Made by a program: the position numbers and the translations under genes. Below are positions 1-64,000 of a stretch of DNA of 64,000 nt, piece by piece. The stretch covers positions 1 through 64,000 of the forward strand of contig JAPPMU010000059.1 of assembly GCA_028873965.1 (NCBI GenBank), given 5' to 3'. The stretch is from Chloroflexota bacterium. GTDB lineage: Bacteria; Chloroflexota; Dehalococcoidia; Lucifugimonadales; UBA3495. Under the pieces are notes generated by a model. The model was not told the DNA's origin. It did no database searches and saw only the letters and a program-made list of their open reading frames with translations. Positions within the stretch are counted from its first letter, which is position 1. The number at the start of each line of letters is the position of its first letter.

Positions 1-672
1 GAACCAAATTCCATCGCTTCTACCCCTGCCTTTCCAACTCTGACTGAGTACTAGTTCATCGCTGTCCAGGGCCTCAATAGCTGCGTAAGTTTGCTCCTGG
101 GTCTTGCAGGGCCAGCCGCGTTGCTTGGCCGCTTTAGCCACCGCGTGGTAGGCGGCGTCCCGCAGGATCTCGGCGCCGCGCATCATGTTGTGCACTGCAA
201 ACTGCTCCAAAGCCTCCGCAGCCGGGCCTTCGGTGGGCAAGTCCAGTTTCGCCACTACGTCCGCCAGGTTTGGTTCGGGGGCAACCGAATACCGGGCTCG
301 GTCAAAAGGAAGGTTGCCGCCTTTGCCCGCAATGCTGGCGAGGAAAGCATCTACCACCCAGCAATCGGCTTCAATATCTTCCGGCGTAATTTCAGCATAG
401 CGGTAACGGATTTTATCGGGCAACCCTTCGGCGTACATATAGCCGGATGTCAGGCCCTCGCCGCAGTCGAGTTTCTCCAGCAGGTCATAGATTTCTTTCC
501 GTGTTTCGCAGGGCCAGCCCCGCTGCTGGGCCGCCTGGACCACGGCGCAATGCGCGGCGTCGCGCAGGATCTCGGCGCCCAGCATCATGTTGTGGATCGA
601 AAACTGCTCCAGCGCCTCGGCTACGGGTCCTTCCTTGGGCAGGTTGAGTTTGCTGATGTCCACCATCGTCAT
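1..672 (-). CDS. Tandem-duplicated HEPN/PaREP1-like protein, C-terminus cut off by window edge
   Basis: An open minus-strand frame runs from ATG at 672 to the window edge with no stop, so the C-terminus is missing. It holds two copies of a module of about 110 residues. Both copies carry the segments EALEQF, HNMM, GAEILRDAA and RGWPC at matching positions. The pattern (helical, with an AE-L-DAA core and a short RGWP loop) resembles HEPN/PaREP1-type helical domains, but this is a weak family guess. The start codon overlaps the stop of the upstream gene as ATGA, so the two are probably translationally coupled. Function is unknown; HEPN-like proteins are often nucleic-acid-binding or toxin-like. 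Confidence 0.7.
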   Translation of the reverse strand, partial: MTMVDISKLNLPKEGPVAEALEQFSIHNMMLGAEILRDAAHCAVVQAAQQRGWPCETRKEIYDLLEKLDCGEGLTSGYMYAEGLPDKIRYRYAEITPEDIEADCWVVDAFLASIAGKGGNLPFDRARYSVAPEPNLADVVAKLDLPTEGPAAEALEQFAVHNMMRGAEILRDAAYHAVAKAAKQRGWPCKTQEQTYAAIEALDSDELVLSQSWKGRGRSDGIWF

Positions 673-1022
673 CCCTCGGGGCCCTTGGGCATGCCGGCGT
701 CTATCCACGACGCGATCTCGGCGGCTTCCGCGCGCGATAGGAACGGACCGCGCAATGGCATCCGGCCGAAAGTGCCGCAACCCAAGCGAAGGGAGCGCAC
801 CAGGTGCGTGTCGGCCCCCGGCACGCCCGGCTCAATCGATGGATACCCGTTGAGAACCGACGCGGCCAACTCCTCGGGTGTTTCCCACCAGTATTCATGT
901 ATCCCGGGGTAGGGCTGCCGGCCGTGCCGCTCTATCCAGCGGTCCATGATAACGTCGAGCAGTTCTTTGACCCTGGGCCAGTAAACGGGTGTGACTTCGT
1001 TCGCGTTGGCGTCTGTGCTCAT
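669..1022 (-). CDS. Hypothetical protein with a cytochrome-c-like C-terminal tail but no heme motif
   Basis: The product is a 117-residue protein starting at ATG 1022. I chose this start because the longer reading frame upstream has arginine-rich, non-coding character. The last 50 residues (GRMPLRGP, LS-x-x-E, WIDAGMPKG) look like the end of cytochrome c or planctomycete-type cytochrome domains, where a Met-Pro and a WI-x-x-G segment follow the heme site. There is no CxxCH here, so heme binding is unlikely. The N-terminal half contains tryptophan-rich segments (IHEYWWETPEE). It overlaps the downstream HEPN-like gene by four bases (ATGA), so the two form a unit. Function unknown. Confidence 0.7.
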   Translation of the reverse strand: MSTDANANEVTPVYWPRVKELLDVIMDRWIERHGRQPYPGIHEYWWETPEELAASVLNGYPSIEPGVPGADTHLVRSLRLGCGTFGRMPLRGPFLSRAEAAEIASWIDAGMPKGPEG

Positions 1023-1072
1023 TGCTTGGCGGTCTCCGGTTGATGAACTGGTAACGGATTGGTGATCGAGTA

Positions 1073-1564
1073 TCAGCGGGGATGTTCCTGCACCGACTCG
1101 CGCTGGAGAAGTTCGATGGCGTGGGGCAGAACGGGCAGGATGACGTCGAGGCATTCACCCACGCCGCGCGGGCTACCGGGCAAAGTGATGATCAGCGTCT
1201 GTCCGCGGATGCCCACCACCGAACGGCTCAGCATGGCCATGGGCGTGAATTTGAGGGTCTGGGCCCGCATGGTTTCGGCCATGCCCGGGACTTCGCGGTC
1301 CATGGCGCGCAAAGCGGCTTCGGGCGTAACGTCGCGCCGCCCCATCCCGGTGCCGCCGGTGCTCACGATCAGGTCCACTTCGCCGGAGTCGGCCCAGTTG
1401 GTCAGCCGCCCGGTTATCGTGTCCGCGTCATCCGCCACCACTTCGTAACGGACTTCTTCGTAGTCGGGCGGGGGCAGCTTGTCGCGGATGGCCTGTCCGC
1501 CGGTATCTTCGCGCTCCCCTCGGGCGCCGGAACTGCTGATGGTGAGAATTGCCAGGCGATACAT
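1073..1564 (-). CDS. mog: Molybdopterin adenylyltransferase (MogA/MoaB family)
   Basis: A 163-residue protein of the MoCF-binding fold that adenylylates molybdopterin before molybdenum insertion. The diagnostic stretches are STGGTGMGRRDVTPEA, which matches the family GGTG-x-x-x-RDVTPE loop, and LPGSPRGVGECL near the C-terminus. The start at ATG 1564 (MYRLAIL) matches the usual family N-terminus; about 49 upstream codons remain open but do not look like protein. The gene stands alone on the minus strand, divergent from the HIT gene. It is consistent with the molybdoenzyme-related genes at 6.8-14.5 kb. MogA and MoaB cannot be separated by eye. Confidence 0.9.
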   Translation of the reverse strand: MYRLAILTISSSGARGEREDTGGQAIRDKLPPPDYEEVRYEVVADDADTITGRLTNWADSGEVDLIVSTGGTGMGRRDVTPEAALRAMDREVPGMAETMRAQTLKFTPMAMLSRSVVGIRGQTLIITLPGSPRGVGECLDVILPVLPHAIELLQRESVQEHPR

Positions 1565-1667
1565 GTCTCGAATGTGCACAATCGGTGCGAGAAGGTTCAA
1601 CGGGCGCAATGATACCACAAGGGCCGCCTGGTTCGGCCATCGGAACGGTCGGCACCGGTCTCCGTCG

Positions 1668-1697
1668 TTGACACTGTTAAGAGGCAGTCCGTATAGT
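1668..1697 (+). promoter_or_regulatory. Sigma-70-type promoter for the HIT-family gene
   Basis: TTGACA at 1668-1673 and TATAGT at 1692-1697 are separated by 18 bases. Both boxes are one mismatch or less from consensus. The promoter points toward the HIT gene that starts at 1795 and leaves a leader of about 90 bases. Recognised by sequence only. Confidence 0.6.
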
Positions 1698-1794
1698 AAT
1701 CTGGCAACCAAAACCGGCGTTACGATGGCTGAGCCGTTGGCTTCGGCGGCTGGGCATGGCTCGGCACTTTTGATGAGGTTGACCCGATAAATAC

Positions 1795-2133
1795 ATGAGC
1801 TCTGAACCCACCAACTGCGTATTTTGCGAAATCGTGGCCGGCCGCGAACCGGCGCGGATTCGTTATCTGGACAACGACCTGATCGCCATCGTAAATCGGC
1901 TCACGTGGGTGCCGGTCATGCTGCTGGTCATGCCGCGCCGGCACATGTCGCAGTTGGAGATGTGGAGCAGTGGGATCATGACTCGGCTGGGTGACGTAGC
2001 GGCCACGCTCGGCTGCATGTACTGTCCCAACGGCTTCCGCATCCTGTCCAACTTCGGTTACGACGGGTTGCAGAGCCAGCCCCACGGACACGTACACGTC
2101 ATCGGCGGTCAGTTCCTGGGCCACTATGCCTGA
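1795..2133 (+). CDS. HIT-family nucleotide-binding hydrolase
   Basis: A 112-residue histidine-triad protein. Family members hydrolyse or transfer nucleoside phosphoramidates and dinucleoside polyphosphates. The triad is H97-G-H99-V-H101 within QPHGHVHVIGG, and the central histidine is the expected nucleophile. C8 and C11 (CVFC) plus H50 match the zinc-binding residues found in many HIT proteins. Length is normal for the family. It has its own strong promoter at 1668-1697 and lies 47 bases upstream of the enoyl-CoA hydratase gene. The substrate cannot be told from sequence. Confidence 0.85.
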   Translation: MSSEPTNCVFCEIVAGREPARIRYLDNDLIAIVNRLTWVPVMLLVMPRRHMSQLEMWSSGIMTRLGDVAATLGCMYCPNGFRILSNFGYDGLQSQPHGHVHVIGGQFLGHYA

Positions 2134-2180
2134 TATCGTTCACACCGCAATACCCCTGAACTCAAGGAGACCTCGTCGTT

Positions 2181-2969
2181 ATGCCTGAAACCGTGCTCTA
2201 CGAAAAGACCGGAACCGACAACCACGTGGCGATTATCACGCTCAATCGGCCCGAATCCTCCAACGCCATCAACCGGCAGTTGCGCGGGGAACTGCGCGAG
2301 GTCATTGACCACTTCGACAACGAGGACGATGAGGCCTGGGTGGCCGTCATCACCGGGGCCGGCCGCAACTTCTGCGCGGGGCGCGACCTGAAGGAGCGCG
2401 CCGCCGACAACGCCGAGGGCGTCCAGGCCCGAGCGGAAAACAGCATGTCTCCCAACAAGCCGCACATGTGGGAACGTCCGGTGAAACCACTGGTGGCTGC
2501 GGTTAACGGCGCTGCCGCGGCCGGAGGTTGGTCCATCGCCCAGATGTGCGACGTTCGCCTGGCCGCCGACAATGCCCGCCTGGGCATCACCGAGACCAAG
2601 TGGAGCCTCATGCCGCCCTTCGCGGTGGAGCTCACCAAAATGATCGGCATCTCCAACGTGCTGGAGTTGGTAATGACCGCGGACCTGCTGCCCGCCGAGA
2701 GGGTCAGGGAGATGGGTTTCCTGAACAAGGTCGTACCCCCCGACGAACTCGTTCCCGAAGCCATCAAAATGGCCGAGAGCATTGCTCAGAATGCCCCCCT
2801 GGCGGTTCGGACCATCAAGGACCTTGCCTACAGCAGCCTGGACATGTCCATCGCCGAAATCAGCGCCAAGACCTACGTGGCCTACGACTACATCCTGACC
2901 ACGCAGGACAGCCGGGAAGGCCCGCGGGCTTTCGCCGAGAAACGCCGGCCCAACTGGCAGCTCAAGTAG
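2181..2969 (+). CDS. Enoyl-CoA hydratase/isomerase (crotonase family)
   Basis: A 262-residue crotonase-fold protein, probably hydrating an enoyl-CoA in acyl-chain or aromatic-acid breakdown. The oxyanion-hole segments are CAGRDL (65-70) and AAAGGW (112-117). Glutamates at 138 (GITETK) and 162 (NVLELV) sit where the two catalytic glutamates of enoyl-CoA hydratase lie, so hydratase activity is plausible. The ATG at 2181 follows an AAGGAGA ribosome site. It is followed after 52 bases by the alpha/beta hydrolase, suggesting a small catabolic operon. Crotonases vary widely in substrate and reaction, so the exact role is open. Confidence 0.9.
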   Translation: MPETVLYEKTGTDNHVAIITLNRPESSNAINRQLRGELREVIDHFDNEDDEAWVAVITGAGRNFCAGRDLKERAADNAEGVQARAENSMSPNKPHMWERPVKPLVAAVNGAAAAGGWSIAQMCDVRLAADNARLGITETKWSLMPPFAVELTKMIGISNVLELVMTADLLPAERVREMGFLNKVVPPDELVPEAIKMAESIAQNAPLAVRTIKDLAYSSLDMSIAEISAKTYVAYDYILTTQDSREGPRAFAEKRRPNWQLK

Positions 2970-3021
2970 CCCAGTCACCAGACGACATCCGTTCCCACAG
3001 GCACTTTCAAGGAGACACGCC

Positions 3022-3864
3022 ATGACCACACAAGTACAACCCAAGAGCCGGACCGTCACCGCCAACGGTATCAATCTGCACTATCTGGACTGGGGGACCG
3101 AGGGCAACCCGCCTCTGGTGTTGCTGCACGGCCTCCGTGGCCACGCCCACGTTTGGGCCGACGTGGCCGAATCGCTGTGCGGGGACTACCACGTATATGC
3201 GGTCGACCAGCGTGGCCGGGGCGACACCGACCACGCGCCGGGCGGCGACTATTCCACTGAGGCTTTCGTGGCCGACCTGCTGGGGTTCGTGGACGCCGTC
3301 GGCCTGGACAAGTTCGTCCTGTTCGGCCATTCCATGGGCGGGCGCAACAGCATGGCCTTTGCCGGAGAACACCCGGAACGGCTGGAGCGCCTGTGCATCG
3401 TTGACATCGGCCCTCGCATCGAGCCTGCCGGCGGCAATCGCATCACTGAGGAGTTGCGCGCCATCCCTCCGCATTTCGATAGCTTCGAGGACGCTTTGGC
3501 CCATGTACAGGGCGGGAACCGATTCGCGTCGGAGGCGGTGATGCGCCGGCGCCTGGCGGGCCAAACCCGGCAGTTGCCCGACGGCAAGCTTGGTTGGAAG
3601 TTTGATCCGGCCATACGTGAGCAACGCATCAATGGCACCGCCGCTCCGGCGACAGACTTGTGGCCGGCGTTGGAAAACATCACGTGCCCGACACTGGTAG
3701 TGCGGGGCACGGAAACCGACCTGCTTACCCAGGAAACCGCCGACCGCATGGTTGACACCCTGGCCCAGGGCAGCATGGTAAACATCGAGCGGGCCGGACA
3801 CATGGTCTTTGAAGACAACCCGTCCGATTTCATCGACGCCGTAAAGTCCTGGCTGGCCGGGTAA
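3022..3864 (+). CDS. Alpha/beta-fold hydrolase
   Basis: A 280-residue serine hydrolase. The nucleophile elbow is GHSMGG with S104. D233 (RGTETD) and H260 (ERAGHMVF) complete a triad in the right order. LLHGLRG at 34-40 supplies the oxyanion strand, and a helical cap lies between about 130 and 210. The ATG at 3022 follows an AAGGAGA site. It lies downstream of the crotonase gene and likely shares its transcript, so an ester, lactone or C-C hydrolase in the same pathway is reasonable. Substrate unknown. Confidence 0.9.
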   Translation: MTTQVQPKSRTVTANGINLHYLDWGTEGNPPLVLLHGLRGHAHVWADVAESLCGDYHVYAVDQRGRGDTDHAPGGDYSTEAFVADLLGFVDAVGLDKFVLFGHSMGGRNSMAFAGEHPERLERLCIVDIGPRIEPAGGNRITEELRAIPPHFDSFEDALAHVQGGNRFASEAVMRRRLAGQTRQLPDGKLGWKFDPAIREQRINGTAAPATDLWPALENITCPTLVVRGTETDLLTQETADRMVDTLAQGSMVNIERAGHMVFEDNPSDFIDAVKSWLAG

Positions 3865-3905
3865 TCCCTGTTTCTCCCATGCTCTTCGGTGTCCGAGGTG
3901 CGCTG

Positions 3906-4496
3906 ATGACAACCGCCGAAAAGTTGTACACCAGGGAAGAATTCATTGCTCTGCCCGACGACGTTATTCAGGGGTGCGAACTGATTGACGGCAGGATCGT
4001 CAGGAAACACATCTGGGACGGAGAGGACCAGGGTATGACTCCTGACATGGCAAGTCATATGCAGGTGGTGAGACTGACGCTGCGGGCGCTTGATTGCGCG
4101 GCAGAGCAAAGTGGGCTGGGGGCGGCATACACCGAGGTAACCTTTAGTGTCGGAGGCAGCCGGGAACGCACCCGTCGAGCTGATGTTGCAGTCATTTACG
4201 GCGAGTTGCCCACTGAGCCGGATGCGCTGTTGGCCCTGGCGCCCGCAATGGCGGTAGAAGTCATCTCACCGAACAACACCGCTGTTGACGTGATGGCGAA
4301 AGTCGAGGAATACCTGGCCGCCGGAGTTCAACCGGTTTGGCTGTCTTTTCCCAAGCCGCGCACTATCATCGCCTTCTGGTCTGACCACACCGCCGTGTTC
4401 CGCCCCGGCGACACCATTACCGCCGAACCCATCCTGCCGGGCTTCTCCTGCCCGGTAACTGACCTGTTCCCACCGCCAGCAACCCTGCCGCTGTGA
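3906..4496 (+). CDS. Uma2-family (DUF820) putative restriction-fold nuclease
   Basis: A 196-residue protein starting at ATG 3906, which opens directly into the usual family N-terminus (TAEKLYTREEFIALP). The PD-(D/E)xK-like residues are D93 (RRADVAV), E118 (AVEVISP) and K132 (AKVEEYL), all in Uma2 order. Uma2 genes are abundant in cyanobacteria and Chloroflexota and are assumed to be nucleases, but their biological role is not established. It sits between the hydrolase and a luciferase-like gene with no obvious functional link. The frame extends nine codons upstream; I did not use them. Confidence 0.85.
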   Translation: MTTAEKLYTREEFIALPDDVIQGCELIDGRIVRKHIWDGEDQGMTPDMASHMQVVRLTLRALDCAAEQSGLGAAYTEVTFSVGGSRERTRRADVAVIYGELPTEPDALLALAPAMAVEVISPNNTAVDVMAKVEEYLAAGVQPVWLSFPKPRTIIAFWSDHTAVFRPGDTITAEPILPGFSCPVTDLFPPPATLPL

Positions 4497-4562
4497 TCTG
4501 AACGCTCCATGCCACAATCCCAAACCCGCACTAGCGGCGGCGCACCGCCGAGGTAAATCGAC

Positions 4563-5786
4563 ATGAAAGTTTCTTTCTTCCACCTCATGCCCTACCAGGA
4601 CCTGCCGGACGATTTCGCCCAGCAGCACCACTCGGCCTGGGTAGACCTGCCCAACGAGAATTTCGACCCGGCCAAGGGCAATGAGTACTACGCACAGTAC
4701 ATCGACCAGTTGCGTTACGCGGACGAGGTTGGCTTTGACGGCATCTGCGTCAACGAGCACCACAATAATGCCTACGGGATCATGCCGTCGCCCAACCTGA
4801 TCGCTTCGGTGTTGGCCAACTCCACGAACAACGGCGCCGTGATCGTGCTCGGGAACAGCCTGGCCTTGTACAACCCGCCCGTGCGCGTGGCCGAGGAGAT
4901 GGCCATGCTCGACGTTATTTCCAACGGGCGTCTGGTCGCCGGCTTCCCGGTGGGTACCGCCATGGACACGACGTTTTCCTACGGCCAGGTGCCCATCACG
5001 CTGCGTGACCGCCATACCGAGGCGCACGACGTGATCATGCAGGCGTGGACGCAGCACCAGCCCACAATTTTCAACGGCAAGTACAACAAGCTGCGCTACA
5101 TCAGCATCTGGCCGCGCCCAATGCAGGAACCCCATCCGCCGGTGTGGATTCCCGGCTCCGGCAGCCTGGAGACCTGGGACTGGGTCCTGGACCGGGACTA
5201 CGTCTACTGCTACCTGTCATATTACGGCTACCTGCGCGGCCACAACATCGTAAAGGGATACTGGGAGCGTGTTGCCGAGCGCGGCATGGATGACAACCCG
5301 CACCGTCTGGGGTTCCTGCAGTTGGTGTGCGTCTCCGAGACCGACGAGCAGGCGGAGAAAGACTACGAACAGCACGTGAAGTATTTCTACGAGAAGATGC
5401 TCCGCGTGTACCCGCCGTTCGCCGAGTCGCCCGGCTACCGGTCGCTGGAGTCCATCCGCAAGTCCTTGCGGCCGCAGATGGGCGAGGAGGCGCAGCGCAC
5501 TGCCCAAGAGAACAGCTGGAAGGACTATATTGAACAGGGCCACGTCATTGGCGGCAGTCCTGAAACCGTGCGCCGCAAGTTGACGGAAGCCTGCGAGATG
5601 CTCCGCATCGGGCACCTCATGGTCCTACTCCAGATCGGCAGCATGCCGCCTGAACTGGTGCGGAAGAACACCGACCTGTTCGCCAACGAGGTCATGCCGC
5701 ACATGAAGGGTCTCTTCAACGAGTACGACGACCCTTGGTGGCCGGAGCGCCTGAAGTCCGGCACTGCCGAAGCCGTAGGGGACTGA
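4563..5786 (+). CDS. Luciferase-like (LLM class) flavin-dependent monooxygenase
   Basis: A 407-residue TIM-barrel protein of the bacterial-luciferase superfamily. It shows the typical N-terminal strand and helix (MKVSFFHLMPYQ, RYADEVGFDGICVNEHHNN), then GNSLALYNPPVRVAEEMAMLD and the SNGRLVAGFPVG segment that lies near the flavin. A C-terminal extension of about 80 residues (MPHMKGLFNEYDDPWWPE) is common in the large LLM subgroup of marine Chloroflexota. Members oxygenate organic compounds with reduced FMN or use F420; the cofactor cannot be told apart here. Two bases separate its stop from the next gene, so they are co-transcribed. Confidence 0.88.
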   Translation: MKVSFFHLMPYQDLPDDFAQQHHSAWVDLPNENFDPAKGNEYYAQYIDQLRYADEVGFDGICVNEHHNNAYGIMPSPNLIASVLANSTNNGAVIVLGNSLALYNPPVRVAEEMAMLDVISNGRLVAGFPVGTAMDTTFSYGQVPITLRDRHTEAHDVIMQAWTQHQPTIFNGKYNKLRYISIWPRPMQEPHPPVWIPGSGSLETWDWVLDRDYVYCYLSYYGYLRGHNIVKGYWERVAERGMDDNPHRLGFLQLVCVSETDEQAEKDYEQHVKYFYEKMLRVYPPFAESPGYRSLESIRKSLRPQMGEEAQRTAQENSWKDYIEQGHVIGGSPETVRRKLTEACEMLRIGHLMVLLQIGSMPPELVRKNTDLFANEVMPHMKGLFNEYDDPWWPERLKSGTAEAVGD

Positions 5787-5788
5787 AC

Positions 5789-6310
5789 ATGGCTACTGGA
5801 CCGACCTTCCGGGAGGCCGATGTCGCTGCCGCCGTTGCTCTTGCTCTGGCTGCCTCCAAAGACCCGGCACAACCGGCAGCGGATGTGGGAAGGTCCCCCG
5901 TGAAATATGCGCAACTCAGCCACGATTTCCGGGCCAGCGCCTGGCGGCACCTCAACGAGGACGGGGACTTGCCTCAAGCCTCCAGCAAGGCTTGGGGCAT
6001 GGTCGCCGAGACCATCAAGGCTGTCAGCGCCCGGCACGGGGGGATTATCCATGCCCACCGTTCCATCTGGCACGTGCTTCGGGAATTGTCAAATCTGGCT
6101 GGTGAATCAGGCGATATTGATACGGCAAACTGGCTGAGAAATTCGTTTGGTGTCGCCCGGACGCTACATAGCAATTTCTATGAAGATGAAGCGGACGCCG
6201 GGGATGTGATTGCAGGTCTTCTGTTGTGCGAAGAACTGTCCGATCGGCTTTATGAGCTGTTCTGGCCGGACCGTGCCACCGGGGAAACCGGGCTTGATAA
6301 CGAGGGATAA
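5789..6310 (+). CDS. PaREP1/HEPN-like helical protein
   Basis: A 173-residue protein that starts two bases after the monooxygenase stop. Residues about 40-110 follow the PaREP1-type pattern: A-W-HLNEDGDLPQASSKAWGM, then ETIKAVSARHGG and a histidine-containing helix. This helical fold is close to HEPN domains, which often act with nucleotidyltransferases or in RNA metabolism. No HEPN RX4-6H catalytic motif is evident. Its TAA stop overlaps an ATG of the peroxiredoxin-like gene, so it is translationally coupled to that gene. Function unknown. Confidence 0.72.
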   Translation: MATGPTFREADVAAAVALALAASKDPAQPAADVGRSPVKYAQLSHDFRASAWRHLNEDGDLPQASSKAWGMVAETIKAVSARHGGIIHAHRSIWHVLRELSNLAGESGDIDTANWLRNSFGVARTLHSNFYEDEADAGDVIAGLLLCEELSDRLYELFWPDRATGETGLDNEG

Positions 6311-6312
6311 TG

Positions 6313-6804
6313 ATGAATGACAAACTGCAACAGGGCGACCGTCTGCCCGAGTTGGCTCTAAACCTCATCGACGGGGGCACGCTGAGTCTCCCCGGCGACA
6401 TGTCTTCACGCTACCTCGCCGTGCTGTTCTATCGCGGCGTTTGGTGACCCTACTGCTCGCGGCAGTTGGCCGCGTGGCAATCACAACAGGACTCGTTGTC
6501 CGAAATGGGGCTGTCCATCGTCGGCGCCAGCGTGGAACCCAGGGAAGTAGTGGAGGAAATGGCCACGAAGTCCGGCGTTACCTTCCCCATGGCCTACGGC
6601 GTTACCCGTGAGCAAGCCGACATGCTCGGCTCCTGGTGGTCCGATGACCGCGGTGGTTACATCCAGCCCACCGAGTTCCTGCTGGGACGGGGCGGCACCG
6701 TGCTCGGATCCATGTACGCCAGCGGCCCGGTGGGGCGGGTGAGCCCGGACGAAGCCGTGCACTTCATCGAGGGCCGCGAGCGCGCTCGGTTGCGCAGCCA
6801 GTAA
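6313..6804 (+). CDS. Peroxiredoxin-like selenoprotein (in-frame UGA read as selenocysteine)
   Basis: The frame from ATG 6313 (or 6310) to the stop at 6802-6804 encodes 163 residues if the TGA at 6445-6447 is read through. The context is FYRGVW-[UGA]-PYCSRQL, the AhpC/TSA active site where the peroxidatic cysteine normally sits, giving a U45-x-x-C48 motif. Both sides of the codon are conserved thioredoxin-fold sequence: LPELALNLIDGG upstream; VGASVEP, VTFPMAYGV and PTEFLLGR downstream. A SECIS-like hairpin starts just after the codon. The expected role is thiol-dependent peroxide reduction or disulfide exchange. A plain gene finder would start at TTG 6466 and lose the active site. The alternative is a nonsense mutation, unlikely at exactly this codon. 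Confidence 0.8.
6454..6479 (+). promoter_or_regulatory. Bacterial SECIS-like hairpin
   Basis: CGCGGC (6458-6463) pairs perfectly with GCCGCG (6469-6474) around a five-base loop AGTTG. TGC (6454-6456) and GCA (6477-6479) extend the stem below a small internal loop. The apical loop begins 16 bases after the UGA and has a G at its second position. Both features agree with the published bacterial SECIS consensus (loop 16-37 bases downstream, a G among the first two loop bases). It lies inside the coding sequence, as bacterial SECIS elements do. Confidence 0.7.
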
Positions 6805-6810
6805 ACGGCA

Positions 6811-6837
6811 GAGTGACGGGCCGTCAACCCGTCACTC
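6811..6837. terminator. Hairpin between convergent genes
   Basis: GAGTGACGGG at 6811-6820 pairs with CCCGTCACTC at 6828-6837 around a seven-base loop. It sits between the convergent peroxiredoxin-like and formate dehydrogenase genes and covers the latter's stop codon. There is no clear T-run on either side, so termination is only suggested. Confidence 0.4.
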
Positions 6838-9633
6838 CTCGGGTTCAACCCGGACCGCGCATACCTTGTACTCGGGTATCTTCGAGTCGGGATCGTACAC
6901 GGCGTTGGTCAGGAAGTTAGCCGCGGAATCGCTCAGGCGCACGAAGGGAATGAAAATCTCTCCGGTTCGCATGCGATAGGTGAAACGCGCCATCCCGGTA
7001 AGCTCTCCACGCCGCGAGCGGACGCGCACGGGCTGGCCATCCCGTAACCCGAATCGCTCGCCATCGGCCGGGTTGACGGACACTTCCAGGTCTGACATGC
7101 GAGCCAAAAGGTTCCCGACGCGACGCGTAATCGTGCCGCCGTGCCAGTGATACAACACCCTGCCGGTGTTCAGCACCAGCGGGAACCGTTCGGAAGGTGT
7201 CTCCGCCGCCACCGGCCCCTGTTCGTAGGCGACAAACTTGGCCCGGTCGCCCCGGGGAAAATTATCGCCGTAGAGATAACTGGTCCCGGGATGGTCAGGT
7301 GTCGGACAGGGCCATTGGATGCCGCCCTCGGCGTCCAGGCGGTCGTAGGATATTCCCGACAGCAGCGGGGTCAGGCTGGCCATCTCCGCGAATATCTCAG
7401 AAGGATGCCGGTACGCGAACTGGTCGCGCCAGGGCAGGTCAAGGTGGTCGCACATGAGCCGGGCCAGTTCGCTGATGATGGCCCAATCGGGCCGGCTGTA
7501 CCCAACCGGTTCGATGGCCTGCCGAACCCGTTGGACCCGGCGCTCGCTGTTGGTGAAAGTTCCGTCCTTTTCCGCGAAGCTGGTAGCCGGCAGCACGACG
7601 TCCGCCAGCCGGGCCGTTTCGTGGAGGAAGATATCCTGCACCGCCAGGAAATCCAGCCTGCGGAACAATTCGTCCGCCCGGTTGAGGTCCGGCTCGCTGA
7701 GCAGAGGGTTCTCGCCGGTGATGTACATTGCACGGACGCCGTCCGGCTCGCCTATGGAATCCACCATGTCCGTGACCACCCGACCCGCACGGTGGGGTAG
7801 CGAACCGTCTGCGTGCCAGGCCTGCCCGAACTTCGCAACCGATTCCGGTCTCAGGCCCTGGTAGCCCGGCAGCGAATCGGGAACGCATCCGGCATCGCCG
7901 CACCCCTGCACGTTGTTCTGCCCTCGCAGCGGCGAGATGCCGGATCCCGGGAAACCCATCTGCCCGGTAACCAACGCCAGATTGAGCACCGAGTGCACGT
8001 TGGCCGTTCCGTTGGTGTGCTGAGTCAGACCCATTCCCCAGATCAGGCAGGCGCCGCCGCGATCGCTGTTGGCGTCGCCGTATCGCGGGATCGGCGGCTG
8101 CGCCACCATGCGCCCGGCGGCGCGAATATCGTCCGCGGGAATGCCGGTGATCGCCGACGCCCGTTCCGGCGTGTACCCATCAATCACCGTGCGCCACTCG
8201 TCGTATCCTTCGGTCCGCCGATCCACAAATCGGTCGTCAGCCAAGCCCTCGGCGACCACGACGTGCGCCATGGCATTGAGCAGCGCGACGTCGGTTCCAG
8301 GGTAAGGCCGCAGCCAAAGGTCGGCATAGTCGCACATGTCGATGCGGCGCGGGTTGATCACGATCAGCTTTGCGCCACGCTCCACGACGGCGCGCCGCAT
8401 CCGCGATGCGGCCACCGGATGGTTGGAAGTCGGATCGCAGCCCATCACCACCAGGCAGCCTGCGTTTTCGTAGTCGGTGTATGAGTTGCTGGTTGCGCCG
8501 CTGCCCAGCGAGGTGAGCATCGCGGCCACCGACGGGGCGTGACACAGGCGCGTGCAGTGGTCGATGTTGTTGCTGCCCATAACCAGCCGGGCAAATTTCT
8601 GCTGCACGTAGCCGTCTTCATTGGTCGCCTTTGCCGAACAGAGCGTACCGAAAGATTCGCCCCGGTAATCGGCCAGTCGCGACGCTACCAGGGACAATGC
8701 CTCGTCCCAGCTCGCTTCCCGGAAGTCGCCGGTGAACCGGTCGCCCTCGCGTATCAGCGGCGTTTTGATCCGGTCGCCGTGGTGCACGAAGGTGTAGCCG
8801 AAACGTCCCTTGACGCACAGCATTCCGACGCTGGACCGGTTTTCCGGATCGTCGTGTGAAGCGATGATCGCCCCCGCGTCGGGTCCTTCCGTGGTATCGC
8901 TGACCTCAAGCTTAATGCCGCAACCCACCCCGCAGTATGGGCAGGTGGTCTTGACCTGGTGAGTGGACCCTGCGGTTTTTGGAGGCGCTTTGACGCTGAT
9001 CGCCCCGGTTGGGCACACGCTGAGACATTGCCCGCACGTGGTGCAGATGCTTTCTCCGAGCGGTTTGTCGCCCGCGGTGGCGATGCGGGCCGTCTCGCCG
9101 GCGCCCAGCACGTCGATGGCGCCGATGAACTGATGGCTGGACTGGCACGCGTTGACGCACCGGGCGCACAGGATACATGCGTCCATGGCGAGATCGAATA
9201 CCGGGTTGGATTCGTCCGTTGGCTGGCGTGGACGAGCGTCCCATCGCGATCCGGAAATCCCGTGCAACCTGGCTGCGTCGGACAGCAGACCATACCCTTC
9301 CCCAGAAGGTCCGTCGGACCCGTTGGACTTGCCCACCATGCCCAAGGTGAGTTCGATGACGCCGGAGCGGATGCGCCTGGCATCGGCCGTGTCGGTGCGG
9401 ATCACCATGCCGTCGCTGGCCGGGGTCGAGCACGACGCGGGGAAGCCACGGATGCCGTCGATTTGCACCAGGCAGGTCCGACAAGCGCCGATGGCTGGCA
9501 TGTCGGCATCTTTGCACAGCTGGGAGAGCGGCACGCCGGCGGCATTGACCGCGTCGAGCGCGCTGGCCCCGGACTTCACGCTTACCGCAATCCCATCAAC
9601 CGTCACGCTGATCGTTGGGCTGGTGACCACCAT
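6832..9633 (-). CDS. Formate dehydrogenase catalytic subunit (cysteine form, molybdopterin bis-MGD)
   Basis: A 933-residue iron-sulfur molybdoenzyme. Domain order: N-terminal [2Fe-2S] (C40, C51, C54, C68); two ferredoxin-type [4Fe-4S] motifs (C153-C156-C159-C163 and C197-C200-C203-C207); a proximal [4Fe-4S] (C231, C234, C238, C273); then the bis-MGD catalytic domain to the end. The molybdenum ligand is C364 in the context CTRLCHAPSV, followed by the active-site histidine, so this is the cysteine variant and not the selenocysteine one. The layout matches NAD-linked soluble formate dehydrogenase alpha subunits, which need NuoE/F-like partners. No such partner genes are adjacent, so the electron acceptor is unclear. 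Confidence 0.9.
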   Translation of the reverse strand: MVVTSPTISVTVDGIAVSVKSGASALDAVNAAGVPLSQLCKDADMPAIGACRTCLVQIDGIRGFPASCSTPASDGMVIRTDTADARRIRSGVIELTLGMVGKSNGSDGPSGEGYGLLSDAARLHGISGSRWDARPRQPTDESNPVFDLAMDACILCARCVNACQSSHQFIGAIDVLGAGETARIATAGDKPLGESICTTCGQCLSVCPTGAISVKAPPKTAGSTHQVKTTCPYCGVGCGIKLEVSDTTEGPDAGAIIASHDDPENRSSVGMLCVKGRFGYTFVHHGDRIKTPLIREGDRFTGDFREASWDEALSLVASRLADYRGESFGTLCSAKATNEDGYVQQKFARLVMGSNNIDHCTRLCHAPSVAAMLTSLGSGATSNSYTDYENAGCLVVMGCDPTSNHPVAASRMRRAVVERGAKLIVINPRRIDMCDYADLWLRPYPGTDVALLNAMAHVVVAEGLADDRFVDRRTEGYDEWRTVIDGYTPERASAITGIPADDIRAAGRMVAQPPIPRYGDANSDRGGACLIWGMGLTQHTNGTANVHSVLNLALVTGQMGFPGSGISPLRGQNNVQGCGDAGCVPDSLPGYQGLRPESVAKFGQAWHADGSLPHRAGRVVTDMVDSIGEPDGVRAMYITGENPLLSEPDLNRADELFRRLDFLAVQDIFLHETARLADVVLPATSFAEKDGTFTNSERRVQRVRQAIEPVGYSRPDWAIISELARLMCDHLDLPWRDQFAYRHPSEIFAEMASLTPLLSGISYDRLDAEGGIQWPCPTPDHPGTSYLYGDNFPRGDRAKFVAYEQGPVAAETPSERFPLVLNTGRVLYHWHGGTITRRVGNLLARMSDLEVSVNPADGERFGLRDGQPVRVRSRRGELTGMARFTYRMRTGEIFIPFVRLSDSAANFLTNAVYDPDSKIPEYKVCAVRVEPEE

Positions 9634-9702
9634 GATTCCTACCCCCGCCCGGTTAGCCGTTGGGTCTGTTGTTGCCTTCGTACTCCGTTATGGCATGTGC
9701 GA

Positions 9703-10914
9703 TCAGCCCTCGAAATAGCCTTCCTCCTGGAAGAGCTCCGCAAGCCTTGCCACGCCTTCGCGTATTTCGTCGGGCGAGTTATGGCTGTAGGTGAGGCGCA
9801 GGTGGTTGTTGCGCCCGCGATCCGAGCGGAACATCCCGCCCGGATTGTATTTGACGTCCCGTGCGGTGGCTTTGGCGAGGGTTGACCAGGTGTCGGCGTT
9901 TTCGGGCAGCTTCACGAACATCATCATGCCGCCGTGGGGGTGGGTCCACTCGCAGAAGGAAGGGAAGTTGCTCTCCAGGGCGCCGATCATCGCGTCGCGT
10001 CTTGCCAGGAGAGCCTGCCGAACGGCTTCAATATGGTCCGCCTCGTGAACCCGCATGTATTCGTAGACCATGGTGGTGGCAAGGTGGCTCACGCTGCGAC
10101 GCGGCAGGTTCTCCGCGTTGACCTGCGGCAGCGCGTCCGCGACACCTCGCGGCAGCACGCCGAAGCCGACGCGCAGCCCGCACCCCAGCAGCTTGGTGAA
10201 CGAGGAGACGTAGAACACGTCGCCCTGGTCGCTGATGCCCGACATTGCCGGCGGCAATGGGTCACCGTCGATCCGGAAATCCGCGTAAGACTCGTTCTCC
10301 ATCACCGGCACGCCGTACTTTTGCGCAATTTCCAGGATCGCGCGCCGTCGCCCCTCGGACACGGTGAAACCCAGGGGGTTCTGGTACACCGGAATCGTCC
10401 ATACGAACTTCGCCCGGCGTCCCGACTGCTCCAGCAACGACAGCGCGTTTTCCAAGGCGTCGGGCAGCATCCCATCGTCGTCGCAAGGGACATGTATTGG
10501 CTCCGCGCCCCGCTCCATCATCATCCGCAGACTGCCCATGTAGGTGAATTCCTCCACCAAAACGGCGTCCCCCGGGTTGATGAACGACTCCAGGACAATG
10601 GCAATGGCGCCGCCGGCTCCGTCCGAGATGAACACATCGTCGGGAGCAACCGCGTAGCCGCGATTGGCCTCCAGGCGTTCGGCGATCATCTCCCGCAGGC
10701 CGACGTGTCCGCCAGGAGGCGGGTATCCTGCCAGCGACGCGCCCCCGCTGGTTTCCAAACCGGTCCGTATGGCAGCCAGATACTCGTCGGCATCCACGAC
10801 CTCGGGGACCGCGTTGGTGATCGAAAAAATATACTTGACGGTGTCGCCCGCCCCGGGCGGCGATGCTACTGACCTCGGCAAATTGCTGGAGAAAAGGGAT
10901 GCATAATCGACCAT
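9703..10914 (-). CDS. PLP-dependent aminotransferase (class I/II, LysN/MocR-like)
   Basis: A 403-residue fold-type I aminotransferase. The segments are NPLGFTVSEGRRR (the family NP-x-G motif), ENESYADFR before the PLP-binding lysine, and VSSFTKLLGCGLRVG with the Schiff-base lysine. The overall form is that of 2-aminoadipate or aromatic aminotransferases, without the GntR DNA-binding domain of MocR regulators. A homologue with the same architecture lies at 39047-40234. It follows formate dehydrogenase on the same strand after a 69-base gap. The amino donor is unknown. Confidence 0.88.
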   Translation of the reverse strand: MVDYASLFSSNLPRSVASPPGAGDTVKYIFSITNAVPEVVDADEYLAAIRTGLETSGGASLAGYPPPGGHVGLREMIAERLEANRGYAVAPDDVFISDGAGGAIAIVLESFINPGDAVLVEEFTYMGSLRMMMERGAEPIHVPCDDDGMLPDALENALSLLEQSGRRAKFVWTIPVYQNPLGFTVSEGRRRAILEIAQKYGVPVMENESYADFRIDGDPLPPAMSGISDQGDVFYVSSFTKLLGCGLRVGFGVLPRGVADALPQVNAENLPRRSVSHLATTMVYEYMRVHEADHIEAVRQALLARRDAMIGALESNFPSFCEWTHPHGGMMMFVKLPENADTWSTLAKATARDVKYNPGGMFRSDRGRNNHLRLTYSHNSPDEIREGVARLAELFQEEGYFEG

Positions 10915-11008
10915 ATGTGGCCTCCCGATACTGCGGTGGCGCGTATGGTATCAGATACGCACCCGCATATAGCCCGGTTCCGGTGTTCCGCCCCGGGCAA
11001 ACGCGATG

Positions 11009-12208
11009 TCAAACGGCGGCTTTGCGGCGCTGGGCGACTCCTTCCCTCACCAGGGGGATCAATTCCCTTCCGTAATCGGCGGCATCCGCCAGCGGGTCAA
11101 ATCCCCGAATGATGAACGCGCTGCATCCCAGGTCGTAATACGCCAGGAGGGCGTCCGCCACCTGCTGCGGCGTGCCGACCAGGCACGTGGTGCTGCCCGA
11201 GGCCCCGCTGGCCGCCGCGATGGGCATCCAGAGCCGTTCGTCGTGCACGTTCCCCTCGGCCGCGAAGCGAAGCAGGCGCCAAGCGCCTTCTGATTGCGGC
11301 CGGGTGGGTACACCAGGCGTGACCCGGCCCGCCGTAGCCTGCTGTACTCGCCCCAGGATCTCTTCCGCCCTTTGCCAGGCCTTCTCCTCGGTTTCGGCGA
11401 GGATGGGTCGCGCCGAAAGGCTGAACCGCATGTCCGCTGGGTCGCGGCCGGCCGCCGATACTCGCTGGCGCACGTCCGCGATGCGTTCGGCGATGGAAGC
11501 CCGGGGCTCGCCCCACAGCGCGAAAAGGTCCGCGCGCCGGCTGGCGGCATCCAGCGCGGCTTCCGAGGCTCCGCCGAAAAACAGCGGCACGTGGGGGTAC
11601 TGCCGGCAGCGGGCCTGGCTGTAGGCGGCCTGCAGGTGATAGAACTCACCGTCGTGATCGAACGGTTCCGTCTCCGTCCAGATGCGCCGCATCACGTCCA
11701 GATATTCGTCGGTGCGCCGATACCGCGAGTCGTGATCCAGCCAGTCGCCGTCCTGCCGCTGCTCGATGTCGTTGCCTCCGGTGATTACGTGCAGGGCAAT
11801 GCGCCCGTTGGTGAGCTGGTCCAGCGTGGCAGCCTTCCTGGCTGCCAGTGTGGGCGCGACGAAGCCGGGCCGGTGCGCAATCAGGTATCCGAGCCGTTCG
11901 GTGTGCGCCGCAGCGTAGCCCGCCACTTCGAATCCGTCCGGCGTGGAGGAAGAGTAGCCGGTCAACACCATGTCGAACCCCGCCTCCTCGTGGGTGCGGG
12001 CGAAGTCCAGGATGTAGTCCGGGTCTACGCCGGAGGGGACTTCCGCGCCGGGATTGATCCCGCCGCCGAACAGGCTCAAAGTGGCGCCCCGATTGGCCTC
12101 GGATTCGCGTACCACGCCGATCATGCCGATGATGGTCACTCCGCCCTCGCCGTAAACGCTCGGCGCGGTTGCTTGCGGTCGGTTGCCCTTCCCATTGGCT
12201 GCGCTCAT
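11009..12208 (-). CDS. SsuD-like luciferase-family FMN-dependent monooxygenase
   Basis: A 399-residue protein close in pattern to alkanesulfonate monooxygenases. It shows DPDYILDFARTHEEAGFDMVLTGYSSS, AHRPGFVAPTLAARKAATLDQLTNGR, HVITGGND and RRTDEYLDVMRRIW, all hallmarks of the SsuD/NtaA branch. It probably uses FMNH2 supplied by a separate reductase to cleave a C-S or related bond. It lies alone on the minus strand, with no sulfonate transporter or flavin reductase beside it, so desulfonation is only a suggestion. Confidence 0.88.
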   Translation of the reverse strand: MSAANGKGNRPQATAPSVYGEGGVTIIGMIGVVRESEANRGATLSLFGGGINPGAEVPSGVDPDYILDFARTHEEAGFDMVLTGYSSSTPDGFEVAGYAAAHTERLGYLIAHRPGFVAPTLAARKAATLDQLTNGRIALHVITGGNDIEQRQDGDWLDHDSRYRRTDEYLDVMRRIWTETEPFDHDGEFYHLQAAYSQARCRQYPHVPLFFGGASEAALDAASRRADLFALWGEPRASIAERIADVRQRVSAAGRDPADMRFSLSARPILAETEEKAWQRAEEILGRVQQATAGRVTPGVPTRPQSEGAWRLLRFAAEGNVHDERLWMPIAAASGASGSTTCLVGTPQQVADALLAYYDLGCSAFIIRGFDPLADAADYGRELIPLVREGVAQRRKAAV

Positions 12209-12313
12209 TCCTGCCGTCTCTCCGATGCTGAAACTGTTTCGGCGTAGTTTAGACGATTTGGACGCAGTTGCGTTGGTCAGACGAAACGCTGATATTAATT
12301 ATCGGATTTGGGG

Positions 12314-12342
12314 TTGACAAGCATCTTGGTCGCATATACTAT
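12314..12342 (+). promoter_or_regulatory. Strong sigma-70 promoter for the structured RNA
   Basis: TTGACA (12314-12319), a 17-base spacer, and TACTAT (12337-12342). The -35 box is perfect and the -10 has two mismatches, with optimal spacing. No coding frame starts downstream on this strand before convergent minus-strand genes, so the promoter appears to serve an RNA gene. Confidence 0.7.
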
Positions 12343-12349
12343 GTATTCA

Positions 12350-12622
12350 AGGTGCTGGGGGTACAGGGAACTCCCACCCGCCGAAAACCCGATGGCCAGA
12401 CCATCGTCAGCGCAGGAGGTTAGAAGTGGTTACGCTGATAGAGTTGAACCATAGCTGGCATTTCCCCTGTAAGAGCCCTGTCGGTGGAACCGCGACGGCA
12501 TGACGATGCTGGGTGGCCGCTGACAGGGTCGAGACCCGTCAGACCGTCGCATCCTTGGCGGCGGGACGAAGGGAGAACCAGCAACCGGGGCCTGACTGTT
12601 TATCGGGCCCCGGTTTAGTTTT
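12350..12622 (+). ncRNA. Unassigned structured RNA, about 270 nt, with own promoter and terminator
   Basis: The region between a sigma-70 promoter and an intrinsic terminator contains no plausible protein. It folds with a long closing stem: TGCTGG (12353-12358) pairs with CCAGCA (12578-12583), CTCCC (12371-12375) with GGGAG (12571-12575), and CCCGCCG (12377-12383) with CGGCGGG (12559-12565). Inside are hairpins GATGG/CCATC (12391-12405) and TCAGCG/CGCTGA (12407-12438). Two further helices interlock: CCCTGTC (12476-12482) with GACAGGG (12522-12528), and GCGACGG (12492-12498) with CCGTCGC (12544-12550). That arrangement is a pseudoknot if both form. I could not match it to RNase P, tmRNA, SRP or 6S RNA by their conserved motifs. 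Confidence 0.65.
12583..12622 (+). terminator. Intrinsic terminator of the structured RNA
   Basis: A ten-base-pair GC-rich stem, AACCGGGGCC (12583-12592) with GGCCCCGGTT (12606-12615), and a 13-base loop, followed by TAGTTTT. It lies before the convergent MocA-like gene. Confidence 0.75.
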
Positions 12623-12660
12623 GCTCCAGTAATACGCAGCGTCCTCAATCACAGGGTCGA

Positions 12661-13305
12661 TTATCCCGCTCCCGATGCTCTCAGCGCGGCTTGGTACTGC
12701 TCCGGCGTGTTGACGTCCCAGAGCAATTCGGCGGCGCCCAGCTCCACCCGCTGCGTGCAGTCGCGATGCCGCTCAGTGATCGCCCTCATCCCCTGGGTTT
12801 GCTCGTCGATGGCGATGAGTTCCCCGTACAGCCGGCGACTCACGATGATGGGGTGCCCGCCCTTGCCCTGGTAAGTTGGGATGGTGATGAGACTGTCATT
12901 CCCGTTGCGATGGGCGGCCAGGGTTTGTTGGATGATTCCTACCGAGCGCGGCTGGTCGACGTTCAGCATCAGGATTGCCGCGTCGGGGTCGGGGGATGGA
13001 CCCAGGGCCCACAGACCCGTCTTGATGGAAGTGGTCTTGCCCTGGGCGTAGTCCTCGTTGGTCACGCACCGCACCCGGCCGAGGTCGTACACCTCCCGGT
13101 TGACGCCGATCCTCGCCTGCAACTCGTCGGCCCGGTGCCCCAGCACGACGATCACCTCGTCGGCCCCGGCCTCCCGCAACGAAACGATCTGATGGATGAT
13201 CAGGGAACGGCCCTGCCAATCCAGCAGCGCTTTCAGCGTTCCCATGCGCCGCGAAACCCCGGCGGCCAGCAGGATGGCGGACGTGAACCCGTGCTGGGCG
13301 GTCAT
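12661..13305 (-). CDS. MobA-like/MocA molybdenum cofactor nucleotidyltransferase
   Basis: A 214-residue nucleotidyltransferase. The N-terminal signature LLAAGVSRRMG-x-x-K is the NTP-binding loop of the MobA/MocA/IspD-like superfamily. LNVDQPR carries the metal-binding aspartate, and GKGGHPIIVSRRLY follows the MocA pattern. MocA attaches CMP to molybdopterin for xanthine-dehydrogenase-type enzymes. Its position next to XdhC on the same strand supports this. No hydroxylase structural genes are in the window, so the target enzyme must be elsewhere. Confidence 0.88.
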   Translation of the reverse strand: MTAQHGFTSAILLAAGVSRRMGTLKALLDWQGRSLIIHQIVSLREAGADEVIVVLGHRADELQARIGVNREVYDLGRVRCVTNEDYAQGKTTSIKTGLWALGPSPDPDAAILMLNVDQPRSVGIIQQTLAAHRNGNDSLITIPTYQGKGGHPIIVSRRLYGELIAIDEQTQGMRAITERHRDCTQRVELGAAELLWDVNTPEQYQAALRASGAG

Positions 13306-13407
13306 CAGGAAAACCCGTTGCGACGGCGATAACCAGTGGTCGACACCGGGTCATTCCCCTGCGGCAAAACGTTGATCGACCACACGTCGCCGGCCTGCGG
13401 GTCGGGG

Positions 13408-14544
13408 TCAGTCCGCGGTGGCACCCATCGCCCGATTGGCTCGGCGTTCGGCGCGTTCCAGGTACCAATCGTCCATGGTCATCGGGCTGCCCTTGCCGCC
13501 CCGTCGGGCCATGATGATCTCCGACATTATGCTCACGGCCAACTCTTCCGGCTCCAGGGCGCCGATGTCCAGCCCGATGGGCGCACGGACTTCCGCCAGT
13601 CGCTCACGAGGGACGCCCTCCTGCAATAGCCGCTGGTAGATCATGAGCGTCTTGCGTCGGCTGCCCAACAGGCCGATGTATCGGGCCTTGGTGGTCAACG
13701 CCGACTCCAGCGCCACGTCGTCGAACCAGTGCCCCCGGGACGCCACCACGATGAAACTGTTCACGTTGATGTCCAAGTGGTCGGCCCAGTTGGTGTAAGG
13801 CGTGACGATAGTCTCTTCCGCGTAGGGGAAACGCTCGGGGTTCGAGAAATCCTCGCGGTCGTCGATGATGTACACACGATAACCCAGTTGATGCGCCAGG
13901 TCCGCGGTGGCCTTCCCCACGTGTCCACCACCCACCATCACCAGCGTCGGCGGGGTGGTGAAACCCTCCACGAACAACTCGGTCTGGTCGTCGATGGTCA
14001 CCGATTCGTTGGCGCCGACAGCGGCGACGCGGCCCGCGGCTTCCAGCGCGATTTCGTCCAGCTCGACCGTGCCGATGCCACCCGCTATTGACCCGTCGGA
14101 CCGCAGCAGCAGCTTGGCTCCGAGACGCGCCGTATCGCCTTCGGATCTCACTACCGTAGCCAGGGCAGCCGGCTCTGCCCCATCGTACGCGCCCAGCAAC
14201 TCCGAGCCGATGTCCGAAAAGTCGTTCGTCTCCCAGAAGGGCTCGAGGTAGAAGTACATCGTGCCGCCGCAGACCAAGCCGTCGCGGGCTGCGATGTCCT
14301 CATTCAAGTAATAGTCCTTGAACTCCGGGCCGCCCTGGTTGCGCAGAATCTCCCGCGCCGCGAACCAGATGTCCCCTTCGACGCAGCCGCCGCCCAGCGT
14401 CCCGACGGCGGTGCCGTCGTCCCGCACCAGCAGCATCGCGCCGGCTTTCTGCGGCGTGGAGCCTTTGGTGCGCACCACCGTGGCCAGCACGCACGGATTG
14501 CCTGATTCCAACTGACTTACCGCTTCCTGAATAACGTCGCGCAC
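13408..14544 (-). CDS. xdhC: XdhC/CoxI-family molybdenum cofactor maturation protein
   Basis: A 378-residue protein with both XdhC domains. The N-terminal XdhC/CoxI part (about residues 10-70) contains VVRTKGSTPQKAGAMLLV and GTLGGGCVEGD. The C-terminal Rossmann part (from about 200) starts with LVMVGGGHVGKATADLA and ends with the LGSRRKT and IGLDIGALEPEELAVSIMSEIIM segments. XdhC binds molybdenum cofactor and delivers the sulfurated form to xanthine-dehydrogenase-type enzymes. It is upstream of the MocA-like gene on the same strand with a gap of about 100 bases, forming a maturation pair. Confidence 0.92.
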   Translation of the reverse strand: MRDVIQEAVSQLESGNPCVLATVVRTKGSTPQKAGAMLLVRDDGTAVGTLGGGCVEGDIWFAAREILRNQGGPEFKDYYLNEDIAARDGLVCGGTMYFYLEPFWETNDFSDIGSELLGAYDGAEPAALATVVRSEGDTARLGAKLLLRSDGSIAGGIGTVELDEIALEAAGRVAAVGANESVTIDDQTELFVEGFTTPPTLVMVGGGHVGKATADLAHQLGYRVYIIDDREDFSNPERFPYAEETIVTPYTNWADHLDINVNSFIVVASRGHWFDDVALESALTTKARYIGLLGSRRKTLMIYQRLLQEGVPRERLAEVRAPIGLDIGALEPEELAVSIMSEIIMARRGGKGSPMTMDDWYLERAERRANRAMGATAD

Positions 14545-14821
14545 GCTTTCACCTGCCTGATGCCCGATTCTGTCGAGCTGATACCTTCATCCGCGCCGGA
14601 ACCCACCGTTACACCGGCCTCACGCTGATGCCAACATTATACAGCAACGTCGTTTTCGGTTCGCGTTCCCACATCCGGCATTCACCCCGGAACCGTTGCG
14701 CGGGGCAAACGTAGAATAGCCGCGCAGTGGCATCGGCGTCGAGCAATCGTGTATGATTGCCAGCCATAAGTTCGGATTTTTGAGTTCGCCACACCTCTAT
14801 CCCCAAACGGCGGTGACGAAG

Positions 14822-15964
14822 ATGACTGTGAACCAGCGCAGGGTTACGAAACCGGTGTACGTCGGCGGAGTCAAGGTTGGTGGGGGCGCCGACATCACCG
14901 TTCAGTCAATGACCAAGACGGACACCCGCGACGTCAAGGCCACCGTCCGGCAGATCCACCAACTTGAAGAGGCCGGGTGCGAGATCATCCGCTCCGCGGT
15001 GCCCGACATGGAAGCCGCGAAGGCCATGGCGGAGATCAAGAAGCAGATCAGCATCCCGCTGATCGCCGACATCCATTTTCACTATCAACTGGCGCTGGAG
15101 TGCGCCGCCGGCGGCATCGACTGCCTGCGCCTCAATCCCGGCAACCTGCGCAACGAGGACCAGGTGCGCCAGGTCGTCGCCGCAGCTAAGGAGCGCGACA
15201 TTCCCATTCGCATCGGCGTCAACTTTGGCAGCCTGCCACCCGTGGGCGGCATTGGTCGGACCCGTGGGTTCTCCCGCCACATGGACCTGGTCAACCGACT
15301 GCCCAAGGCCGGCGAAGCCCAGGCCGGAGATTACAGCATCGTCGACCACATGGTCGCCACCGCTCTCTGGGAGGTGAGCCTGCTGGAGGAGCAGGATTTC
15401 GATCAGATTAAGATCTCCATGAAGGCGTTTGACGTGCCCACGACCGTCGAGGCCTACCGCCGTCTGGGCGAAATGGTTCCCTACCCGCTGCACCTGGGGA
15501 TCACAGAGGCCGGAACGGCCAAGTCGGGCTCCATCCGCACCGCCGTTGGTCTCGGTGTGCTGCTGTACGAAGGCATCGGCGACACGATCCGCGTGTCGTT
15601 GAGCGACGACAGCGTGGAGGAGGTGATCGCGGGATATGAGATCCTGAAATCGCTGAACCTACGGGACAAGGGGACGACCATGGTGGCCTGCCCCAGTTGC
15701 GGCCGGGCCGACGTGGACATCCGCAAGCTGGCCAACGACGTCGACGACCTGCTCAAGAAGACCGACAAGAACATCAAGGTCGCGGTCATGGGCTGCGAGG
15801 TCAACGGCCCCGGCGAAGCCAAGGACGCCGACGTGGGCATCGCTGCCGGCGCGGGGCGCGCCATTATCTTCCGCAAGGGCGAAAAGATACGGGTGGTCTC
15901 GGAAGACGAAATGCTGGCCGCGCTGATGGAGGAGATCGAGAAGACGCCGGTCAAAGCCGGATAG
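14822..15964 (+). CDS. ispG: 4-hydroxy-3-methylbut-2-enyl diphosphate synthase (IspG/GcpE)
   Basis: The penultimate enzyme of the MEP isoprenoid pathway, reducing methylerythritol cyclodiphosphate with a [4Fe-4S] cluster. The product is 380 residues, the compact bacterial form without the plant insert. Cluster ligands are C290 and C293 (VACPSCGR) and C325 (VMGCEVNGPGEA). The TIM-barrel N-terminal part has PVYVGGVKVGGGADITVQSMT. I chose ATG 14822; the frame is open for 23 more codons. In many bacteria ispG is followed directly by proS. Here a 4.9 kb island lies between them, and the toxin gene begins three bases after the ispG stop. Confidence 0.95.
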   Translation: MTVNQRRVTKPVYVGGVKVGGGADITVQSMTKTDTRDVKATVRQIHQLEEAGCEIIRSAVPDMEAAKAMAEIKKQISIPLIADIHFHYQLALECAAGGIDCLRLNPGNLRNEDQVRQVVAAAKERDIPIRIGVNFGSLPPVGGIGRTRGFSRHMDLVNRLPKAGEAQAGDYSIVDHMVATALWEVSLLEEQDFDQIKISMKAFDVPTTVEAYRRLGEMVPYPLHLGITEAGTAKSGSIRTAVGLGVLLYEGIGDTIRVSLSDDSVEEVIAGYEILKSLNLRDKGTTMVACPSCGRADVDIRKLANDVDDLLKKTDKNIKVAVMGCEVNGPGEAKDADVGIAAGAGRAIIFRKGEKIRVVSEDEMLAALMEEIEKTPVKAG

Positions 15965-15967
15965 CGT

Positions 15968-16270
15968 ATGTACGAAATCCGGCGTACCCCTGAGTTCAAT
16001 GAATGGTTGAATAGTCTTGACCCATCAGCCATTAGGCGCGTCGCTTCGGCCCTCTCCCGCATGGTTGATGGTAACTGGGGAGACTACAAGCCTCTGGCCG
16101 GCGTTCCTGGCGTCTTCGAGCGTCGCCTGACGGGGAGAGGAGGCGGAATTCGATTGTATTTCTGCCGGCGAGGCAGCAATGTTGTGATGATGCTGATCGG
16201 GGGTGACAAGGCTGGTCAACAGCGTGGGGACATTTCAAGAGCCCGCCGTCTCCGCGATGACTATGCATAG
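15968..16270 (+). CDS. RelE/HigB-type toxin (phage Gp49-like addiction module killer)
   Basis: A 100-residue protein with the full pattern of the Gp49-like HigB/RelE toxins: EFNEWLNSLD near the N-terminus, GNWGDYKPLAG, VFERRL, GIRLYFCRRG and MLIGGDKAGQQRGDISRARRL at the end. Such proteins cleave mRNA on or off the ribosome and are normally followed by an HTH antitoxin of about 100 residues. No clear antitoxin follows. The next gene, 12 bases away, is a TPR protein whose first 55 residues might take that role. The same domain is fused to a TPR protein at 18162-19847. Confidence 0.85.
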   Translation: MYEIRRTPEFNEWLNSLDPSAIRRVASALSRMVDGNWGDYKPLAGVPGVFERRLTGRGGGIRLYFCRRGSNVVMMLIGGDKAGQQRGDISRARRLRDDYA

Positions 16271-16282
16271 GGAGCGAAAACT

Positions 16283-16921
16283 ATGACGCTTACCAATCAT
16301 GACGATGATTGCCGGAAACGGGTTCAAGAGGACCCCGAATTTGCCAAGATGTGGCATGAAACGGCAGTAGAACTACTGGACGGCAACGACGAAGACCGTA
16401 AGATTGCCCGGCATATGTTGCGCGACCATTTCGGCCTCTCCGAGGACAAGATCCAGGCTCTCCAATCTGCCCGGGCCGATGCCCCGCGCGACGCCGCTTA
16501 CTTCTTCAGGTTCGGCACCTACAAAATGGATGCCTGCGATTACGCCGAGGCTATCGCCAACTTTGACCGCGCCATCACCCTGGAACCGGACAACCCCGAC
16601 GCTTATCACAGCCGCGGCATCGCTAAAGATGGGCAGGGAGACTACGCCGGCGCAGTTGCCGACTTTGACCACGCCATCGCGCTGGACCCGGACGACGCGG
16701 ACATCTACCACAACCGGGGCGTAGCCAAAGCGGAACAGGGAGATTACGCCGGCGCCATCGCCGACTACGACCGCGTCATCGCGCTAGATCCGATCAACGT
16801 GGCCGTCCACGACGACCGGGCTGTTGCCCAAGCCGGCCTGGAAGGTCGCGCCGGAGCCGTTGCCGGTTATGGCGTTGATGACGAACTCGGCGCGCTCGAA
16901 CCCAAAGAGGCCGCCGTATGA
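16283..16921 (+). CDS. TPR-repeat protein downstream of the RelE-like toxin; possible antitoxin
   Basis: A 212-residue protein. Residues 1-55 (KRVQEDPEFAKMWHETAVELL, IARHMLRDHFG) form a helical leader of unknown class. From about residue 68 there are three and a half TPR repeats of the DYAEAIANFDRAITLEPDNPDAYHSRGIAK type. A GGGAG ribosome site precedes ATG 16283. The gene begins 12 bases after the toxin stop and its own stop overlaps the next start as ATGA. Its place suggests it may partner or neutralise the toxin, but TPR antitoxins are not an established class; this is inference. Confidence 0.8.
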   Translation: MTLTNHDDDCRKRVQEDPEFAKMWHETAVELLDGNDEDRKIARHMLRDHFGLSEDKIQALQSARADAPRDAAYFFRFGTYKMDACDYAEAIANFDRAITLEPDNPDAYHSRGIAKDGQGDYAGAVADFDHAIALDPDDADIYHNRGVAKAEQGDYAGAIADYDRVIALDPINVAVHDDRAVAQAGLEGRAGAVAGYGVDDELGALEPKEAAV

Positions 16922-18153
16922 CCACCGCCGCAGCCGAGGCTATCGCCCCCTTTGACGTTGCCGCCCTGGAGGACCTGGGCATACCGCACCTGCCCACCGA
17001 ACGGGAAACGCTGCGCCGCCACCTGGTCGACGCCATCGCGCGCATCCGTCCCACCCTGGAAGCCGACGCCGAGGACAACGACGCCGGTGAAAGGCTGTCG
17101 TGGTCGTCGGTGGTGGCGCTGTACCGCGAGGGCCTGCTGTCGCTGAAGGTTCCGCGGGAACTGGGGGGCCCGGATGTGGATCCGCATCTTTATCTTGAGC
17201 TCTGCGACGAACTTTCGTACATCAACCCATCGGCCGGATGGTGCGCCTTCATCAACAGCACCAGCGCCGCGTTTTTAGGCGCATTCCTCCCGGACGCGGG
17301 CGTAAAGCGCGTGTTCGCCGGCGACGGTATGCCCATCGCCTCCGGAGCCCTGATCACGCGCGGAGTTGCGACCCCGGTGGACGGTGGCTGGCGGGTCAGC
17401 GGTCGGTGGCCCTTTGCCAGCGGCTCGGCACACTCGTCTTGGCTCCTGGCGGGATTCCGAATTGTCCGCGATGGCACACCGGGCCCTGAGCACATGGTGA
17501 TGGGCGCTCCGATTGCAGCCGTGCGATTCGTGGACAACTGGCAGGTAATGGGCCTCAAGGGAACCGGCAGCCGCGACTTCGTGCTCGAAGACCATTTCGT
17601 GCCTGAAGAATTGGCCTTCGACCTCATCACTACTGACCCGCGTCGGGGCGGGCCGCAGTTCTGGCTGGGCCGTCCGGGTTTCGTCACACCCGACCACGCG
17701 GCGTTCGCCCTGGGAGTGGCGCGACGTGCTTTGGACGAAATCGCCGCACAAGCCGGATCGTACAGCCGCGGCTACCTCACCTCCACCATCTCCCAGCGTG
17801 GTGCTTTGCAGCACGACCTCGGTCGCTGCGACCAGGAACTGCGCGCCGCCCGCGCCCTGTGCCGTGAGGCGCTGGGCGAAGCCTGGGAGTTCTGCCTGCG
17901 CGGAGAACGGCCGGATCTCGAGCGTCAGCTGCGCCTGCGCGGAGCCTGCGCCTACGCCACCGACGTGGCTTGCCGGGTGGCTACCACAGCCTTCCGCTAC
18001 GGCGGCGGCAACGCCATCTACAACGATCGCGTCCTGCAACGCTGCATGCGCGACATCAACGCGGCGGCCCAGCACTTCATGGTCAACACCAGCGCCTACG
18101 ACAACCTGGGGCAGTTCCGGCTGGGAATGCCGGGCGTGAATGCGATGGGGTAA
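16918..18153 (+). CDS. Acyl-CoA dehydrogenase-like flavoprotein (HsaA/DszC-type monooxygenase group)
   Basis: A 411-residue protein of the acyl-CoA dehydrogenase fold. It resembles the flavin-dependent monooxygenase branch (HsaA, DszC, HpaH-like): LSLKVPRELGGPDVD, NPSAGWCAFINSTSAAFLGAF, VSGRWPFASGS, VMGLKGTGSRDFVLEDHFVP and a C-terminal YGGGNAIYNDRVLQRCMRDINAAAQH. This last segment is typical of the monooxygenases, which lack the usual catalytic glutamate of dehydrogenases. It overlaps the TPR gene by four bases. A metabolic enzyme inside a toxin-type island is unexpected; it may have been carried in as cargo. Confidence 0.85.
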   Translation: MTTAAAEAIAPFDVAALEDLGIPHLPTERETLRRHLVDAIARIRPTLEADAEDNDAGERLSWSSVVALYREGLLSLKVPRELGGPDVDPHLYLELCDELSYINPSAGWCAFINSTSAAFLGAFLPDAGVKRVFAGDGMPIASGALITRGVATPVDGGWRVSGRWPFASGSAHSSWLLAGFRIVRDGTPGPEHMVMGAPIAAVRFVDNWQVMGLKGTGSRDFVLEDHFVPEELAFDLITTDPRRGGPQFWLGRPGFVTPDHAAFALGVARRALDEIAAQAGSYSRGYLTSTISQRGALQHDLGRCDQELRAARALCREALGEAWEFCLRGERPDLERQLRLRGACAYATDVACRVATTAFRYGGGNAIYNDRVLQRCMRDINAAAQHFMVNTSAYDNLGQFRLGMPGVNAMG

Positions 18154-18161
18154 AGAAACCT

Positions 18162-19847
18162 ATGCCAAAGCCAAGTCGTAGAGAACGCAAGCAAAAGGGT
18201 AAACACAAGGGAGCCAACCGCGCCAACCCTATGCGCAATGCGCCTAATCAACCTAGCAGGGATGCCGACCGGATTGAAGCGGCGTCCCGGGTCAAGGCCG
18301 GTAAAGCCAAAATTGACGCCGGCGATTATGACGGTGCAATTGCGGATTACGAGCGGGCAATTGAGGTCGACCGTGAGATTGCTACTGCACGTCTCAACAA
18401 GAGAAGCATTGCACGTGCCTACGCCGGCCGAGGCGACGTAAGAACTAACAAGGGAGATTATAGCGGGGCAGTCGCCGATTTCGACGAAGCCATCGCCTTA
18501 AGTCCTGGCGAAGCCTACCTTTACAACAATCGCGGCATTGCCAAGGACGCGCAAGGCGATTACGAAGGAGCACTGGCAGATTTCGACCACAGCCTCCTAC
18601 TAAACTCAAACAGTCCTTACGTGCACAACAACCGAGGCAATACCAAATCGAAACAAGACGATTACGATGGGGCGATAGCGGACTATAGTTGTGCCATTGC
18701 GCTTAACCCTGATTATTCGGAAGTTTTTTTCAACCTGAGTACTGCTTACTGCAACCGAAGTAGTGCTAAGATTCAGAGAAGGGAATACAGTGGGGCGATT
18801 ACCGATTGTGATTGTGCCATCGCTCTTGACCCCGATCACGTGTGTGCTTACGACAAACGGGGAGTTGCCAAGACCTGGCAAGGAGACCATGACGGGGCGA
18901 TTGTAGATTGCGACCGTGCCATTGCGCTTGACCCCAACTGGGCAAATGCTTACAACAACCGGGGCAACGCCAAGGCCGAGAAAGGCAACTATGTAGACGC
19001 TATTGCCGATTACGACGAGGCCATTACACTGAACCCTGACGATGCATTGGCCTACAATAACCGGGGCATCATCAGAGGCGAGCAAGGCGATTATGAAGGG
19101 GCGGTTGTCGATTACGGTCGGTCCATTGCCCTAAACCCTGACGATGGGAGAGCCTACTTCAATCGGGGCGTCGCCAAGACCGCCCTAGAGGATTATGACG
19201 GGGCAAGAGAGGATTACGACTTGGCTCTTGAGTGTGGTGTGGATTCCTTTCTATCCCCCAAATCACTCCGTATCTTCTATGATGTTCGGGAAAGAGTTGG
19301 GAAAACGGTGGAACGACAGCGACAACAGGTAGAAGTCGAGCGTTTGCAATCAGAAAACAATCAATACTTGGAGATAGCTGACCAAGCAATCAATGAAAAT
19401 GAACAATTAAAAATACTAGTGAAAGACCTTGAGCACAGATTGCGAGAACAATCGCTAGCACATAGTTTTCACCCTAGTTCCAGCCATAGGCAAAGAGATC
19501 TGACAAATGATGTAGCGTCGTCTAATGCTTGGCAGGTCAGTTACTACAGCGATATGCGGGGGCAGACGCTATACATAGATTGGTTGATACAACTCGACCG
19601 GACTAGTCAAAGACGCTTGAGGGATGCCATCGTCCAAATGCAAAATGGCAACTTCGGCGACCATAAACCGCTGCACGCCCCTGACTTGTTCGAGCGTCGC
19701 TTGGTCTCCGGTCTGCGGATTTACTATGCCAAACTATCGCCAATATCGGTGCTAGTCCTCGGTGGCGGCAACAAGCCGGGCCAGCAGAGTGACATTGACG
19801 CTGCGGCGGAACGATTGGCTGATTGGCGGTCGCGTCATCCCAAATGA
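18162..19847 (+). CDS. TPR protein fused to a C-terminal RelE/HigB-like toxin domain
   Basis: A 561-residue protein starting at ATG 18162, eight bases after the preceding stop. Architecture: a lysine/arginine-rich leader (1-35); about nine TPR repeats (about 45-375) of the GDYEGALADFDHSLLLNSN kind; a coiled coil (about 395-450, REN/QQ-rich); and a C-terminal domain (465-561). That last domain aligns along its whole length with the stand-alone toxin at 15968, sharing GNFGDHKPL, FERRL, LRIYYAK and GGGNKPGQQSDID. Base composition is clearly more A+T-rich than the neighbours, suggesting transfer. No antitoxin gene follows directly. Whether the toxin domain is active or is held in check by the TPRs is unknown. 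Confidence 0.85.
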   Translation: MPKPSRRERKQKGKHKGANRANPMRNAPNQPSRDADRIEAASRVKAGKAKIDAGDYDGAIADYERAIEVDREIATARLNKRSIARAYAGRGDVRTNKGDYSGAVADFDEAIALSPGEAYLYNNRGIAKDAQGDYEGALADFDHSLLLNSNSPYVHNNRGNTKSKQDDYDGAIADYSCAIALNPDYSEVFFNLSTAYCNRSSAKIQRREYSGAITDCDCAIALDPDHVCAYDKRGVAKTWQGDHDGAIVDCDRAIALDPNWANAYNNRGNAKAEKGNYVDAIADYDEAITLNPDDALAYNNRGIIRGEQGDYEGAVVDYGRSIALNPDDGRAYFNRGVAKTALEDYDGAREDYDLALECGVDSFLSPKSLRIFYDVRERVGKTVERQRQQVEVERLQSENNQYLEIADQAINENEQLKILVKDLEHRLREQSLAHSFHPSSSHRQRDLTNDVASSNAWQVSYYSDMRGQTLYIDWLIQLDRTSQRRLRDAIVQMQNGNFGDHKPLHAPDLFERRLVSGLRIYYAKLSPISVLVLGGGNKPGQQSDIDAAAERLADWRSRHPK

Positions 19848-19900
19848 CCACACCACCGGCCGTGCTAAAATGAGTTGATGCCTCGGACGGAGGTGCCGCG

Positions 19901-20473
19901 ATGGTCAGCATAAATCTGGACGACCTAGACGAGGAAACGGCGGTGCGCCTGCGCGCCCGTGCTGCCGGCAACGAATGTTCGTCGGAGGAAGAGGCGCTGC
20001 ACCTCCTGCGGTTTGCGCTGGTGGAGCATGGCATCCATGTGCCGCCGCCTAAAGACTGGGCTCTGGCTATCCGCGAGCGGTTCAAGCCTCTCGGCATTGT
20101 TGATATCATAATCCCGCCGCGGAGCACGGGTGAGCCAATGCAGTGGATTTTCGCGGAGGACGATGACGAATGGGAAAAGAACAATCCGATACCTACCCCT
20201 GACGAGGAATTGGCCGAAGAGCTCCGCATCCGGGCTCTTGCCAACGATTGCTCGGTAGAAGAAGAAGCATTGAACGTCCTGCGCTTTGCGTTGGAGAAGC
20301 CGGCCCGACTGCCGCAGCCGAAGCGCTGGGGTGTGGCTATCAACGAACTGTTCAAGGACCTTGGTTTCGGTATAGAAGTCCGACCGCGCAGTGAGAATCC
20401 CGACCCGGTTGCCCGATATTATTGGCTTGACGAGGAAGATGGCGACAATAGTCGATACCAATGTGGCGTCTGA
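19901..20473 (+). CDS. Double-unit FitA-like ribbon-helix-helix antitoxin
   Basis: A 190-residue protein made of two copies of the same module. Residues 3-42 (SINLDDLDEETAVRLRARAAGNECSSEEE region) and 101-132 (EELAEELRIRALANDCSVEEE region) both match the FitA/StbC-type RHH pattern. Each is followed by a related tail (PPPKDWALAIRERF-PLG and PQPKRWGVAINELFKDLG). The N-terminal copy retains the beta strand that contacts DNA; the second lacks an obvious strand. A GGAGGTG ribosome site precedes ATG 19901. The gene overlaps the PIN toxin start by 35 bases, the usual antitoxin-toxin arrangement. A single polypeptide carrying two units is unusual. Confidence 0.82.
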   Translation: MVSINLDDLDEETAVRLRARAAGNECSSEEEALHLLRFALVEHGIHVPPPKDWALAIRERFKPLGIVDIIIPPRSTGEPMQWIFAEDDDEWEKNNPIPTPDEELAEELRIRALANDCSVEEEALNVLRFALEKPARLPQPKRWGVAINELFKDLGFGIEVRPRSENPDPVARYYWLDEEDGDNSRYQCGV

Positions 20474-20876
20474 AATCGGCGAGCCTCGCGCGCATCCGGC
20501 GGTTCTCGCCTGGCGGGATCGCCAACACGTTCATGAGATGTTCACTACTGCCGTAACCGAAGCGGAAATGCGTTACGGGCTAGCCGTCATGCCGCTTGGA
20601 CGGCGGCGCGATGCGGTGGCTCTACAAACATATTATCTGCTTGACGGGTATTTTGAAGACCGCATTTTGCCTTTCGACAGCGCCGCCGCCAAAATTTACG
20701 CTGAGATATATGCCAGCCGTCGCCGGCGTGGGCGTCCAATCAGCCTGCAAGACTGCCAAATCGCGGCCATCGCTCGCTCGACGGGCATGGCCATAGCCAC
20801 CCGCAACGTCAGCGATTTCACCGACTGCGGCATAGAACTCATCAACCCCTGGTCAACCGAAGGAACGCCACCCTGA
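20439..20876 (+). CDS. PIN-domain toxin (FitB/VapC family)
   Basis: A 145-residue PIN nuclease. The acidic residues are D6 (IVDTNV), E41 (TEAEMRYG), D105 (LQDCQIAA) and D126 (TRNVSDF), all in FitB/VapC order. The AEMRYGLAVMPLGRRR segment is characteristic of FitB. VapC-type toxins cleave specific RNAs and are held by the cognate RHH or AbrB antitoxin, here the overlapping FitA-like gene. Its stop overlaps the proS start (TGATG), so the toxin-antitoxin pair is directly upstream of an essential gene and may be co-transcribed with it. Confidence 0.88.
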   Translation: MATIVDTNVASEIGEPRAHPAVLAWRDRQHVHEMFTTAVTEAEMRYGLAVMPLGRRRDAVALQTYYLLDGYFEDRILPFDSAAAKIYAEIYASRRRRGRPISLQDCQIAAIARSTGMAIATRNVSDFTDCGIELINPWSTEGTPP

Positions 20877-22579
20877 TGCGCATCTCCCGTCTCGTCACCC
20901 GCACCCTCCGCGACGACCCGCCCGAGGCTGAAACCGCCAGCCACCGCCTGATGCTGCGGGCCGGCCTCATCCAGCAGGTCGCCGCCGGCATCTACGCCTA
21001 CCTGCCCCTGGCCTGGCGCTCCATGCAGAAGATCGAGCAGATCGTCCGCGAAGAAATGGACGCGGCGGGCAGCCAGGAACTGCGCATGCCGGCCCTGCAG
21101 CCCATGGAATTGTGGGAGCAGTCGGGCCGCGCCGCCGCTTTTGGCGATAACATGTTCTCGCTGGAAGACCGGCGGGGCCGGCCCCTGGCGCTGGCGCCCA
21201 CCCACGAGGAGGTGGTCACCAACATCGTCAAGGGGAATGTCCAGAGCTACCGAGACCTGCCGGTGATCCTGTACCAGATGCAGACCAAGTTCCGGGACGA
21301 GCCCCGGCCCCGTGCCGGTCTGGTTCGCGTTCGCGAGTTCACCATGAAGGATGCCTACTCCTTCGACGCCGGCGATGAGGGTCTTGACGTATCCTATCAG
21401 GCCATGGCACAGGCGTACCGCAACGTGTTTCGCCGTTGCAGCATCCCGGTGGTGATGGCCGAGGCCGACAGCGGCGCCATCGGCGGCAAGGACTCCCACG
21501 AGTTCCTGCTCCCTACCGACACGGGCGAGGACACGGTGATCACCTGCCCGTCGTGCGGGTACGCGGCCAACGCCGAAAAAGCCGCCGGCGTATATCCGGA
21601 CCAGCCGGTGCCGGACCAACTGCCGCTGGAAGAAGTCAGCACCCCGGGCATGAGGACCATCGCCTCGCTTTGCGAGTTCCTGAGCGTCGAAGAGATACAG
21701 ACCCTGAAAGCCGTCTTCTACGCTGCCGACGGCGAGGTGGTGTTCGTCACCATCAGAGGGGATCTTGAGGTCAACGAGGTCAAGCTCAAGAACGCCCTAC
21801 ATTGTAACGAGCTGCGCCTGGCCGAAGACGCTGAGGTCGCTGCCGCCGGTATCGTCGCCGGCTCAGCCTCGGCCATCGGCATCAGCAACATCCGACGTGT
21901 CGCCGACGAGTCCATCACCAACGGCGGCAACTTTGTGGTCGGCGCCAACAAGCCTGACACTCATTACCGAAACGCCAACTACCCCCGCGATTTCGACGCC
22001 GACCTGGTCATCGACATCGCCCTCACCGAACCGGGCCACCGGTGCGCCGACTGCGGCGGTCAACTGGAATTCACCCGTGGCGTTGAGGTCGGACACATTT
22101 TCAAGCTCGGCACCTTTTTCAGCGAAGCGTTGGGCGCATACTACCTGGACTCAGACGGGGAACAGCAGCCGATCACCATGGGTTGCTATGGCATAGGCGT
22201 GAGCAGGATTCTCGCGGCGGCCATCGAACAGAACCACGACGAACGGGGTATCGTCTTTCCCCCGCCGATCGCACCGTATGACGTGCACCTGGTCGGCCTG
22301 AACATGTCCGACGAAGCCGTGGCCGGAGCCGCCACCGACCTGTACGACCGCCTGTGGGCTGCCGGCGTTGAGGTGCTGTTCGACGACCGCACCGACGCCG
22401 CGGCCGGGGTCAAGTTCAACGACGCCGATCTCATCGGTCTGCCGGTCCGCCTGGTTGTCAGCCCGCGCAACTTGCGCCAATCGGTGGTGGAGATGCGCGG
22501 CCGCACCGCAGAGGATGCGGAAATGGTCGCCCTGGACGACGCGGTTGACACGGTGCGGCAACTTTTGAGCACTGCATAA
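20876..22579 (+). CDS. proS: Prolyl-tRNA synthetase, bacterial type with editing domain
   Basis: A 567-residue class II synthetase. Motif 1 includes GIYAYLPLAWRSMQKIEQIVREEMDAAG; motif 2 is FRDEPRPRAGLVRVREFTMKDAYSF; motif 3 is GCYGIGVSRILAAAIEQ. Residues about 240-380 hold the INS editing domain (EVNEVKLKNAL), which clears misacylated Ala-tRNA, followed by a C-terminal anticodon-binding domain (FDDRTDAAAGVKFNDADLIGLP). Its start overlaps the PIN toxin stop. It is normally the direct neighbour of ispG in many bacteria; see the island between them. Confidence 0.96.
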   Translation: MRISRLVTRTLRDDPPEAETASHRLMLRAGLIQQVAAGIYAYLPLAWRSMQKIEQIVREEMDAAGSQELRMPALQPMELWEQSGRAAAFGDNMFSLEDRRGRPLALAPTHEEVVTNIVKGNVQSYRDLPVILYQMQTKFRDEPRPRAGLVRVREFTMKDAYSFDAGDEGLDVSYQAMAQAYRNVFRRCSIPVVMAEADSGAIGGKDSHEFLLPTDTGEDTVITCPSCGYAANAEKAAGVYPDQPVPDQLPLEEVSTPGMRTIASLCEFLSVEEIQTLKAVFYAADGEVVFVTIRGDLEVNEVKLKNALHCNELRLAEDAEVAAAGIVAGSASAIGISNIRRVADESITNGGNFVVGANKPDTHYRNANYPRDFDADLVIDIALTEPGHRCADCGGQLEFTRGVEVGHIFKLGTFFSEALGAYYLDSDGEQQPITMGCYGIGVSRILAAAIEQNHDERGIVFPPPIAPYDVHLVGLNMSDEAVAGAATDLYDRLWAAGVEVLFDDRTDAAAGVKFNDADLIGLPVRLVVSPRNLRQSVVEMRGRTAEDAEMVALDDAVDTVRQLLSTA

Positions 22580-22581
22580 CC

Positions 22582-23172
22582 TTGCCCGGCGAGTCCCCGG
22601 AACTGCGCCCATTGACGGTATGGGAGCGGGGATTCACCGCCATCTACGGCGGTATCCCCAGCAGCTTCATGTTGTTCGTGTTGCGGGCGATTTTCCTGTT
22701 CCTCAGCGGGCCCGACGTGAGCGTGTGGCATTTCGTGCGCTACACCTTCGGCTTCGACGCCGGCCTGGACATGCACGTGGACGCTATTGATACCTATTAC
22801 GTGCCCTACGTCATGGCCAACGGCATGTATGGCGTGTTCTATTTCACCTGGGGTCGCTCCCTGGGGCACATGGCGGCGGGCGCCCACATCGTTGACGCTC
22901 GAACGGGCCGGCGGATGCGCACCTGGCAAAAGGCCGTGCGGAGCGTTCTGCAACTGGTCAACGGCTACATAGAGTTCCTGCGCATCCTGGACGTGCTGTC
23001 CATTTTCAGCGTCCTCATTGACCGGGAACGGCGACGCTCGATATACGACATGATCGCCGGAACGATGGTTGTCGTGGGCAACCCGGTGGAGGAAGAACCG
23101 GAAGCGGCTCGACAAAGAAGCTGGCTTTCCGCCCTGTTCGGGCAGCTGACCGGACGGGAACCCGCCGGCTGA
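22582..23172 (+). CDS. RDD-family membrane protein
   Basis: A 196-residue membrane protein, translated from a TTG two bases after proS. Hydrophobic segments lie at about residues 18-40 (FTAIYGGIPSSFMLFVL) and 75-95. The conserved RDD-type C-terminal pattern is present: GRSLGHMAAGAHIVDARTGRR, then RRRSIYDMIAGTMVV. The namesake arginine and aspartates are not clearly all present. RDD proteins are inner-membrane proteins of poorly defined function, some linked to ion exchange. An internal ATG at codon 30 would cut into the first membrane segment, so the TTG is preferred. Confidence 0.7.
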   Translation: MPGESPELRPLTVWERGFTAIYGGIPSSFMLFVLRAIFLFLSGPDVSVWHFVRYTFGFDAGLDMHVDAIDTYYVPYVMANGMYGVFYFTWGRSLGHMAAGAHIVDARTGRRMRTWQKAVRSVLQLVNGYIEFLRILDVLSIFSVLIDRERRRSIYDMIAGTMVVVGNPVEEEPEAARQRSWLSALFGQLTGREPAG

Positions 23173-23253
23173 CCCATCTCCCCGGCTAATCAGGTCCGTC
23201 CGTAGCCGTCGTTCCCACCCCACTCACCGCGCCGTTCCCGCCCTACCACCGTC

Positions 23254-23273
23254 GTTCCCGCTTTCGCAGGAAC
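23254..23273. repeat. REP-like hairpin (GTTCC...GGAAC)
   Basis: A short palindrome of the type GTTCC-cgctttcgca-GGAAC in the gap after the RDD gene. It is the same motif as at 23621-23638 and, inverted, at 29061-29085. The rest of the 23173-23316 gap holds no gene I can support. Confidence 0.5.
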
Positions 23274-23316
23274 CCAGGACCTCCGCATAGACGCGATTCG
23301 CCTAGTCTGACCAACC

Positions 23317-23604
23317 TTACCAGAGGTCGTAGTACAAATCATGCCATTGCGGATTCTCCCGTTCGATCAGTTACAGCTTCCAGACTCGTCGCCATTTTTT
23401 GAGCGCTTTTTCCCGGGCGATTGCACTCTCCATAGTCTCGTGGCTTTCATACCACACCAGCGTATGTGTCCCGTATTGCTTGGCAAATCCTTCCGACAAG
23501 CCCTCCCTGTGCTGCCAAACCCGTCGAATCAGATCGGAGGTTACGCCGATGTACAGAGTACCGTTGCGTTTGCTGGCAAGGATGTACACGCAGGGTAGTT
23601 TCAT
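23317..23604 (-). pseudogene. GIY-YIG endonuclease-like gene interrupted by an in-frame stop
   Basis: From ATG 23604 the frame encodes a small GIY-YIG protein of the UPF0213 type: YILASKRNGTLYIGVTSD, LIRRVWQHREG, and AREKALKKWRRVWK. A TAA at 23371-23373 stops it after 77 residues. Beyond the stop the same frame continues LIERENPQWHDLYYDLW to a second TAA at 23317-23319. That is exactly the conserved family C-terminus (WK-x-x-LIE-x-NP-W-DLY). So the TAA replaces one sense codon, probably a CAA, in an otherwise intact 94-residue gene. It may be a recent pseudogene or a sequencing error. No tRNA suppressor evidence is visible. Confidence 0.8.
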
Positions 23605-23620
23605 GCCGTGAGGTCCTGGG

Positions 23621-23742
23621 TTCCCGCTTTCGCGGGAACGACGAGGTGGCGGCGGGAACGACGAGGTGGCGGCGGGAACGACGAGGTGGCGGCGGGAACG
23701 ATGGTGTGGGGCGCGGGAACGATGGTGTGGGGCGCGGGAAGG
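23621..23742. repeat. Hairpin followed by short tandem repeats (3 x 20 bp, 2 x 21 bp)
   Basis: A palindrome TTCCCGC-tttc-GCGGGAA lies at 23621-23638. Next come three exact 20-base units acgaggtggcggcgggaacg (23641-23700), then two 21-base units starting atggtgtggggcgcggga (23701-23742). Every unit ends in the GCGGGAA arm of the hairpin, so the array looks like expansion of a REP-like element. It lies between the broken GIY-YIG gene and the alcohol dehydrogenase stop. Confidence 0.85.
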
Positions 23743-23757
23743 ATTTCGGGAGCTGTA

Positions 23758-24795
23758 TCACGGCTCCAGTATCAGCTTGCCGAAGAAGTTGGTGGCTTCC
23801 ATGTCGGTGTGCGCGTCGGCGGCGTTGGCCAACGGGTAGGTGCGGTGGATGGCCGGCTTGATGACGCCGCGGTTGAGGCTGGCCACGATCTGGCGCATGT
23901 CCTCGCGGGAGCCCATGTAGCCTCCGTAGATTTCGATTTGCCGGCTGAACAGCAGGCCCAGGTGCAATTCGGCCCGCAGCCCGCTGGTCGCGCCGCAGAT
24001 GCAATACCGTCCTCCGGGACGCAGCGCGCGGAAGCCGTGTGCCCAGACGTCCGCGCCCACATGGTCTACCAGGAGATCCACGCCGGCCCCGCCGGTGATT
24101 TCCCGGACTCGCTGGGTGATGTCCTCCTCGTTGTAATTGATCACGTGGTCCGCGCCCAGGTTCCGGGCCAGTTCCGCCTTCTCCGGCGTGCTGGTGGTGG
24201 CGATCACCGTCGCGCCCACCACGTTCTTGAACACCTGGATCGCCGCCGCGCCAACACCGGCCGACGCCGAGAATACCAGTGCCGTCTCCCAGGGTTGCAG
24301 GGCAGCCCGCCGCACCGCCATGTTCCACACCGGCAGGTAGGTCGTCGGGATCGCCGCGGCGTCCGCAAAGGACACGCCGCCGTCCAGCTTGTAGGCGTTG
24401 ACCTCCGGCACCACGACCAATTCGGCGTAGCTGCCGTCCATGGCCGTTCCCAGGAATCGGCTGCGGCGGCACAGGTCATCCCGACCGGAGCCGCACCACT
24501 GGCAGACACCGCAGGCCAACCTGGGGTTGACCACCACGCGGTCGCCGGCGGTCAGCGTGCTCACGGCGTTGCCGGTAGCCACCACCTCGCCGGCCGTGTC
24601 GCCGCCCAGGATCAGCGGCGGCGGGAATTCCCGCTCCAGGCCCCGCTGGCCCTCTCGCGTGAAGATGTCCAGCCGGTTCAGCGCGCTGGCGCCGACCCGG
24701 ACCACTACGTCCGACGGGCCGGGTGAAGGGTCAGGGCGGTCTCCGTACTGCAGGACCCCGACGTCTCCGTGGGCTTCGATGTAAACGGCTTTCAT
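23758..24795 (-). CDS. Zinc-containing alcohol dehydrogenase / quinone oxidoreductase (MDR superfamily)
   Basis: A 345-residue medium-chain dehydrogenase/reductase. The structural-zinc motif is C-x-x-C-x-x-C-x7-C (ACGVCQWCGSGRDDLC). The GroES-like part includes LGGDTAGEVVATG and GDRVVVNP, and the nucleotide-binding part includes SASAGVGAAAIQVFKNVVGA. The typical catalytic C-x-x-GHE pattern at the start is not clear, so it sits closer to quinone-reductase-like members than classical alcohol dehydrogenases. It stands alone on the minus strand, downstream of a short zinc-finger gene. Confidence 0.88.
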   Translation of the reverse strand: MKAVYIEAHGDVGVLQYGDRPDPSPGPSDVVVRVGASALNRLDIFTREGQRGLEREFPPPLILGGDTAGEVVATGNAVSTLTAGDRVVVNPRLACGVCQWCGSGRDDLCRRSRFLGTAMDGSYAELVVVPEVNAYKLDGGVSFADAAAIPTTYLPVWNMAVRRAALQPWETALVFSASAGVGAAAIQVFKNVVGATVIATTSTPEKAELARNLGADHVINYNEEDITQRVREITGGAGVDLLVDHVGADVWAHGFRALRPGGRYCICGATSGLRAELHLGLLFSRQIEIYGGYMGSREDMRQIVASLNRGVIKPAIHRTYPLANAADAHTDMEATNFFGKLILEP

Positions 24796-24819
24796 GGTTG
24801 GCTTAGCCTCCTTGTTCCG

Positions 24820-25050
24820 TCACTGCGACGGGGGACGCCGGTTCCTGTAGCAGTCCTTGCACAGGAACACGACGGCCAAGGTTTCATCATGGCTCGCGGC
24901 CCTCCCACAGCGCGGAGCGTCGCTGTCGGGCGACCACGGCTGATGGAACGGGCCGCCGCACATCTGGCAGGTGGACCGATGCGGTCCGTCGAGTTCGTCG
25001 TTGCATACTACACAGTAAACCGGACCTGATACCTGGAATATGGTTGCCAC
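24820..25050 (-). CDS. Small zinc-ribbon-like protein
   Basis: A 76-residue protein with CVVC, CQMC, a further Cys and His pair, and CKDC, which could bind two zinc ions in a treble-clef or RING-like arrangement. GTG 25050 is chosen because a GGGAGG ribosome site lies seven bases upstream; the longer frame would start at TTG 25068, before that site. Family not recognised. It lies upstream of the alcohol dehydrogenase on the same strand and just downstream of the CCA-adding enzyme. Confidence 0.6.
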   Translation of the reverse strand: MATIFQVSGPVYCVVCNDELDGPHRSTCQMCGGPFHQPWSPDSDAPRCGRAASHDETLAVVFLCKDCYRNRRPPSQ

Positions 25051-25085
25051 TGCACTGCCTCCCTGCAATCCGCCATTGGCGGAAA

Positions 25086-26336
25086 TTAACGCGTGGTTCT
25101 ATCCGAGACTTGCGCCCAATTCCGGACCAATTCCTGTTCGTCCTGGACGGAATGCGTCTCGCCGTCCAGGCGCGCCCGGCGCAATTCGCGCAAGGCCGCT
25201 CCCATTTCGGGGCCGGCCGGAACCCCCAACGCCAACAGATCGTGACCCCTGAGCCGGGGCGCCACTGACCACCACTCGGACAGGTAGCGCCCGATCTGGT
25301 CCGCAATCGGGCTGCCTGCTGCCATCATTATTGCCCCTTTCAGGGCGTCCGGCGCCATGCCGTCCAGGAGGGCGCACACATCCGAGGGTTTGGCCGCGTC
25401 GCCAATCGACGAAGCTAACGCGCGGATACGAGCCGTATCGGCGATCACGCGCGCCCAATCCGATGGCGCGTTGAGCCTGGCGGTCAAGGCGGCGCCTTCG
25501 TCTGCGTTCAGGGGCCACACCAGCGCCGCCAGCCATGCCAAGGGTGTAACCGTCTCCCCAACGTCCGGCAGATGGCTGGCGGTCAGGGCCGGATGGATTG
25601 CCGTCATGACACCGCAATCGCCGGCCAATCTCAACGGCGCTGCCGGATCAGATTCCTGGAACGTGCGCTCCAGCTCGTGGCGCACGCGATCGCCCGTGAG
25701 CGTCGAAAATGCTCGGGCGGCCAAAGCCTGCGACATCAGGGTCGCCGTATCCGGCTCGATGGTGAAACCAAACCGCGCGGCGTACCGCACAGCGCGGAGG
25801 ATCCTGGTGGGATCGTCACGAAAACTTCCCGCGTGGATCACCCGAATAAGGCCAGATTCCAGGTCGGCCTGTCCCTGATGGGGATCCACCAGTTCGCCAA
25901 CGGAGGCCGGCAACGGCATCGCCATGGCATTGATGGTGAAATCCCGCCGCGCCAGGTCATCTGCAATCTCGCCCCGTTCCACGTCGGGCAGAGCGCCGGG
26001 CGAGCTGTAGGTTTCTCGCCGCGCGGTGACCAGGTCAATTGTGAGCGCCCCGGCGGTGACGGTGGCGGTACCGAATCTCTGATGCACCGTCAGCCGCCCG
26101 TTGATGTCGGAAGCCAACTTCTCGGCTACGATGACAGCGTCGCCGACTACGGCAATGTCAAGGTCCGTAGTTGTAACTCCCAGCAGGCGATCACGCACCG
26201 GACCGCCCACCAGGTACGCCTCAAACCCCAGATAGTCTGCTATGACGGGAATGCGATCCAAAACGAACCGGTGGCCGTCAACGGGGTCGCCGTTGCCATC
26301 GCCACCGATTGTCGCTACGTCTGTTGGGGTCAGCAT
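25086..26336 (-). CDS. CCA-adding tRNA nucleotidyltransferase / poly(A) polymerase family
   Basis: A 416-residue class II nucleotidyltransferase that repairs or adds CCA to tRNA, or adds poly(A). The catalytic head has LVGGPVRDRLLG and TTDLDIAVVGD with the metal-binding aspartates, RRDFTINAMA, and the RILRAVRYAARFGF segment of the neck. The three tRNA genes in this window all encode CCA, so the enzyme would serve mainly for repair. The two functions cannot be separated by eye. Confidence 0.92.
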   Translation of the reverse strand: MLTPTDVATIGGDGNGDPVDGHRFVLDRIPVIADYLGFEAYLVGGPVRDRLLGVTTTDLDIAVVGDAVIVAEKLASDINGRLTVHQRFGTATVTAGALTIDLVTARRETYSSPGALPDVERGEIADDLARRDFTINAMAMPLPASVGELVDPHQGQADLESGLIRVIHAGSFRDDPTRILRAVRYAARFGFTIEPDTATLMSQALAARAFSTLTGDRVRHELERTFQESDPAAPLRLAGDCGVMTAIHPALTASHLPDVGETVTPLAWLAALVWPLNADEGAALTARLNAPSDWARVIADTARIRALASSIGDAAKPSDVCALLDGMAPDALKGAIMMAAGSPIADQIGRYLSEWWSVAPRLRGHDLLALGVPAGPEMGAALRELRRARLDGETHSVQDEQELVRNWAQVSDRTTR

Positions 26337-26494
26337 TTGGCGTTTGGTTCAATCACCATAACTGGAGAGAGTGTATCGCAAGCATCCCGGCCCGGCAACA
26401 CACAGGATCCCGTTCAACCGGGTCGCTGCCGTGGGAGCGGGCGAGGTGCGCTATACTTCCGATGTCAACTTGATCGATGGAGCAAGAGAACGCT

Positions 26495-27448
26495 ATGGAA
26501 ACAGTAGGATTCATTGGCTTGGGGAACATGGGCGGTGGGATGTCGGCCAACATTCAGCGAGCCGGCTACCCGATGATCGTTTACGATTTGCGCGAGGAAG
26601 CCGCGTTGCCTCTGCTGGAGGGCGGAGCGCGTCTCGCCAACACGCCGGCGGAGGTGGCGGAGGCCAGCGACGTGACGTTCACGTCGCTGCCGGGTCCCTA
26701 CGAGGTGGAGGCGGTTTCGACGGGCGCTTCGGGAGTGCTGGAAGGGATCCGTCCGGGGAGCGTGTACATCGACCTGTCGTCGAGCCGGCCGACGCTGATT
26801 CGGGAGATCGAGCCGCAGTTTCGGGCCAAGGGTTGTCACGTGCTGGACGCGCCGGTGAGCGGGGGGAAGACGGGGGCGGCGTCGGGAAACCTGGCGGTGA
26901 TGGTGGGTGGAGACCGGGAGGTGTTTGATCGGGTGAAGCCGATACTGGACGCCTTTGGGGACAAGGTGTTCTACGCGGGCGAGATTGGGGCGGGGAGCGT
27001 GGCGAAGCTGGTGCACAACATGATTGGCCACAGCGTGCGGCAGGCCATCGCCGAAGGACTGACCTTGGGCGTGAAAGCCGGCGTCGAGCCCGAGGCGCTC
27101 TGGGAGTGCATCCGCCGCGGTTCTCTCGGCCGTATGCGGGTGCTGCACGAGGGATTGGTGCGGACGATGTTCCGCGGGGAGTTTGAGCCGGCAAGTTTCG
27201 CGCTGAACCTGGCGTACAAGGACATCTCGCTGGCGACGGAGTTGGCGCGGGAGTACGACGTGCCGATGCCCATGTCCACGCTGGCCGAGCAGATCGCGTT
27301 GCAGGCCATGAACCGCGGCTGGGCGGAGTCGGACAGCAGCATCACCGTGCTGCTGCAAGAGGAGCAGGCGGGCGTCGAGGTACGCGCGCCGCACGTTGAC
27401 CCGGTCCGCGCCGGGCGATTCATCACCACCCACCCCGACGACGAATAG
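26495..27448 (+). CDS. 3-hydroxyisobutyrate dehydrogenase-type NAD(P)-dependent oxidoreductase
   Basis: A beta-hydroxyacid dehydrogenase. The nucleotide-binding loop is GFIGLGNMGGGM. The substrate segment DAPVSGGKTGAASGNLAVMVGG and the catalytic lysine region AGSVAKLVHNM are classic family signatures. ATG 26495 opens directly into the Rossmann strand; an in-frame ATG at 26477 would add six residues. A TATACT box at 26452-26457 suggests a promoter with a poor -35. It could act on branched-chain or C3-C4 hydroxyacids, fitting the acyl-CoA pathway genes nearby. The following VOC gene begins 51 bases later. Confidence 0.9.
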   Translation: METVGFIGLGNMGGGMSANIQRAGYPMIVYDLREEAALPLLEGGARLANTPAEVAEASDVTFTSLPGPYEVEAVSTGASGVLEGIRPGSVYIDLSSSRPTLIREIEPQFRAKGCHVLDAPVSGGKTGAASGNLAVMVGGDREVFDRVKPILDAFGDKVFYAGEIGAGSVAKLVHNMIGHSVRQAIAEGLTLGVKAGVEPEALWECIRRGSLGRMRVLHEGLVRTMFRGEFEPASFALNLAYKDISLATELAREYDVPMPMSTLAEQIALQAMNRGWAESDSSITVLLQEEQAGVEVRAPHVDPVRAGRFITTHPDDE

Positions 27449-27499
27449 CCAGCCCTCGTGCCGTCCTATCCGGAAATGCCGGTGCAACCGGAGCAACCG

Positions 27500-27925
27500 A
27501 TGAATCTGAATACGTACCTCCACTTCAACGACAATTGCCGCGAGGCTTTCGAGTTCTACCGTTCCGTGTTCGGCGGCGAGTTCGGCATCCTGCTGACCTT
27601 CGCCGAAGGACCCGACCATATGCCGCCCCTGCCGGATCACGAGAAAACCCGCATCATGCACGTGTCCCTGCCCGTTGGCGGCGGCGTGCTCATGGGCAGC
27701 GATTCCTGTTCCGCCTTCGGGCCGCCTCCCACCTCCGGCAATAATTTCTCCATCAGCATCTCCACTGACAGCCGCGAGGAGACCGACCGTGTGTTCGCGG
27801 CCCTGGCCGACGGCGGCAATGCCGCAATGCAGCCCCAGGATATGTTCTGGGGGGCCTATTTCGGCATGTGCACCGACCGCTTCGGCGTCAACTGGATGCT
27901 CAGCAACGAAGCCCAGTCCCACTGA
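27500..27925 (+). CDS. VOC-superfamily protein (PhnB/glyoxalase-like)
   Basis: A 141-residue protein of the PhnB-like VOC group: LHFNDNCREAFEFYRSVFGGEFG at the N-terminus, HVSLPVGGGVLMGSD, SISTDSREETDRVFAALADGG, and GAYFGMCTDRFGVNWML at the end. ATG 27500 is preferred over GTG 27458 because a GGAG site lies six bases upstream. PhnB-like proteins often lack the metal set of true glyoxalases, and their substrate is unknown. It sits between two oxidative enzymes and is likely co-transcribed. Confidence 0.85.
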   Translation: MNLNTYLHFNDNCREAFEFYRSVFGGEFGILLTFAEGPDHMPPLPDHEKTRIMHVSLPVGGGVLMGSDSCSAFGPPPTSGNNFSISISTDSREETDRVFAALADGGNAAMQPQDMFWGAYFGMCTDRFGVNWMLSNEAQSH

Positions 27926-27978
27926 CCACGCAACCATCCGTACCGCGTCCAATCCCCTCATTCCGTAAGGAGGACATG

Positions 27979-28833
27979 ATGGCCGACTCCAACCTGACCA
28001 TCGACTGCCAGGTACACTGCTACGAACTCAACACACCTGCGCGTCCCTGGGCCGGCTACCTGCAGGGCCCGGATCAGGCAACCGGGGACGATATGGTCAC
28101 CGCCATGGATGCCGTCGGCGTCGACGGCGCGATCCTGATTTCCCCGTTTGCCATGTACCGCTACGACGCCAGTTACGCCTTGGAGGTTTACGATCAGCAC
28201 CCCAACAAGTTCGGTTTGGTCCGGCCTTTCGATCCCGAATCGCCGTCAATCGACGAGGAGATGGCGGAATGGACCGGCCGGCCCGGTGTAGTCGGCGCGC
28301 GCATCATGCTGCGCGACGTGGATTACGAGGCCGACCATCCCGGCGTGAACCAGATCATCGCCGCTGGCGGCCGGGCCGGCGTTCCCGTCAACCTCATGTG
28401 CTCCGGCAAGCTGCCGTTGATGCGGGAACTGGCGCGCCGGAATCCTGATACGCAGCTCATCGTCGACCACCTCGGGCTGGCGCAACCGTTCGAGCCGCCG
28501 GCTCCGCCGGAGCCCTGGGCTGACCTGCCCAACGTGCTGGCCCTGGCGGAGTGCGACAACGTCGCCATCAAGATCTCCGGCGCCGGCACGCTGGCCCACG
28601 AGCCTTTCCCCTATCCCGACATCTGGGAACCCCTGCACCGGATTTTCGATGCCTTCGGCCTGGAACGCTGCCTCTGGGGCACCGACTGGACCCGCGCCGT
28701 CAACCTGCTGAACTATGAGCAGGGCGTCGAGGCCTTCCGCCTCACGGACACCCTGTCGGACGCGGATCGGGCCGTTCTCATGGGCGGGGCGCTGGCCAAC
28801 ATCTACAAGTGGTCCCCCGGCGTGGCGAACTAG
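27979..28833 (+). CDS. Amidohydrolase-2 family metal-dependent hydrolase
   Basis: A 284-residue TIM-barrel hydrolase related to 2-pyrone-4,6-dicarboxylate lactonases and decarboxylases. It has IDCQVHCYELNT near the start, LIVDHLGLAQP, IKISGAG and LWGTDWTR at the usual beta-strand positions. The first metal motif reads C-Q-V-H where family members usually have H-x-H, so metal binding there may differ. AAGGAGG lies five bases before ATG 27979. A terminator follows. Confidence 0.85.
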   Translation: MADSNLTIDCQVHCYELNTPARPWAGYLQGPDQATGDDMVTAMDAVGVDGAILISPFAMYRYDASYALEVYDQHPNKFGLVRPFDPESPSIDEEMAEWTGRPGVVGARIMLRDVDYEADHPGVNQIIAAGGRAGVPVNLMCSGKLPLMRELARRNPDTQLIVDHLGLAQPFEPPAPPEPWADLPNVLALAECDNVAIKISGAGTLAHEPFPYPDIWEPLHRIFDAFGLERCLWGTDWTRAVNLLNYEQGVEAFRLTDTLSDADRAVLMGGALANIYKWSPGVAN

Positions 28834-28854
28834 CGCACCGGGATTAAATGCATC

Positions 28855-28884
28855 GGCGGCCTCCGAGAGGAGGCCGCCACTTTT
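28855..28884 (+). terminator. Intrinsic terminator after the amidohydrolase
   Basis: A perfect ten-base-pair stem, GGCGGCCTCC with GGAGGCCGCC (28855-28864 and 28869-28878), with a four-base loop and then ACTTTT. It lies 22 bases after the amidohydrolase stop. Confidence 0.8.
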
Positions 28885-28891
28885 GAGCCGA

Positions 28892-28968
28892 TGGTGGGCG
28901 GTAGTGGACTCGAACCACTGACCTCTTGCGTGTCGAGCAAGTACTCTAACCAACTGAGCTAACCGCCC
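28892..28968 (-). tRNA. tRNA-Val (anticodon GAC)
   Basis: A complete cloverleaf on the minus strand. The acceptor stem GGGCGGT pairs with ACCGCCC, with an encoded CCA at 28892-28894. The D stem is GCTC/GAGT, the anticodon stem CTTGC/GCAAG, and the T arm AGTGG-TTCGAGT-CCACT. The anticodon loop reads TCGACAC, giving GAC for valine codons, but with C instead of the near-universal U at position 33. Confidence 0.92.
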
Positions 28969-29060
28969 ATTGCGATTGAAGTGTAGCAAGGGCGGCTCCG
29001 CATCGTCAACCGAACTCTTGCCATTGTCAGGGTATTTCGGTTTTCAAAATCCTCATCCCG

Positions 29061-29137
29061 CCGTGCCCGCGAAAGCGGGAACCCAGAAGGTCTTTGCAGC
29101 AGAGGACTCTGGATTCCGGCTTTCGCCGGAATGACGG
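29061..29137. repeat. Pair of REP-like hairpins
   Basis: Two palindromes lie between tRNA-Val and ruvB: CCCGC-gaaa-GCGGG (in 29061-29085) and ATTCCGGC-ttt-GCCGGAAT (in 29111-29135), followed by GACGG. The halves resemble intergenic repeats near 23254 and 23621. The remaining bases of the 28969-29214 gap hold no recognisable gene. Confidence 0.65.
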
Positions 29138-29214
29138 AGAAGGGAGAACCGAAAGGCTCAACCGCGCCGCCGGCGCGGTTGACCCCCGAATGGCGCGGCC
29201 CCTAGAATGTTGTT

Positions 29215-30291
29215 ATGACCACCGCACAGAAGCCGGACGGCACCCTCGACGCCGAGGCGCGTCCCATTTCCGCGGCTACCCAGGGAGATGAAGGCGAGCA
29301 GGACGTTCGGCTGCGGCCGGCCCGGCTCGGGGACTTCGTCGGGCAGCCGCAGGTGCGGGAAAACCTGAGTATCGCCATGGAGGCGGCGCGGATGCGCGGC
29401 GAGCCCCTGGATCACGTGATCATCTACGGCCCGCCCGGCCTGGGAAAGACCACCCTGGCCAACATCATTGCCCAAGAGATGGGTTCCACCATCAAGGTAA
29501 CTTCGGGCCCGGCCATCGAGCGAGCCAGCGACATCGCATCCATCCTGACCGCTCTTCAGCCCAACGACATTCTTTTCATCGACGAGATCCATCGGTTGAA
29601 CCGCGCTGTCGAAGAAGTGATGTACTCGGCGATGGAGGAATTTTTCCTTTCGTGGGTGGTGGGCAAGGGGTTGTCGGCGCGCAGCATCAACCTGCGTATC
29701 AATCCATTCACGCTGGTTGGGGCCACGACCCGTTACTCCCTGGTGAGCGCCCCGTTGCGCACCCGGTTCGGTTCCGTGTTCCGGCTCGACTACTACTCTG
29801 ACGATGACATGGAAACCGTGGTGAACCGCTCAGCGCGCATCATGGGAATCGAGTCAGAAGAAGAAGGTCTGCGCGAGGTAGCCGTTCGCTCACGCGGCAC
29901 GCCCCGCATCGGCAACCGGCTGTTGCGGCGCGCCCGCGACTACGCCCTGGTTCGGGCGAATAACCGCGTCACCGGCCCCGTGGCTCGCGAGTCCCTGGAC
30001 CGCCTCGGGGTCGATGCCCGCGGGCTGGACGAAACGGATCACCGGCTGCTGTCCAGCATCATCGAGAAGTTCGACGGTGGGCCGGTGGGCCTGGACACGC
30101 TATCCGCGTCCATGAGCGAGGACGCCAGCACCGTGATGGAGGTGCTTGAGCCGTTCCTGCTGCAGCAGGGGTTTCTGGAACGAACCCCCCGGGGCCGCAT
30201 CGCCACCCGCCTGGCCTATGAGCACTTGGGCTGGCCGTGGGCCGGTTCTGGAGTCGACCCGTCCCGTCAGGGGCAATTGTTCGATGATTGA
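29215..30291 (+). CDS. ruvB: Holliday junction branch migration helicase RuvB
   Basis: A 358-residue AAA+ ATPase that drives branch migration with RuvA. Walker A is [11 protein letters not shown] and Walker B is [10 protein letters not shown], with sensor 1 [17 protein letters not shown] and the C-terminal winged helix ending in [17 protein letters not shown]. The N-terminus carries about 35 extra residues (acidic and alanine-rich) before the conserved [13 protein letters not shown]. ruvA and ruvC are not adjacent. A 172-base gap to cofG follows, with no clear feature. Confidence 0.96.
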
Positions 30292-30463
30292 CATAACGCA
30301 GGAAAACTTGAAGGCGCGCGACGGACGTCGGGCGCATGGATTGCATCATTATTGACATAACATGCTGCGTAAAATTTTCGCCATAATCATTTGTCTTGAA
30401 TCCGCATTGGTCGCTGCTTACAATTGATCGGGATTTCATCGAACCACCCTGCGGACGACTCAC

Positions 30464-31684
30464 GTGCCCCCTGGTTTAGCTGCCCATCCATCCACCTCCC
30501 GTTCGCCCACTCTGGAGCGCGTGGCGGCTGGGGCTTGGTTGTCCGACGAGGAAGCCATTGCGCTGGTGCCCAGCGACGCGGAGTTCGTGGCGGATCTCTG
30601 CGCCGCGGCCTCCGAATCGCGTGACCGTGGCCGTGGCCGCGTGATCACCTTCTCGCCGAAGGTGTTCATACCGCTGACGCGCCTCTGTCGCGATTTCTGC
30701 GGGTACTGCACCTTCCGACAATCGCCGGAGGAATCGGACGGCCTGTATCTTACCGTTGATGAAGTGCTGTCCGTTGCCCGCTCCGGCCAGCGCCTCGGCT
30801 GCACCGAAGCCCTGTTCACCCTGGGTGAGCGACCCGAGCAACGATATCCTGAAGCAGCGGAATGGCTTTCCGGGCGGGGTTACCGGACCACCCACGAGTA
30901 CCTGGCGCACATGTGCCGCACCGTATTCGAGGATACGGACCTGCTGCCCCACGGCAATCCCGGCACCATGAGCCGCCGCGAGCTGGAGGCCCTGCAGCCC
31001 ACCAACCCGTCCATCGGGATCATGCTGGAGAGCTCCAGCGCGCGTCTCTACGAACCCGGCGGGCCGCACGAGTTCGCTCCCAGCAAGCGTCCCCGGGTCC
31101 GGCTCCGGACCATGGAACTGGCCGGCGAACTGGGCATCCCATTCACCACCGGGATCCTCATCGGCATTGGGGAAACCCGACGGGAGCGCGTGGAGTCGCT
31201 GCTGGACATTCGTCGCCTGCATCAACGCTTCGGGCACATCCAGGAAGTCATCATCCAGAACTTCCGCGCCAAGGCGGATACGCCCATGGCCGGCACTCCC
31301 GACGCGGAGCCTGACGAACTCATGTGGACCACCGCCGTCGCTCGGCTCATCCTCGGCGAACGGGTAAACATTCAGGTGCCGCCCAACCTCAGCGAGGACT
31401 ACGAGCGTTATATCGCTGCTGGCATCAACGACTGGGGCGGCGTGTCGCCGCTTACCATAGACTACGTCAATCCCGAAGCTCCGTGGCCGCAACTCTCGGA
31501 ACTGGAACGCCGAACCCGCGAGGCCGGTTACGAATTGCGACCCCGGCTGCCGGTTTATCCGGAATACTTCGCTAACGGCTCCCGCTGGCCGTTGCCATCG
31601 CCTCTCAAAGAAAAACTGCTGCGACTCACCGACGAGTCCGGATACGTGAAAGGGGGAATCCGACGCTATGTCCACAGCAACTGA
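30464..31684 (+). CDS. cofG: FO synthase subunit CofG (radical SAM)
   Basis: A 406-residue radical SAM enzyme that, with CofH, builds 7,8-didemethyl-8-hydroxy-5-deazariboflavin (FO), the chromophore of coenzyme F420. The cluster ligands are C75, C79 and C82 in RLCRDFCGYCTFRQ. GHIQEVIIQNFRAKADTPM is a CofG-specific stretch. Translation begins at GTG 30464; no ATG is available before the conserved core. It overlaps cofH by 17 bases. The G and H subunits are separate genes here, as in archaea and cyanobacteria, unlike the fused FbiC of actinobacteria. Confidence 0.94.
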   Translation: MPPGLAAHPSTSRSPTLERVAAGAWLSDEEAIALVPSDAEFVADLCAAASESRDRGRGRVITFSPKVFIPLTRLCRDFCGYCTFRQSPEESDGLYLTVDEVLSVARSGQRLGCTEALFTLGERPEQRYPEAAEWLSGRGYRTTHEYLAHMCRTVFEDTDLLPHGNPGTMSRRELEALQPTNPSIGIMLESSSARLYEPGGPHEFAPSKRPRVRLRTMELAGELGIPFTTGILIGIGETRRERVESLLDIRRLHQRFGHIQEVIIQNFRAKADTPMAGTPDAEPDELMWTTAVARLILGERVNIQVPPNLSEDYERYIAAGINDWGGVSPLTIDYVNPEAPWPQLSELERRTREAGYELRPRLPVYPEYFANGSRWPLPSPLKEKLLRLTDESGYVKGGIRRYVHSN

Positions 31685-32987
31685 CCGTGACGCCCCGGCA
31701 ACCCTGGTTGCCCTGATCAATTCGCTGAACCCGGACGTGGCGTCCGTCCTGGAACACGCGCTGGCCGGCGGCGACATCTCCGTAGAGCAGGCCGACACAC
31801 TATTCGCCACTGCCGGCCCGGAGTTCACCGCCATGACCATGGTGGCCGACGAGCTGCGGCGCCGTTCGGTCGGCGATCTGGTGACCTACGTGGTCAACCG
31901 TAACATCAACTTCACCAACGTGTGCATCAAGCGTTGCGGCTTCTGTGCCTTCAGCCGAGATTTTCGGGAAGAAGAAGGCTATTTCCTGCCGGTGAACGAG
32001 ATCATACGCCGCGCCAAAGAGGCCCAGGATTACGGAGCCACCGAGGTTTGTGTCCAGGCCGGCCTGCCTCCCCAGATGGAAGGCGACCTCTACATCCGCC
32101 TGTGCGAAGCTATCACGGAAGAACTGCCGGACATGCACGTCCATGGGTTCTCCCCGGAGGAAGTGCTTTACGGTTCCATCCGGTCCAAGTGCACCATCCG
32201 GGAGTACCTGCAGGGGCTGAAGGACGCGGGCGTGGGCAGCCTGCCCGGAACCTCCGCCGAGGTCCTGGACCAGGAGTTGCGCGACATTATCTCCCCCGGC
32301 CGCATTACCGTTGACCAGTGGATCGAGGTGATCACCAACGCCCACGATCTGGGTATCCCGACAACCTCCACGGTGATGTTCGGGCACCGGGAAACCAACG
32401 CCCAGATAGTGCGCCACATCGCCCTGTTGCGCGACATCCAACAGCAGACGGGTGGGTTTACCGAGTTCGTACCGCTGAGTTTCGTGGCATCCGAGGCCCC
32501 CATGTACCTCAAGGGCACTGTCCAAGACGTCCGCTCCGGCCCGACGGGCATGGACGTCATCAAGGTGCACGCGATCGCTCGGATCATGCTCAACAACTGG
32601 ATCCCCAACATCCAGGCCTCCTGGGTGAAGGAGGGCAGCCGGATGTCCCAGTTGCTGCTCACCGCCGGTGTCAACGATCTGGGCGGCACCCTGATCAACG
32701 AGAGCATCTCCACGTCGGCGGGAGCCATGCACGGGCAGTTGATGCGGCCCTCCGAATTTCGCGCCATGATCCGTGAGGCCGGGCGGACACCGGCCGAGCG
32801 TTTCACCACCTATGGTATCCGTCGCGTGTACAGCGATTCCGACGAAGCGCTGGATCCGCTGGATCTGGTGGGCGACAACGTGGAGGAGATTTTCGGCTCC
32901 TACAACCAATTGGTGCAGATGGATTCCTACCGCTTCGAGCATCCCCGCGCTCAACGGGAGCGGAACACGGTGCAGCAGACGGTCTAG
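31668..32987 (+). CDS. cofH: FO synthase subunit CofH (radical SAM)
   Basis: A 439-residue radical SAM protein that adds the tyrosine-derived hydroxybenzyl part to the pyrimidine precursor in FO synthesis. Cluster ligands are C86, C90 and C93 (VCIKRCGFCAF), followed by LPVNEIIRRAKEAQDYGATEVCVQAG and HVHGFSPEEVLYGS, both characteristic of CofH/MqnC-type enzymes. LPGTSAEVLD is the substrate-binding stretch. It overlaps the end of cofG and is followed by cofD after three bases, a tight operon. Confidence 0.94.
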   Translation: MSTATDRDAPATLVALINSLNPDVASVLEHALAGGDISVEQADTLFATAGPEFTAMTMVADELRRRSVGDLVTYVVNRNINFTNVCIKRCGFCAFSRDFREEEGYFLPVNEIIRRAKEAQDYGATEVCVQAGLPPQMEGDLYIRLCEAITEELPDMHVHGFSPEEVLYGSIRSKCTIREYLQGLKDAGVGSLPGTSAEVLDQELRDIISPGRITVDQWIEVITNAHDLGIPTTSTVMFGHRETNAQIVRHIALLRDIQQQTGGFTEFVPLSFVASEAPMYLKGTVQDVRSGPTGMDVIKVHAIARIMLNNWIPNIQASWVKEGSRMSQLLLTAGVNDLGGTLINESISTSAGAMHGQLMRPSEFRAMIREAGRTPAERFTTYGIRRVYSDSDEALDPLDLVGDNVEEIFGSYNQLVQMDSYRFEHPRAQRERNTVQQTV

Positions 32988-32990
32988 CCG

Positions 32991-33956
32991 GTGACCACTT
33001 CAACCACCGGGCTGGTGCTCGCCCTCGCCGGCGGCGTTGGCGGAGCCAAGCTGGCGCTGGGTCTGTCCAGAATCCTCCCACCCGAGCGACTGGCCATCGT
33101 CGTCAATACCGGCGACGATGAGCAGTTCCACGGTCTGCATGTGTCTCCGGACTTGGACACGATGACCTACACCCTCTCCGGCCTGTATAATCCCGAAACC
33201 GGTTGGGGCATCGATGGCGACACTTTCGAAACGTTGCAGATGTTGAATCGGTTAGGCGCCGATACCTGGTTTAACCTTGGCAGCCGCGATTTCGCCATGC
33301 ACATCCGACGCACTGAACTGCTCGCCCAGGGATCCTCCTTGAGCCAGGTAACCGCACAAGTGACTGCGAATTTGGGGATTGAACACCCCATCATCCCCAT
33401 GAGCGATCAGCCCGTGCGAACGGTACTTGATACCGACGCCGGCACCCTCTCAATGCAGGAATACTTCGTCAAAAGACGCGCCGATCCCGTGGTGAAGTCG
33501 ATCAGTTACGTTGGATCGGCCGACGCGCGGCCTTCACCCGGGTTTGCCGCCGCGCTGGATGCTGCGACCGCGATCGTCATCTGTCCGTCCAATCCCTTCC
33601 TCAGCGTGGCGCCTATCCTGGCGATCCCGGGCGTGCGCGACGCGATTGCGGGCCACGGAGCCCCGCGCGTGGCGGTCAGCCCCATCGTTGGCGGGACGGC
33701 CGTTCGTGGCCCGGCCGGCAAGATCATGCAGGAACTGGGAGCGGACGTGTCCGTGGTTGGCGTGGCGCGGGAATACCGGGAAATCTGCGACGTGTTGGTG
33801 CTCGACTCGCAGGACGCGAACTTGGCGGATGCCGTCGCGGCCGAAGGGGTCGAGGCGGCGGTCATGCCCACGATCATGCAGACCAACGAAGACAAGGTTC
33901 AGCTCGCCGAACGCGTGCTCGCGTTGGCGGCAGACTTGGAGAACCGAAGATCATGA
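32991..33956 (+). CDS. cofD: 2-phospho-L-lactate (or PEP) transferase CofD
   Basis: A 321-residue enzyme that joins the activated phospholactyl or phosphoenolpyruvyl group to FO, giving F420-0 or its dehydro form. The signature LALAGGVGGAKLALGL is the N-terminal nucleotide loop. VNTGDDEQFHGLHVSPDLDTMTYTLSG and SDQPVRTVLDT are CofD hallmarks. GTG 32991 comes three bases after the cofH stop. The last four bases overlap the cofC start (ATGA). Confidence 0.95.
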   Translation: MTTSTTGLVLALAGGVGGAKLALGLSRILPPERLAIVVNTGDDEQFHGLHVSPDLDTMTYTLSGLYNPETGWGIDGDTFETLQMLNRLGADTWFNLGSRDFAMHIRRTELLAQGSSLSQVTAQVTANLGIEHPIIPMSDQPVRTVLDTDAGTLSMQEYFVKRRADPVVKSISYVGSADARPSPGFAAALDAATAIVICPSNPFLSVAPILAIPGVRDAIAGHGAPRVAVSPIVGGTAVRGPAGKIMQELGADVSVVGVAREYREICDVLVLDSQDANLADAVAAEGVEAAVMPTIMQTNEDKVQLAERVLALAADLENRRS

Positions 33957-34642
33957 CCGAATCGCCCGATCAGGCCAATCCCACCGTAGTCCCGGTGGTG
34001 CCCATGAAGCCGCTGTCGCAGTGCAAGACCAGGCTGTCCCGGGTCATGGGTCCCGAAGATCGCGCTGACCTGACGATGGGCATGTTCCGACGTGTCCTAC
34101 TGGCCATCCGCGGCGCCGGCGTCGATCCCTTCTGGGTGGTAGGTGGCGATGACCGCATACGGAACATGGCGCGCACTCTCGGCGCCAATTGGATGGAAGA
34201 CCTGGGCCGGAACCTCAATGACACCATAACCAAGTCCTTCGAAAGCGCTCGCCTGCGGGGGGTGTCGGCCCTGTATCTGCCGGGTGACCTGCCCTTCATC
34301 AGGCCGGGCGACATCCATCAGCTGATCCGCAGCGCCGAACACCAGCACAACATCACGCTATCCCCGGCGCGCCGGGACGGAGGGACCAACGCGATCCTGG
34401 TTCCCTACGACCTGATACCGTATTTCCGTCCGGAACTCGGCAACAACAGCTTCCGCAAGCACGTGGGCACCGCCGCGCGCATGGGCGTCTCCGTGGCCTT
34501 CTACTACAGTCAGGGCATGGGCTTCGATCTGGACGACGGCTCCGACATCGAAGAGTACGAACACATGGAGCCGGGCCTGCTCACGCGCCTGCTGGGCCGC
34601 GAGCCCAAATCCCTGAACCTCACCAGCCTGGAGATCCGCTGA
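33953..34642 (+). CDS. cofC: 2-phospho-L-lactate/PEP guanylyltransferase CofC
   Basis: A 229-residue nucleotidyltransferase that activates 2-phospholactate, phosphoenolpyruvate or 3-phosphoglycerate with GTP for CofD. The motifs are VVPMKPLSQCKTRLS (NTP loop), LYLPGDLPFIRPGDI (metal-binding aspartate) and ARRDGGTNAILVPYDLI. The C-terminal part is longer than in MJ0887-type enzymes. Which phosphoacid is used cannot be told by eye. It overlaps cofD by four bases. Confidence 0.93.
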   Translation: MTESPDQANPTVVPVVPMKPLSQCKTRLSRVMGPEDRADLTMGMFRRVLLAIRGAGVDPFWVVGGDDRIRNMARTLGANWMEDLGRNLNDTITKSFESARLRGVSALYLPGDLPFIRPGDIHQLIRSAEHQHNITLSPARRDGGTNAILVPYDLIPYFRPELGNNSFRKHVGTAARMGVSVAFYYSQGMGFDLDDGSDIEEYEHMEPGLLTRLLGREPKSLNLTSLEIR

Positions 34643-34645
34643 CCT

Positions 34646-35632
34646 ATGGCCTCCAACGTTCAATTGGGTTGCCTCCTGCCCACGCGGGGCCTGCTACTGG
34701 CCGATCGCAAGCCCACCGACGCCGAAGCCGTGCTCCGCCTGGCAACCTGGGCCGAGGAAGCGGGCATGGATTCCGTGTGGGTCGGCGACAGCCTCACCGC
34801 AAAACCTCGGCTGGAAGCCATGACCACCCTGGCGGCCATCGCCGCGCGCACCAGCCGAGTGCGCCTCGGGACGGCGGTGATGCTAATGGCGCTGCGCCAT
34901 CCGGTCCTGTTGGCCCAGATGATGGGCACCGTGGACCTCATCTCCAGCGGACGGTTGCAGCTCGGCGTCGGCGTCGGCGGAGCGTTCAACGGGATGCAGC
35001 AGGCGGAATGGCAGAACGCCGACGTGCCGCAGCGCACTCGCGCCCGGCGGCTCGAGGAAATGCTTGAGGTGGTCAAGGGCCTGGGAACGGGCAAGCCCTT
35101 CTCTTACGACGGCCGTCATTTCCAGATGGACGACGTGATCATGGAACCCACGCCCGTTCAGCCTGACGGCGTTCCCGTGTACCTGGGAGTCCACTGGCAT
35201 GGCCGCGGCGACGGCCAGGGCGCCCAGAGGGAGCGCCAGGCCCGGCGGGCCGCTCGCCTGGCCGACGGCGCTATCTCAATCTCGGCGACGCCCGAGGAAC
35301 TCGTCGACCTCCGGGATACCGTGCGCGGCTACTGCGCTGAGTACGAACGGGACCCGGATGCGCTGTCCACGGTGATGTACCTCACCGTCAACCTTGATGA
35401 GGACGTGTCCCGGGCGGAAGCGGAGGCGGAGGACTGGCTGCTGGGTTACTACGGCGCAAATATCTGGGGCGACCGCTGGGGACCCTTCGGCGACGCGGAG
35501 CGCGTTCGGGAACGCATCCACGCCTACGCCGAGGCCGGCGCGGACCAGGTGATTGTGCGCTTCGCCACCTATCGCCAGGAAGAGCAGATGCAGGTGTTCC
35601 TGGAGCAGGTCGCTCCGGACTTTCGCCACTGA
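34646..35632 (+). CDS. Luciferase-like oxidoreductase, probably F420-dependent
   Basis: A 328-residue LLM-family protein starting three bases after cofC. It has EEAGMDSVWVGDSLTAKPRLEAMTTLAAIAARTSRVRLGTAV, then LAQMMGTVDLISSGRLQLGVGVGG. These sit where F420-dependent enzymes such as methylene-H4MPT reductase or Fgd place the deazaflavin. Being the last gene of the F420 operon supports F420 use over FMN. The FabI-like gene follows after 49 bases. Substrate unknown. Confidence 0.86.
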   Translation: MASNVQLGCLLPTRGLLLADRKPTDAEAVLRLATWAEEAGMDSVWVGDSLTAKPRLEAMTTLAAIAARTSRVRLGTAVMLMALRHPVLLAQMMGTVDLISSGRLQLGVGVGGAFNGMQQAEWQNADVPQRTRARRLEEMLEVVKGLGTGKPFSYDGRHFQMDDVIMEPTPVQPDGVPVYLGVHWHGRGDGQGAQRERQARRAARLADGAISISATPEELVDLRDTVRGYCAEYERDPDALSTVMYLTVNLDEDVSRAEAEAEDWLLGYYGANIWGDRWGPFGDAERVRERIHAYAEAGADQVIVRFATYRQEEQMQVFLEQVAPDFRH

Positions 35633-35681
35633 CAACGCGCCGACCGCGTTTCCCATATTCCGGATGTGACGAGGTAACTCC

Positions 35682-36455
35682 GTGTTCCCGATAGATTTGA
35701 CTGGCCGCAATGCGGTCATTTTTGGTGTCGCCAACGACCGCAGCATCGCCTGGGCCATCGCCCGCACTCTGGCCGGCGCCGGCGCGCGCATCGCCCTCAC
35801 CTACCAGAACGAGCGGTTGCGGAGTCGTGTAGCCCGGCTGGCCGAGACGCTGGACGATCCGGTCCTCGTAGAGTGCGACGCTGCTGACGACGGCCAGATC
35901 CAATCGGTGTTTGATGCCATCGGTGACCAGATGGGCTCGTTGTCCATCCTCGTGCACAGCATCGCCTTCGCTAACCGGGATGACCTCGCCGGCCGTCTCG
36001 CCGACACCGGACGCGACGGTTTCCGCATGGCGCTGGAAATCAGCGCCTTCACCCTGCTGCCCATGGTTCGCCACGCGGCGCCGCTGATGACCGATGGCGG
36101 CAGCGTCATCGCCATGACATTCCACGCTTCCAGCCGCGTCTATCCGGGCTACAACGTGATGGGGACCGCCAAGGCGGCGCTAGAGCATGAAGTACGCCAA
36201 CTGGCCTATGAATACGGGAGCGACAACATCCGGGTCAACGCAATATCGGCCGGCCCGGTGGACACCCTGGCGGCCCGTGGTATCAGTGGCTTTCTGGACA
36301 TGCGGCGCGCCCACGCTGAGAAGGCTCCCCTGGGGCGCAATATCACCGCGGACGAGGTGGCGCAGACGGCGCTGTTCCTCTGCAGTGATCTTTCCAGCGG
36401 CGTGACCGGAACCGTTCTCCCGGTGGACGCCGGCTACCACATCATGGCGGTGTGA
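35682..36455 (+). CDS. fabI: Enoyl-ACP reductase (FabI-like, NAD-dependent SDR)
   Basis: A 257-residue short-chain reductase of the FabI type. The cofactor loop GVANDRSIAWAIARTLA is the FabI variant of the SDR glycine motif, and HSIAFANRDDLAGRLAD is the FabI signature. The catalytic pair is Y-x6-K in YNVMGTAKAALE. ISAGPVDTLAARGISGF and GVTGTVLPVDAGYHIMAV match the substrate loop and C-terminus. It completes each fatty acid elongation cycle. Translation starts at GTG 35682 behind a GAGGT site. The acpP gene at the right end of the window would be its carrier. Confidence 0.92.
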   Translation: MFPIDLTGRNAVIFGVANDRSIAWAIARTLAGAGARIALTYQNERLRSRVARLAETLDDPVLVECDAADDGQIQSVFDAIGDQMGSLSILVHSIAFANRDDLAGRLADTGRDGFRMALEISAFTLLPMVRHAAPLMTDGGSVIAMTFHASSRVYPGYNVMGTAKAALEHEVRQLAYEYGSDNIRVNAISAGPVDTLAARGISGFLDMRRAHAEKAPLGRNITADEVAQTALFLCSDLSSGVTGTVLPVDAGYHIMAV

Positions 36456-36467
36456 AACGCCGGGTGA

Positions 36468-37247
36468 TCAGATCGCTTCCAGCTGCTGGCGGTCGGCGGC
36501 GGCTTTCTCGCTCAGCCCGAGCTCGGTATAGGCCCGGGCGCGATTTGCCCACGCTTCCCGGTAACGAGGATCCAGGGCGATAGCCTTGGTGAATTGGTCC
36601 ACCGCCTCGCGCACTCTTCCCTGGTTGAACAGCGACAGCCCCAACTCGGTCATGCCGGCCGCGGTTAGGGGTCGGGTGATGGACAGCGGCGCCATTGAAA
36701 ATGCCGGCGCCGGTTCGGAATCGGGTGACGTTGTCTGCGCCGCTGCGGCCTCGGATTCGCCAACCTGTTGTGACGCCATCACGGGTTCTGCAGCTGGCTG
36801 CCCCGAGGGCGCATCGGATGCCGGCGCGCGCTGTTCGTCGGCATCGACGCGGGCCCCATGGCCAACCCCGTGGGCATTAGCCGACTCGGGCGTTTCAGTC
36901 GCGGCGGCGGCTGGGTCTGTCGTGGCATAAGGACGGGTCAGTTCCCAACCACAGTTGGTGCAGAAGGTCGGTCCGGCTTCATGGGCGTGTTGACATCGGG
37001 GACATGCGGTCATACCGTCCTGCCCGCCATCGGGGGCGACCGGCCGCCGAGTGGGCATGAATACCAACGCCAGCATTGGCAACATGCACAGCACCGTGAT
37101 CCACTCGGGGAAAATGTCAAGCAGACCCACCACCGGGATCGCCGCTACACCACCCCAGACCAAAGCGTTTCTGCCTTTGTTGCGCGCGAGTCTGGCGGTC
37201 CAGAGCACCACGAACAGCAGTGACAATATTTGAAGGATGATACTCAT
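36468..37247 (-). CDS. Membrane protein with zinc ribbon and C-terminal TPR
   Basis: A 259-residue protein read from ATG 37247; the longer frame upstream runs through a palindrome and is not used. Residues 1-70 form two membrane helices (IILQILSLLFVVLWTARLA and VLCMLPMLALVFM). A zinc ribbon CPRC-x11-CTNCGWEL follows, then a Pro/Ala/Glu-rich linker of about 100 residues. A TPR-like C-terminus (TELGLSLFNQGRVREAVDQF and REAWANRARAYTELGLSEKA) closes the protein. The topology puts the ribbon and TPR on the same side as the C-terminus. Function unknown. Confidence 0.8.
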   Translation of the reverse strand: MSIILQILSLLFVVLWTARLARNKGRNALVWGGVAAIPVVGLLDIFPEWITVLCMLPMLALVFMPTRRPVAPDGGQDGMTACPRCQHAHEAGPTFCTNCGWELTRPYATTDPAAAATETPESANAHGVGHGARVDADEQRAPASDAPSGQPAAEPVMASQQVGESEAAAAQTTSPDSEPAPAFSMAPLSITRPLTAAGMTELGLSLFNQGRVREAVDQFTKAIALDPRYREAWANRARAYTELGLSEKAAADRQQLEAI

Positions 37248-37324
37248 TTGCACCCGTGTTCTTCCGGCGTTGTTCCTATTATAGCCGGATTGCTGCGTTG
37301 GCGGCAAACCGGGACATGGGCTCA

Positions 37325-37454
37325 CGCGCACCCAGTTTGTCATCGCGAGGAGCGCAGCGACGCGGCGATCTCGTTCCCGTGGCGGCGTTCGTTGCCTTGA
37401 CGAGATTGCCGCGCTCGCTCGCAATGACAACACGGGCAAAACTGGGTACGCGCG
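37325..37454. repeat. Nested palindrome / MITE-like inverted repeat
   Basis: The 533-base gap 37248-37780 holds a large imperfect palindrome. The outer arms are ACCCAGTTT (37330-37338) and AAACTGGGT (37439-37447), flanked by cgcgc and gcgcg. The inner arms are TTGTCATCGCGAG (37337-37349) and CTCGCAATGACAA (37418-37430), which match 12 of 13. The TCATTGCGAG-type core is a dispersed intergenic repeat in several bacterial lineages. No gene is carried inside. Confidence 0.75.
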
Positions 37455-37666
37455 AGAGGATGCGGTCGGCTTAACGTGATCCTGTCTTTGGAATCGCTTT
37501 GACCGACAATCTGCGCTCCCGTCTCGGTGGAAAACGCGGATAACGTGATGCCCAGATCTAATGACCGCAGTTCTCTTCCGCTCACCACTTCGTCCGCCGT
37601 GCCTGAAACCTGTCAGACTGAACCCGCACGCGACGGGCAAAGGTGCGCCGGCCAACGAGTTTCAAA

Positions 37667-37696
37667 TTGACAGTTTCGCGTGCGGGATGCTATCGT
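37667..37696 (+). promoter_or_regulatory. Sigma-70-type promoter for the class V FBPase
   Basis: TTGACA (37667-37672), an 18-base spacer and TATCGT (37691-37696). It lies 85 bases before the gene start at 37781. The rest of the gap 37457-37780 shows no other feature. Confidence 0.5.
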
Positions 37697-37780
37697 GCAA
37701 GCGCAATTATTCGGTTTCAAAAGGTATTATTTGGCGCCGGACGCAGGTCCCGGTGGCCCTCGCGTGGGAGGAACACTCAC

Positions 37781-38959
37781 ATGGATTTGACCATCTCTGT
37801 GCTCAAGGCGGACGTTGGTTCGATTGGTGGTCACACCAAACCGTCGGATCGCATGATGGACGCAGTACGCTCGGCCACGGACCGAGCCATGCGCGACGGC
37901 TTGCTCATCGACGCCTACGTGGGACACACCGGCGACGACATCTGCATCACCACCACTCATACCCGTGGTGACAATGACGAAGCGGTCCACCAGTTCGCCT
38001 GGAATTCTTTCCTGGAAGCAACCGAGATCGCGCGTCAGTACGGGCTGTACGGCGCGGGTCAGGACCTTCTCGTCGACGCCCCGTCGGGCAATATCCGCGG
38101 CGCCGGACCCGCCGTGGCGGAGATCACGTTCGACCATGACCCGATCAAGACCAACCCCATACGCCCGGCGGAGTCTTTCTTCGTCCTCGCCGCCGACAAG
38201 TGTGGCCCGGGCGCTTACAACCTCCCGACGTTCCTGGGTTTCGCCGACCCCATGTACTGTGCCGGCCTGATGCTCCCCCGCCTGGGCGAGGGCTTCACGT
38301 TCAACATCATCGACATGGACAACACTGACGGCGACAGCATCATCTCGCTGAACGCCCCCGAGGACTACTACCGGATCACAGTCCTCCTACGCGACAACGA
38401 GCGTTTCGCCATCGAGAGCGTGACCTCGCGCTACTCCGGTCAGACCGCTGCGGCGATTTCGGCGACGCGGCTGCACAACATCGCGGGCAGCTACACTGGC
38501 AAGGACGACCCGGTCGCCGTGGTGCGGAACCAGGGAATCTTCCCGGCTCCCGAGGAACTGATTTCGCCGTACACCAAGGCCCATTACATCGGCGGGGACG
38601 CGCGAGGTTCCCACGTCATGCCGCTGATGCCGGTGCCCATCAACACCGCGGTGACGGGCATGTACTGCCTGCCGCTGGTTTCGTGCGTGGGCTTCAGCAT
38701 CAACTCCGAAGGCAAGTTCGCCGAGTCCTCGACGGACTTCTTCGACAACCCGGCCTGGGACTACACTCGCCAACTGGCCCAGGAAAAGGGCATCGCGATG
38801 CGCTCCCAGGGTTGGTCCGGCGCTGCAATGCTGCCTTACGGCGAGCTGGAATACTCCGGCTTCCGACAGAGCATTGGCGACCTCGTGGCCCGGTTTGCCA
38901 TCCGCACCAACGGACACCAGCCGGCCGCCCAGCCGGTGGCGTCCGGCGACGACGATTAG
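37781..38959 (+). CDS. Fructose-1,6-bisphosphate aldolase/phosphatase (class V FBPase)
   Basis: A 392-residue bifunctional gluconeogenic enzyme of archaeal type that makes fructose 6-phosphate directly from triose phosphates. The N-terminal LTISVLKADVGSIGGHTKPSDRMM, HTGDDICI, and HQFAWNSFLEATEIARQYGLYGAGQDLL are diagnostic metal-binding and lysine-containing segments. YTKAHYIGGDARGSHVMPLMPV is the C-terminal metal segment. ATG 37781 follows a GGGAGGAA ribosome site. It stands alone, with its own promoter and a terminator. Found mainly in archaea and deep-branching bacteria. Confidence 0.94.
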   Translation: MDLTISVLKADVGSIGGHTKPSDRMMDAVRSATDRAMRDGLLIDAYVGHTGDDICITTTHTRGDNDEAVHQFAWNSFLEATEIARQYGLYGAGQDLLVDAPSGNIRGAGPAVAEITFDHDPIKTNPIRPAESFFVLAADKCGPGAYNLPTFLGFADPMYCAGLMLPRLGEGFTFNIIDMDNTDGDSIISLNAPEDYYRITVLLRDNERFAIESVTSRYSGQTAAAISATRLHNIAGSYTGKDDPVAVVRNQGIFPAPEELISPYTKAHYIGGDARGSHVMPLMPVPINTAVTGMYCLPLVSCVGFSINSEGKFAESSTDFFDNPAWDYTRQLAQEKGIAMRSQGWSGAAMLPYGELEYSGFRQSIGDLVARFAIRTNGHQPAAQPVASGDDD

Positions 38960-38981
38960 CCGTTCTACATCGTCAAAGTTC

Positions 38982-39011
38982 AGGGGCGGGTTCACACCCG
39001 CCTCTGTTTTT
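38982..39011 (+). terminator. Intrinsic terminator after the class V FBPase
   Basis: A ten-base stem with one mismatch, AGGGGCGGGT with ACCCGCCTCT around a TCAC loop, followed by GTTTTT. It lies between the convergent FBPase and aminotransferase genes. Confidence 0.75.
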
Positions 39012-39046
39012 CCTGTGCCAGCCGGCAGTGCCGGCCCTCGTTGGCA

Positions 39047-40234
39047 TCAGCCGGCGAATATCCCGTTGCGCTCGAAAATCGCCGCCAGCTCCGCGATTCC
39101 ATCGGATACGGTTTGCGCCGTCGGATGCCCGAAGCACAAGCGCGCCATGTTTGTGCCGTTGCCCTCGGGCGAGAACATCGCGCCATTGTAGTATCCGACG
39201 CCTTCGTTGAATGATTGCTCTTGGAACGCGGCCAGATCCGTGCCCTCCGGCATCGTCAACCACAGGTACAATCCGCCCTCGGGCTTGGACCAGGTGGCGC
39301 GGTTTCCGAAGTGCTCGCCAAGAGCGGCCAGCATGGCGTCCCGCTTGGCCCGCAGCGCCTGGTTTTCCTCGTCGATGTGGTCGTACATGTGATTGCGCAG
39401 GTACTCCTCAATCGCCAGGGCGGCGAACTGGTTGACGCCACCGGATTTGAAGCTCAGCGCGCGCTCCCGCACAATTTCCGGCGCCACCAGGTAGCCCATG
39501 CGCACGCCGGGAGCGATGATCTTGGACATTGATCCCACGTACAGGACGCTCCCGCTGTCATCCAGGCTGCTGATGGATGTCACGTCCTCGCCCTCGAATC
39601 GCAGGTCAACATAACAGTCGTCCTCCAGAATGGGCACACCGTGGCTCTGGCAGACTTCCAGCATGCGTTGCCGCCGCTCCAGAGTGGCGGTCCATCCCAG
39701 GGGGTTCTGGAAAGTGGGGATGGTGTACAGGAACTTGACCCGGCGGCCCGCCGCGTGCTGTGCCCTGATGGTCTCGTCCAACGCCTCCGGTATGATCCCG
39801 TCGTCGTCGCACTTGACGCCCACTACGTTGGCGCTCCACAACCGCATTTGACGCATCGTCCCGAGATAGACGTATTCTTCGGTCAGGAGCACGTCGCCCG
39901 GGTCGGTCATGGCCTGGATCAGCATGTTGATGGCTTCACCGGAACCGGACGTCAGGACGATGTCGTCGGCAGTGACTTCCATCTGCCGGTCGCGGCGCAG
40001 CTTGTCCGCCACGAGCTCACGCAGCGGCGGATATCCGGCGGACACCGGATAGTAGGCCAAATCACGGCCTTCCCGCTCCAGCGCGACGCTCAGCGCGTCG
40101 ACGAGGCCGGTCAGCGGCAGCGTGTCCGGATCAGGGTAGGCGACCGCAAAATCGTACCTGGCGTGCCGGTTCGCGCCCCGGGTGGTGATCGGGGCCCGTT
40201 CGGCGAAGAGCCCTTCGTAGTTGAACTCGCTCAT
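39047..40234 (-). CDS. PLP-dependent aminotransferase (class I/II, LysN/MocR-like)
   Basis: A 395-residue fold-type I aminotransferase, homologous along its length to the one at 9703. It shares the layout GSGEAINMLIQAMTDPGDVLLTEEY, IPTFQNPLGWTATLERRQRML, EDDCYVDLRFE, and YVGSMSKIIAPGVRMGYL with the PLP lysine. The two differ enough in sequence to have distinct substrates. It lies downstream of aspS on the same strand with a gap of 73 bases, probably its own transcript or an operon tail. The amino acid specificity is not known. Confidence 0.88.
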   Translation of the reverse strand: MSEFNYEGLFAERAPITTRGANRHARYDFAVAYPDPDTLPLTGLVDALSVALEREGRDLAYYPVSAGYPPLRELVADKLRRDRQMEVTADDIVLTSGSGEAINMLIQAMTDPGDVLLTEEYVYLGTMRQMRLWSANVVGVKCDDDGIIPEALDETIRAQHAAGRRVKFLYTIPTFQNPLGWTATLERRQRMLEVCQSHGVPILEDDCYVDLRFEGEDVTSISSLDDSGSVLYVGSMSKIIAPGVRMGYLVAPEIVRERALSFKSGGVNQFAALAIEEYLRNHMYDHIDEENQALRAKRDAMLAALGEHFGNRATWSKPEGGLYLWLTMPEGTDLAAFQEQSFNEGVGYYNGAMFSPEGNGTNMARLCFGHPTAQTVSDGIAELAAIFERNGIFAG

Positions 40235-40307
40235 CGGTTGTCCTCCCTTGCGGACGGTGGAGTCGGTACCTTCGCGGCCGGTTCGTGTGAAGTCTGCCCG
40301 GCGAACA

Positions 40308-42098
40308 CTATTCCACCACGCGAATCGACAGGTCGCGCAGTTGCCCCGCGTCCACTTCCGAAGGCGCGCCGAACAGGAGGTCCGACCCGCTCTGGGTCTT
40401 GGGGAACGCGATCACTTCGCGCAGTGAGTCAGCGCCAGCCAATATCGCCACCAGCCGGTCGATGCCCGGGGCGATTCCCCCGTGGGGCGGCGCGCCGTAG
40501 TCGAACGCTTCCAGTATGTGCCCGAACCGCTCGGCGATCTGATCCGGAGAGTAACCCAGGATGCTGAATACCTTTTCCTGCAGGTCGCGGCGATGGATGC
40601 GTATGCTCCCGCTGGCCAACTCGGAACCGTTGCAAACCAGGTCGTAGGCTCGTGAAGGGATGGATGAAAAGTCCTCCCCGTCCAGCATGGCTTCGCACCC
40701 GGGCGCGGGCGCGGTGAAGGGATGGTGCGCCGAGTCCCATCTACCAGAGTCGTCGTCCCACTCGAACAGGGGAAAATCGGTCACGAAGGCGAACGACAGC
40801 GTCGCCGGATCGGCCAGTTCCATCTGCGCGGCCAGGTGGCTCCGCATTGCCGCCAGCCACTGGTTCGCCAGGCGGGCCGGGCCGGCCATCAGCAATACCA
40901 GGTCTCCACGCTGCGCTCCCGATCGTTCCGCCAGCCGGCGCACCCACTCGGCGGGCATACGGAGGCCGGGAGACAACAATGCGTCGTCATCGGTCAAGGA
41001 ATCCAGGGAGCCATCTCCCGTCAGCCTCACGTGGCTCATTCCGGCCGCGCCGAACTCTTTCGCCGTCTCTTCCATGCGGCGCATGTCCGATCCGGTGAGG
41101 CCGCCCTGGCCCGGCACGGCCATCGCCTTGATGATGCCGCCCCGGTCCAGGATGCCGTGGAACACGCGGAACTCCGTCTCGGCGGCAAGAACGCTCACGT
41201 CGGCCATTTCCAGGCCGTAACGGAGATCCGGCTTGTCGCTTCCGAACCGCGCCATGGCATCCGCGTATGAAAGACGCTGGAACGGAGTCTTGACCTTGAA
41301 TTGCGGGGTCAACTCCCGCACCAGCCCGGCGTACAGGCCCTCGATCAAGCCCAGCACGTCCTCTTCTTCGACGAAGCTCATCTCCAAGTCAAGCTGGGTG
41401 AACTCGGGTTGGCGGTCGGCGCGCAGGTCCTCGTCCCGGAAGCATCGGGCGATCTGGAAATACCGTTCCACACCGCTCACCATCAACAACTGTTTCAATT
41501 GTTGCGGGGATTGAGGCAGCGCGTAGAAATTGCCCGGATGCGTCCGGCTGGGAACCAGGTAGTCCCGTGCTCCTTCGGGCGTGCTTTTGATCAGTATCGG
41601 CGTTTCGATCTCCAGGAAGCCATGATCGTCCAGGTAATCCCGGATGTACTTCACCGCCTGGTGACGCAGGCGCAGGTTGTCCTGCATCTTCGGCCGCCGC
41701 AGGTCCAGGTAACGGTACCGTAGCCGCAGACTCTCGTCGGCGTCTACGTCATCCGTGATGTAGAAGGGCGGCGTGAGCGACTGGTTCAACACCGTCAGCC
41801 CTTCCACCATCACCTCCACCTCGCCGGTGGGCAACGCCGGGTTTTCCGAACCTGCGGGCCGGAGACGAACGGCGCCGGTGACTTCAATGCACCATTCCGA
41901 GCGCAGGCGTTCGGCGGTCACGTAGTCCTCCGCCGGCAAATGCTCCGGATTGAGTACCACTTGCACGTATCCGGAGCGGTCCCGCAGGTCGATGAATATG
42001 ATCCCGCCGTGGTCCCGCCGGCGGCTTACCCAGCCGGACAGCGTCGTGATGGTGCCATCGTGGGCGGCGCGCAACTCGCCGCAGTCTTGGGTTTTCAG
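40308..42098 (-). CDS. aspS: Aspartyl-tRNA synthetase, probably starting at CTG
   Basis: A bacterial-type class IIb synthetase of about 596 residues. The OB fold has LSGWVSRRRDHGGIIFIDLRDRSG. Motif 2 is FRDEDLRADRQPEFTQLDLEMSF, the GAD insertion lies at about 290-420, and motif 3 is GGIAPGIDRLVAILAGADSLREVIAFPK. The conserved N-terminal TQDCGELRAAHDG precedes the first ordinary start codon (TTG 42074), so translation must begin upstream. The only candidate preserving it is CTG 42098, with AGGAG eight bases upstream. No ATG, GTG or TTG lies between it and the next upstream stop. It is downstream of the DUF255 gene. Confidence 0.85.
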   Translation of the reverse strand: MKTQDCGELRAAHDGTITTLSGWVSRRRDHGGIIFIDLRDRSGYVQVVLNPEHLPAEDYVTAERLRSEWCIEVTGAVRLRPAGSENPALPTGEVEVMVEGLTVLNQSLTPPFYITDDVDADESLRLRYRYLDLRRPKMQDNLRLRHQAVKYIRDYLDDHGFLEIETPILIKSTPEGARDYLVPSRTHPGNFYALPQSPQQLKQLLMVSGVERYFQIARCFRDEDLRADRQPEFTQLDLEMSFVEEEDVLGLIEGLYAGLVRELTPQFKVKTPFQRLSYADAMARFGSDKPDLRYGLEMADVSVLAAETEFRVFHGILDRGGIIKAMAVPGQGGLTGSDMRRMEETAKEFGAAGMSHVRLTGDGSLDSLTDDDALLSPGLRMPAEWVRRLAERSGAQRGDLVLLMAGPARLANQWLAAMRSHLAAQMELADPATLSFAFVTDFPLFEWDDDSGRWDSAHHPFTAPAPGCEAMLDGEDFSSIPSRAYDLVCNGSELASGSIRIHRRDLQEKVFSILGYSPDQIAERFGHILEAFDYGAPPHGGIAPGIDRLVAILAGADSLREVIAFPKTQSGSDLLFGAPSEVDAGQLRDLSIRVVE

Positions 42099-42139
42099 GG
42101 TGTCAACTCCTGGGAAGATTGGTGAGCTTTTTCGCCGGG

Positions 42140-43915
42140 TCAGCCCAGCAGGTCAAGCACGTTTTGGAACGGGCTTTCGGCAACGGCGCCACCCTCCGCG
42201 ACGAAGACCGCCAGTTCTGCGGGATCCGTAACCGGCGGGTAACAAACGGTGTCAAGGCAAACGTGGGCCTGAGCCAGCGCATTTTCAATAGATGCGGGAG
42301 CCAACCGGATGAGCAAGTGCGGGTCGTTCAGTTTCATCGCGGCCGACAGCATGGCGTCGGCACTGGCAGTCCCCGGCGAACCTTCCACCGTTACTTCCAC
42401 CACCGGATGGAGGTATTGGTCGACCGCCACCGCGTAGTCTGCGGCGAGTTCGCCATAGTCGCGGTTGGCGTCAACGTACGCGCTCAGGGTGTGGCGGGCG
42501 GTCTGGCGATACCGGTCATCCAGAGTGGCGTGATGCAGTCGCATCATTCCAACCGCGGCTCGTGTGTTTTCCGCCAGAGGCTTCTCGCGGGCGTGCAGAT
42601 AGCCAAGCCGTTCCTGCCCCGATTCCACGTCCCAGAACCCGCCGTGCGCGCCGTCCAGGAACCTGTCCAGCAGAATTTGCGCCGCCCGTTGAGCTGCTGA
42701 CAAGTAGCGCTCCGACCCGCTGGGCAAGGCGTCGTACCCGTCCAATACGGCCACCAGGAAATTGGCCCAGTCGACGAGCAGGTCTCCCTCGTACTGAGGC
42801 AGCGCGCCGGAGGCGGCGTAGGCGTGTGGCAAGTTGCCGTTTTCGGATGCGTCGACCAACCCGTCCAGCAGGTCAGCGGCCGTTCCGGACAACTCGGGCC
42901 GTCCCAGTTTCCATGCCGCGCCCAGCAGCAGCGAAACCGCTTGGGCGGTGGCCGACGTGTAGCAGAACGGGTCAACCGCTGGCGCTGCCGATTGTGATCG
43001 CTCCTGGGGTGAGCCCGCGTAATATTCGGAGTGCGCGCCCTGGCTTCCCCGCAGGCCCTTCGCTGACCGGTCGTACAGCGTGCCGTAGATGTAGTCGACG
43101 GTCTCGCCGGCCACGTGCAGGTAGTCCGCTCGTTCCAGGATGATGCCTGCGTTCATCAGGACGCCGGCCAGGGCGATATTGTCCTCGGCCATTTTTTCGT
43201 ATTGCGCCTGCGTCCAGTCGCCGCCGGTAGTGAAGCGGAAAAACCCGCCGTCGATCCGGTCACGCAGATCGCTGCCGATGATCGCGTCCAGGCTTTTTTC
43301 GAGCATCACACGGAAGAACGGTTCTCCCGTGGTGCGGTACCGGTGCAGCAGCAGGCGCAGCATGGGCGTGGACGGGAACTTTGGCTCCAGACCGAACCCG
43401 CCGTTGATGGCATCGTAGGTTCCGGCGACGCGGCGCGAGATGGTGTCCACTACGCCAGCGTCGGGGTCGCGCCCGGCAGAAACGCGGCCCGCATGTTCGC
43501 GGCGTTGGCGCAGGATATCGTTGCCTTGCTCGTAGAGTTCGGGCTTGCGTTCTGCATACGCCCGACGCACTTCGTCCAGCATGGCGAGGAGCTGGTCGGG
43601 CGGCAGGTAGGTCGCCCCTGCCATGAAGCCGCCGTGTGGAGTCAGGAACGAGGTGGTCGGCCAGCCGCCCACGTTGTAACGGGCGTTGACGTCCGGACGA
43701 TGGTCGGTGTCAACGCGCACGGGCGTGAAGTGGGTGTTGATGAATTCAATGACGTCGGGGTCTGCGTAGGCGCTGGAATCCATCTCATGGCACCAATAGC
43801 ACCACACCGCGTTGATAGAAAGCAGGATGGGCCGGTCGTTGTCCTGGGCCGATGCGAAGGCAGCGGCGCCCCACGATTGCCAGGAGACCGCATCAGTCGT
43901 TGCTGATAATGACAC
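42140..43915 (-). CDS. Thioredoxin-fold DUF255 protein (YyaL/SSP411 family)
   Basis: A 591-residue protein. The N-terminal thioredoxin-like domain (1-120) carries NAVWCYWCHEM with a CYWC site and the cis-proline segment GGWPTTSFLTP. The rest is an (alpha/alpha)6-barrel of the glycosidase/epimerase type: GGFGLEPKFPSTPMLRLL, DRIDGGFFRFTTGGDW, PHAYAASGALPQYEGDLLVDWANFL, and WDVESGQERLGYL. Members are widespread and their substrate is unknown. Translation begins at GTG 43915, overlapping the retropepsin-like gene by 23 bases. Confidence 0.9.
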   Translation of the reverse strand: MSLSATTDAVSWQSWGAAAFASAQDNDRPILLSINAVWCYWCHEMDSSAYADPDVIEFINTHFTPVRVDTDHRPDVNARYNVGGWPTTSFLTPHGGFMAGATYLPPDQLLAMLDEVRRAYAERKPELYEQGNDILRQRREHAGRVSAGRDPDAGVVDTISRRVAGTYDAINGGFGLEPKFPSTPMLRLLLHRYRTTGEPFFRVMLEKSLDAIIGSDLRDRIDGGFFRFTTGGDWTQAQYEKMAEDNIALAGVLMNAGIILERADYLHVAGETVDYIYGTLYDRSAKGLRGSQGAHSEYYAGSPQERSQSAAPAVDPFCYTSATAQAVSLLLGAAWKLGRPELSGTAADLLDGLVDASENGNLPHAYAASGALPQYEGDLLVDWANFLVAVLDGYDALPSGSERYLSAAQRAAQILLDRFLDGAHGGFWDVESGQERLGYLHAREKPLAENTRAAVGMMRLHHATLDDRYRQTARHTLSAYVDANRDYGELAADYAVAVDQYLHPVVEVTVEGSPGTASADAMLSAAMKLNDPHLLIRLAPASIENALAQAHVCLDTVCYPPVTDPAELAVFVAEGGAVAESPFQNVLDLLG

Positions 43916-44333
43916 TGCCGGTCCGTCCCTCGTATGCCATGTTGAAGTGCCGCAGGAAAGTACGGCCGATCAAAGCGTAATACGGCTGCCCGCCGGCAGC
44001 CAGATCTGCGCTGTCGAAAGGCCCGTCGATGGTGAAATCCAGTTCTGGAATGTAGATCTGTGCCCGATATACGGTGGTTTCGAAAAATCCGCCGGCCCCG
44101 GCGATTAGACGGCGTTCCAGAACCGGCAGGTTCAGCGAGTCAGCCAATTCTACATCGAGCGCACTTTCCTGTGCGCCGGTATCCACTAAAGCGGGCAAAA
44201 CCTCCGGAGGCAATTGTGCTCGCCGTCCCGGGCTTGGCTGATAGTTGGGATCGTAGCCAATCCGCACATCAATGGTTGGGCCGTACTGGATCAAGTCAGA
44301 AGGGTTGTTGTACCCGGAATCAGTCCTTGCCAT
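43893..44333 (-). CDS. Retropepsin-like aspartic protease
   Basis: A 146-residue protein with the single-lobe protease signature LVDTGAQESALD and a later ALIGRTFL (the family GRDxL-like stretch), consistent with a dimer-forming retropepsin fold. The N-terminal 40 residues form a leader. It overlaps the upstream small gene by 14 bases and the downstream DUF255 gene by 23, so the three are translationally linked. Small stand-alone proteins of this fold are common in cyanobacteria and Chloroflexota; substrates are unknown. A second gene of this type lies at 53631. Confidence 0.82.
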   Translation of the reverse strand: MARTDSGYNNPSDLIQYGPTIDVRIGYDPNYQPSPGRRAQLPPEVLPALVDTGAQESALDVELADSLNLPVLERRLIAGAGGFFETTVYRAQIYIPELDFTIDGPFDSADLAAGGQPYYALIGRTFLRHFNMAYEGRTGSVIISND

Positions 44334-44586
44334 GACGCTCGCGACGCTCTATTGCGGCGGCCAAGTGCTGCCTCTTTTTTTCAAGGTTGAACTCGCCAAC
44401 CAGCCTGATGAGATACGGGTTGGGATGGAATCGTGTCCATGATTCCCGACGAGCCTCCAGACCATCATCGTAGATGCCCACCAGTTCGCCATCGTAGAAA
44501 ACCGCCCAATGGAGGAAGTGCGTATCTTCCAGGTGGTCCTTCATCTTTTCGTAAGCAGCTATATTATCTTCCCAAGAAGCAGGCAT
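44320..44586 (-). CDS. DUF5678-like small protein paired with the aspartic protease
   Basis: An 88-residue protein with FLHWAVFYDGELVGIYDDGLEARRESWTRF and NPYLIRLVG. This echoes DUF5678, where GKWVAIVDGEVV is followed by a helix and a strand. Such small proteins are often next to retropepsin-like genes, as here (14-base overlap). The C-terminus is charged (EKKRQHLAAAIERRERHGKD). It might bind or regulate the protease; that is inference. Function unknown. Confidence 0.7.
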   Translation of the reverse strand: MPASWEDNIAAYEKMKDHLEDTHFLHWAVFYDGELVGIYDDGLEARRESWTRFHPNPYLIRLVGEFNLEKKRQHLAAAIERRERHGKD

Positions 44587-44702
44587 CTTCTATCTCCTTA
44601 CCCGGATACGCGCAGGGTAGGCGGCGCGTTGGGCGCGTTCGATTATATGGTACGCCCTATTGCCGGGCAAGAAATCCGGCGAGCGCCAGCCCGGCGAACC
44701 GC

Positions 44703-45764
44703 TTATCGCGCCCGCGGGTTGAAGGCGTCGTTCACGGCGTCGCCCAGGATGTTGAAGCAGAAGAACAGCAGCGTCACGGTGCCGATGGGGAACAGCAGCA
44801 GGTGAGGCTCGTTGCGCAGCACCTGGATGCTCCCATTCTCGAACATCATCCGTCCCAGGCTGGGTACGGGCGGCTGGACCCCAATCCCTATCCAGCTCAG
44901 CACCAACTCGGACCCGGCCACTCCCGCCAACCCGGCGGAAATGGACACGATCAGCGGGCTCAGGATGTTGGGAAGGACGTGAACGCGCAGAATCCGCGCC
45001 GTCGAAGCCCCGGCCACCAGCGCGGCCTCCGTGTATTGACTCTCCCTGGCTTGCAGCACCTGTCCGCGCACGAGCCGCGCCATGCCGAACCAACCGAAGA
45101 TCGACAGCGCAAACGATATGATCGCGTAGTCCAGGATCCCCAACCGCAGGATCCAGTCGATCCCGGTGGCGTCTTCGAATCCCTGCACCACGCCCACAAG
45201 TCTCGGTTTCAGCGCCGCCACGAATATCAGGATGAGTATGATGTCGGGGAACGACGACGTGACCTCGCCAGTGCGCATGATCACCGAGTCGACCCACCTG
45301 CCCATGTATCCGCTGAGCAAGCCCAGCACGATGCCGAGAACGAGGGTGCCGCCGAGCAGTGAGATGATGGTGATGATTACTGTGGTCCGCAGCCCATAGA
45401 TCACCCGGGTCATCATGTCCCGCCCCAGGCGGTCCGCTCCGAAGGGATGCGCCAGACTGGGTTTGGCCCGGCTCTGTGACAGGTCCTGGGCAGTGTACTC
45501 ATAGGGGGTGATTAACGGCGAAAGCAATGCTCCCACGTACATCACCAGGATGATGGAAAGGCACACCACTGCCAGCTTCTTCCGGAAAAGCCGGTTTACC
45601 GACAGGCTCAGGTAGCTGTGTCCCCGGGCCGGCTGGTCATCCAGTTCCAGGCGCCGGTCGACGGCCAACTCGTTCGCTGACCAGTCGGTACCTTGCAGGT
45701 CCCTTTCCTGGCGCTGCGCGTGCCCGTGATCGTGTTCCCGAGGGCCGGAGCGGTCAGGCAACAT
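44703..45764 (-). CDS. Peptide/nickel-type ABC transporter permease (DppC-like)
   Basis: A 353-residue inner-membrane permease of the Opp/Dpp family. A hydrophilic leader of about 55 residues precedes five or six membrane helices. The conserved FGADRLGRDMMTRVIYG and the ATPase-contacting EAA loop EAALVAGASTARILRVHVLPN mark it as the C-type permease. The frame overlaps the B-type permease by 11 bases. It forms the importer with the two genes upstream; the ATPase is eight kilobases away. Confidence 0.92.
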   Translation of the reverse strand: MLPDRSGPREHDHGHAQRQERDLQGTDWSANELAVDRRLELDDQPARGHSYLSLSVNRLFRKKLAVVCLSIILVMYVGALLSPLITPYEYTAQDLSQSRAKPSLAHPFGADRLGRDMMTRVIYGLRTTVIITIISLLGGTLVLGIVLGLLSGYMGRWVDSVIMRTGEVTSSFPDIILILIFVAALKPRLVGVVQGFEDATGIDWILRLGILDYAIISFALSIFGWFGMARLVRGQVLQARESQYTEAALVAGASTARILRVHVLPNILSPLIVSISAGLAGVAGSELVLSWIGIGVQPPVPSLGRMMFENGSIQVLRNEPHLLLFPIGTVTLLFFCFNILGDAVNDAFNPRAR

Positions 45765-46701
45765 TTCCAGCCCCCAGTCGGATCCGAGGGTCCAACATCG
45801 GATACATCATGTCGACGATCAAATTGGCCAGCATGAAAAGCGTGGTGGAGATGATAGCGAACGCCATGATAACCGGGTAATCCCTGGCGAAGAGGGAGTT
45901 GATGGTGAAGAAGCCGACCCCTGGGATGCCGAAGTAAATTTCCACGATGAACGTTCCGCCCGCCAGGCCAGCTATGGTGAACCCGAAGCTGGTGACCACC
46001 GGAATCATCGCGTTCCGAAGAATGTGCCTCCAGCGGACGATGGTCTCGGATAACCCTTTAGCCCGTGCGGTTCGTATGTAGTCCTGGCCCAAGACGTCCA
46101 GCACGCTCGCCCGCACCAGCCGGACGACGATCGCGATGCCGGGAACTCCCATGACCGTCGCCGGCAGCACGATTTTGGGCGAAAAGAACCCATCCCATCC
46201 GCTGGTAGGCAGGATGTCCAGGTAGAGGGCGAACACGAGGAGGAGGACCGGAGCCGTGATAAATACCGGCAGCGATTGAAAGGCCAAAGCAATCGCAACC
46301 ACCACGTTGTCCACGCCTGTTCCCTGGCGCAGGGCGGCGAAAAGGCCCACCGGGATGCCGATCCCCAGCGTGATTAGGATGGCCGCCAAGTTCAGCTGCA
46401 GCGATACCGGAATCCGCTTGGCCAGCAGCTCGCCAACGGACTTGCCACGGAATTGAAAACTCTCTCCGAAGTCCAGGCGCGTGACCACGCCCTCAATGTA
46501 GCGGACATACTGGACGACCAGCGGGTCGTCCAGTCCAAGCTGCGCCCTCAGTCGCTCCCGTACCTCATCGTTCTGGTGCTGGCCCAGCCAGACCTGCACC
46601 GGGTCGCCGGGCCCGACCCGGAGCAGGGCGAAGGTCACGAACGTGACGATGATCAACAGGAAGGGCAGCCATAACAGCCGACGTACCGCGTATGTTCCCA
46701 T
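45754..46701 (-). CDS. Peptide/nickel-type ABC transporter permease (DppB-like)
   Basis: A 315-residue inner-membrane permease. The start MGTYAVRRLLWLPFLLIIVTFVTFALLRVGPGDPV is typical of DppB. The EAA loop RTARAKGLSETIVRWRHILRNAMIP contacts the ATPase. Six membrane helices can be drawn. It lies between the lipoprotein gene (78 bases upstream) and the C-type permease (overlap downstream). Substrate unknown. Confidence 0.93.
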   Translation of the reverse strand: MGTYAVRRLLWLPFLLIIVTFVTFALLRVGPGDPVQVWLGQHQNDEVRERLRAQLGLDDPLVVQYVRYIEGVVTRLDFGESFQFRGKSVGELLAKRIPVSLQLNLAAILITLGIGIPVGLFAALRQGTGVDNVVVAIALAFQSLPVFITAPVLLLVFALYLDILPTSGWDGFFSPKIVLPATVMGVPGIAIVVRLVRASVLDVLGQDYIRTARAKGLSETIVRWRHILRNAMIPVVTSFGFTIAGLAGGTFIVEIYFGIPGVGFFTINSLFARDYPVIMAFAIISTTLFMLANLIVDMMYPMLDPRIRLGAGNVA

Positions 46702-46779
46702 CTGTTTCTGCCCGTTCCTCGCTCTGACAGTGGTGAGGGCGAACGGTCATTCGCCCCCACTTTTCGATCCGCAGCGATG

Positions 46780-48564
46780 TTACTGGTTGAAGTACACGTA
46801 GCGGTACTTCGGGATGCTCATCTGCAGGAGGAAGTAGTCCGAAACTTCGGGCTTGATCAGTGCGTAACCCTCTCCGCTGAACCAGGTCCAGACCCACGGG
46901 GCGTCGTCCAGGATCATCTGCTCGATCTGGTTGTACAGTTCGAACCTTCGGGCCCGGTCGCGTTCCGTTCGGGCTTCTTCCAGCAGACGGTCAACCTCCG
47001 GGTTGCCATAGTTGGTGTGATTGCTCTGGCTTTCGGAGTGCAGGAGCACATCGAGGAAGTTCTGCGGGTCGGGGTAGTCCGCAATCCAGCCCAGGGAGAA
47101 CATCTGGTACTTCTTGTCGTTGACGTCCTGGAGGAACGTGGCCCATTCCGTCTGCTGGATCTCAACCTCAATCCCCAGCTCCTGGCGCCACTGCTCCAAG
47201 ATCACTTCGAGATAGGTCGGGATCGCCGCGCCGAAGCTGCCGGATATGGTCAGAGTGATGCGTGGGAAATCCCCGGACGCCAGCGCGTCCCCGTACTTGG
47301 ACTCCTGCATCAGCTCCCGCGCCAGGTCCGGGTTGAAATGGTAGCTGCGCAGGTTTTCCGTGTAGGACGGGAACCCGGGAGGGATCACTCCCGTTGCCGG
47401 CGACACCCGGCCGTCCAGCACGTTTTCAGCGATGCTTTGCAGGTCAATGGCGTAGTTCAACGCCTGGCGGACTTTGGCGTCGTCAAACGGTGGCTCGGCT
47501 ACGTTGAGGCCGATATAGAACACGTCGAAGTCCTGGGGCGAACGGTGCAGCTGCGGATGCAGCGCGTCGTTGGGATCCAGCAGTCGCGGCAGGTCGTCCA
47601 GGCCTACACCCGTCAGATGGATCTCGTCGTTCTCGTACATGATCATGGCGGACCCGCCGCTGAGGATCATTTGCACACTCTCGATGTGCGGCGGACCCAG
47701 ATGGTAATTCTCGTTCCGCTCCAGCACGATCAGTTCGCCAATCTCATAGGTCGCCAGTTTGAAGGGACCCGTGCCGTTGGGCTCCTCCAGCCAGGTTCCG
47801 TCGTCATTTACCTGTTCCTGGTCGACCACGTAGGCCGTGGGGTAGGTCAGTTTGGCCAGGAAGTACGACTTTGGCGCGTCGATGGTGAATTCGATGGTGC
47901 GGTCATCCACAACCCGGACGCCGCTAACTTCGTCGGCGGTCCCATCCAGTTTTTCCTTCGCCCCGACGATATCGCCCAGGTAGGTCTCGGCAGTGTGGGA
48001 GAGGGTATCCGGGTCTGCCGCCCGCTCGATGGACCACTTGACGTCCTGCGCCGTTACGGGCTTCCCGTCGTGGAATTTGGCGTTCTCGCGCAGGACGAAG
48101 GTGTAAACCAGGCCGTCCTCGCTGATGGAACAGGTCTCCGCCAGGTCCAGCACCGGCTGGTAGTCCAGGCTCAGCGTCACCAGGCCGCCGAAGACCTCGC
48201 CGCCGATGACGCTGGACGTCACGTCGCCCATCAGGTGCGGATCAAGCGTGGGCGGATCCGCAAAGAGCCGGACCAGGGTGCCGCCTTGGGGCGGACGGTC
48301 GTCGAAGGTCAGGTCAGCCGACGGGGCGCAGCTTTCGCCCATAGCCGTCGGCGCGGGCATGGCCATCGCCGTTTCAGTGGTCGCGGTTGGCGCTTCGCTG
48401 GGCGCGGTGGCCGCCGGAGCGGCCGGAGCAGCAGTCGTAGCGGGAGCGGCCGTCGGTTCGGGAGCGGCCGTCTGCGGCGTTGCGCTGCCACCGCACGCCA
48501 GCAGTCCGACCAGTGCGGCCAATACGGCTGCCATCAGCAGTATTCTGAAAATCTTGCGCTTCAT
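46780..48564 (-). CDS. Extracellular solute-binding lipoprotein, family 5 (peptide/nickel)
   Basis: A 594-residue lipoprotein with a signal peptide ending in LVGLLAC (lipidated C24) and a 50-residue Ala/Pro/Thr linker. The family 5 core follows: GGTLVRLFADPPTLDPHLMGDV, VYTFVLRENAKFHDGKPVTAQDVKWSIER, and FDDAKVRQALNYAIDLQSI. It captures peptides or similar solutes outside the cell for the two permeases downstream. The signal and linker agree with attachment to the outer face of the cytoplasmic membrane. Confidence 0.93.
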   Translation of the reverse strand: MKRKIFRILLMAAVLAALVGLLACGGSATPQTAAPEPTAAPATTAAPAAPAATAPSEAPTATTETAMAMPAPTAMGESCAPSADLTFDDRPPQGGTLVRLFADPPTLDPHLMGDVTSSVIGGEVFGGLVTLSLDYQPVLDLAETCSISEDGLVYTFVLRENAKFHDGKPVTAQDVKWSIERAADPDTLSHTAETYLGDIVGAKEKLDGTADEVSGVRVVDDRTIEFTIDAPKSYFLAKLTYPTAYVVDQEQVNDDGTWLEEPNGTGPFKLATYEIGELIVLERNENYHLGPPHIESVQMILSGGSAMIMYENDEIHLTGVGLDDLPRLLDPNDALHPQLHRSPQDFDVFYIGLNVAEPPFDDAKVRQALNYAIDLQSIAENVLDGRVSPATGVIPPGFPSYTENLRSYHFNPDLARELMQESKYGDALASGDFPRITLTISGSFGAAIPTYLEVILEQWRQELGIEVEIQQTEWATFLQDVNDKKYQMFSLGWIADYPDPQNFLDVLLHSESQSNHTNYGNPEVDRLLEEARTERDRARRFELYNQIEQMILDDAPWVWTWFSGEGYALIKPEVSDYFLLQMSIPKYRYVYFNQ

Positions 48565-48784
48565 AAGTCCTCCGAATCAGTTCTCAGGATCAAGGGGATT
48601 ACGAGATACTGACCGGAATCAGTTTGCCCCAAATGCTATTGCCGAGATATTACCGGCTCTGCATGCAGGAATTTTATCCAATCGCCCGACGCCGTTCAAT
48701 TGTGCCTGGCTCGGTGTATTGTCCGATTTGATGATGTATGCTAACCTCAAATAGTATCCCGGCAAAGTGCCCCGGGAGCGCTGC

Positions 48785-48862
48785 GGCGAGCATAGCCAAG
48801 TGGTCGAAGGCGCCTGTCTGTGGCACAGGAGATCACGGGTTCGAATCCCGTTGCTCGCCCCA
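48785..48862 (+). tRNA. tRNA-His (anticodon GTG)
   Basis: A full cloverleaf with an encoded G at position -1 (48785) facing C73 (48859), the tRNA-His identity pair. The acceptor GCGAGCA pairs with TGCTCGC. The anticodon arm is CCTGT-CTGTGGC-ACAGG, and CCA is encoded at 48860-48862. The 220-base gap before it (48565-48784) shows no other feature. Confidence 0.95.
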
Positions 48863-48891
48863 CCTGTCAGCCTTTCAGTCTCCAGGGAATT

Positions 48892-48967
48892 GCGCCTGTA
48901 GCTCAATGGATAGAGCACTGGGCTTCGGACCCAGGGGTTGCGGGTTCGAGTCCTGCCAGGCGCGCCA
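48892..48967 (+). tRNA. tRNA-Arg (anticodon TCG)
   Basis: The acceptor GCGCCTG pairs with CAGGCGC, the anticodon arm is CTGGG-CTTCGGA-CCCAG (TCG) and the T arm is GCGGG-TTCGAGT-CCTGC. CCA is encoded at 48965-48967. It follows tRNA-His after 29 bases and probably shares its transcript. Confidence 0.94.
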
Positions 48968-48972
48968 CCTGC

Positions 48973-49014
48973 AAAAATAACCCACGACGTCGAGTTCGGC
49001 GCCGTGGGTTTCTC
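48973..49014. terminator. Bidirectional terminator between tRNA-Arg and the HtrA gene
   Basis: ACCCACG and CGTGGGT form an inverted repeat around a 20-base interior. Read on the minus strand the hairpin is followed by TATTTTT; on the plus strand by TTTCTCGTT. It separates the tRNA pair from the convergent protease gene. Confidence 0.65.
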
Positions 49015-49033
49015 GTTGGCCTTGGGCCCGCTG

Positions 49034-50326
49034 CTACTCCCGCCGCGCTCCCATGGTGACCTCCACGGTCATCGCCGCGCCGTCCCGCAGGATGGTGAAT
49101 TCGACGGTGTCCCCCGGCTGGGAGTGCTCCACGGTGTATGCCACCACGTCGTCCATTCCCATCATGGGCACCCCGTTCATGGCGGTGATGATGTCTCCGC
49201 CGATGGGCAACTCCGCGCCCTCGATCACGGTGATCCGGTCCGAAGCCCGCAGGCCAGCTTGTTCCGCGGCGGTTCCAGTGCCCACGGCGAGCACCAGGGC
49301 GCCCCGGGTGTCGGCCGGAAGATCCATTGCCGTGGCAACGTCCGGGCTCACCGACATGCCGCGGATGCCGATGAATGGATACTCGTAGCGCCCTTCCGCA
49401 ATCAGCGCCGGGGCGACCAGTTTCGCCAGGTTCACGGGTATGGCGAGGCCGACACCCGAGAATGCTCCGGTCTCGCTGATGATTTGCGTGTTGATTCCGA
49501 CCACCTCGCCGCTGCGGTTCAGCAGCGGGCCGCCGGAATTACCCGGATTCGTAGCCGCGTCGTGCTGCACTACCCGGGGCACGGAAAAGTTGCTTTCCGA
49601 GGGGTTGATGGTCCGGCCCACGGCGCTGATTATCCCTGACGTCATGGAGAACCCCCGGGAGAATGGGTCGCCGATGGCCACCGCCAATTGCCCCGGTTTG
49701 ATGGTGTCGCTGTCCCCCAGCGCAATGGCCGGTGGTCTTACCGCCTCGTCGGTAATTCGGATTACGGCCAGGTCCGAGTCGGGATCGTCGCCCACCAGTT
49801 CGGCGTCGGTCTGGATACCATCACTCAGCACCACGATGATCCTGTCGGCGCCATCGACCACGTGCTTGTTGGTGATAATGTGCCCCTCGTCGTCCCAGAC
49901 AAACCCCGACCCGGCGGCCCTCGACCAGAAATCGCTCCGACCGGTTCCTCCGATCGTGATCGAACTTAGCACCCGCAACCCCACCACCGATGGGATAGTT
50001 CGCTCGTAGATGCCCGACATGACCTCGTCGTGCGCCGCCGTTATCGCCGACGCCGTCAGCTGGACCTCAGTCTCCGGCATGCCGCCCTGGGCCGGTTGTT
50101 CAACCGCGGGTACGGCCTCCGATTCAGTCGCTTGCGGGGGCGGCGCGGTGGCCGCATCGCCGTGCGGTGATACGGTGTTGACGGCCGGAGGAGTCAGTTC
50201 AACGGTCTCCTGCGGCGCTGGGCTGGGTTGGCTGCAGGCCAACGCAACTGCCAGGGCCATAGCCAGGCAGGCGACGGCCGGCAGGAAAAAAGGGCGCCGT
50301 TGTTTGGCGGAAGCTTTGGTACCCAT
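49034..50326 (-). CDS. HtrA/DegP-type serine protease, putative lipoprotein
   Basis: A 430-residue protein. The signal peptide ends in VALAC (lipidated C31), followed by a Pro/Ala/Glu linker. The trypsin-like domain has H155 (ITNKHVVDGAD), D185 (DPDSDLAVI) and S264 (NPGNSGGPLL). A C-terminal PDZ domain contains TAAEQAGLRASDRITVIEGAELPIGGDIITAMNG. The product should degrade misfolded proteins outside the cytoplasmic membrane. ATG 50326 is chosen because it opens the signal peptide; the longer frame upstream is arginine- and histidine-rich and lacks protein character. Confidence 0.92.
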   Translation of the reverse strand: MGTKASAKQRRPFFLPAVACLAMALAVALACSQPSPAPQETVELTPPAVNTVSPHGDAATAPPPQATESEAVPAVEQPAQGGMPETEVQLTASAITAAHDEVMSGIYERTIPSVVGLRVLSSITIGGTGRSDFWSRAAGSGFVWDDEGHIITNKHVVDGADRIIVVLSDGIQTDAELVGDDPDSDLAVIRITDEAVRPPAIALGDSDTIKPGQLAVAIGDPFSRGFSMTSGIISAVGRTINPSESNFSVPRVVQHDAATNPGNSGGPLLNRSGEVVGINTQIISETGAFSGVGLAIPVNLAKLVAPALIAEGRYEYPFIGIRGMSVSPDVATAMDLPADTRGALVLAVGTGTAAEQAGLRASDRITVIEGAELPIGGDIITAMNGVPMMGMDDVVAYTVEHSQPGDTVEFTILRDGAAMTVEVTMGARRE

Positions 50327-50603
50327 GCTCACGTGATTCCACACCTCTTCAATCCGGTCGGTCGCGTGTACGGCACAACCGCAGGACAGCGGGTAATTTC
50401 TTATGCCGTGGTCGGTTTTCGTTGCTCGATGTCTTGCGGTTGCGCCGAGTCTAATCACACGATTGTTAAGGTTTTGTGTATGCTCGCCACACTGGACATG
50501 CCGCCCGTCCGCAGTCCACTGCGTGACTGCTCGGGGCGGCTGACCTCCCTTGATTCTACGGATAGCGCCGGGCTGCGGATTGACCCGCATCCGACTGGCC
50601 CGG

Positions 50604-50612
50604 TGCTATACT
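50604..50612 (+). promoter_or_regulatory. Extended -10 promoter for the NIPSNAP gene
   Basis: TGCTATACT is an extended -10 box (TGn-TATACT) lying 84 bases before the NIPSNAP start. A TTGACC is present at 50580-50585 but at 21 bases, too far for normal spacing. The rest of the 369-base gap 50327-50695 holds nothing else I can support. Confidence 0.5.
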
Positions 50613-50695
50613 ACCGGCAGAAGCGGCGGGTCGCCAGATGGTTGCCGTCGCATTGATTGAGCCGGTCACCCCGACACCCGGTAAGGAGAGAAGCG

Positions 50696-51355
50696 ATGCT
50701 TTACGAACTCCGTATCTACGACGCCGTCGCCGGTCGCTTGCCCGACATCAGCGGCCGTTTCGCCAACCACACCTGCGCCCTGTTTCGCAAGCACGGCGTG
50801 AAGTATCTCGGCTTCTGGACCGATGAAATCGGCCGCAGCAACCGCCTCACCTACATCAACGTATTCGACAGCATGGCCGACCGCGAATCCCGCTGGGCCA
50901 AGTTCGGCACCGACCCCGACTGGCTGGAAGTTCGCAAGCAGACCGAGGCTAACGGCCCGCTGGTCGACGCCGTCACCAACCGCTTCCTGCGCCTGACTCC
51001 CTATTCGCCCCAGCCGAATATCTCCACCGCCGTGCAGGAACTGCGGATCTACGAGGCCATGCCCGGCCGCCTCCCGGACGTCCACAACCGCTTCGCCAAC
51101 CACACCATCGGGCTGTTCGAGAAGCACGGCATCGAGAACATCGGCTACTGGTCCGAGGACGTTGGCGTCAATAACGTCCTGGTCTATATGCTGGGCTACC
51201 CCAGCCTCGGCGACCGCGAAAAGAGCTGGCGCTCCTTCCAGGCGGATCCCGAGTGGAACAAGGCCCGCGCCGCCAGCGAGGTCGACGGCCCCATCGTCCG
51301 CGTTTCCCGCCACTCCATCATGCGACCCACCGACTACGCCTTCACCAGCGAATAG
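50696..51355 (+). CDS. NIPSNAP-family protein, two tandem domains
   Basis: A 219-residue protein made of two NIPSNAP domains of the dimeric alpha/beta barrel fold. Unit 1 begins MLYELRIYDAVAGRLPD and ends EANGPLVDAVTNRF. Unit 2 begins VQELRIYEAMPGRLPD and has NRFANHTIGLFEKHGIENIGYWSED. ATG 50696 lies behind AAGGAGAG. NIPSNAP proteins of bacteria have no clear enzymatic role, though the fold is shared with small monooxygenases. A terminator follows. Confidence 0.88.
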   Translation: MLYELRIYDAVAGRLPDISGRFANHTCALFRKHGVKYLGFWTDEIGRSNRLTYINVFDSMADRESRWAKFGTDPDWLEVRKQTEANGPLVDAVTNRFLRLTPYSPQPNISTAVQELRIYEAMPGRLPDVHNRFANHTIGLFEKHGIENIGYWSEDVGVNNVLVYMLGYPSLGDREKSWRSFQADPEWNKARAASEVDGPIVRVSRHSIMRPTDYAFTSE

Positions 51356-51395
51356 CCCGGCCTCCGGAAAGGGCCGGTAGAAGCAGCAGGATTGG

Positions 51396-51425
51396 GGACG
51401 CCCCTCGTGGGCGTCCTTGCTTTTA
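51396..51425 (+). terminator. Intrinsic terminator after the NIPSNAP gene
   Basis: A perfect eight-base stem, GGACGCCC (51396-51403) with GGGCGTCC (51409-51416) and a five-base loop, followed by TTGCTTTTA. Confidence 0.7.
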
Positions 51426-51509
51426 CGCAGGCGGCGCTGCCGAGAACGCGAGTTGCTCCACGGGCTACGCCTGAACTCCATAAAGCTGACTCTCCCGGAG
51501 GTTTCCCCG

Positions 51510-51878
51510 ATGCCTGAGCGATCCCCTCTTGCCGCTAGCGACATCTTCAGCAATGCCGCCGCGCGCGCCGCCGGATTTACCGATCAGTTCTGGTTCGACG
51601 CCTACAACCGATGGCTCGACGAGATCAGGAACGATTCCCAAGGCGGATTTGATGCCTACGAAAGGGAACACACCTTTCGCATGCCTTACCAGCATGGCGA
51701 GGTTGACGTGCTGGTCCGCATTGAGCCCGAAGGACGCGAACACCCCTCGCTGCGCTTTACGGCCTTCCCCGCGGAAGACACGCCGGCGCCGCGACCAATA
51801 GACCGCTGGTATCAGTACTACGAAACCCGCGCCATCATCGGGGAAGCCGCTCTGCTGGACGTTAACAACCGCTGGTAG
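51510..51878 (+). CDS. Hypothetical protein
   Basis: A 122-residue soluble protein with no family I recognise. ATG 51510 follows a CGGAGG ribosome site. The N-terminal third is helical (AAARAAGFTDQFWFDAYNRWLDEIRND), followed by an acidic stretch and a strand-rich part (GEVDVLVRIEPEGREHPSLRFTAFP). No signal peptide or membrane helix. It sits alone between the NIPSNAP terminator and the mutase gene, with a 54-base gap to the latter. Confidence 0.65.
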   Translation: MPERSPLAASDIFSNAAARAAGFTDQFWFDAYNRWLDEIRNDSQGGFDAYEREHTFRMPYQHGEVDVLVRIEPEGREHPSLRFTAFPAEDTPAPRPIDRWYQYYETRAIIGEAALLDVNNRW

Positions 51879-51932
51879 ATAGAATGATCCCGCACATTTT
51901 GGCCACGCTACCCAGTGGATAGGCGGAACGGT

Positions 51933-53594
51933 ATGTCAACGAGCAAGCAGGAATGGCAGGACGCAACCCTGTCCCCCGTGACCCAGCGATTTGCCGAGCG
52001 GCGCGAATCCTTCGCCACCGACTCCGGCCTCGCCCTGGACACCGTCTACACTCCCGAGGACGAGTCCGCCGCCGGAGCCGGTTACGCCGACGGCATCGGC
52101 TACCCGGGAGAATTCCCCTACACCCGGGGCGTCCAGCCCAACATGTACCGGGGGCGCATCTGGACCATGCGCCAGTACGCCGGCTACGCCACCGCCGCCG
52201 CTACCAACGAGCGGTACCGCTACCTCCTGGAGAACGGTCAGACGGGCCTCTCCGTTGCCTTTGACCTGCCCACCCAGATCGGGTACGACAGCGACCATGC
52301 CTTGGCGGAGGGCGAGGTTGGCAAAGTGGGTGTACCCATCTGTTCGCTGGCCGACATGGAGACCCTGTTCGACGGGATACCGCTGGACAAGGTCAGCACC
52401 TCCATGACCATCAACGCCACGGCAGCGGTTTTGCTGTGTCTCTACATCGCGGCCGGCAAGAAGCAGGGGGTTACCCCCGACCAACTGAGCGGCACACTCC
52501 AAAATGACATACTGAAGGAGTACATCGCCCGCGGCACCTACGCCTATCCGCCACGTCCATCCATGCGCCTCGTGGTCGACGTGTTCCGCTACTGCGCCGA
52601 GAACGTGCCCCGCTGGAACACCATCAGCATCAGCGGCTACCACATGCGCGAGGCCGGAGCCACGGCGTCCCAGGAATTGGCCTTCACCTTCGCCAACGCC
52701 ATTGCCTACGTGCAGGCCGCGGTGGACGCCGGCCTGCCGGTGGACGATTTCGCGCCGCGCCTTTCCTTCTTCTTCGTCGCCCAGAATAACCTCTTTGAAG
52801 AGGTCGCCAAGTTCCGGGCCGCCCGCCGTTTGTGGGCCAACATCATGCGGGACCGGTTCGGCGCCAGGAACCCCCGCTCCATGATGCTGCGCTTTCACAC
52901 CCAGACCGCCGGCGTGACGCTCACCGCACAGCAGCCGGACAACAACGTGATCCGCAGCACCGTCCAGGCATTGGCGGCCGTCCTCGGAGGCACTCAGTCA
53001 CTACACGTCAACTCGCGCGACGAGGCCCTGAGCCTACCGACGGAGGAGTCGGCTCAGCTCTCCCTGCGAACGCAGCAGATCCTCGCCCACGAGAGCGGCG
53101 CCGCCGACGTCGTGGACCCCCTGGGCGGCTCGTGGTACATCGAAAACCTCACCGACCGGCTGGAGGCAGCTGCGCTCGAGTACATCCAGCGCATTGACCG
53201 CATGGGTGGCGCAGTGGCGGCCATCGAGAACGGTTTCCAGGTCCAGGAAATCGCCGACGCCGCGTTCCGGCACCAGCGGGAGGTCGATGAGAACGATCGC
53301 GTCGTGGTTGGCGTAAATCAGTACGTGACCGAGGCGCCGCCGATTGCCGGCCTCCTGCGCGTCGACGCCACGGCCGCGGCGGAACAGGTAGAACGCCTAT
53401 GGACCCTCCGCCGCGAGCGCGACAACATGGCCGTACAGATCGGCCTCGCCCGTCTCGCCGACGCGGCTCGTTCCGAGGGCGCAAACACCATCCCGCCCAT
53501 GATGGAGTGCGTGGAACACTACGCTACCCTGGGCGAGATCTGCGACGTGCTGCGCCAGGTCTTCGGAGAATACGAGCCGGCCGGGGGCCTGTGA
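51933..53594 (+). CDS. Methylmalonyl-CoA mutase, large (catalytic) subunit
   Basis: A 553-residue B12-dependent mutase with only the substrate-binding TIM barrel; the cobalamin-binding domain is a separate subunit not in this window. [28 protein letters not shown] and [18 protein letters not shown] are the family motifs. The Tyr in RQYAGY and Arg in EYIARGTY match the residues that set methylmalonyl-CoA mutase apart from isobutyryl-CoA mutase, where they are Phe and Gln. It converts methylmalonyl-CoA to succinyl-CoA in propionate and branched-chain breakdown. Starting at ATG 51933 removes six residues. Confidence 0.92.
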
Positions 53595-53630
53595 TAAACT
53601 CGGATGAGAATGGCTGGAGGTGATGGCAGC

Positions 53631-54005
53631 ATGGGCATCACTCGCGTGAACGTAAAAATCAAGAACCCTGCCGAGCCTAATCGGGTCTGGGAAGGCCCAT
53701 TCCTGGTGGATACAGGTGCCATCGACTGCCTTGTACCCCGGCAATACCTGGAAGCCATCGGACTAGAGCCAAAGGGGCATCGCACTTACAGCTTGGCCGA
53801 TGGCAGTGCGATTACTATGGATGTCACTGTGGGCGAGATTGAGTTCATGGACGAGACCGTTGGCGGTACCATCGTGTACGCTGAAGGCGACGCCGAGCCG
53901 TTGCTGGGCGTCACCGCGCTGGAATCGGCCGGCGTCGAGGTAGACCCTCACAACCAGACCCTCAATAAGCTCCCGTTTGTCCGACTGAGAGGATTCAGAC
54001 TCTGA
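53631..54005 (+). CDS. Retropepsin-like aspartic protease
   Basis: A 124-residue protein with the LVDTGAIDCLVP signature and a later PLLGVTALESAG, the second conserved segment of small bacterial retropepsin-like proteins. ATG 53631 follows GGAGG ten bases upstream; two ATGs upstream are in frame. It is inserted between the mutase and acyl-CoA dehydrogenase genes, an odd place for a protease. A second gene of this fold at 43893 has a different leader and lies next to a DUF5678-like gene. Confidence 0.82.
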   Translation: MGITRVNVKIKNPAEPNRVWEGPFLVDTGAIDCLVPRQYLEAIGLEPKGHRTYSLADGSAITMDVTVGEIEFMDETVGGTIVYAEGDAEPLLGVTALESAGVEVDPHNQTLNKLPFVRLRGFRL

Positions 54006-54057
54006 CCGTTCTCCAACCACCCCGTTTTCTACTAACCAACTCGCGCGGAGGAACCCA

Positions 54058-55212
54058 GTGACCGACGTAACGCTCAACGAAGAAGAAAAGATGCTCCAGA
54101 ACCTCGTTCGGGACTACGCGGAGCGCGAGATCATGCCGCGGTCGGCGGAACTGGATGAGAAGGCCGAGTTCTCCCACGAAAACTGGCGCGGCATGGCCCA
54201 GTTGGGCCTCACCGGGATCGGGGTCGATACGGCCTACGGCGGCAGCGGCGGCGGCTTTCGCAAGTCCTCCATCGCCATCGAGGAACTGGCCCGGGCTGAC
54301 GTGGCCGCCAGCGTGACCCTCGCGGCGCACTTGGGCCTCGGCCTAGAGACGATTGCCCGATTCGGCAACGAAGAGCAGAAGCAGCGCTATATCCCGTCGC
54401 TGGCCTCCGGCCAGGGCATCGCCGCCTGGGCGCTCACCGAACCCGGGAGCGGCTCCGACGCCGCCGCCATGGCGACCACCGCCACCCGGCGCAACGGATC
54501 CTGGGTCCTCAACGGCTCCAAGCAGTTCATCACCAACGCCGAGGTTGCGGAAACGCTGGTCATCTTCGCCAACCAGGACCGGTCCATCGGGTATCGCGGC
54601 GTTTGTGCGTTCATCGTTCCGGCCGGAACGAAGGGGATGCAAATCAACCCGCAACATAACAAGATGGGCATCCGCGCTTCCAGCACCTGCGAGATCGTCT
54701 TCGAGGACGCGGAGATACCGTCTGAAAACATCATTGGCGAAGAGGGCATGGGATTCCGCTACGCCATGGATATTCTCGACTCCAGCCGCATCTCCATCGC
54801 CGCCCAGTGCGTGGGCATCGGCCAGGCCGCGCTGGAAGAGGCCGTGCGGTACGCCCAGCTCCGCGAGACCTTTGGACGCCCGTTGGCGCACCACCAGGCT
54901 ATCCAGTTCAAACTGGCCGACATCGCTACCGGGGTGCACTCCGCCCGCGTCGCCACCATGCACGCTGCGACCCTGCGCGACGCCGGACTGCCGTTCATCA
55001 ACGAGGCATCCATGGCGAAACTCCTGGCGTCGGAGATGTGCAACAAGGCCGCGTATGAGGCCATGCAGATACATGGCGGCATCGGCGTCTTCAAGGAATC
55101 GCGCATCGAGCGCATCTTCCGCGACGCCCGCGTCACCACGATCTACGAGGGAACCTCAGAGGTCCAGCGCATGATCATCGCCCGCCAGGTCCTTGCCCAG
55201 TACCCCGTCTGA
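54058..55212 (+). CDS. Acyl-CoA dehydrogenase
   Basis: A 384-residue flavoprotein of the short/medium-chain or isovaleryl-type dehydrogenases. FAD-contact motifs include WALTEPGSGSDAAAM and KQFITNAE. The C-terminal segment YEAMQIHGGIGVFKESRIERIFRDARVTTIYEGTSEVQRMIIARQVL carries the catalytic glutamate (YEGTSE). It oxidises acyl-CoA to enoyl-CoA, passing electrons to ETF. Translation begins at GTG 54058 behind GGAGGAA. It lies between the retropepsin-like gene and the epimerase gene of the methylmalonyl pathway. Confidence 0.93.
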   Translation: MTDVTLNEEEKMLQNLVRDYAEREIMPRSAELDEKAEFSHENWRGMAQLGLTGIGVDTAYGGSGGGFRKSSIAIEELARADVAASVTLAAHLGLGLETIARFGNEEQKQRYIPSLASGQGIAAWALTEPGSGSDAAAMATTATRRNGSWVLNGSKQFITNAEVAETLVIFANQDRSIGYRGVCAFIVPAGTKGMQINPQHNKMGIRASSTCEIVFEDAEIPSENIIGEEGMGFRYAMDILDSSRISIAAQCVGIGQAALEEAVRYAQLRETFGRPLAHHQAIQFKLADIATGVHSARVATMHAATLRDAGLPFINEASMAKLLASEMCNKAAYEAMQIHGGIGVFKESRIERIFRDARVTTIYEGTSEVQRMIIARQVLAQYPV

Positions 55213-55244
55213 TACCACCTGACGCTTTGGGAGGCGAACCGACG

Positions 55245-55655
55245 ATGCCCGAGATCTGCGCCGTCAACTACATTGACCACGTCGGCGTCGCCGTCAACGA
55301 CATTCAGGCCGCGCTGGAGTTCTTCGGCGCGAACTTCGGATCGCCCGACGCGGAGGTGGTCGAGTTGGACGACCAGGCGGTTCGCGCCTGCCTGATAGAA
55401 ATCGGCCAAACCCGCTTGGAACTGCTTGAGCCGCTGACACCGGAGAGTGCGGTGGGGCGTTTCATCGAGCGGCGCGGTGAAGGCTTGCATCACCTTGCCC
55501 TCAACGTCGACGATATTGCCGGCAAGCTCAAGATACTGTCCGCCAACGGGCTGTCTCTCATTGATGCGGAGCCACGCCACGGCCTGTCGGGGACCATAGG
55601 CTTCGTTCATCCCCGCTCCGTGTTCGGCGTGTTGACCGAACTGGTCGAGAACTGA
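55245..55655 (+). CDS. mce: Methylmalonyl-CoA epimerase (VOC fold)
   Basis: A 136-residue VOC-fold protein. The pattern IDHVGVAVNDIQAALEFF, ELLEPLTPESAVGRFIERRGEGLHHLALNVDDI, and GTIGFVHPRSVFGVLTELVE matches methylmalonyl-CoA epimerase, with the metal ligands in HVGV, HHLAL and the terminal E-L-V. It converts S- to R-methylmalonyl-CoA for the mutase encoded 1.6 kb upstream. ATG 55245 follows GGGAGG; a few upstream codons are open. Confidence 0.92.
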   Translation: MPEICAVNYIDHVGVAVNDIQAALEFFGANFGSPDAEVVELDDQAVRACLIEIGQTRLELLEPLTPESAVGRFIERRGEGLHHLALNVDDIAGKLKILSANGLSLIDAEPRHGLSGTIGFVHPRSVFGVLTELVEN

Positions 55656-55708
55656 CCGACGGGGCTCGTCTCCGGGCCGGCGCGGCGTACCCGCCGGTCG
55701 CGCGCGAC

Positions 55709-56701
55709 ATGCCAGCACACGTCATCTACGGCGATTCCTTTCTCGTTGCCGAACGCCTGCGCCGGGTGAAAGCCGAGGCCGGCGTCGCTGACCTGATGGA
55801 TTCGAACCGGCACGTCGTTTCGGCCGGTCAGGCCCGCCCTGACGAAGTGCTGGCGACGTGCAACTCGCTCCCGTTTCTCGACACCATGCGCCTCGTCGAA
55901 ATCGAAGGCGTTCTGGCTACACAGCAAGGTTCAGGAGGCGGGCGCCGATCCGGCAGACGGTCGGCGTCCGCCACCGGCGCCTGGAGCCAGTTGACGGATG
56001 CGGTGCCAACGCTTCCTGATACAACCTTTCTGATCTTTGTGGACGGGGACGTACAGCAGGGCAATCCGTTGCTCCGGTCGTTGTCGGAGCACTGCGCCGT
56101 GCACCGGGAGGCCACTCCCAACGCCCAGGCGTTGCTGCAATGGATCAAGCAACGGGCAGAGGACAAGGGATCCAGCATCACCCCTCCGGCGATGCAGGTG
56201 CTGGCCGAGTTGGTGGGCGGCGACCTGTGGACCATCGACCGGGAACTTGAAAAGCTGTCCCTCTACGCAACCGGCCGCAGCATCACCGATGCGGATGTCC
56301 GTGCCATGGTGCCCTATGCCCAGGAGGCCAACATCTTCGCGGCCGTGGATTCCATCATGGACGGCCGGCCGGGCCCGGCGTTGCGCTCATTCATGCAGCT
56401 GATGGAGGACGGTCAGGAACCGCTTTACATCATCGCGATGATCGAGCGGCAACTACGTCTCATTGCCCTGGCACGCGACCTGACGGACCGCGGGGTAGCA
56501 CAACCCGACCTGGGGCGACGCATGGGAACCAATTCCGACTTCGTGGTGCGCAAGACGCTGGGCCAAGCGCGTCGGCTGACGCTGACTCAGATCCGCAGCA
56601 AGTACCGTCGCGTCCTGGAGAGCGATCTGGCCATCAAGCAGGGACGCCTTGAACCGGCATTATCGCTGCAGCTGTTGGTAGCGGATCTCGCAACCAGCTG
56701 A
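55709..56701 (+). CDS. holA: DNA polymerase III subunit delta
   Basis: A 330-residue clamp-loader subunit. It begins MPAHVIYGDSFLVAERLRRVK, the delta-subunit N-terminus, and contains SLPFLDTMRLVEIEG, AELVGGDLWTIDRELEKLSLY, FAAVDSIMDGRPG and MIERQLRLIALARDL, all characteristic. It opens the beta clamp during loading. It is the last plus-strand gene of this half and converges with the ABC transporter ATPase at 56722. Confidence 0.93.
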   Translation: MPAHVIYGDSFLVAERLRRVKAEAGVADLMDSNRHVVSAGQARPDEVLATCNSLPFLDTMRLVEIEGVLATQQGSGGGRRSGRRSASATGAWSQLTDAVPTLPDTTFLIFVDGDVQQGNPLLRSLSEHCAVHREATPNAQALLQWIKQRAEDKGSSITPPAMQVLAELVGGDLWTIDRELEKLSLYATGRSITDADVRAMVPYAQEANIFAAVDSIMDGRPGPALRSFMQLMEDGQEPLYIIAMIERQLRLIALARDLTDRGVAQPDLGRRMGTNSDFVVRKTLGQARRLTLTQIRSKYRRVLESDLAIKQGRLEPALSLQLLVADLATS

Positions 56702-56721
56702 TAACCGGAAGTGGCGGGGCG

Positions 56722-57705
56722 TCACTCACTGTTCTCGTACGTCATCGGGTTGTAGCACGCTGCCCAATGGCCGTCATGCAGCTCGGATAGGCCCGGAGTC
56801 CGTTCCGCTCGGCATCGTGTGAGGGCTTTGGGGCAACGCGGGAGGAACGGACACTCCTCGGAAAGGTTGATCAGGTCGGGCGGAACCCCCCGCAGCGCCT
56901 GAAGCCTTCGGCCGGCGGCGTCCAGCCGGGGCAGGCTCTGCAGCAGCGACCAGGTGTAGGGGTGTCGCGGCTGTTTGAAGAGCGGCAGCAGTTCCGCCGT
57001 CTCGACCAGGTGGCCCGCGTACATCACGCCCACCCGGCGAGCCATGTTGGCAACCACGCCCATGTCGTGGGTGATGAGCAGGATCGCCGACTTGGAGTCG
57101 CGGCTCAGTTCCTTGAGGCGTTCCAGTATCTCTGCCTGTAACGTCACGTCGACACTGGAGGTCACTTCGTCGGCGATCAGCAGCCGGGGTCGCATGACCA
57201 TGGCCATGGCCAGCATCACCCGCTGGCACTGGCCGCCGCTCAGCGTGAACGGGTAGGCGGACATCATGCGCCGGGGATCCGGCACGCCCAACTCGCGGAG
57301 CATCTCCTGGCAGACCGACCCAGCCGCTCTCCGGTTCAACCGCGAGTGCGTGATTATCACTTCAGTGAGCTGGTTGCCAATGGTCTGCACCGGGTTGAGG
57401 GCTGATTGCGCGTCCTGGAACACCAGGGACATCGCCTTGCCCCGAAGCTCCCGCACGTGTTCTTCGGGAGCAGTGACCAGGTCGATCCCGTCGAAAAGTA
57501 TCTTTCCGCCGGTCACCTCGCCGTTGTCAGGCAAAAGGCCCATCACCGCCAGCGCCAACGCGCTCTTTCCGGCGCCGCTCTCGCCGACGATGCAAAACAC
57601 TTCCTCCTCTTCCTGAGAGAAGGAGACGCCGTTCACGGCATGCACCACCCCGTTGGGCACACGGAACTCGACCCGCAGGTCCTCGATTTGCAGCACTGAA
57701 CTCAT
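56722..57705 (-). CDS. Peptide/nickel ABC transporter ATP-binding protein (DppD-like)
   Basis: A 327-residue ATPase. Walker A is GESGAGKS (41-48), the signature is FTLSGGQCQRVMLAMA, and Walker B is LLIADEVTSSVD, where an E that would follow D in most such ATPases is shifted. The C-terminal cluster ECPFLPRCPKALTRC is the oligopeptide-type iron-sulfur or substrate-coupling motif. It probably powers the DppB/DppC importer at 44.7-48.6 kb, although no second ATPase (DppF) is nearby. The PHP gene lies directly upstream, one base apart. Confidence 0.93.
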   Translation of the reverse strand: MSSVLQIEDLRVEFRVPNGVVHAVNGVSFSQEEEEVFCIVGESGAGKSALALAVMGLLPDNGEVTGGKILFDGIDLVTAPEEHVRELRGKAMSLVFQDAQSALNPVQTIGNQLTEVIITHSRLNRRAAGSVCQEMLRELGVPDPRRMMSAYPFTLSGGQCQRVMLAMAMVMRPRLLIADEVTSSVDVTLQAEILERLKELSRDSKSAILLITHDMGVVANMARRVGVMYAGHLVETAELLPLFKQPRHPYTWSLLQSLPRLDAAGRRLQALRGVPPDLINLSEECPFLPRCPKALTRCRAERTPGLSELHDGHWAACYNPMTYENSE

Positions 57706-57706
57706 G

Positions 57707-58408
57707 CTAACCGGTACGACCGATTGTCGTTGGCGCGGCCACCGTCAAGTCCACCGGGCGCATTCGTCCCGCCTTCAGTTCTGCGACCAGTTCGTCCAAA
57801 GAAGTGATGCGACGCTCGAACAGCGTTGCAGCAGTGCCCATCTGCCGCAGGTAATGGGTGTCGCTTCCGCCGGTTCCCGGTAGGCCCAGACCCTGGCGGA
57901 GGTCCTCCGAAAAGAGGTTCTCCGTCTCTTTGCCCCGGCCGTTTTGGGATTCTACCACGTCGAACAGGCGGAGCATCTCGTCGTCCAGAGCCCGGTTGAG
58001 CATCTCCGAACGCACCGCCGGGTCTTCGCCCGGATCGGCCAGGAAGCGGCGTCGGTACGGATGGGCGGCAATGAGCACTGCCCCGTGCCGGTCCGCTTCT
58101 TCCCGCAGGAACCCCGGCTTGTGCATTCCAAACTTGTACCGGTGCAACCCGAAAACCAGCACGTGCCCGGCGTCGGTGTTGATCTCCGCGCCGGGCAGAA
58201 CCAGGATCCCGTGCCGGCGAGTGAGCTCCCGGGCCGCTTGAATCGGCCAGAAATCGTCGTGCTCGGTCAGGCAGATTCCGTCCAGGCCGTGTTGGCGAGC
58301 GGCGTCCACCAATTCGTCCACCGAAACGAAGCTGTCATCCGATTTGGGGTACGTGTGCGTGTGCAGGTCGATCAGCAATGTTTCCCGGCTCCCTAGGCGG
58401 GAAATCAT
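57707..58408 (-). CDS. PHP-domain phosphoesterase
   Basis: A 233-residue protein with the PHP metal motif IDLHTHTYPKSDD near the start, LTEHDDF, LPGAEINTDAGHVLVFGL, and AAHPYRRRF, in the standard order of histidine and aspartate ligands. GTGGSDTHYLRQMG supplies the last ligands. Such proteins are phosphatases or nucleases. ATG 58408 is the only in-frame start ahead of the motif. It is one base upstream of the ABC ATPase gene. Confidence 0.88.
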   Translation of the reverse strand: MISRLGSRETLLIDLHTHTYPKSDDSFVSVDELVDAARQHGLDGICLTEHDDFWPIQAARELTRRHGILVLPGAEINTDAGHVLVFGLHRYKFGMHKPGFLREEADRHGAVLIAAHPYRRRFLADPGEDPAVRSEMLNRALDDEMLRLFDVVESQNGRGKETENLFSEDLRQGLGLPGTGGSDTHYLRQMGTAATLFERRITSLDELVAELKAGRMRPVDLTVAAPTTIGRTG

Positions 58409-58540
58409 ACCACCGATTGATCGGGCGGCGTCGCCGGATCATGAGAAACACCGTTTTCTGCTGCAACACCAGGTTTCCGGGAGGGATTTGCACGCCGCCC
58501 CCCGGCGGCCGGCCGTCGAAGCGGATGTGGCGGGAACGGT

Positions 58541-60667
58541 CTAGCCGCCGATTACCAATCCCTCGCCCCTCAGTTCTTCGATCAACTCGTCGGCTATCGA
58601 TTTGCGCACCTTGAACCGCCGCTCCAACATGGCGGACGTGAGCCTAGGGTTGCGCAAGGCCAGATCCCGCGCCTGGTCCAGGATGTTGCCCTGGTAGATG
58701 TCGTCGATGTTTTCGGGGTCGGGGTCGCCTTCGGATTCATCCTCTTCGGTCAGGTCGATGGGAGGCAGGAGCGGTCCCTGCTGGTTGCGCCAGAAGTCGA
58801 CGAGGCGGTCCATTTCGTCGTCATACACCAGAGTGCCCTGGCCGCGTCGGGCCTTGGGGAAATCGTTGTTCAGCAGGAGCAGATCGCCCTTGCCCATCAG
58901 GGCTTCGGCGCCGGCGCCGTCAAGGATCACCCGGGAGTCGACCTGGGACGCCACCGCAAACGCGACCCGCGCGGGCACGTTGGCCTTGAGCAGCCCGGTG
59001 ACCACTTTGACCGACGGCCGTTGCGTGGCCAGCACCATGTGGATGCCGGCGGCCCGTCCCAGTTGCGCCAGCCTGACCAGTTGCTGTTCCACTTCCAGGC
59101 CGCCCGTCATCATCAGGTCCGCCAACTCGTCCACGATGAGCACCAGGAAACACATCGGCTCGTCGGCCTTGGCGTTGTAGCCGGCGATGTTACGCACGCC
59201 CATTTCTTCCATGAGCTTGTATCGCCGGGACATCTCGTTGATGAGACCCCGGAGCGCTGGCTGCACGTCGTCGGGTTCAACGATCACCGGCATCACCAGG
59301 TGCGGGATGCCGTTGAAGGGGGTCAGCTCCACCCGCTTGGGGTCGACCATGATCATCCGCAATTCGTCGGGCGGGCGCGTCATCAGCAGCGAGGCCACCA
59401 GCGAGTTGATGCACACGCTCTTCCCGGACCCGGTGGCGCCCGCGATGAGCAGGTGGGGCATCGCGGCCAGGTCCAATGCCAGGGACTGCCCTCCGGCGTC
59501 TTCGCCCAGGGCAAATGCCAACCCTCCCTTCTCGACGATCTTGCTGAATTCGGGCGCCTCAACGATCGACCGCATCAGCACCTTTCCGGGCGTTGGGTTG
59601 GGCACTTCGAGACCCACCAAGCCCTCGCCGGGTTCGGGAGTCTCGATGATGCGGATGTACGGGCTCTTGAGGGCCAGGGCCAGGTCCTTCTGTCGTTTGG
59701 TGATGTCGCCGACACGGACGCGGCTGGGCCGCTGCTTCGTCGTGTCTCCGTCTTTACCGACCCTTTGCGGCATGTACCCGGGAACCAGGCCGAACTTGAT
59801 CACTCTCGGGCCGGCCTTCACGTCCTCGACATCCACGTAAACCCCGTGCTCGGCCAGAGCGTCCTTGATCTCCTCGGTCATGTCGGCGATGGCAGCGCCG
59901 TTCATTTGATGTGGCTCCGGCGGCGCCAGCGTATCCAGGGGCGGCAACTGCCATCCTCCGGAACGGGAGATGCTGACCTTCTGCGGGGCTGCCGGAGGCT
60001 CTGGCGCGTCGGAATTCTTCGGTTCCTTCGGCTGGGCCGGCGGGACTTTGGGCTCGGCGGACGCGGGTACTCTTCCGGGTCGCATTTCGACCAGTCGCCG
60101 CGCGCCGCGAACCACGGCTACGGACGCCAGCGCCAGCCCAATCGCAACGTATTTGGCCCCGATGCCGGCATATACCAGCGTGGCCCAGACCGCGATGCCG
60201 ATAAAGCGGCCAGCGATCAGGTACCCTTTCCACGCCTGCGGAACCAACAGAAGGCTGACGATGACCATGGCGCCGAGTAATTGGATCAACCACATCCAAA
60301 GGTGTCCACCGGTGAGCGCGTACCCCCATTGGCCGGCCATTCCGTAGGCGTAGGATGCGCCGCTGTCTCCCCGCCAGAGCGTCAAGGCTCCTATCGCCGC
60401 GATCGCGACCACCGCCAGGGCCAACCACCACCGCCAGCCCCGCACCACCGAAGTCGGTAGGTAAACCAGGGCCAGCAGCAGCGCTAACCCGTACCCGGCC
60501 ACCACCACCCAACCCATGCCCAGAGACGCCATCAGCCAATCCTGGAAATCCGGTATGGCCAGGTAGGCCACGGCAAACAGCATGGCGGCTGCCACCAGCA
60601 CGCCGGCGGTGATGCCTGTTTTGAACCAATTGAACCCGCCGGTGAAGGCTGCCGTGGCCGTCGACAT
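58541..60667 (-). CDS. ftsK: DNA translocase FtsK/SpoIIIE
   Basis: A 708-residue protein. Four or five membrane helices occupy residues 1-170, followed by a Pro/Glu linker. The motor domain has Walker A GATGSGKS, Walker B MCFLVLIVDELADLMM, and QLGRAAGIHMVLATQRPSV. A C-terminal winged-helix gamma domain (SAMLERRFKVRKSIADELIEELRGEGLVIGG) reads KOPS sites. ATG 60667 follows AGGAG; the longer frame upstream is not needed. It pumps chromosome DNA at division. Confidence 0.95.
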   Translation of the reverse strand: MSTATAAFTGGFNWFKTGITAGVLVAAAMLFAVAYLAIPDFQDWLMASLGMGWVVVAGYGLALLLALVYLPTSVVRGWRWWLALAVVAIAAIGALTLWRGDSGASYAYGMAGQWGYALTGGHLWMWLIQLLGAMVIVSLLLVPQAWKGYLIAGRFIGIAVWATLVYAGIGAKYVAIGLALASVAVVRGARRLVEMRPGRVPASAEPKVPPAQPKEPKNSDAPEPPAAPQKVSISRSGGWQLPPLDTLAPPEPHQMNGAAIADMTEEIKDALAEHGVYVDVEDVKAGPRVIKFGLVPGYMPQRVGKDGDTTKQRPSRVRVGDITKRQKDLALALKSPYIRIIETPEPGEGLVGLEVPNPTPGKVLMRSIVEAPEFSKIVEKGGLAFALGEDAGGQSLALDLAAMPHLLIAGATGSGKSVCINSLVASLLMTRPPDELRMIMVDPKRVELTPFNGIPHLVMPVIVEPDDVQPALRGLINEMSRRYKLMEEMGVRNIAGYNAKADEPMCFLVLIVDELADLMMTGGLEVEQQLVRLAQLGRAAGIHMVLATQRPSVKVVTGLLKANVPARVAFAVASQVDSRVILDGAGAEALMGKGDLLLLNNDFPKARRGQGTLVYDDEMDRLVDFWRNQQGPLLPPIDLTEEDESEGDPDPENIDDIYQGNILDQARDLALRNPRLTSAMLERRFKVRKSIADELIEELRGEGLVIGG

Positions 60668-60776
60668 ATCCGCGACTCCTAAATTGTTCCAGCCCGGACG
60701 GGTCACAAACAAGACCGCCGCCCCTGGCCGGCGCGGCGGAAGATCTGTCACGTTGTGATGACTTGCCGGAGGCCCG

Positions 60777-62459
<1,683 letters not shown>

Positions 62460-62471
62460 GCGGGATACGGT

Positions 62472-63227
62472 TCAGAACAGTCTTTGCTGGCCGGGCGGCG
62501 GATCGTTTGGTTGGTCGACCTCGTCGGCGGGTGATTCTTCAATCCGGGACCCGGCGATCCCCGGCTCCGCGGGCGCCAGCACGTCCCAGAGGGAGCGGGA
62601 TTGTTCCGCGGGCGAGGGTTCGAAGGAAGCGCTGGCCTCGCGTATTTGAGCACTCTCAGAAGCCGGCTCGGACTGGATGCGCAATACGTCCAACAGGCCC
62701 GGAATTTTTGCGAAGTCTTCCTCGATTGCGGCCCTCATTTCCTGGCGGCGCAAACCGGCCGCGGGGTGCATGATGGGGAAAATATGACGCCCGTTCACTC
62801 GCCGCAAACGTCCCCTCAATCGGCTGATGCTCTGCCCGGGGATAAATCGGCCTGTGGAAAACCGACCCAGCGTGACTATCAGTAGCGGGTCGAGCAGTTC
62901 TATCTGGCGGTCAAGATATTTGCTGCACGCGGCGATTTCTGAGGGAACCGGGTCACGGTTATCGGGCGGGCGGCACTTGACCATGTTGGCTATGTACACC
63001 TGGTCCCTGGTCATGCCGATGGATTGGAGCAGGTCTTCCAGGAAATTACCTGCCGGCCCGACAAACGGGCGACCCTGACGGTCCTCGTGGAACCCCGGAC
63101 CTTCACCGATGAACAGGAGTTCGGCCGCATCGGGACCCTCTCCGGGCACGGCGTTCGTTCTGCCGGCGTGCAACTGGCAATCCGTGCACGTGTTGACGAC
63201 ACGAGCGACCTCGGCAAGCGTGTCCAT
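62472..63227 (-). CDS. Uracil-DNA glycosylase, family 4 type with [4Fe-4S]
   Basis: A 251-residue glycosylase that removes uracil from DNA. GEGPG (41-45) and the C-terminal segment IMHPAAGLRR provide the catalytic site. Cysteines C14, C17, C85 and C101 fit the [4Fe-4S] cluster of family 4 enzymes. The last 60 residues are an acidic, low-complexity tail. It lies 12 bases before the RNase J start and may be co-transcribed. Confidence 0.93.
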   Translation of the reverse strand: MDTLAEVARVVNTCTDCQLHAGRTNAVPGEGPDAAELLFIGEGPGFHEDRQGRPFVGPAGNFLEDLLQSIGMTRDQVYIANMVKCRPPDNRDPVPSEIAACSKYLDRQIELLDPLLIVTLGRFSTGRFIPGQSISRLRGRLRRVNGRHIFPIMHPAAGLRRQEMRAAIEEDFAKIPGLLDVLRIQSEPASESAQIREASASFEPSPAEQSRSLWDVLAPAEPGIAGSRIEESPADEVDQPNDPPPGQQRLF

Positions 63228-63276
63228 TGCTCAAGTAACCCATGTACAACGCAGTCCCGGCAGACAAGGCGTCGGC

Positions 63277-63537
63277 CTATTCGTCCGTCACGCCCTTGTC
63301 TTTCAGGTAGTTCACCGCGTCGGCGATGGTGTGGATCTCACCGGCGTCTTCATCGGGGATTTCGATCGTGTTGTCGCTGGAACTGAATTCCTCTTCAAAG
63401 GCCATGATGAGTTCGACCAGATCCAGTGAATCGGCCCCAAGATCATCCTGAAAGGATGAGGTTTCGCTGACATCGCCGGCATCTACGCCGAGCTTGTCAA
63501 CTACAATGTCGGTAATCCGTTCGAGCACGGTACTCAC
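63277..63537 (-). CDS. acpP: Acyl carrier protein
   Basis: An 86-residue carrier with the phosphopantetheine serine S37 in [20 protein letters not shown], and the usual helix I ([15 protein letters not shown]) and C-terminal helix ([10 protein letters not shown]). GTG 63537 follows a GGAG site; a longer frame to 63576 lacks family character. It carries growing fatty acids for enzymes such as the FabI-like reductase at 35.7 kb. Confidence 0.95.
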
Positions 63538-63606
63538 AGGTTCATCTCCGTGGAAGAAAGTCGTGGGTATAACCACGTAATGGGTTTGAGGCGTGCGGAG
63601 TCTAAA

Positions 63607-64000
63607 CTAATTTACCGCACTGTCAACGGATGTCTGAAGACCGTGAGCGACTGAACCCAGGACGCCGTTGACGAACCGAGCGCTGCTTTCGCTGCCAAAC
63701 ATGGATGCCAGTTCGACGGCTTCATTGATGACAACGTTCTGCGGAATGTGATCGCGATTGAGCAGTTCATAGATTGCCACACGTAATATGTTGCGGTCAA
63801 CGATGGACAATAAACGAACCGGCAGGGCGGGGGCGTAGCGGCCGATGATCTCATCGACGCCGGAGCCTTCCGCAGTTATTCCGGCAACCATCGATTCCGC
63901 GGCTCGCCGGGTGCTGGTTGTGGCCGGGCTCTCCGCGCACAACCAGTCCATCGTGCCAGCTGCCGAGTCGGAACGGACGTCGTTGGCGTATAAGGACAGG
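63607..64000 (-). CDS. nusB: Transcription antitermination factor NusB, N-terminus beyond window
   Basis: The frame is open to the window edge, so the start is missing. The visible part has LSLYANDVRSD (NusB helix 1 pattern), RNILRVAIYELLNRDHIPQNVVINEAVELASMFGSESSARFVNGVLGSVA, the classic NusB core and RNA-binding end. NusB with NusE (S10) forms the antitermination complex on rRNA operons. The first in-frame ATG inside the window (63951) lies mid-protein. Confidence 0.92.
   Translation of the reverse strand, partial: LSLYANDVRSDSAAGTMDWLCAESPATTSTRRAAESMVAGITAEGSGVDEIIGRYAPALPVRLLSIVDRNILRVAIYELLNRDHIPQNVVINEAVELASMFGSESSARFVNGVLGSVAHGLQTSVDSAVN

Follow-up and report, generated by a model that had tools for sequence, protein, structure and literature searches.

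Prx-like selenoproteins with a UxxC motif have been in print since 2005. The passages concerned report 22 sequences from the Sargasso Sea (PMC1088965) and 225 sequences of Prx-like 1 in GOS (PMC2398784), and Prx-like UxxC proteins are tabulated in a 2026 review (PMC13188914); an initial sequence-only reading of the locus analyzed here, which had pointed to such proteins in marine metagenomes, is borne out in this respect. Compared by description only, our gene resembles the published Prx-like thiol:disulfide oxidoreductases (PF00578, UxxC) in its AhpC/TSA domain, its UxxC motif and its SECIS-type element of the bacterial kind directly after the UGA. In the passages of the GOS paper (PMC2398784) and of the 2026 review (PMC13188914) that deal with this family, there are 0 occurrences of Chloroflexi or SAR202. 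A literature search on selenocysteine in SAR202, Chloroflexi, Dehalococcoidia and Chloroflexota, with subscription papers mostly outside its reach, returned no title or abstract naming the Prx-like UxxC family. The general kind of protein is already known; what is new is its clade in SAR202-type Chloroflexota, the spread of this clade and its series of Sec, Cys and Ser forms.

Several further families are related. The peroxiredoxin-like family protein cd02970 is listed with UxxS (PMC13188914, Table 1), whereas the gene here has UxxC, again compared by description only. It probably belongs to the same broader family as cd02970. The motif FYRGxWCPYC is one that we take to be typical of this peroxiredoxin-like family. 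With the Sec peroxiredoxin (Prx, TxxU) our protein shares the peroxiredoxin-type fold and the predicted Sec at the attacking position; unlike the latter, it has no Thr at U-3 and carries its second redox residue at U+3. The NCBIfam entries NF041054 (WAxxUGC_long) and NF040769 (SelL_rel_redox) likewise comprise thioredoxin-fold redox selenoproteins or relatives, and none of the NCBIfam models reaches its cut-off with our protein (NF041054 15.8 bits vs 300, NF040769 14.6 vs 120). A peroxiredoxin-family protein encoded on a Deinococcus aetherius plasmid (WP_264777680.1) is of the same fold family with ~35% identity, but has Cys at the Sec position and lacks the CGGCAGTTRGCC core found downstream of the UGA in our gene.

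A peroxiredoxin-like gene with an in-frame UGA codon

The window, i.e. the whole stretch of 64,000 nucleotides analyzed, belongs to an uncultured relative of the SAR202 group (Chloroflexota) and contains a read-through frame that corresponds to one AhpC/TSA-type gene with an in-frame UGA as codon 45 (Table 1). The frame is open from the ATG at 6310 or 6313 to a TAA at 6802-6804. The Pfam family AhpC-TSA (PF00578) spans the UGA (residues 8-130, 2.6e-18, 66.6 bits vs a cut-off of 26), and the read-through product contains only one U and one C, both within the motif FYRGVWUPYC. Both the sequence itself and the domain match across the UGA agree with the sequence-only reading, which had placed the codon between FYRGVW and PYC in a frame open on both sides. 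It had also expected the 3' part to appear as a truncated frame from TTG 6466, and the ORF list indeed holds this part only as a 112-aa entry starting at that codon. AGGAG-like stretches are found upstream of many homologous start codons.

Table 1 Features of the Prx-like gene and its immediate surroundings in the window.
Feature	Position	Strand	Basis
Shine-Dalgarno-like GAGGG ahead of the start codon	6302..6306	+	Read by eye
Probable Prx-like selenoprotein gene, 163 residues, Sec45 (ATG 6310 also possible)	6313..6804	+	Read-through translation, Pfam, homologues, AlphaFold2
UGA codon, predicted to specify selenocysteine, residue 45	6445..6447	+	TGA in 47/48 loci of relatives and source at the same column, Cys in the remaining one
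Codon of Cys48, presumed resolving residue of U-P-Y-C, sole Cys of the protein	6454..6456	+	Invariant in 62/62 aligned proteins
SECIS-type hairpin (candidate), 6 pairs, loop AGTTG 6464-6468	6458..6474	+	Covariation, synonymous constraint at codons 50-53, core in 46/51 TGA vs 0/53 Cys sequences

We also scanned the window for ORFs read through a single UGA; 31 of 161 have Cys near the UGA, the Prx-like gene among them. Two other candidates were rejected as selenoprotein genes. At 38387-40234 (-), an aminotransferase-like ORF (395 aa) ends at its own TGA and the sequence beyond is antisense to another ORF, and the candidate at 26465-28081 (-) is antisense to forward ORFs.

The genomic neighbourhood is shared among close relatives: at all 11 loci taken as same-genus, the gene sits between hydrolase and luciferase-like monooxygenase genes and an aminotransferase gene. 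The adjoining formate dehydrogenase gene is missing from five of these loci and mostly missing from a sixth, and the neighbourhood is not kept in eight other TGA loci examined. Directly upstream in the window lies a PaREP1-family gene (5789-6310, +), which overlaps the ATG at 6310 by one base and recurs, with exceptions, in the majority of the 11 same-genus loci. The formate dehydrogenase alpha-type gene of the window (6832-9633, -) has no in-frame stop, and its CHAP motif, where Sec formate dehydrogenases have UHxP (motif as given in PMC13188914), marks it as a Cys form. At 12661-14544 (-), MobA-like NTP transferase and XdhC/CoxI genes are adjacent, as in molybdenum hydroxylase maturation.

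Retention of the UGA codon among relatives

A search of 99 genomes, including the source, gave matches at E <= 0.001 in 81 of them. At E <= 1e-20, 46 of the 99 genomes match: 44 with one TGA (among them G041, whose gene is cut by a contig end), one with a broken gene (G092) and one without a stop (G091). Across the searched relatives, the residue-45 column holds TGA in 47 of 48 loci, a count that takes in the source's own copy and two broken copies, and Cys in one (G091). A second set of 67 loci from titled public genomes, which partly repeats genomes of this search, has 19 TGA and 48 Cys at the Sec column; since these loci were found via peptide patterns, one of which (WCPYCSRQ) requires Cys, the ratio is no census. 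Seventeen of the 19 TGA loci are titled Chloroflexi, Chloroflexota, Dehalococcoidia or SAR202, and the other two come from Alphaproteobacteria MAGs; identity is 47-49% for the latter two copies and 20-42% for the 48 Cys loci. The two MAGs (loci L056 and L064) carry the TGA form together with a related hairpin, perhaps by gene transfer or mis-binning.

Wider sampling extended this picture. In a class-level draw of 393 genomes, 23 match at E <= 1e-20 (three already counted, 17 new with TGA and three with Cys), and all 17 further genomes have their TGA exactly at the Sec column. In a phylum-level draw of 400 genomes, 12 match at the same threshold: the source, six whose match contains a TGA and five in which it contains none. 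Four loci were retrieved from the six TGA genomes; they belong to a family outside the class and, at ~35% identity, still show both the TGA at the Sec column and the same core of the hairpin. As for the homologue alignment that the sequence-only reading had suggested, the column contains UGA or Cys, plus one Ser, which speaks in favour of Sec.

A pseudogene or sequencing error, i.e. a nonsense change hitting what is otherwise a normal Cys-type member of the peroxiredoxin-like family, could likewise place a stop codon at this position, and broken copies of the Sec gene do exist in the family (L125 in G092 is frameshifted, and L126, the second copy in G030, has further stops). However, these two are the only copies in which interruptions elsewhere in the gene were seen, random stops in close relatives being what the sequence-only reading had named as evidence against Sec. 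The same TGA is retained across many genomes at 35-99% protein identity in a frame open on both sides, and both the synonymous constraint downstream and the complete Sec machinery (see below) also argue against such an explanation, to which we assign a negligible probability.

Many distant Prx/ResA-like matches (20-30% identity, open frames of ~150-430 aa) were also recorded with one TGA, e.g. G089:C1:2283717-2284136 and G035:C118:7248-7592. They may hint at further selenoprotein families in the order.

A constrained and covarying hairpin after the UGA

The hairpin consists of six pairs between CGCGGC (6458-6463) and GCCGCG (6469-6474) around the loop AGTTG (6464-6468), and 16 bases (6448-6463) separate the UGA from the loop, exactly as first described from the sequence. 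By the spacing rule, a bacterial SECIS is expected shortly after the UGA, and the loop AGUUG has the G among its first two bases that is a criterion for such elements. The hairpin core CGGCAGTTRGCC follows the UGA in 46 of 51 distinct TGA sequences vs 0 of 53 Cys sequences; this contrast does not decide the matter by itself, since most of the Cys sequences are distant and differ in base composition. The core is absent from all five near Cys relatives (L117, L140, L141, L151, L162).

For 48 of the 51 TGA genes, leaving out one cut by a contig end (L122) and the two broken ones (L125, L126), we ranked 54 conserved columns according to how far their codon uniformity exceeds pooled usage. Codons 50-53, which form the hairpin core, rank first to fourth. 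Leu52 is encoded by TTG or TTA in 48 of 48 genes, though CTG is their commonest Leu codon.

Stem covariation was assessed in 62 distinct hairpins (67 rows after removal of two broken ones, five duplicates dropped), in which 87.1% of cells pair. The covariation score of the stem is 0.277 vs 0.108 (sd 0.014) in 500 shuffles, 0/500 of which are as high, with the caveat that related sequences may beat such shuffles without any structure; when slid, it is 0.131 at most. The stem covaries by three of five measures, while the other two lie within the shuffles (169/500 and 130/500 as high). At the second pair from outside, GC occurs 29 times, UA 16, CG 7, UG 2, GU 1 and other combinations 7 times; the outermost pair is formed in 36 of the 62 hairpins. 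Compared with synonymous shuffles, the folding energy of the TGA set is unremarkable (mean z of -0.88; 29% of shuffles reach an equally low value) and that of the Cys set has a mean z of +1.19 (82%); this weak result was given no weight in favour of the hairpin. An Rfam scan of 6300-6810 gave no SECIS match and one sub-threshold match to an unrelated family. RNAalifold's own four-pair hairpin was rejected: none of its pairs changes on both sides, and its arms encode the conserved YC and RQ.

The expected place, the covarying stem and the constrained codons support the SECIS-like nature that the sequence-only reading had ascribed to the hairpin. It had further judged a chance nonsense mutation unlikely, a view upheld by the recurrence of TGA at one column together with the synonymous constraint and the stem covariation.

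Selenocysteine machinery in the source genome and its relatives

All four components that the sequence-only reading had listed for a check are present in the source genome, each above its curated cut-off: selA (542.2 bits, located on the window's own contig), selB (356.9 bits), selD (377.6 bits) and tRNA-Sec, the product of selC (66.4 bits; SeC with anticodon tca according to ARAGORN). The selD gene (L133) has an in-frame TGA of its own in HCAGUAAK, followed by a possible hairpin. Among 14 control genomes, selB exceeds the cut-off in two, selA in one, selD in two and tRNA-Sec in five; since the family model for tRNA-Sec picks up other class II tRNAs as well, we set our own threshold of 59 bits, under which G084 (54.1 bits), an undecided case, was entered as lacking tRNA-Sec.

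Among the 44 TGA-gene genomes, the source included, selB exceeds the cut-off in 42 and tRNA-Sec reaches at least 59 bits in 39; both hold for 38 and at least one of the two for 43, which leaves G045 (78% complete) with neither. The 17 further TGA genomes gave a similar result, with selB over the cut-off in 16 (not in G236), tRNA-Sec of at least 59 bits in 15 (not in G338 and G395) and at least one of the two in all 17. Absence of the machinery from a complete genome would have spoken against Sec, and the same-genus one-contig genomes G003, G006 and G010 carry the gene, selB and tRNA-Sec. Among relatives without the gene, selB exceeds the cut-off in 43 of 53. Sec machinery is common in the order, gene present or not; it is permissive for the gene and does not predict it. 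Of four Cys-only genomes checked for machinery, G120 and G170 have both selB and tRNA-Sec, and G091 and G099 are without selB and a convincing tRNA-Sec (the best hit of G091, 50.7 bits, lies above the Rfam cut-off of 47 and below 59). In sponge symbionts, the corresponding passage of a published study describes SelA and SelB as co-occurring in the majority of bins and missing from the majority of close references (PMC5649159); SAR202 bin87 of that study is the genome behind our locus L041.

An open frame past the UGA cannot by itself tell Sec from another residue, and the codon might instead be decoded as Trp or some other standard amino acid, or UGA might be a sense codon in the code of this genome. 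This is hardly credible, however: UGA works as a normal terminator in the group, being the final stop of several homologous genes; at the Sec position homologues have Cys and not Trp; and tRNA-Sec, SelA, SelB and SelD are present.

Fold and likely function

The AlphaFold2 model, with C in place of Sec, reached a pLDDT of 94.0 and a pTM of 0.88. Its best Foldseek match in the PDB is Bcp4 (3hjp_A; TM 0.83/0.86); other peroxiredoxins come next, and ResA-type proteins appear from rank 17 onwards. R41, W44, C48, R50 and P119 are invariant in 62 aligned proteins, and no export signal was noticed by eye in the protein.

On the basis of the conserved UGA, the constrained and covarying hairpin, the complete machinery, Cys in homologues and the peroxiredoxin-type fold, we consider it very probable that this is a selenoprotein gene whose UGA at residue 45 is read as selenocysteine, and that its product is a thioredoxin-fold Prx-like oxidoreductase. 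SelA and SelD would make Sec-tRNA-Sec; SelB would then bind the AGUUR-loop hairpin just past the UGA and deliver Sec at the ribosome, so that termination at the UGA would be avoided. The selenol of Sec45 would attack a disulfide or peroxide, Cys48 of U-P-Y-C would resolve Sec45 as a selenenylsulfide, and a thioredoxin-type reductant would then re-reduce the enzyme. In this scheme, we infer the actual Sec insertion, SelB binding, the substrate, the reductant, the location and the cellular role.

The enzyme could also be a true peroxiredoxin, with Sec45 as the peroxidatic residue and mainly reducing H2O2 or organic peroxides. The best fold matches are peroxiredoxins, AhpC-TSA is the best Pfam family and Sec favours peroxide reduction, but the canonical peroxiredoxin motif PxxxTxxC is absent, with Gly42 at U-3 where Thr would be expected. 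Moreover, the UxxC motif, present as U-P-Y-C, resembles thioredoxin and ResA sites, and ResA ranks first, albeit weakly (1.8e-05), in a sequence search of the PDB. The Sec-Prx, according to the passage describing it, has TxxU (PMC1088965). A true peroxiredoxin is thus a possible but somewhat doubtful reading. Since PxxxTxxC is missing, 'Prx-like thiol:disulfide oxidoreductase, UxxC' appears to be a better label than 'peroxidase'. Of the initial description as a peroxiredoxin-like protein with UGA at the catalytic, peroxidatic Cys, the peroxiredoxin-like fold holds, whereas the canonical motif is missing and a peroxidatic role is at most putative.

Sec, Cys and Ser forms within the clade

A tree of 62 proteins was calculated with the Sec column excluded and rooted at the midpoint; some of its deeper nodes are weak. 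A 100/100 branch splits 47 TGA sequences, four near Cys proteins and one Ser protein from ten distant Cys proteins. Cys and Ser forms branch from inside the TGA sequences at starred nodes of the tree, which amounts to four changes in total. The simplest reading, which is not a proof, is that Sec would be the older state within the clade. In G347 there are two tandem copies: L159:961-1452 has TGA at the Sec position, and L159:1498-1998 has TCA (Ser) and one core codon changed to CAA.

These forms may represent a natural series of selenium loss, a scenario to which we give an even chance. Sec would be older, the Cys forms would have arisen inside the clade with loss of the hairpin (and, in two of the four genomes examined, of selB and tRNA-Sec as well), one tandem copy would have gone from Sec to Ser, and gene and hairpin together may have moved between phyla, the two Alphaproteobacteria MAGs being the case in point.

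Altogether, the family occurs in many uncultured Chloroflexota of the SAR202 type, where standard gene calling would probably truncate the gene at the UGA and thereby conceal its active site. Its presence speaks for a genuine use of selenium in this lineage, and its Sec, Cys and Ser forms, some with hairpin and machinery and some without, make up a compact aligned collection in which the retention and loss of selenocysteine can be studied.
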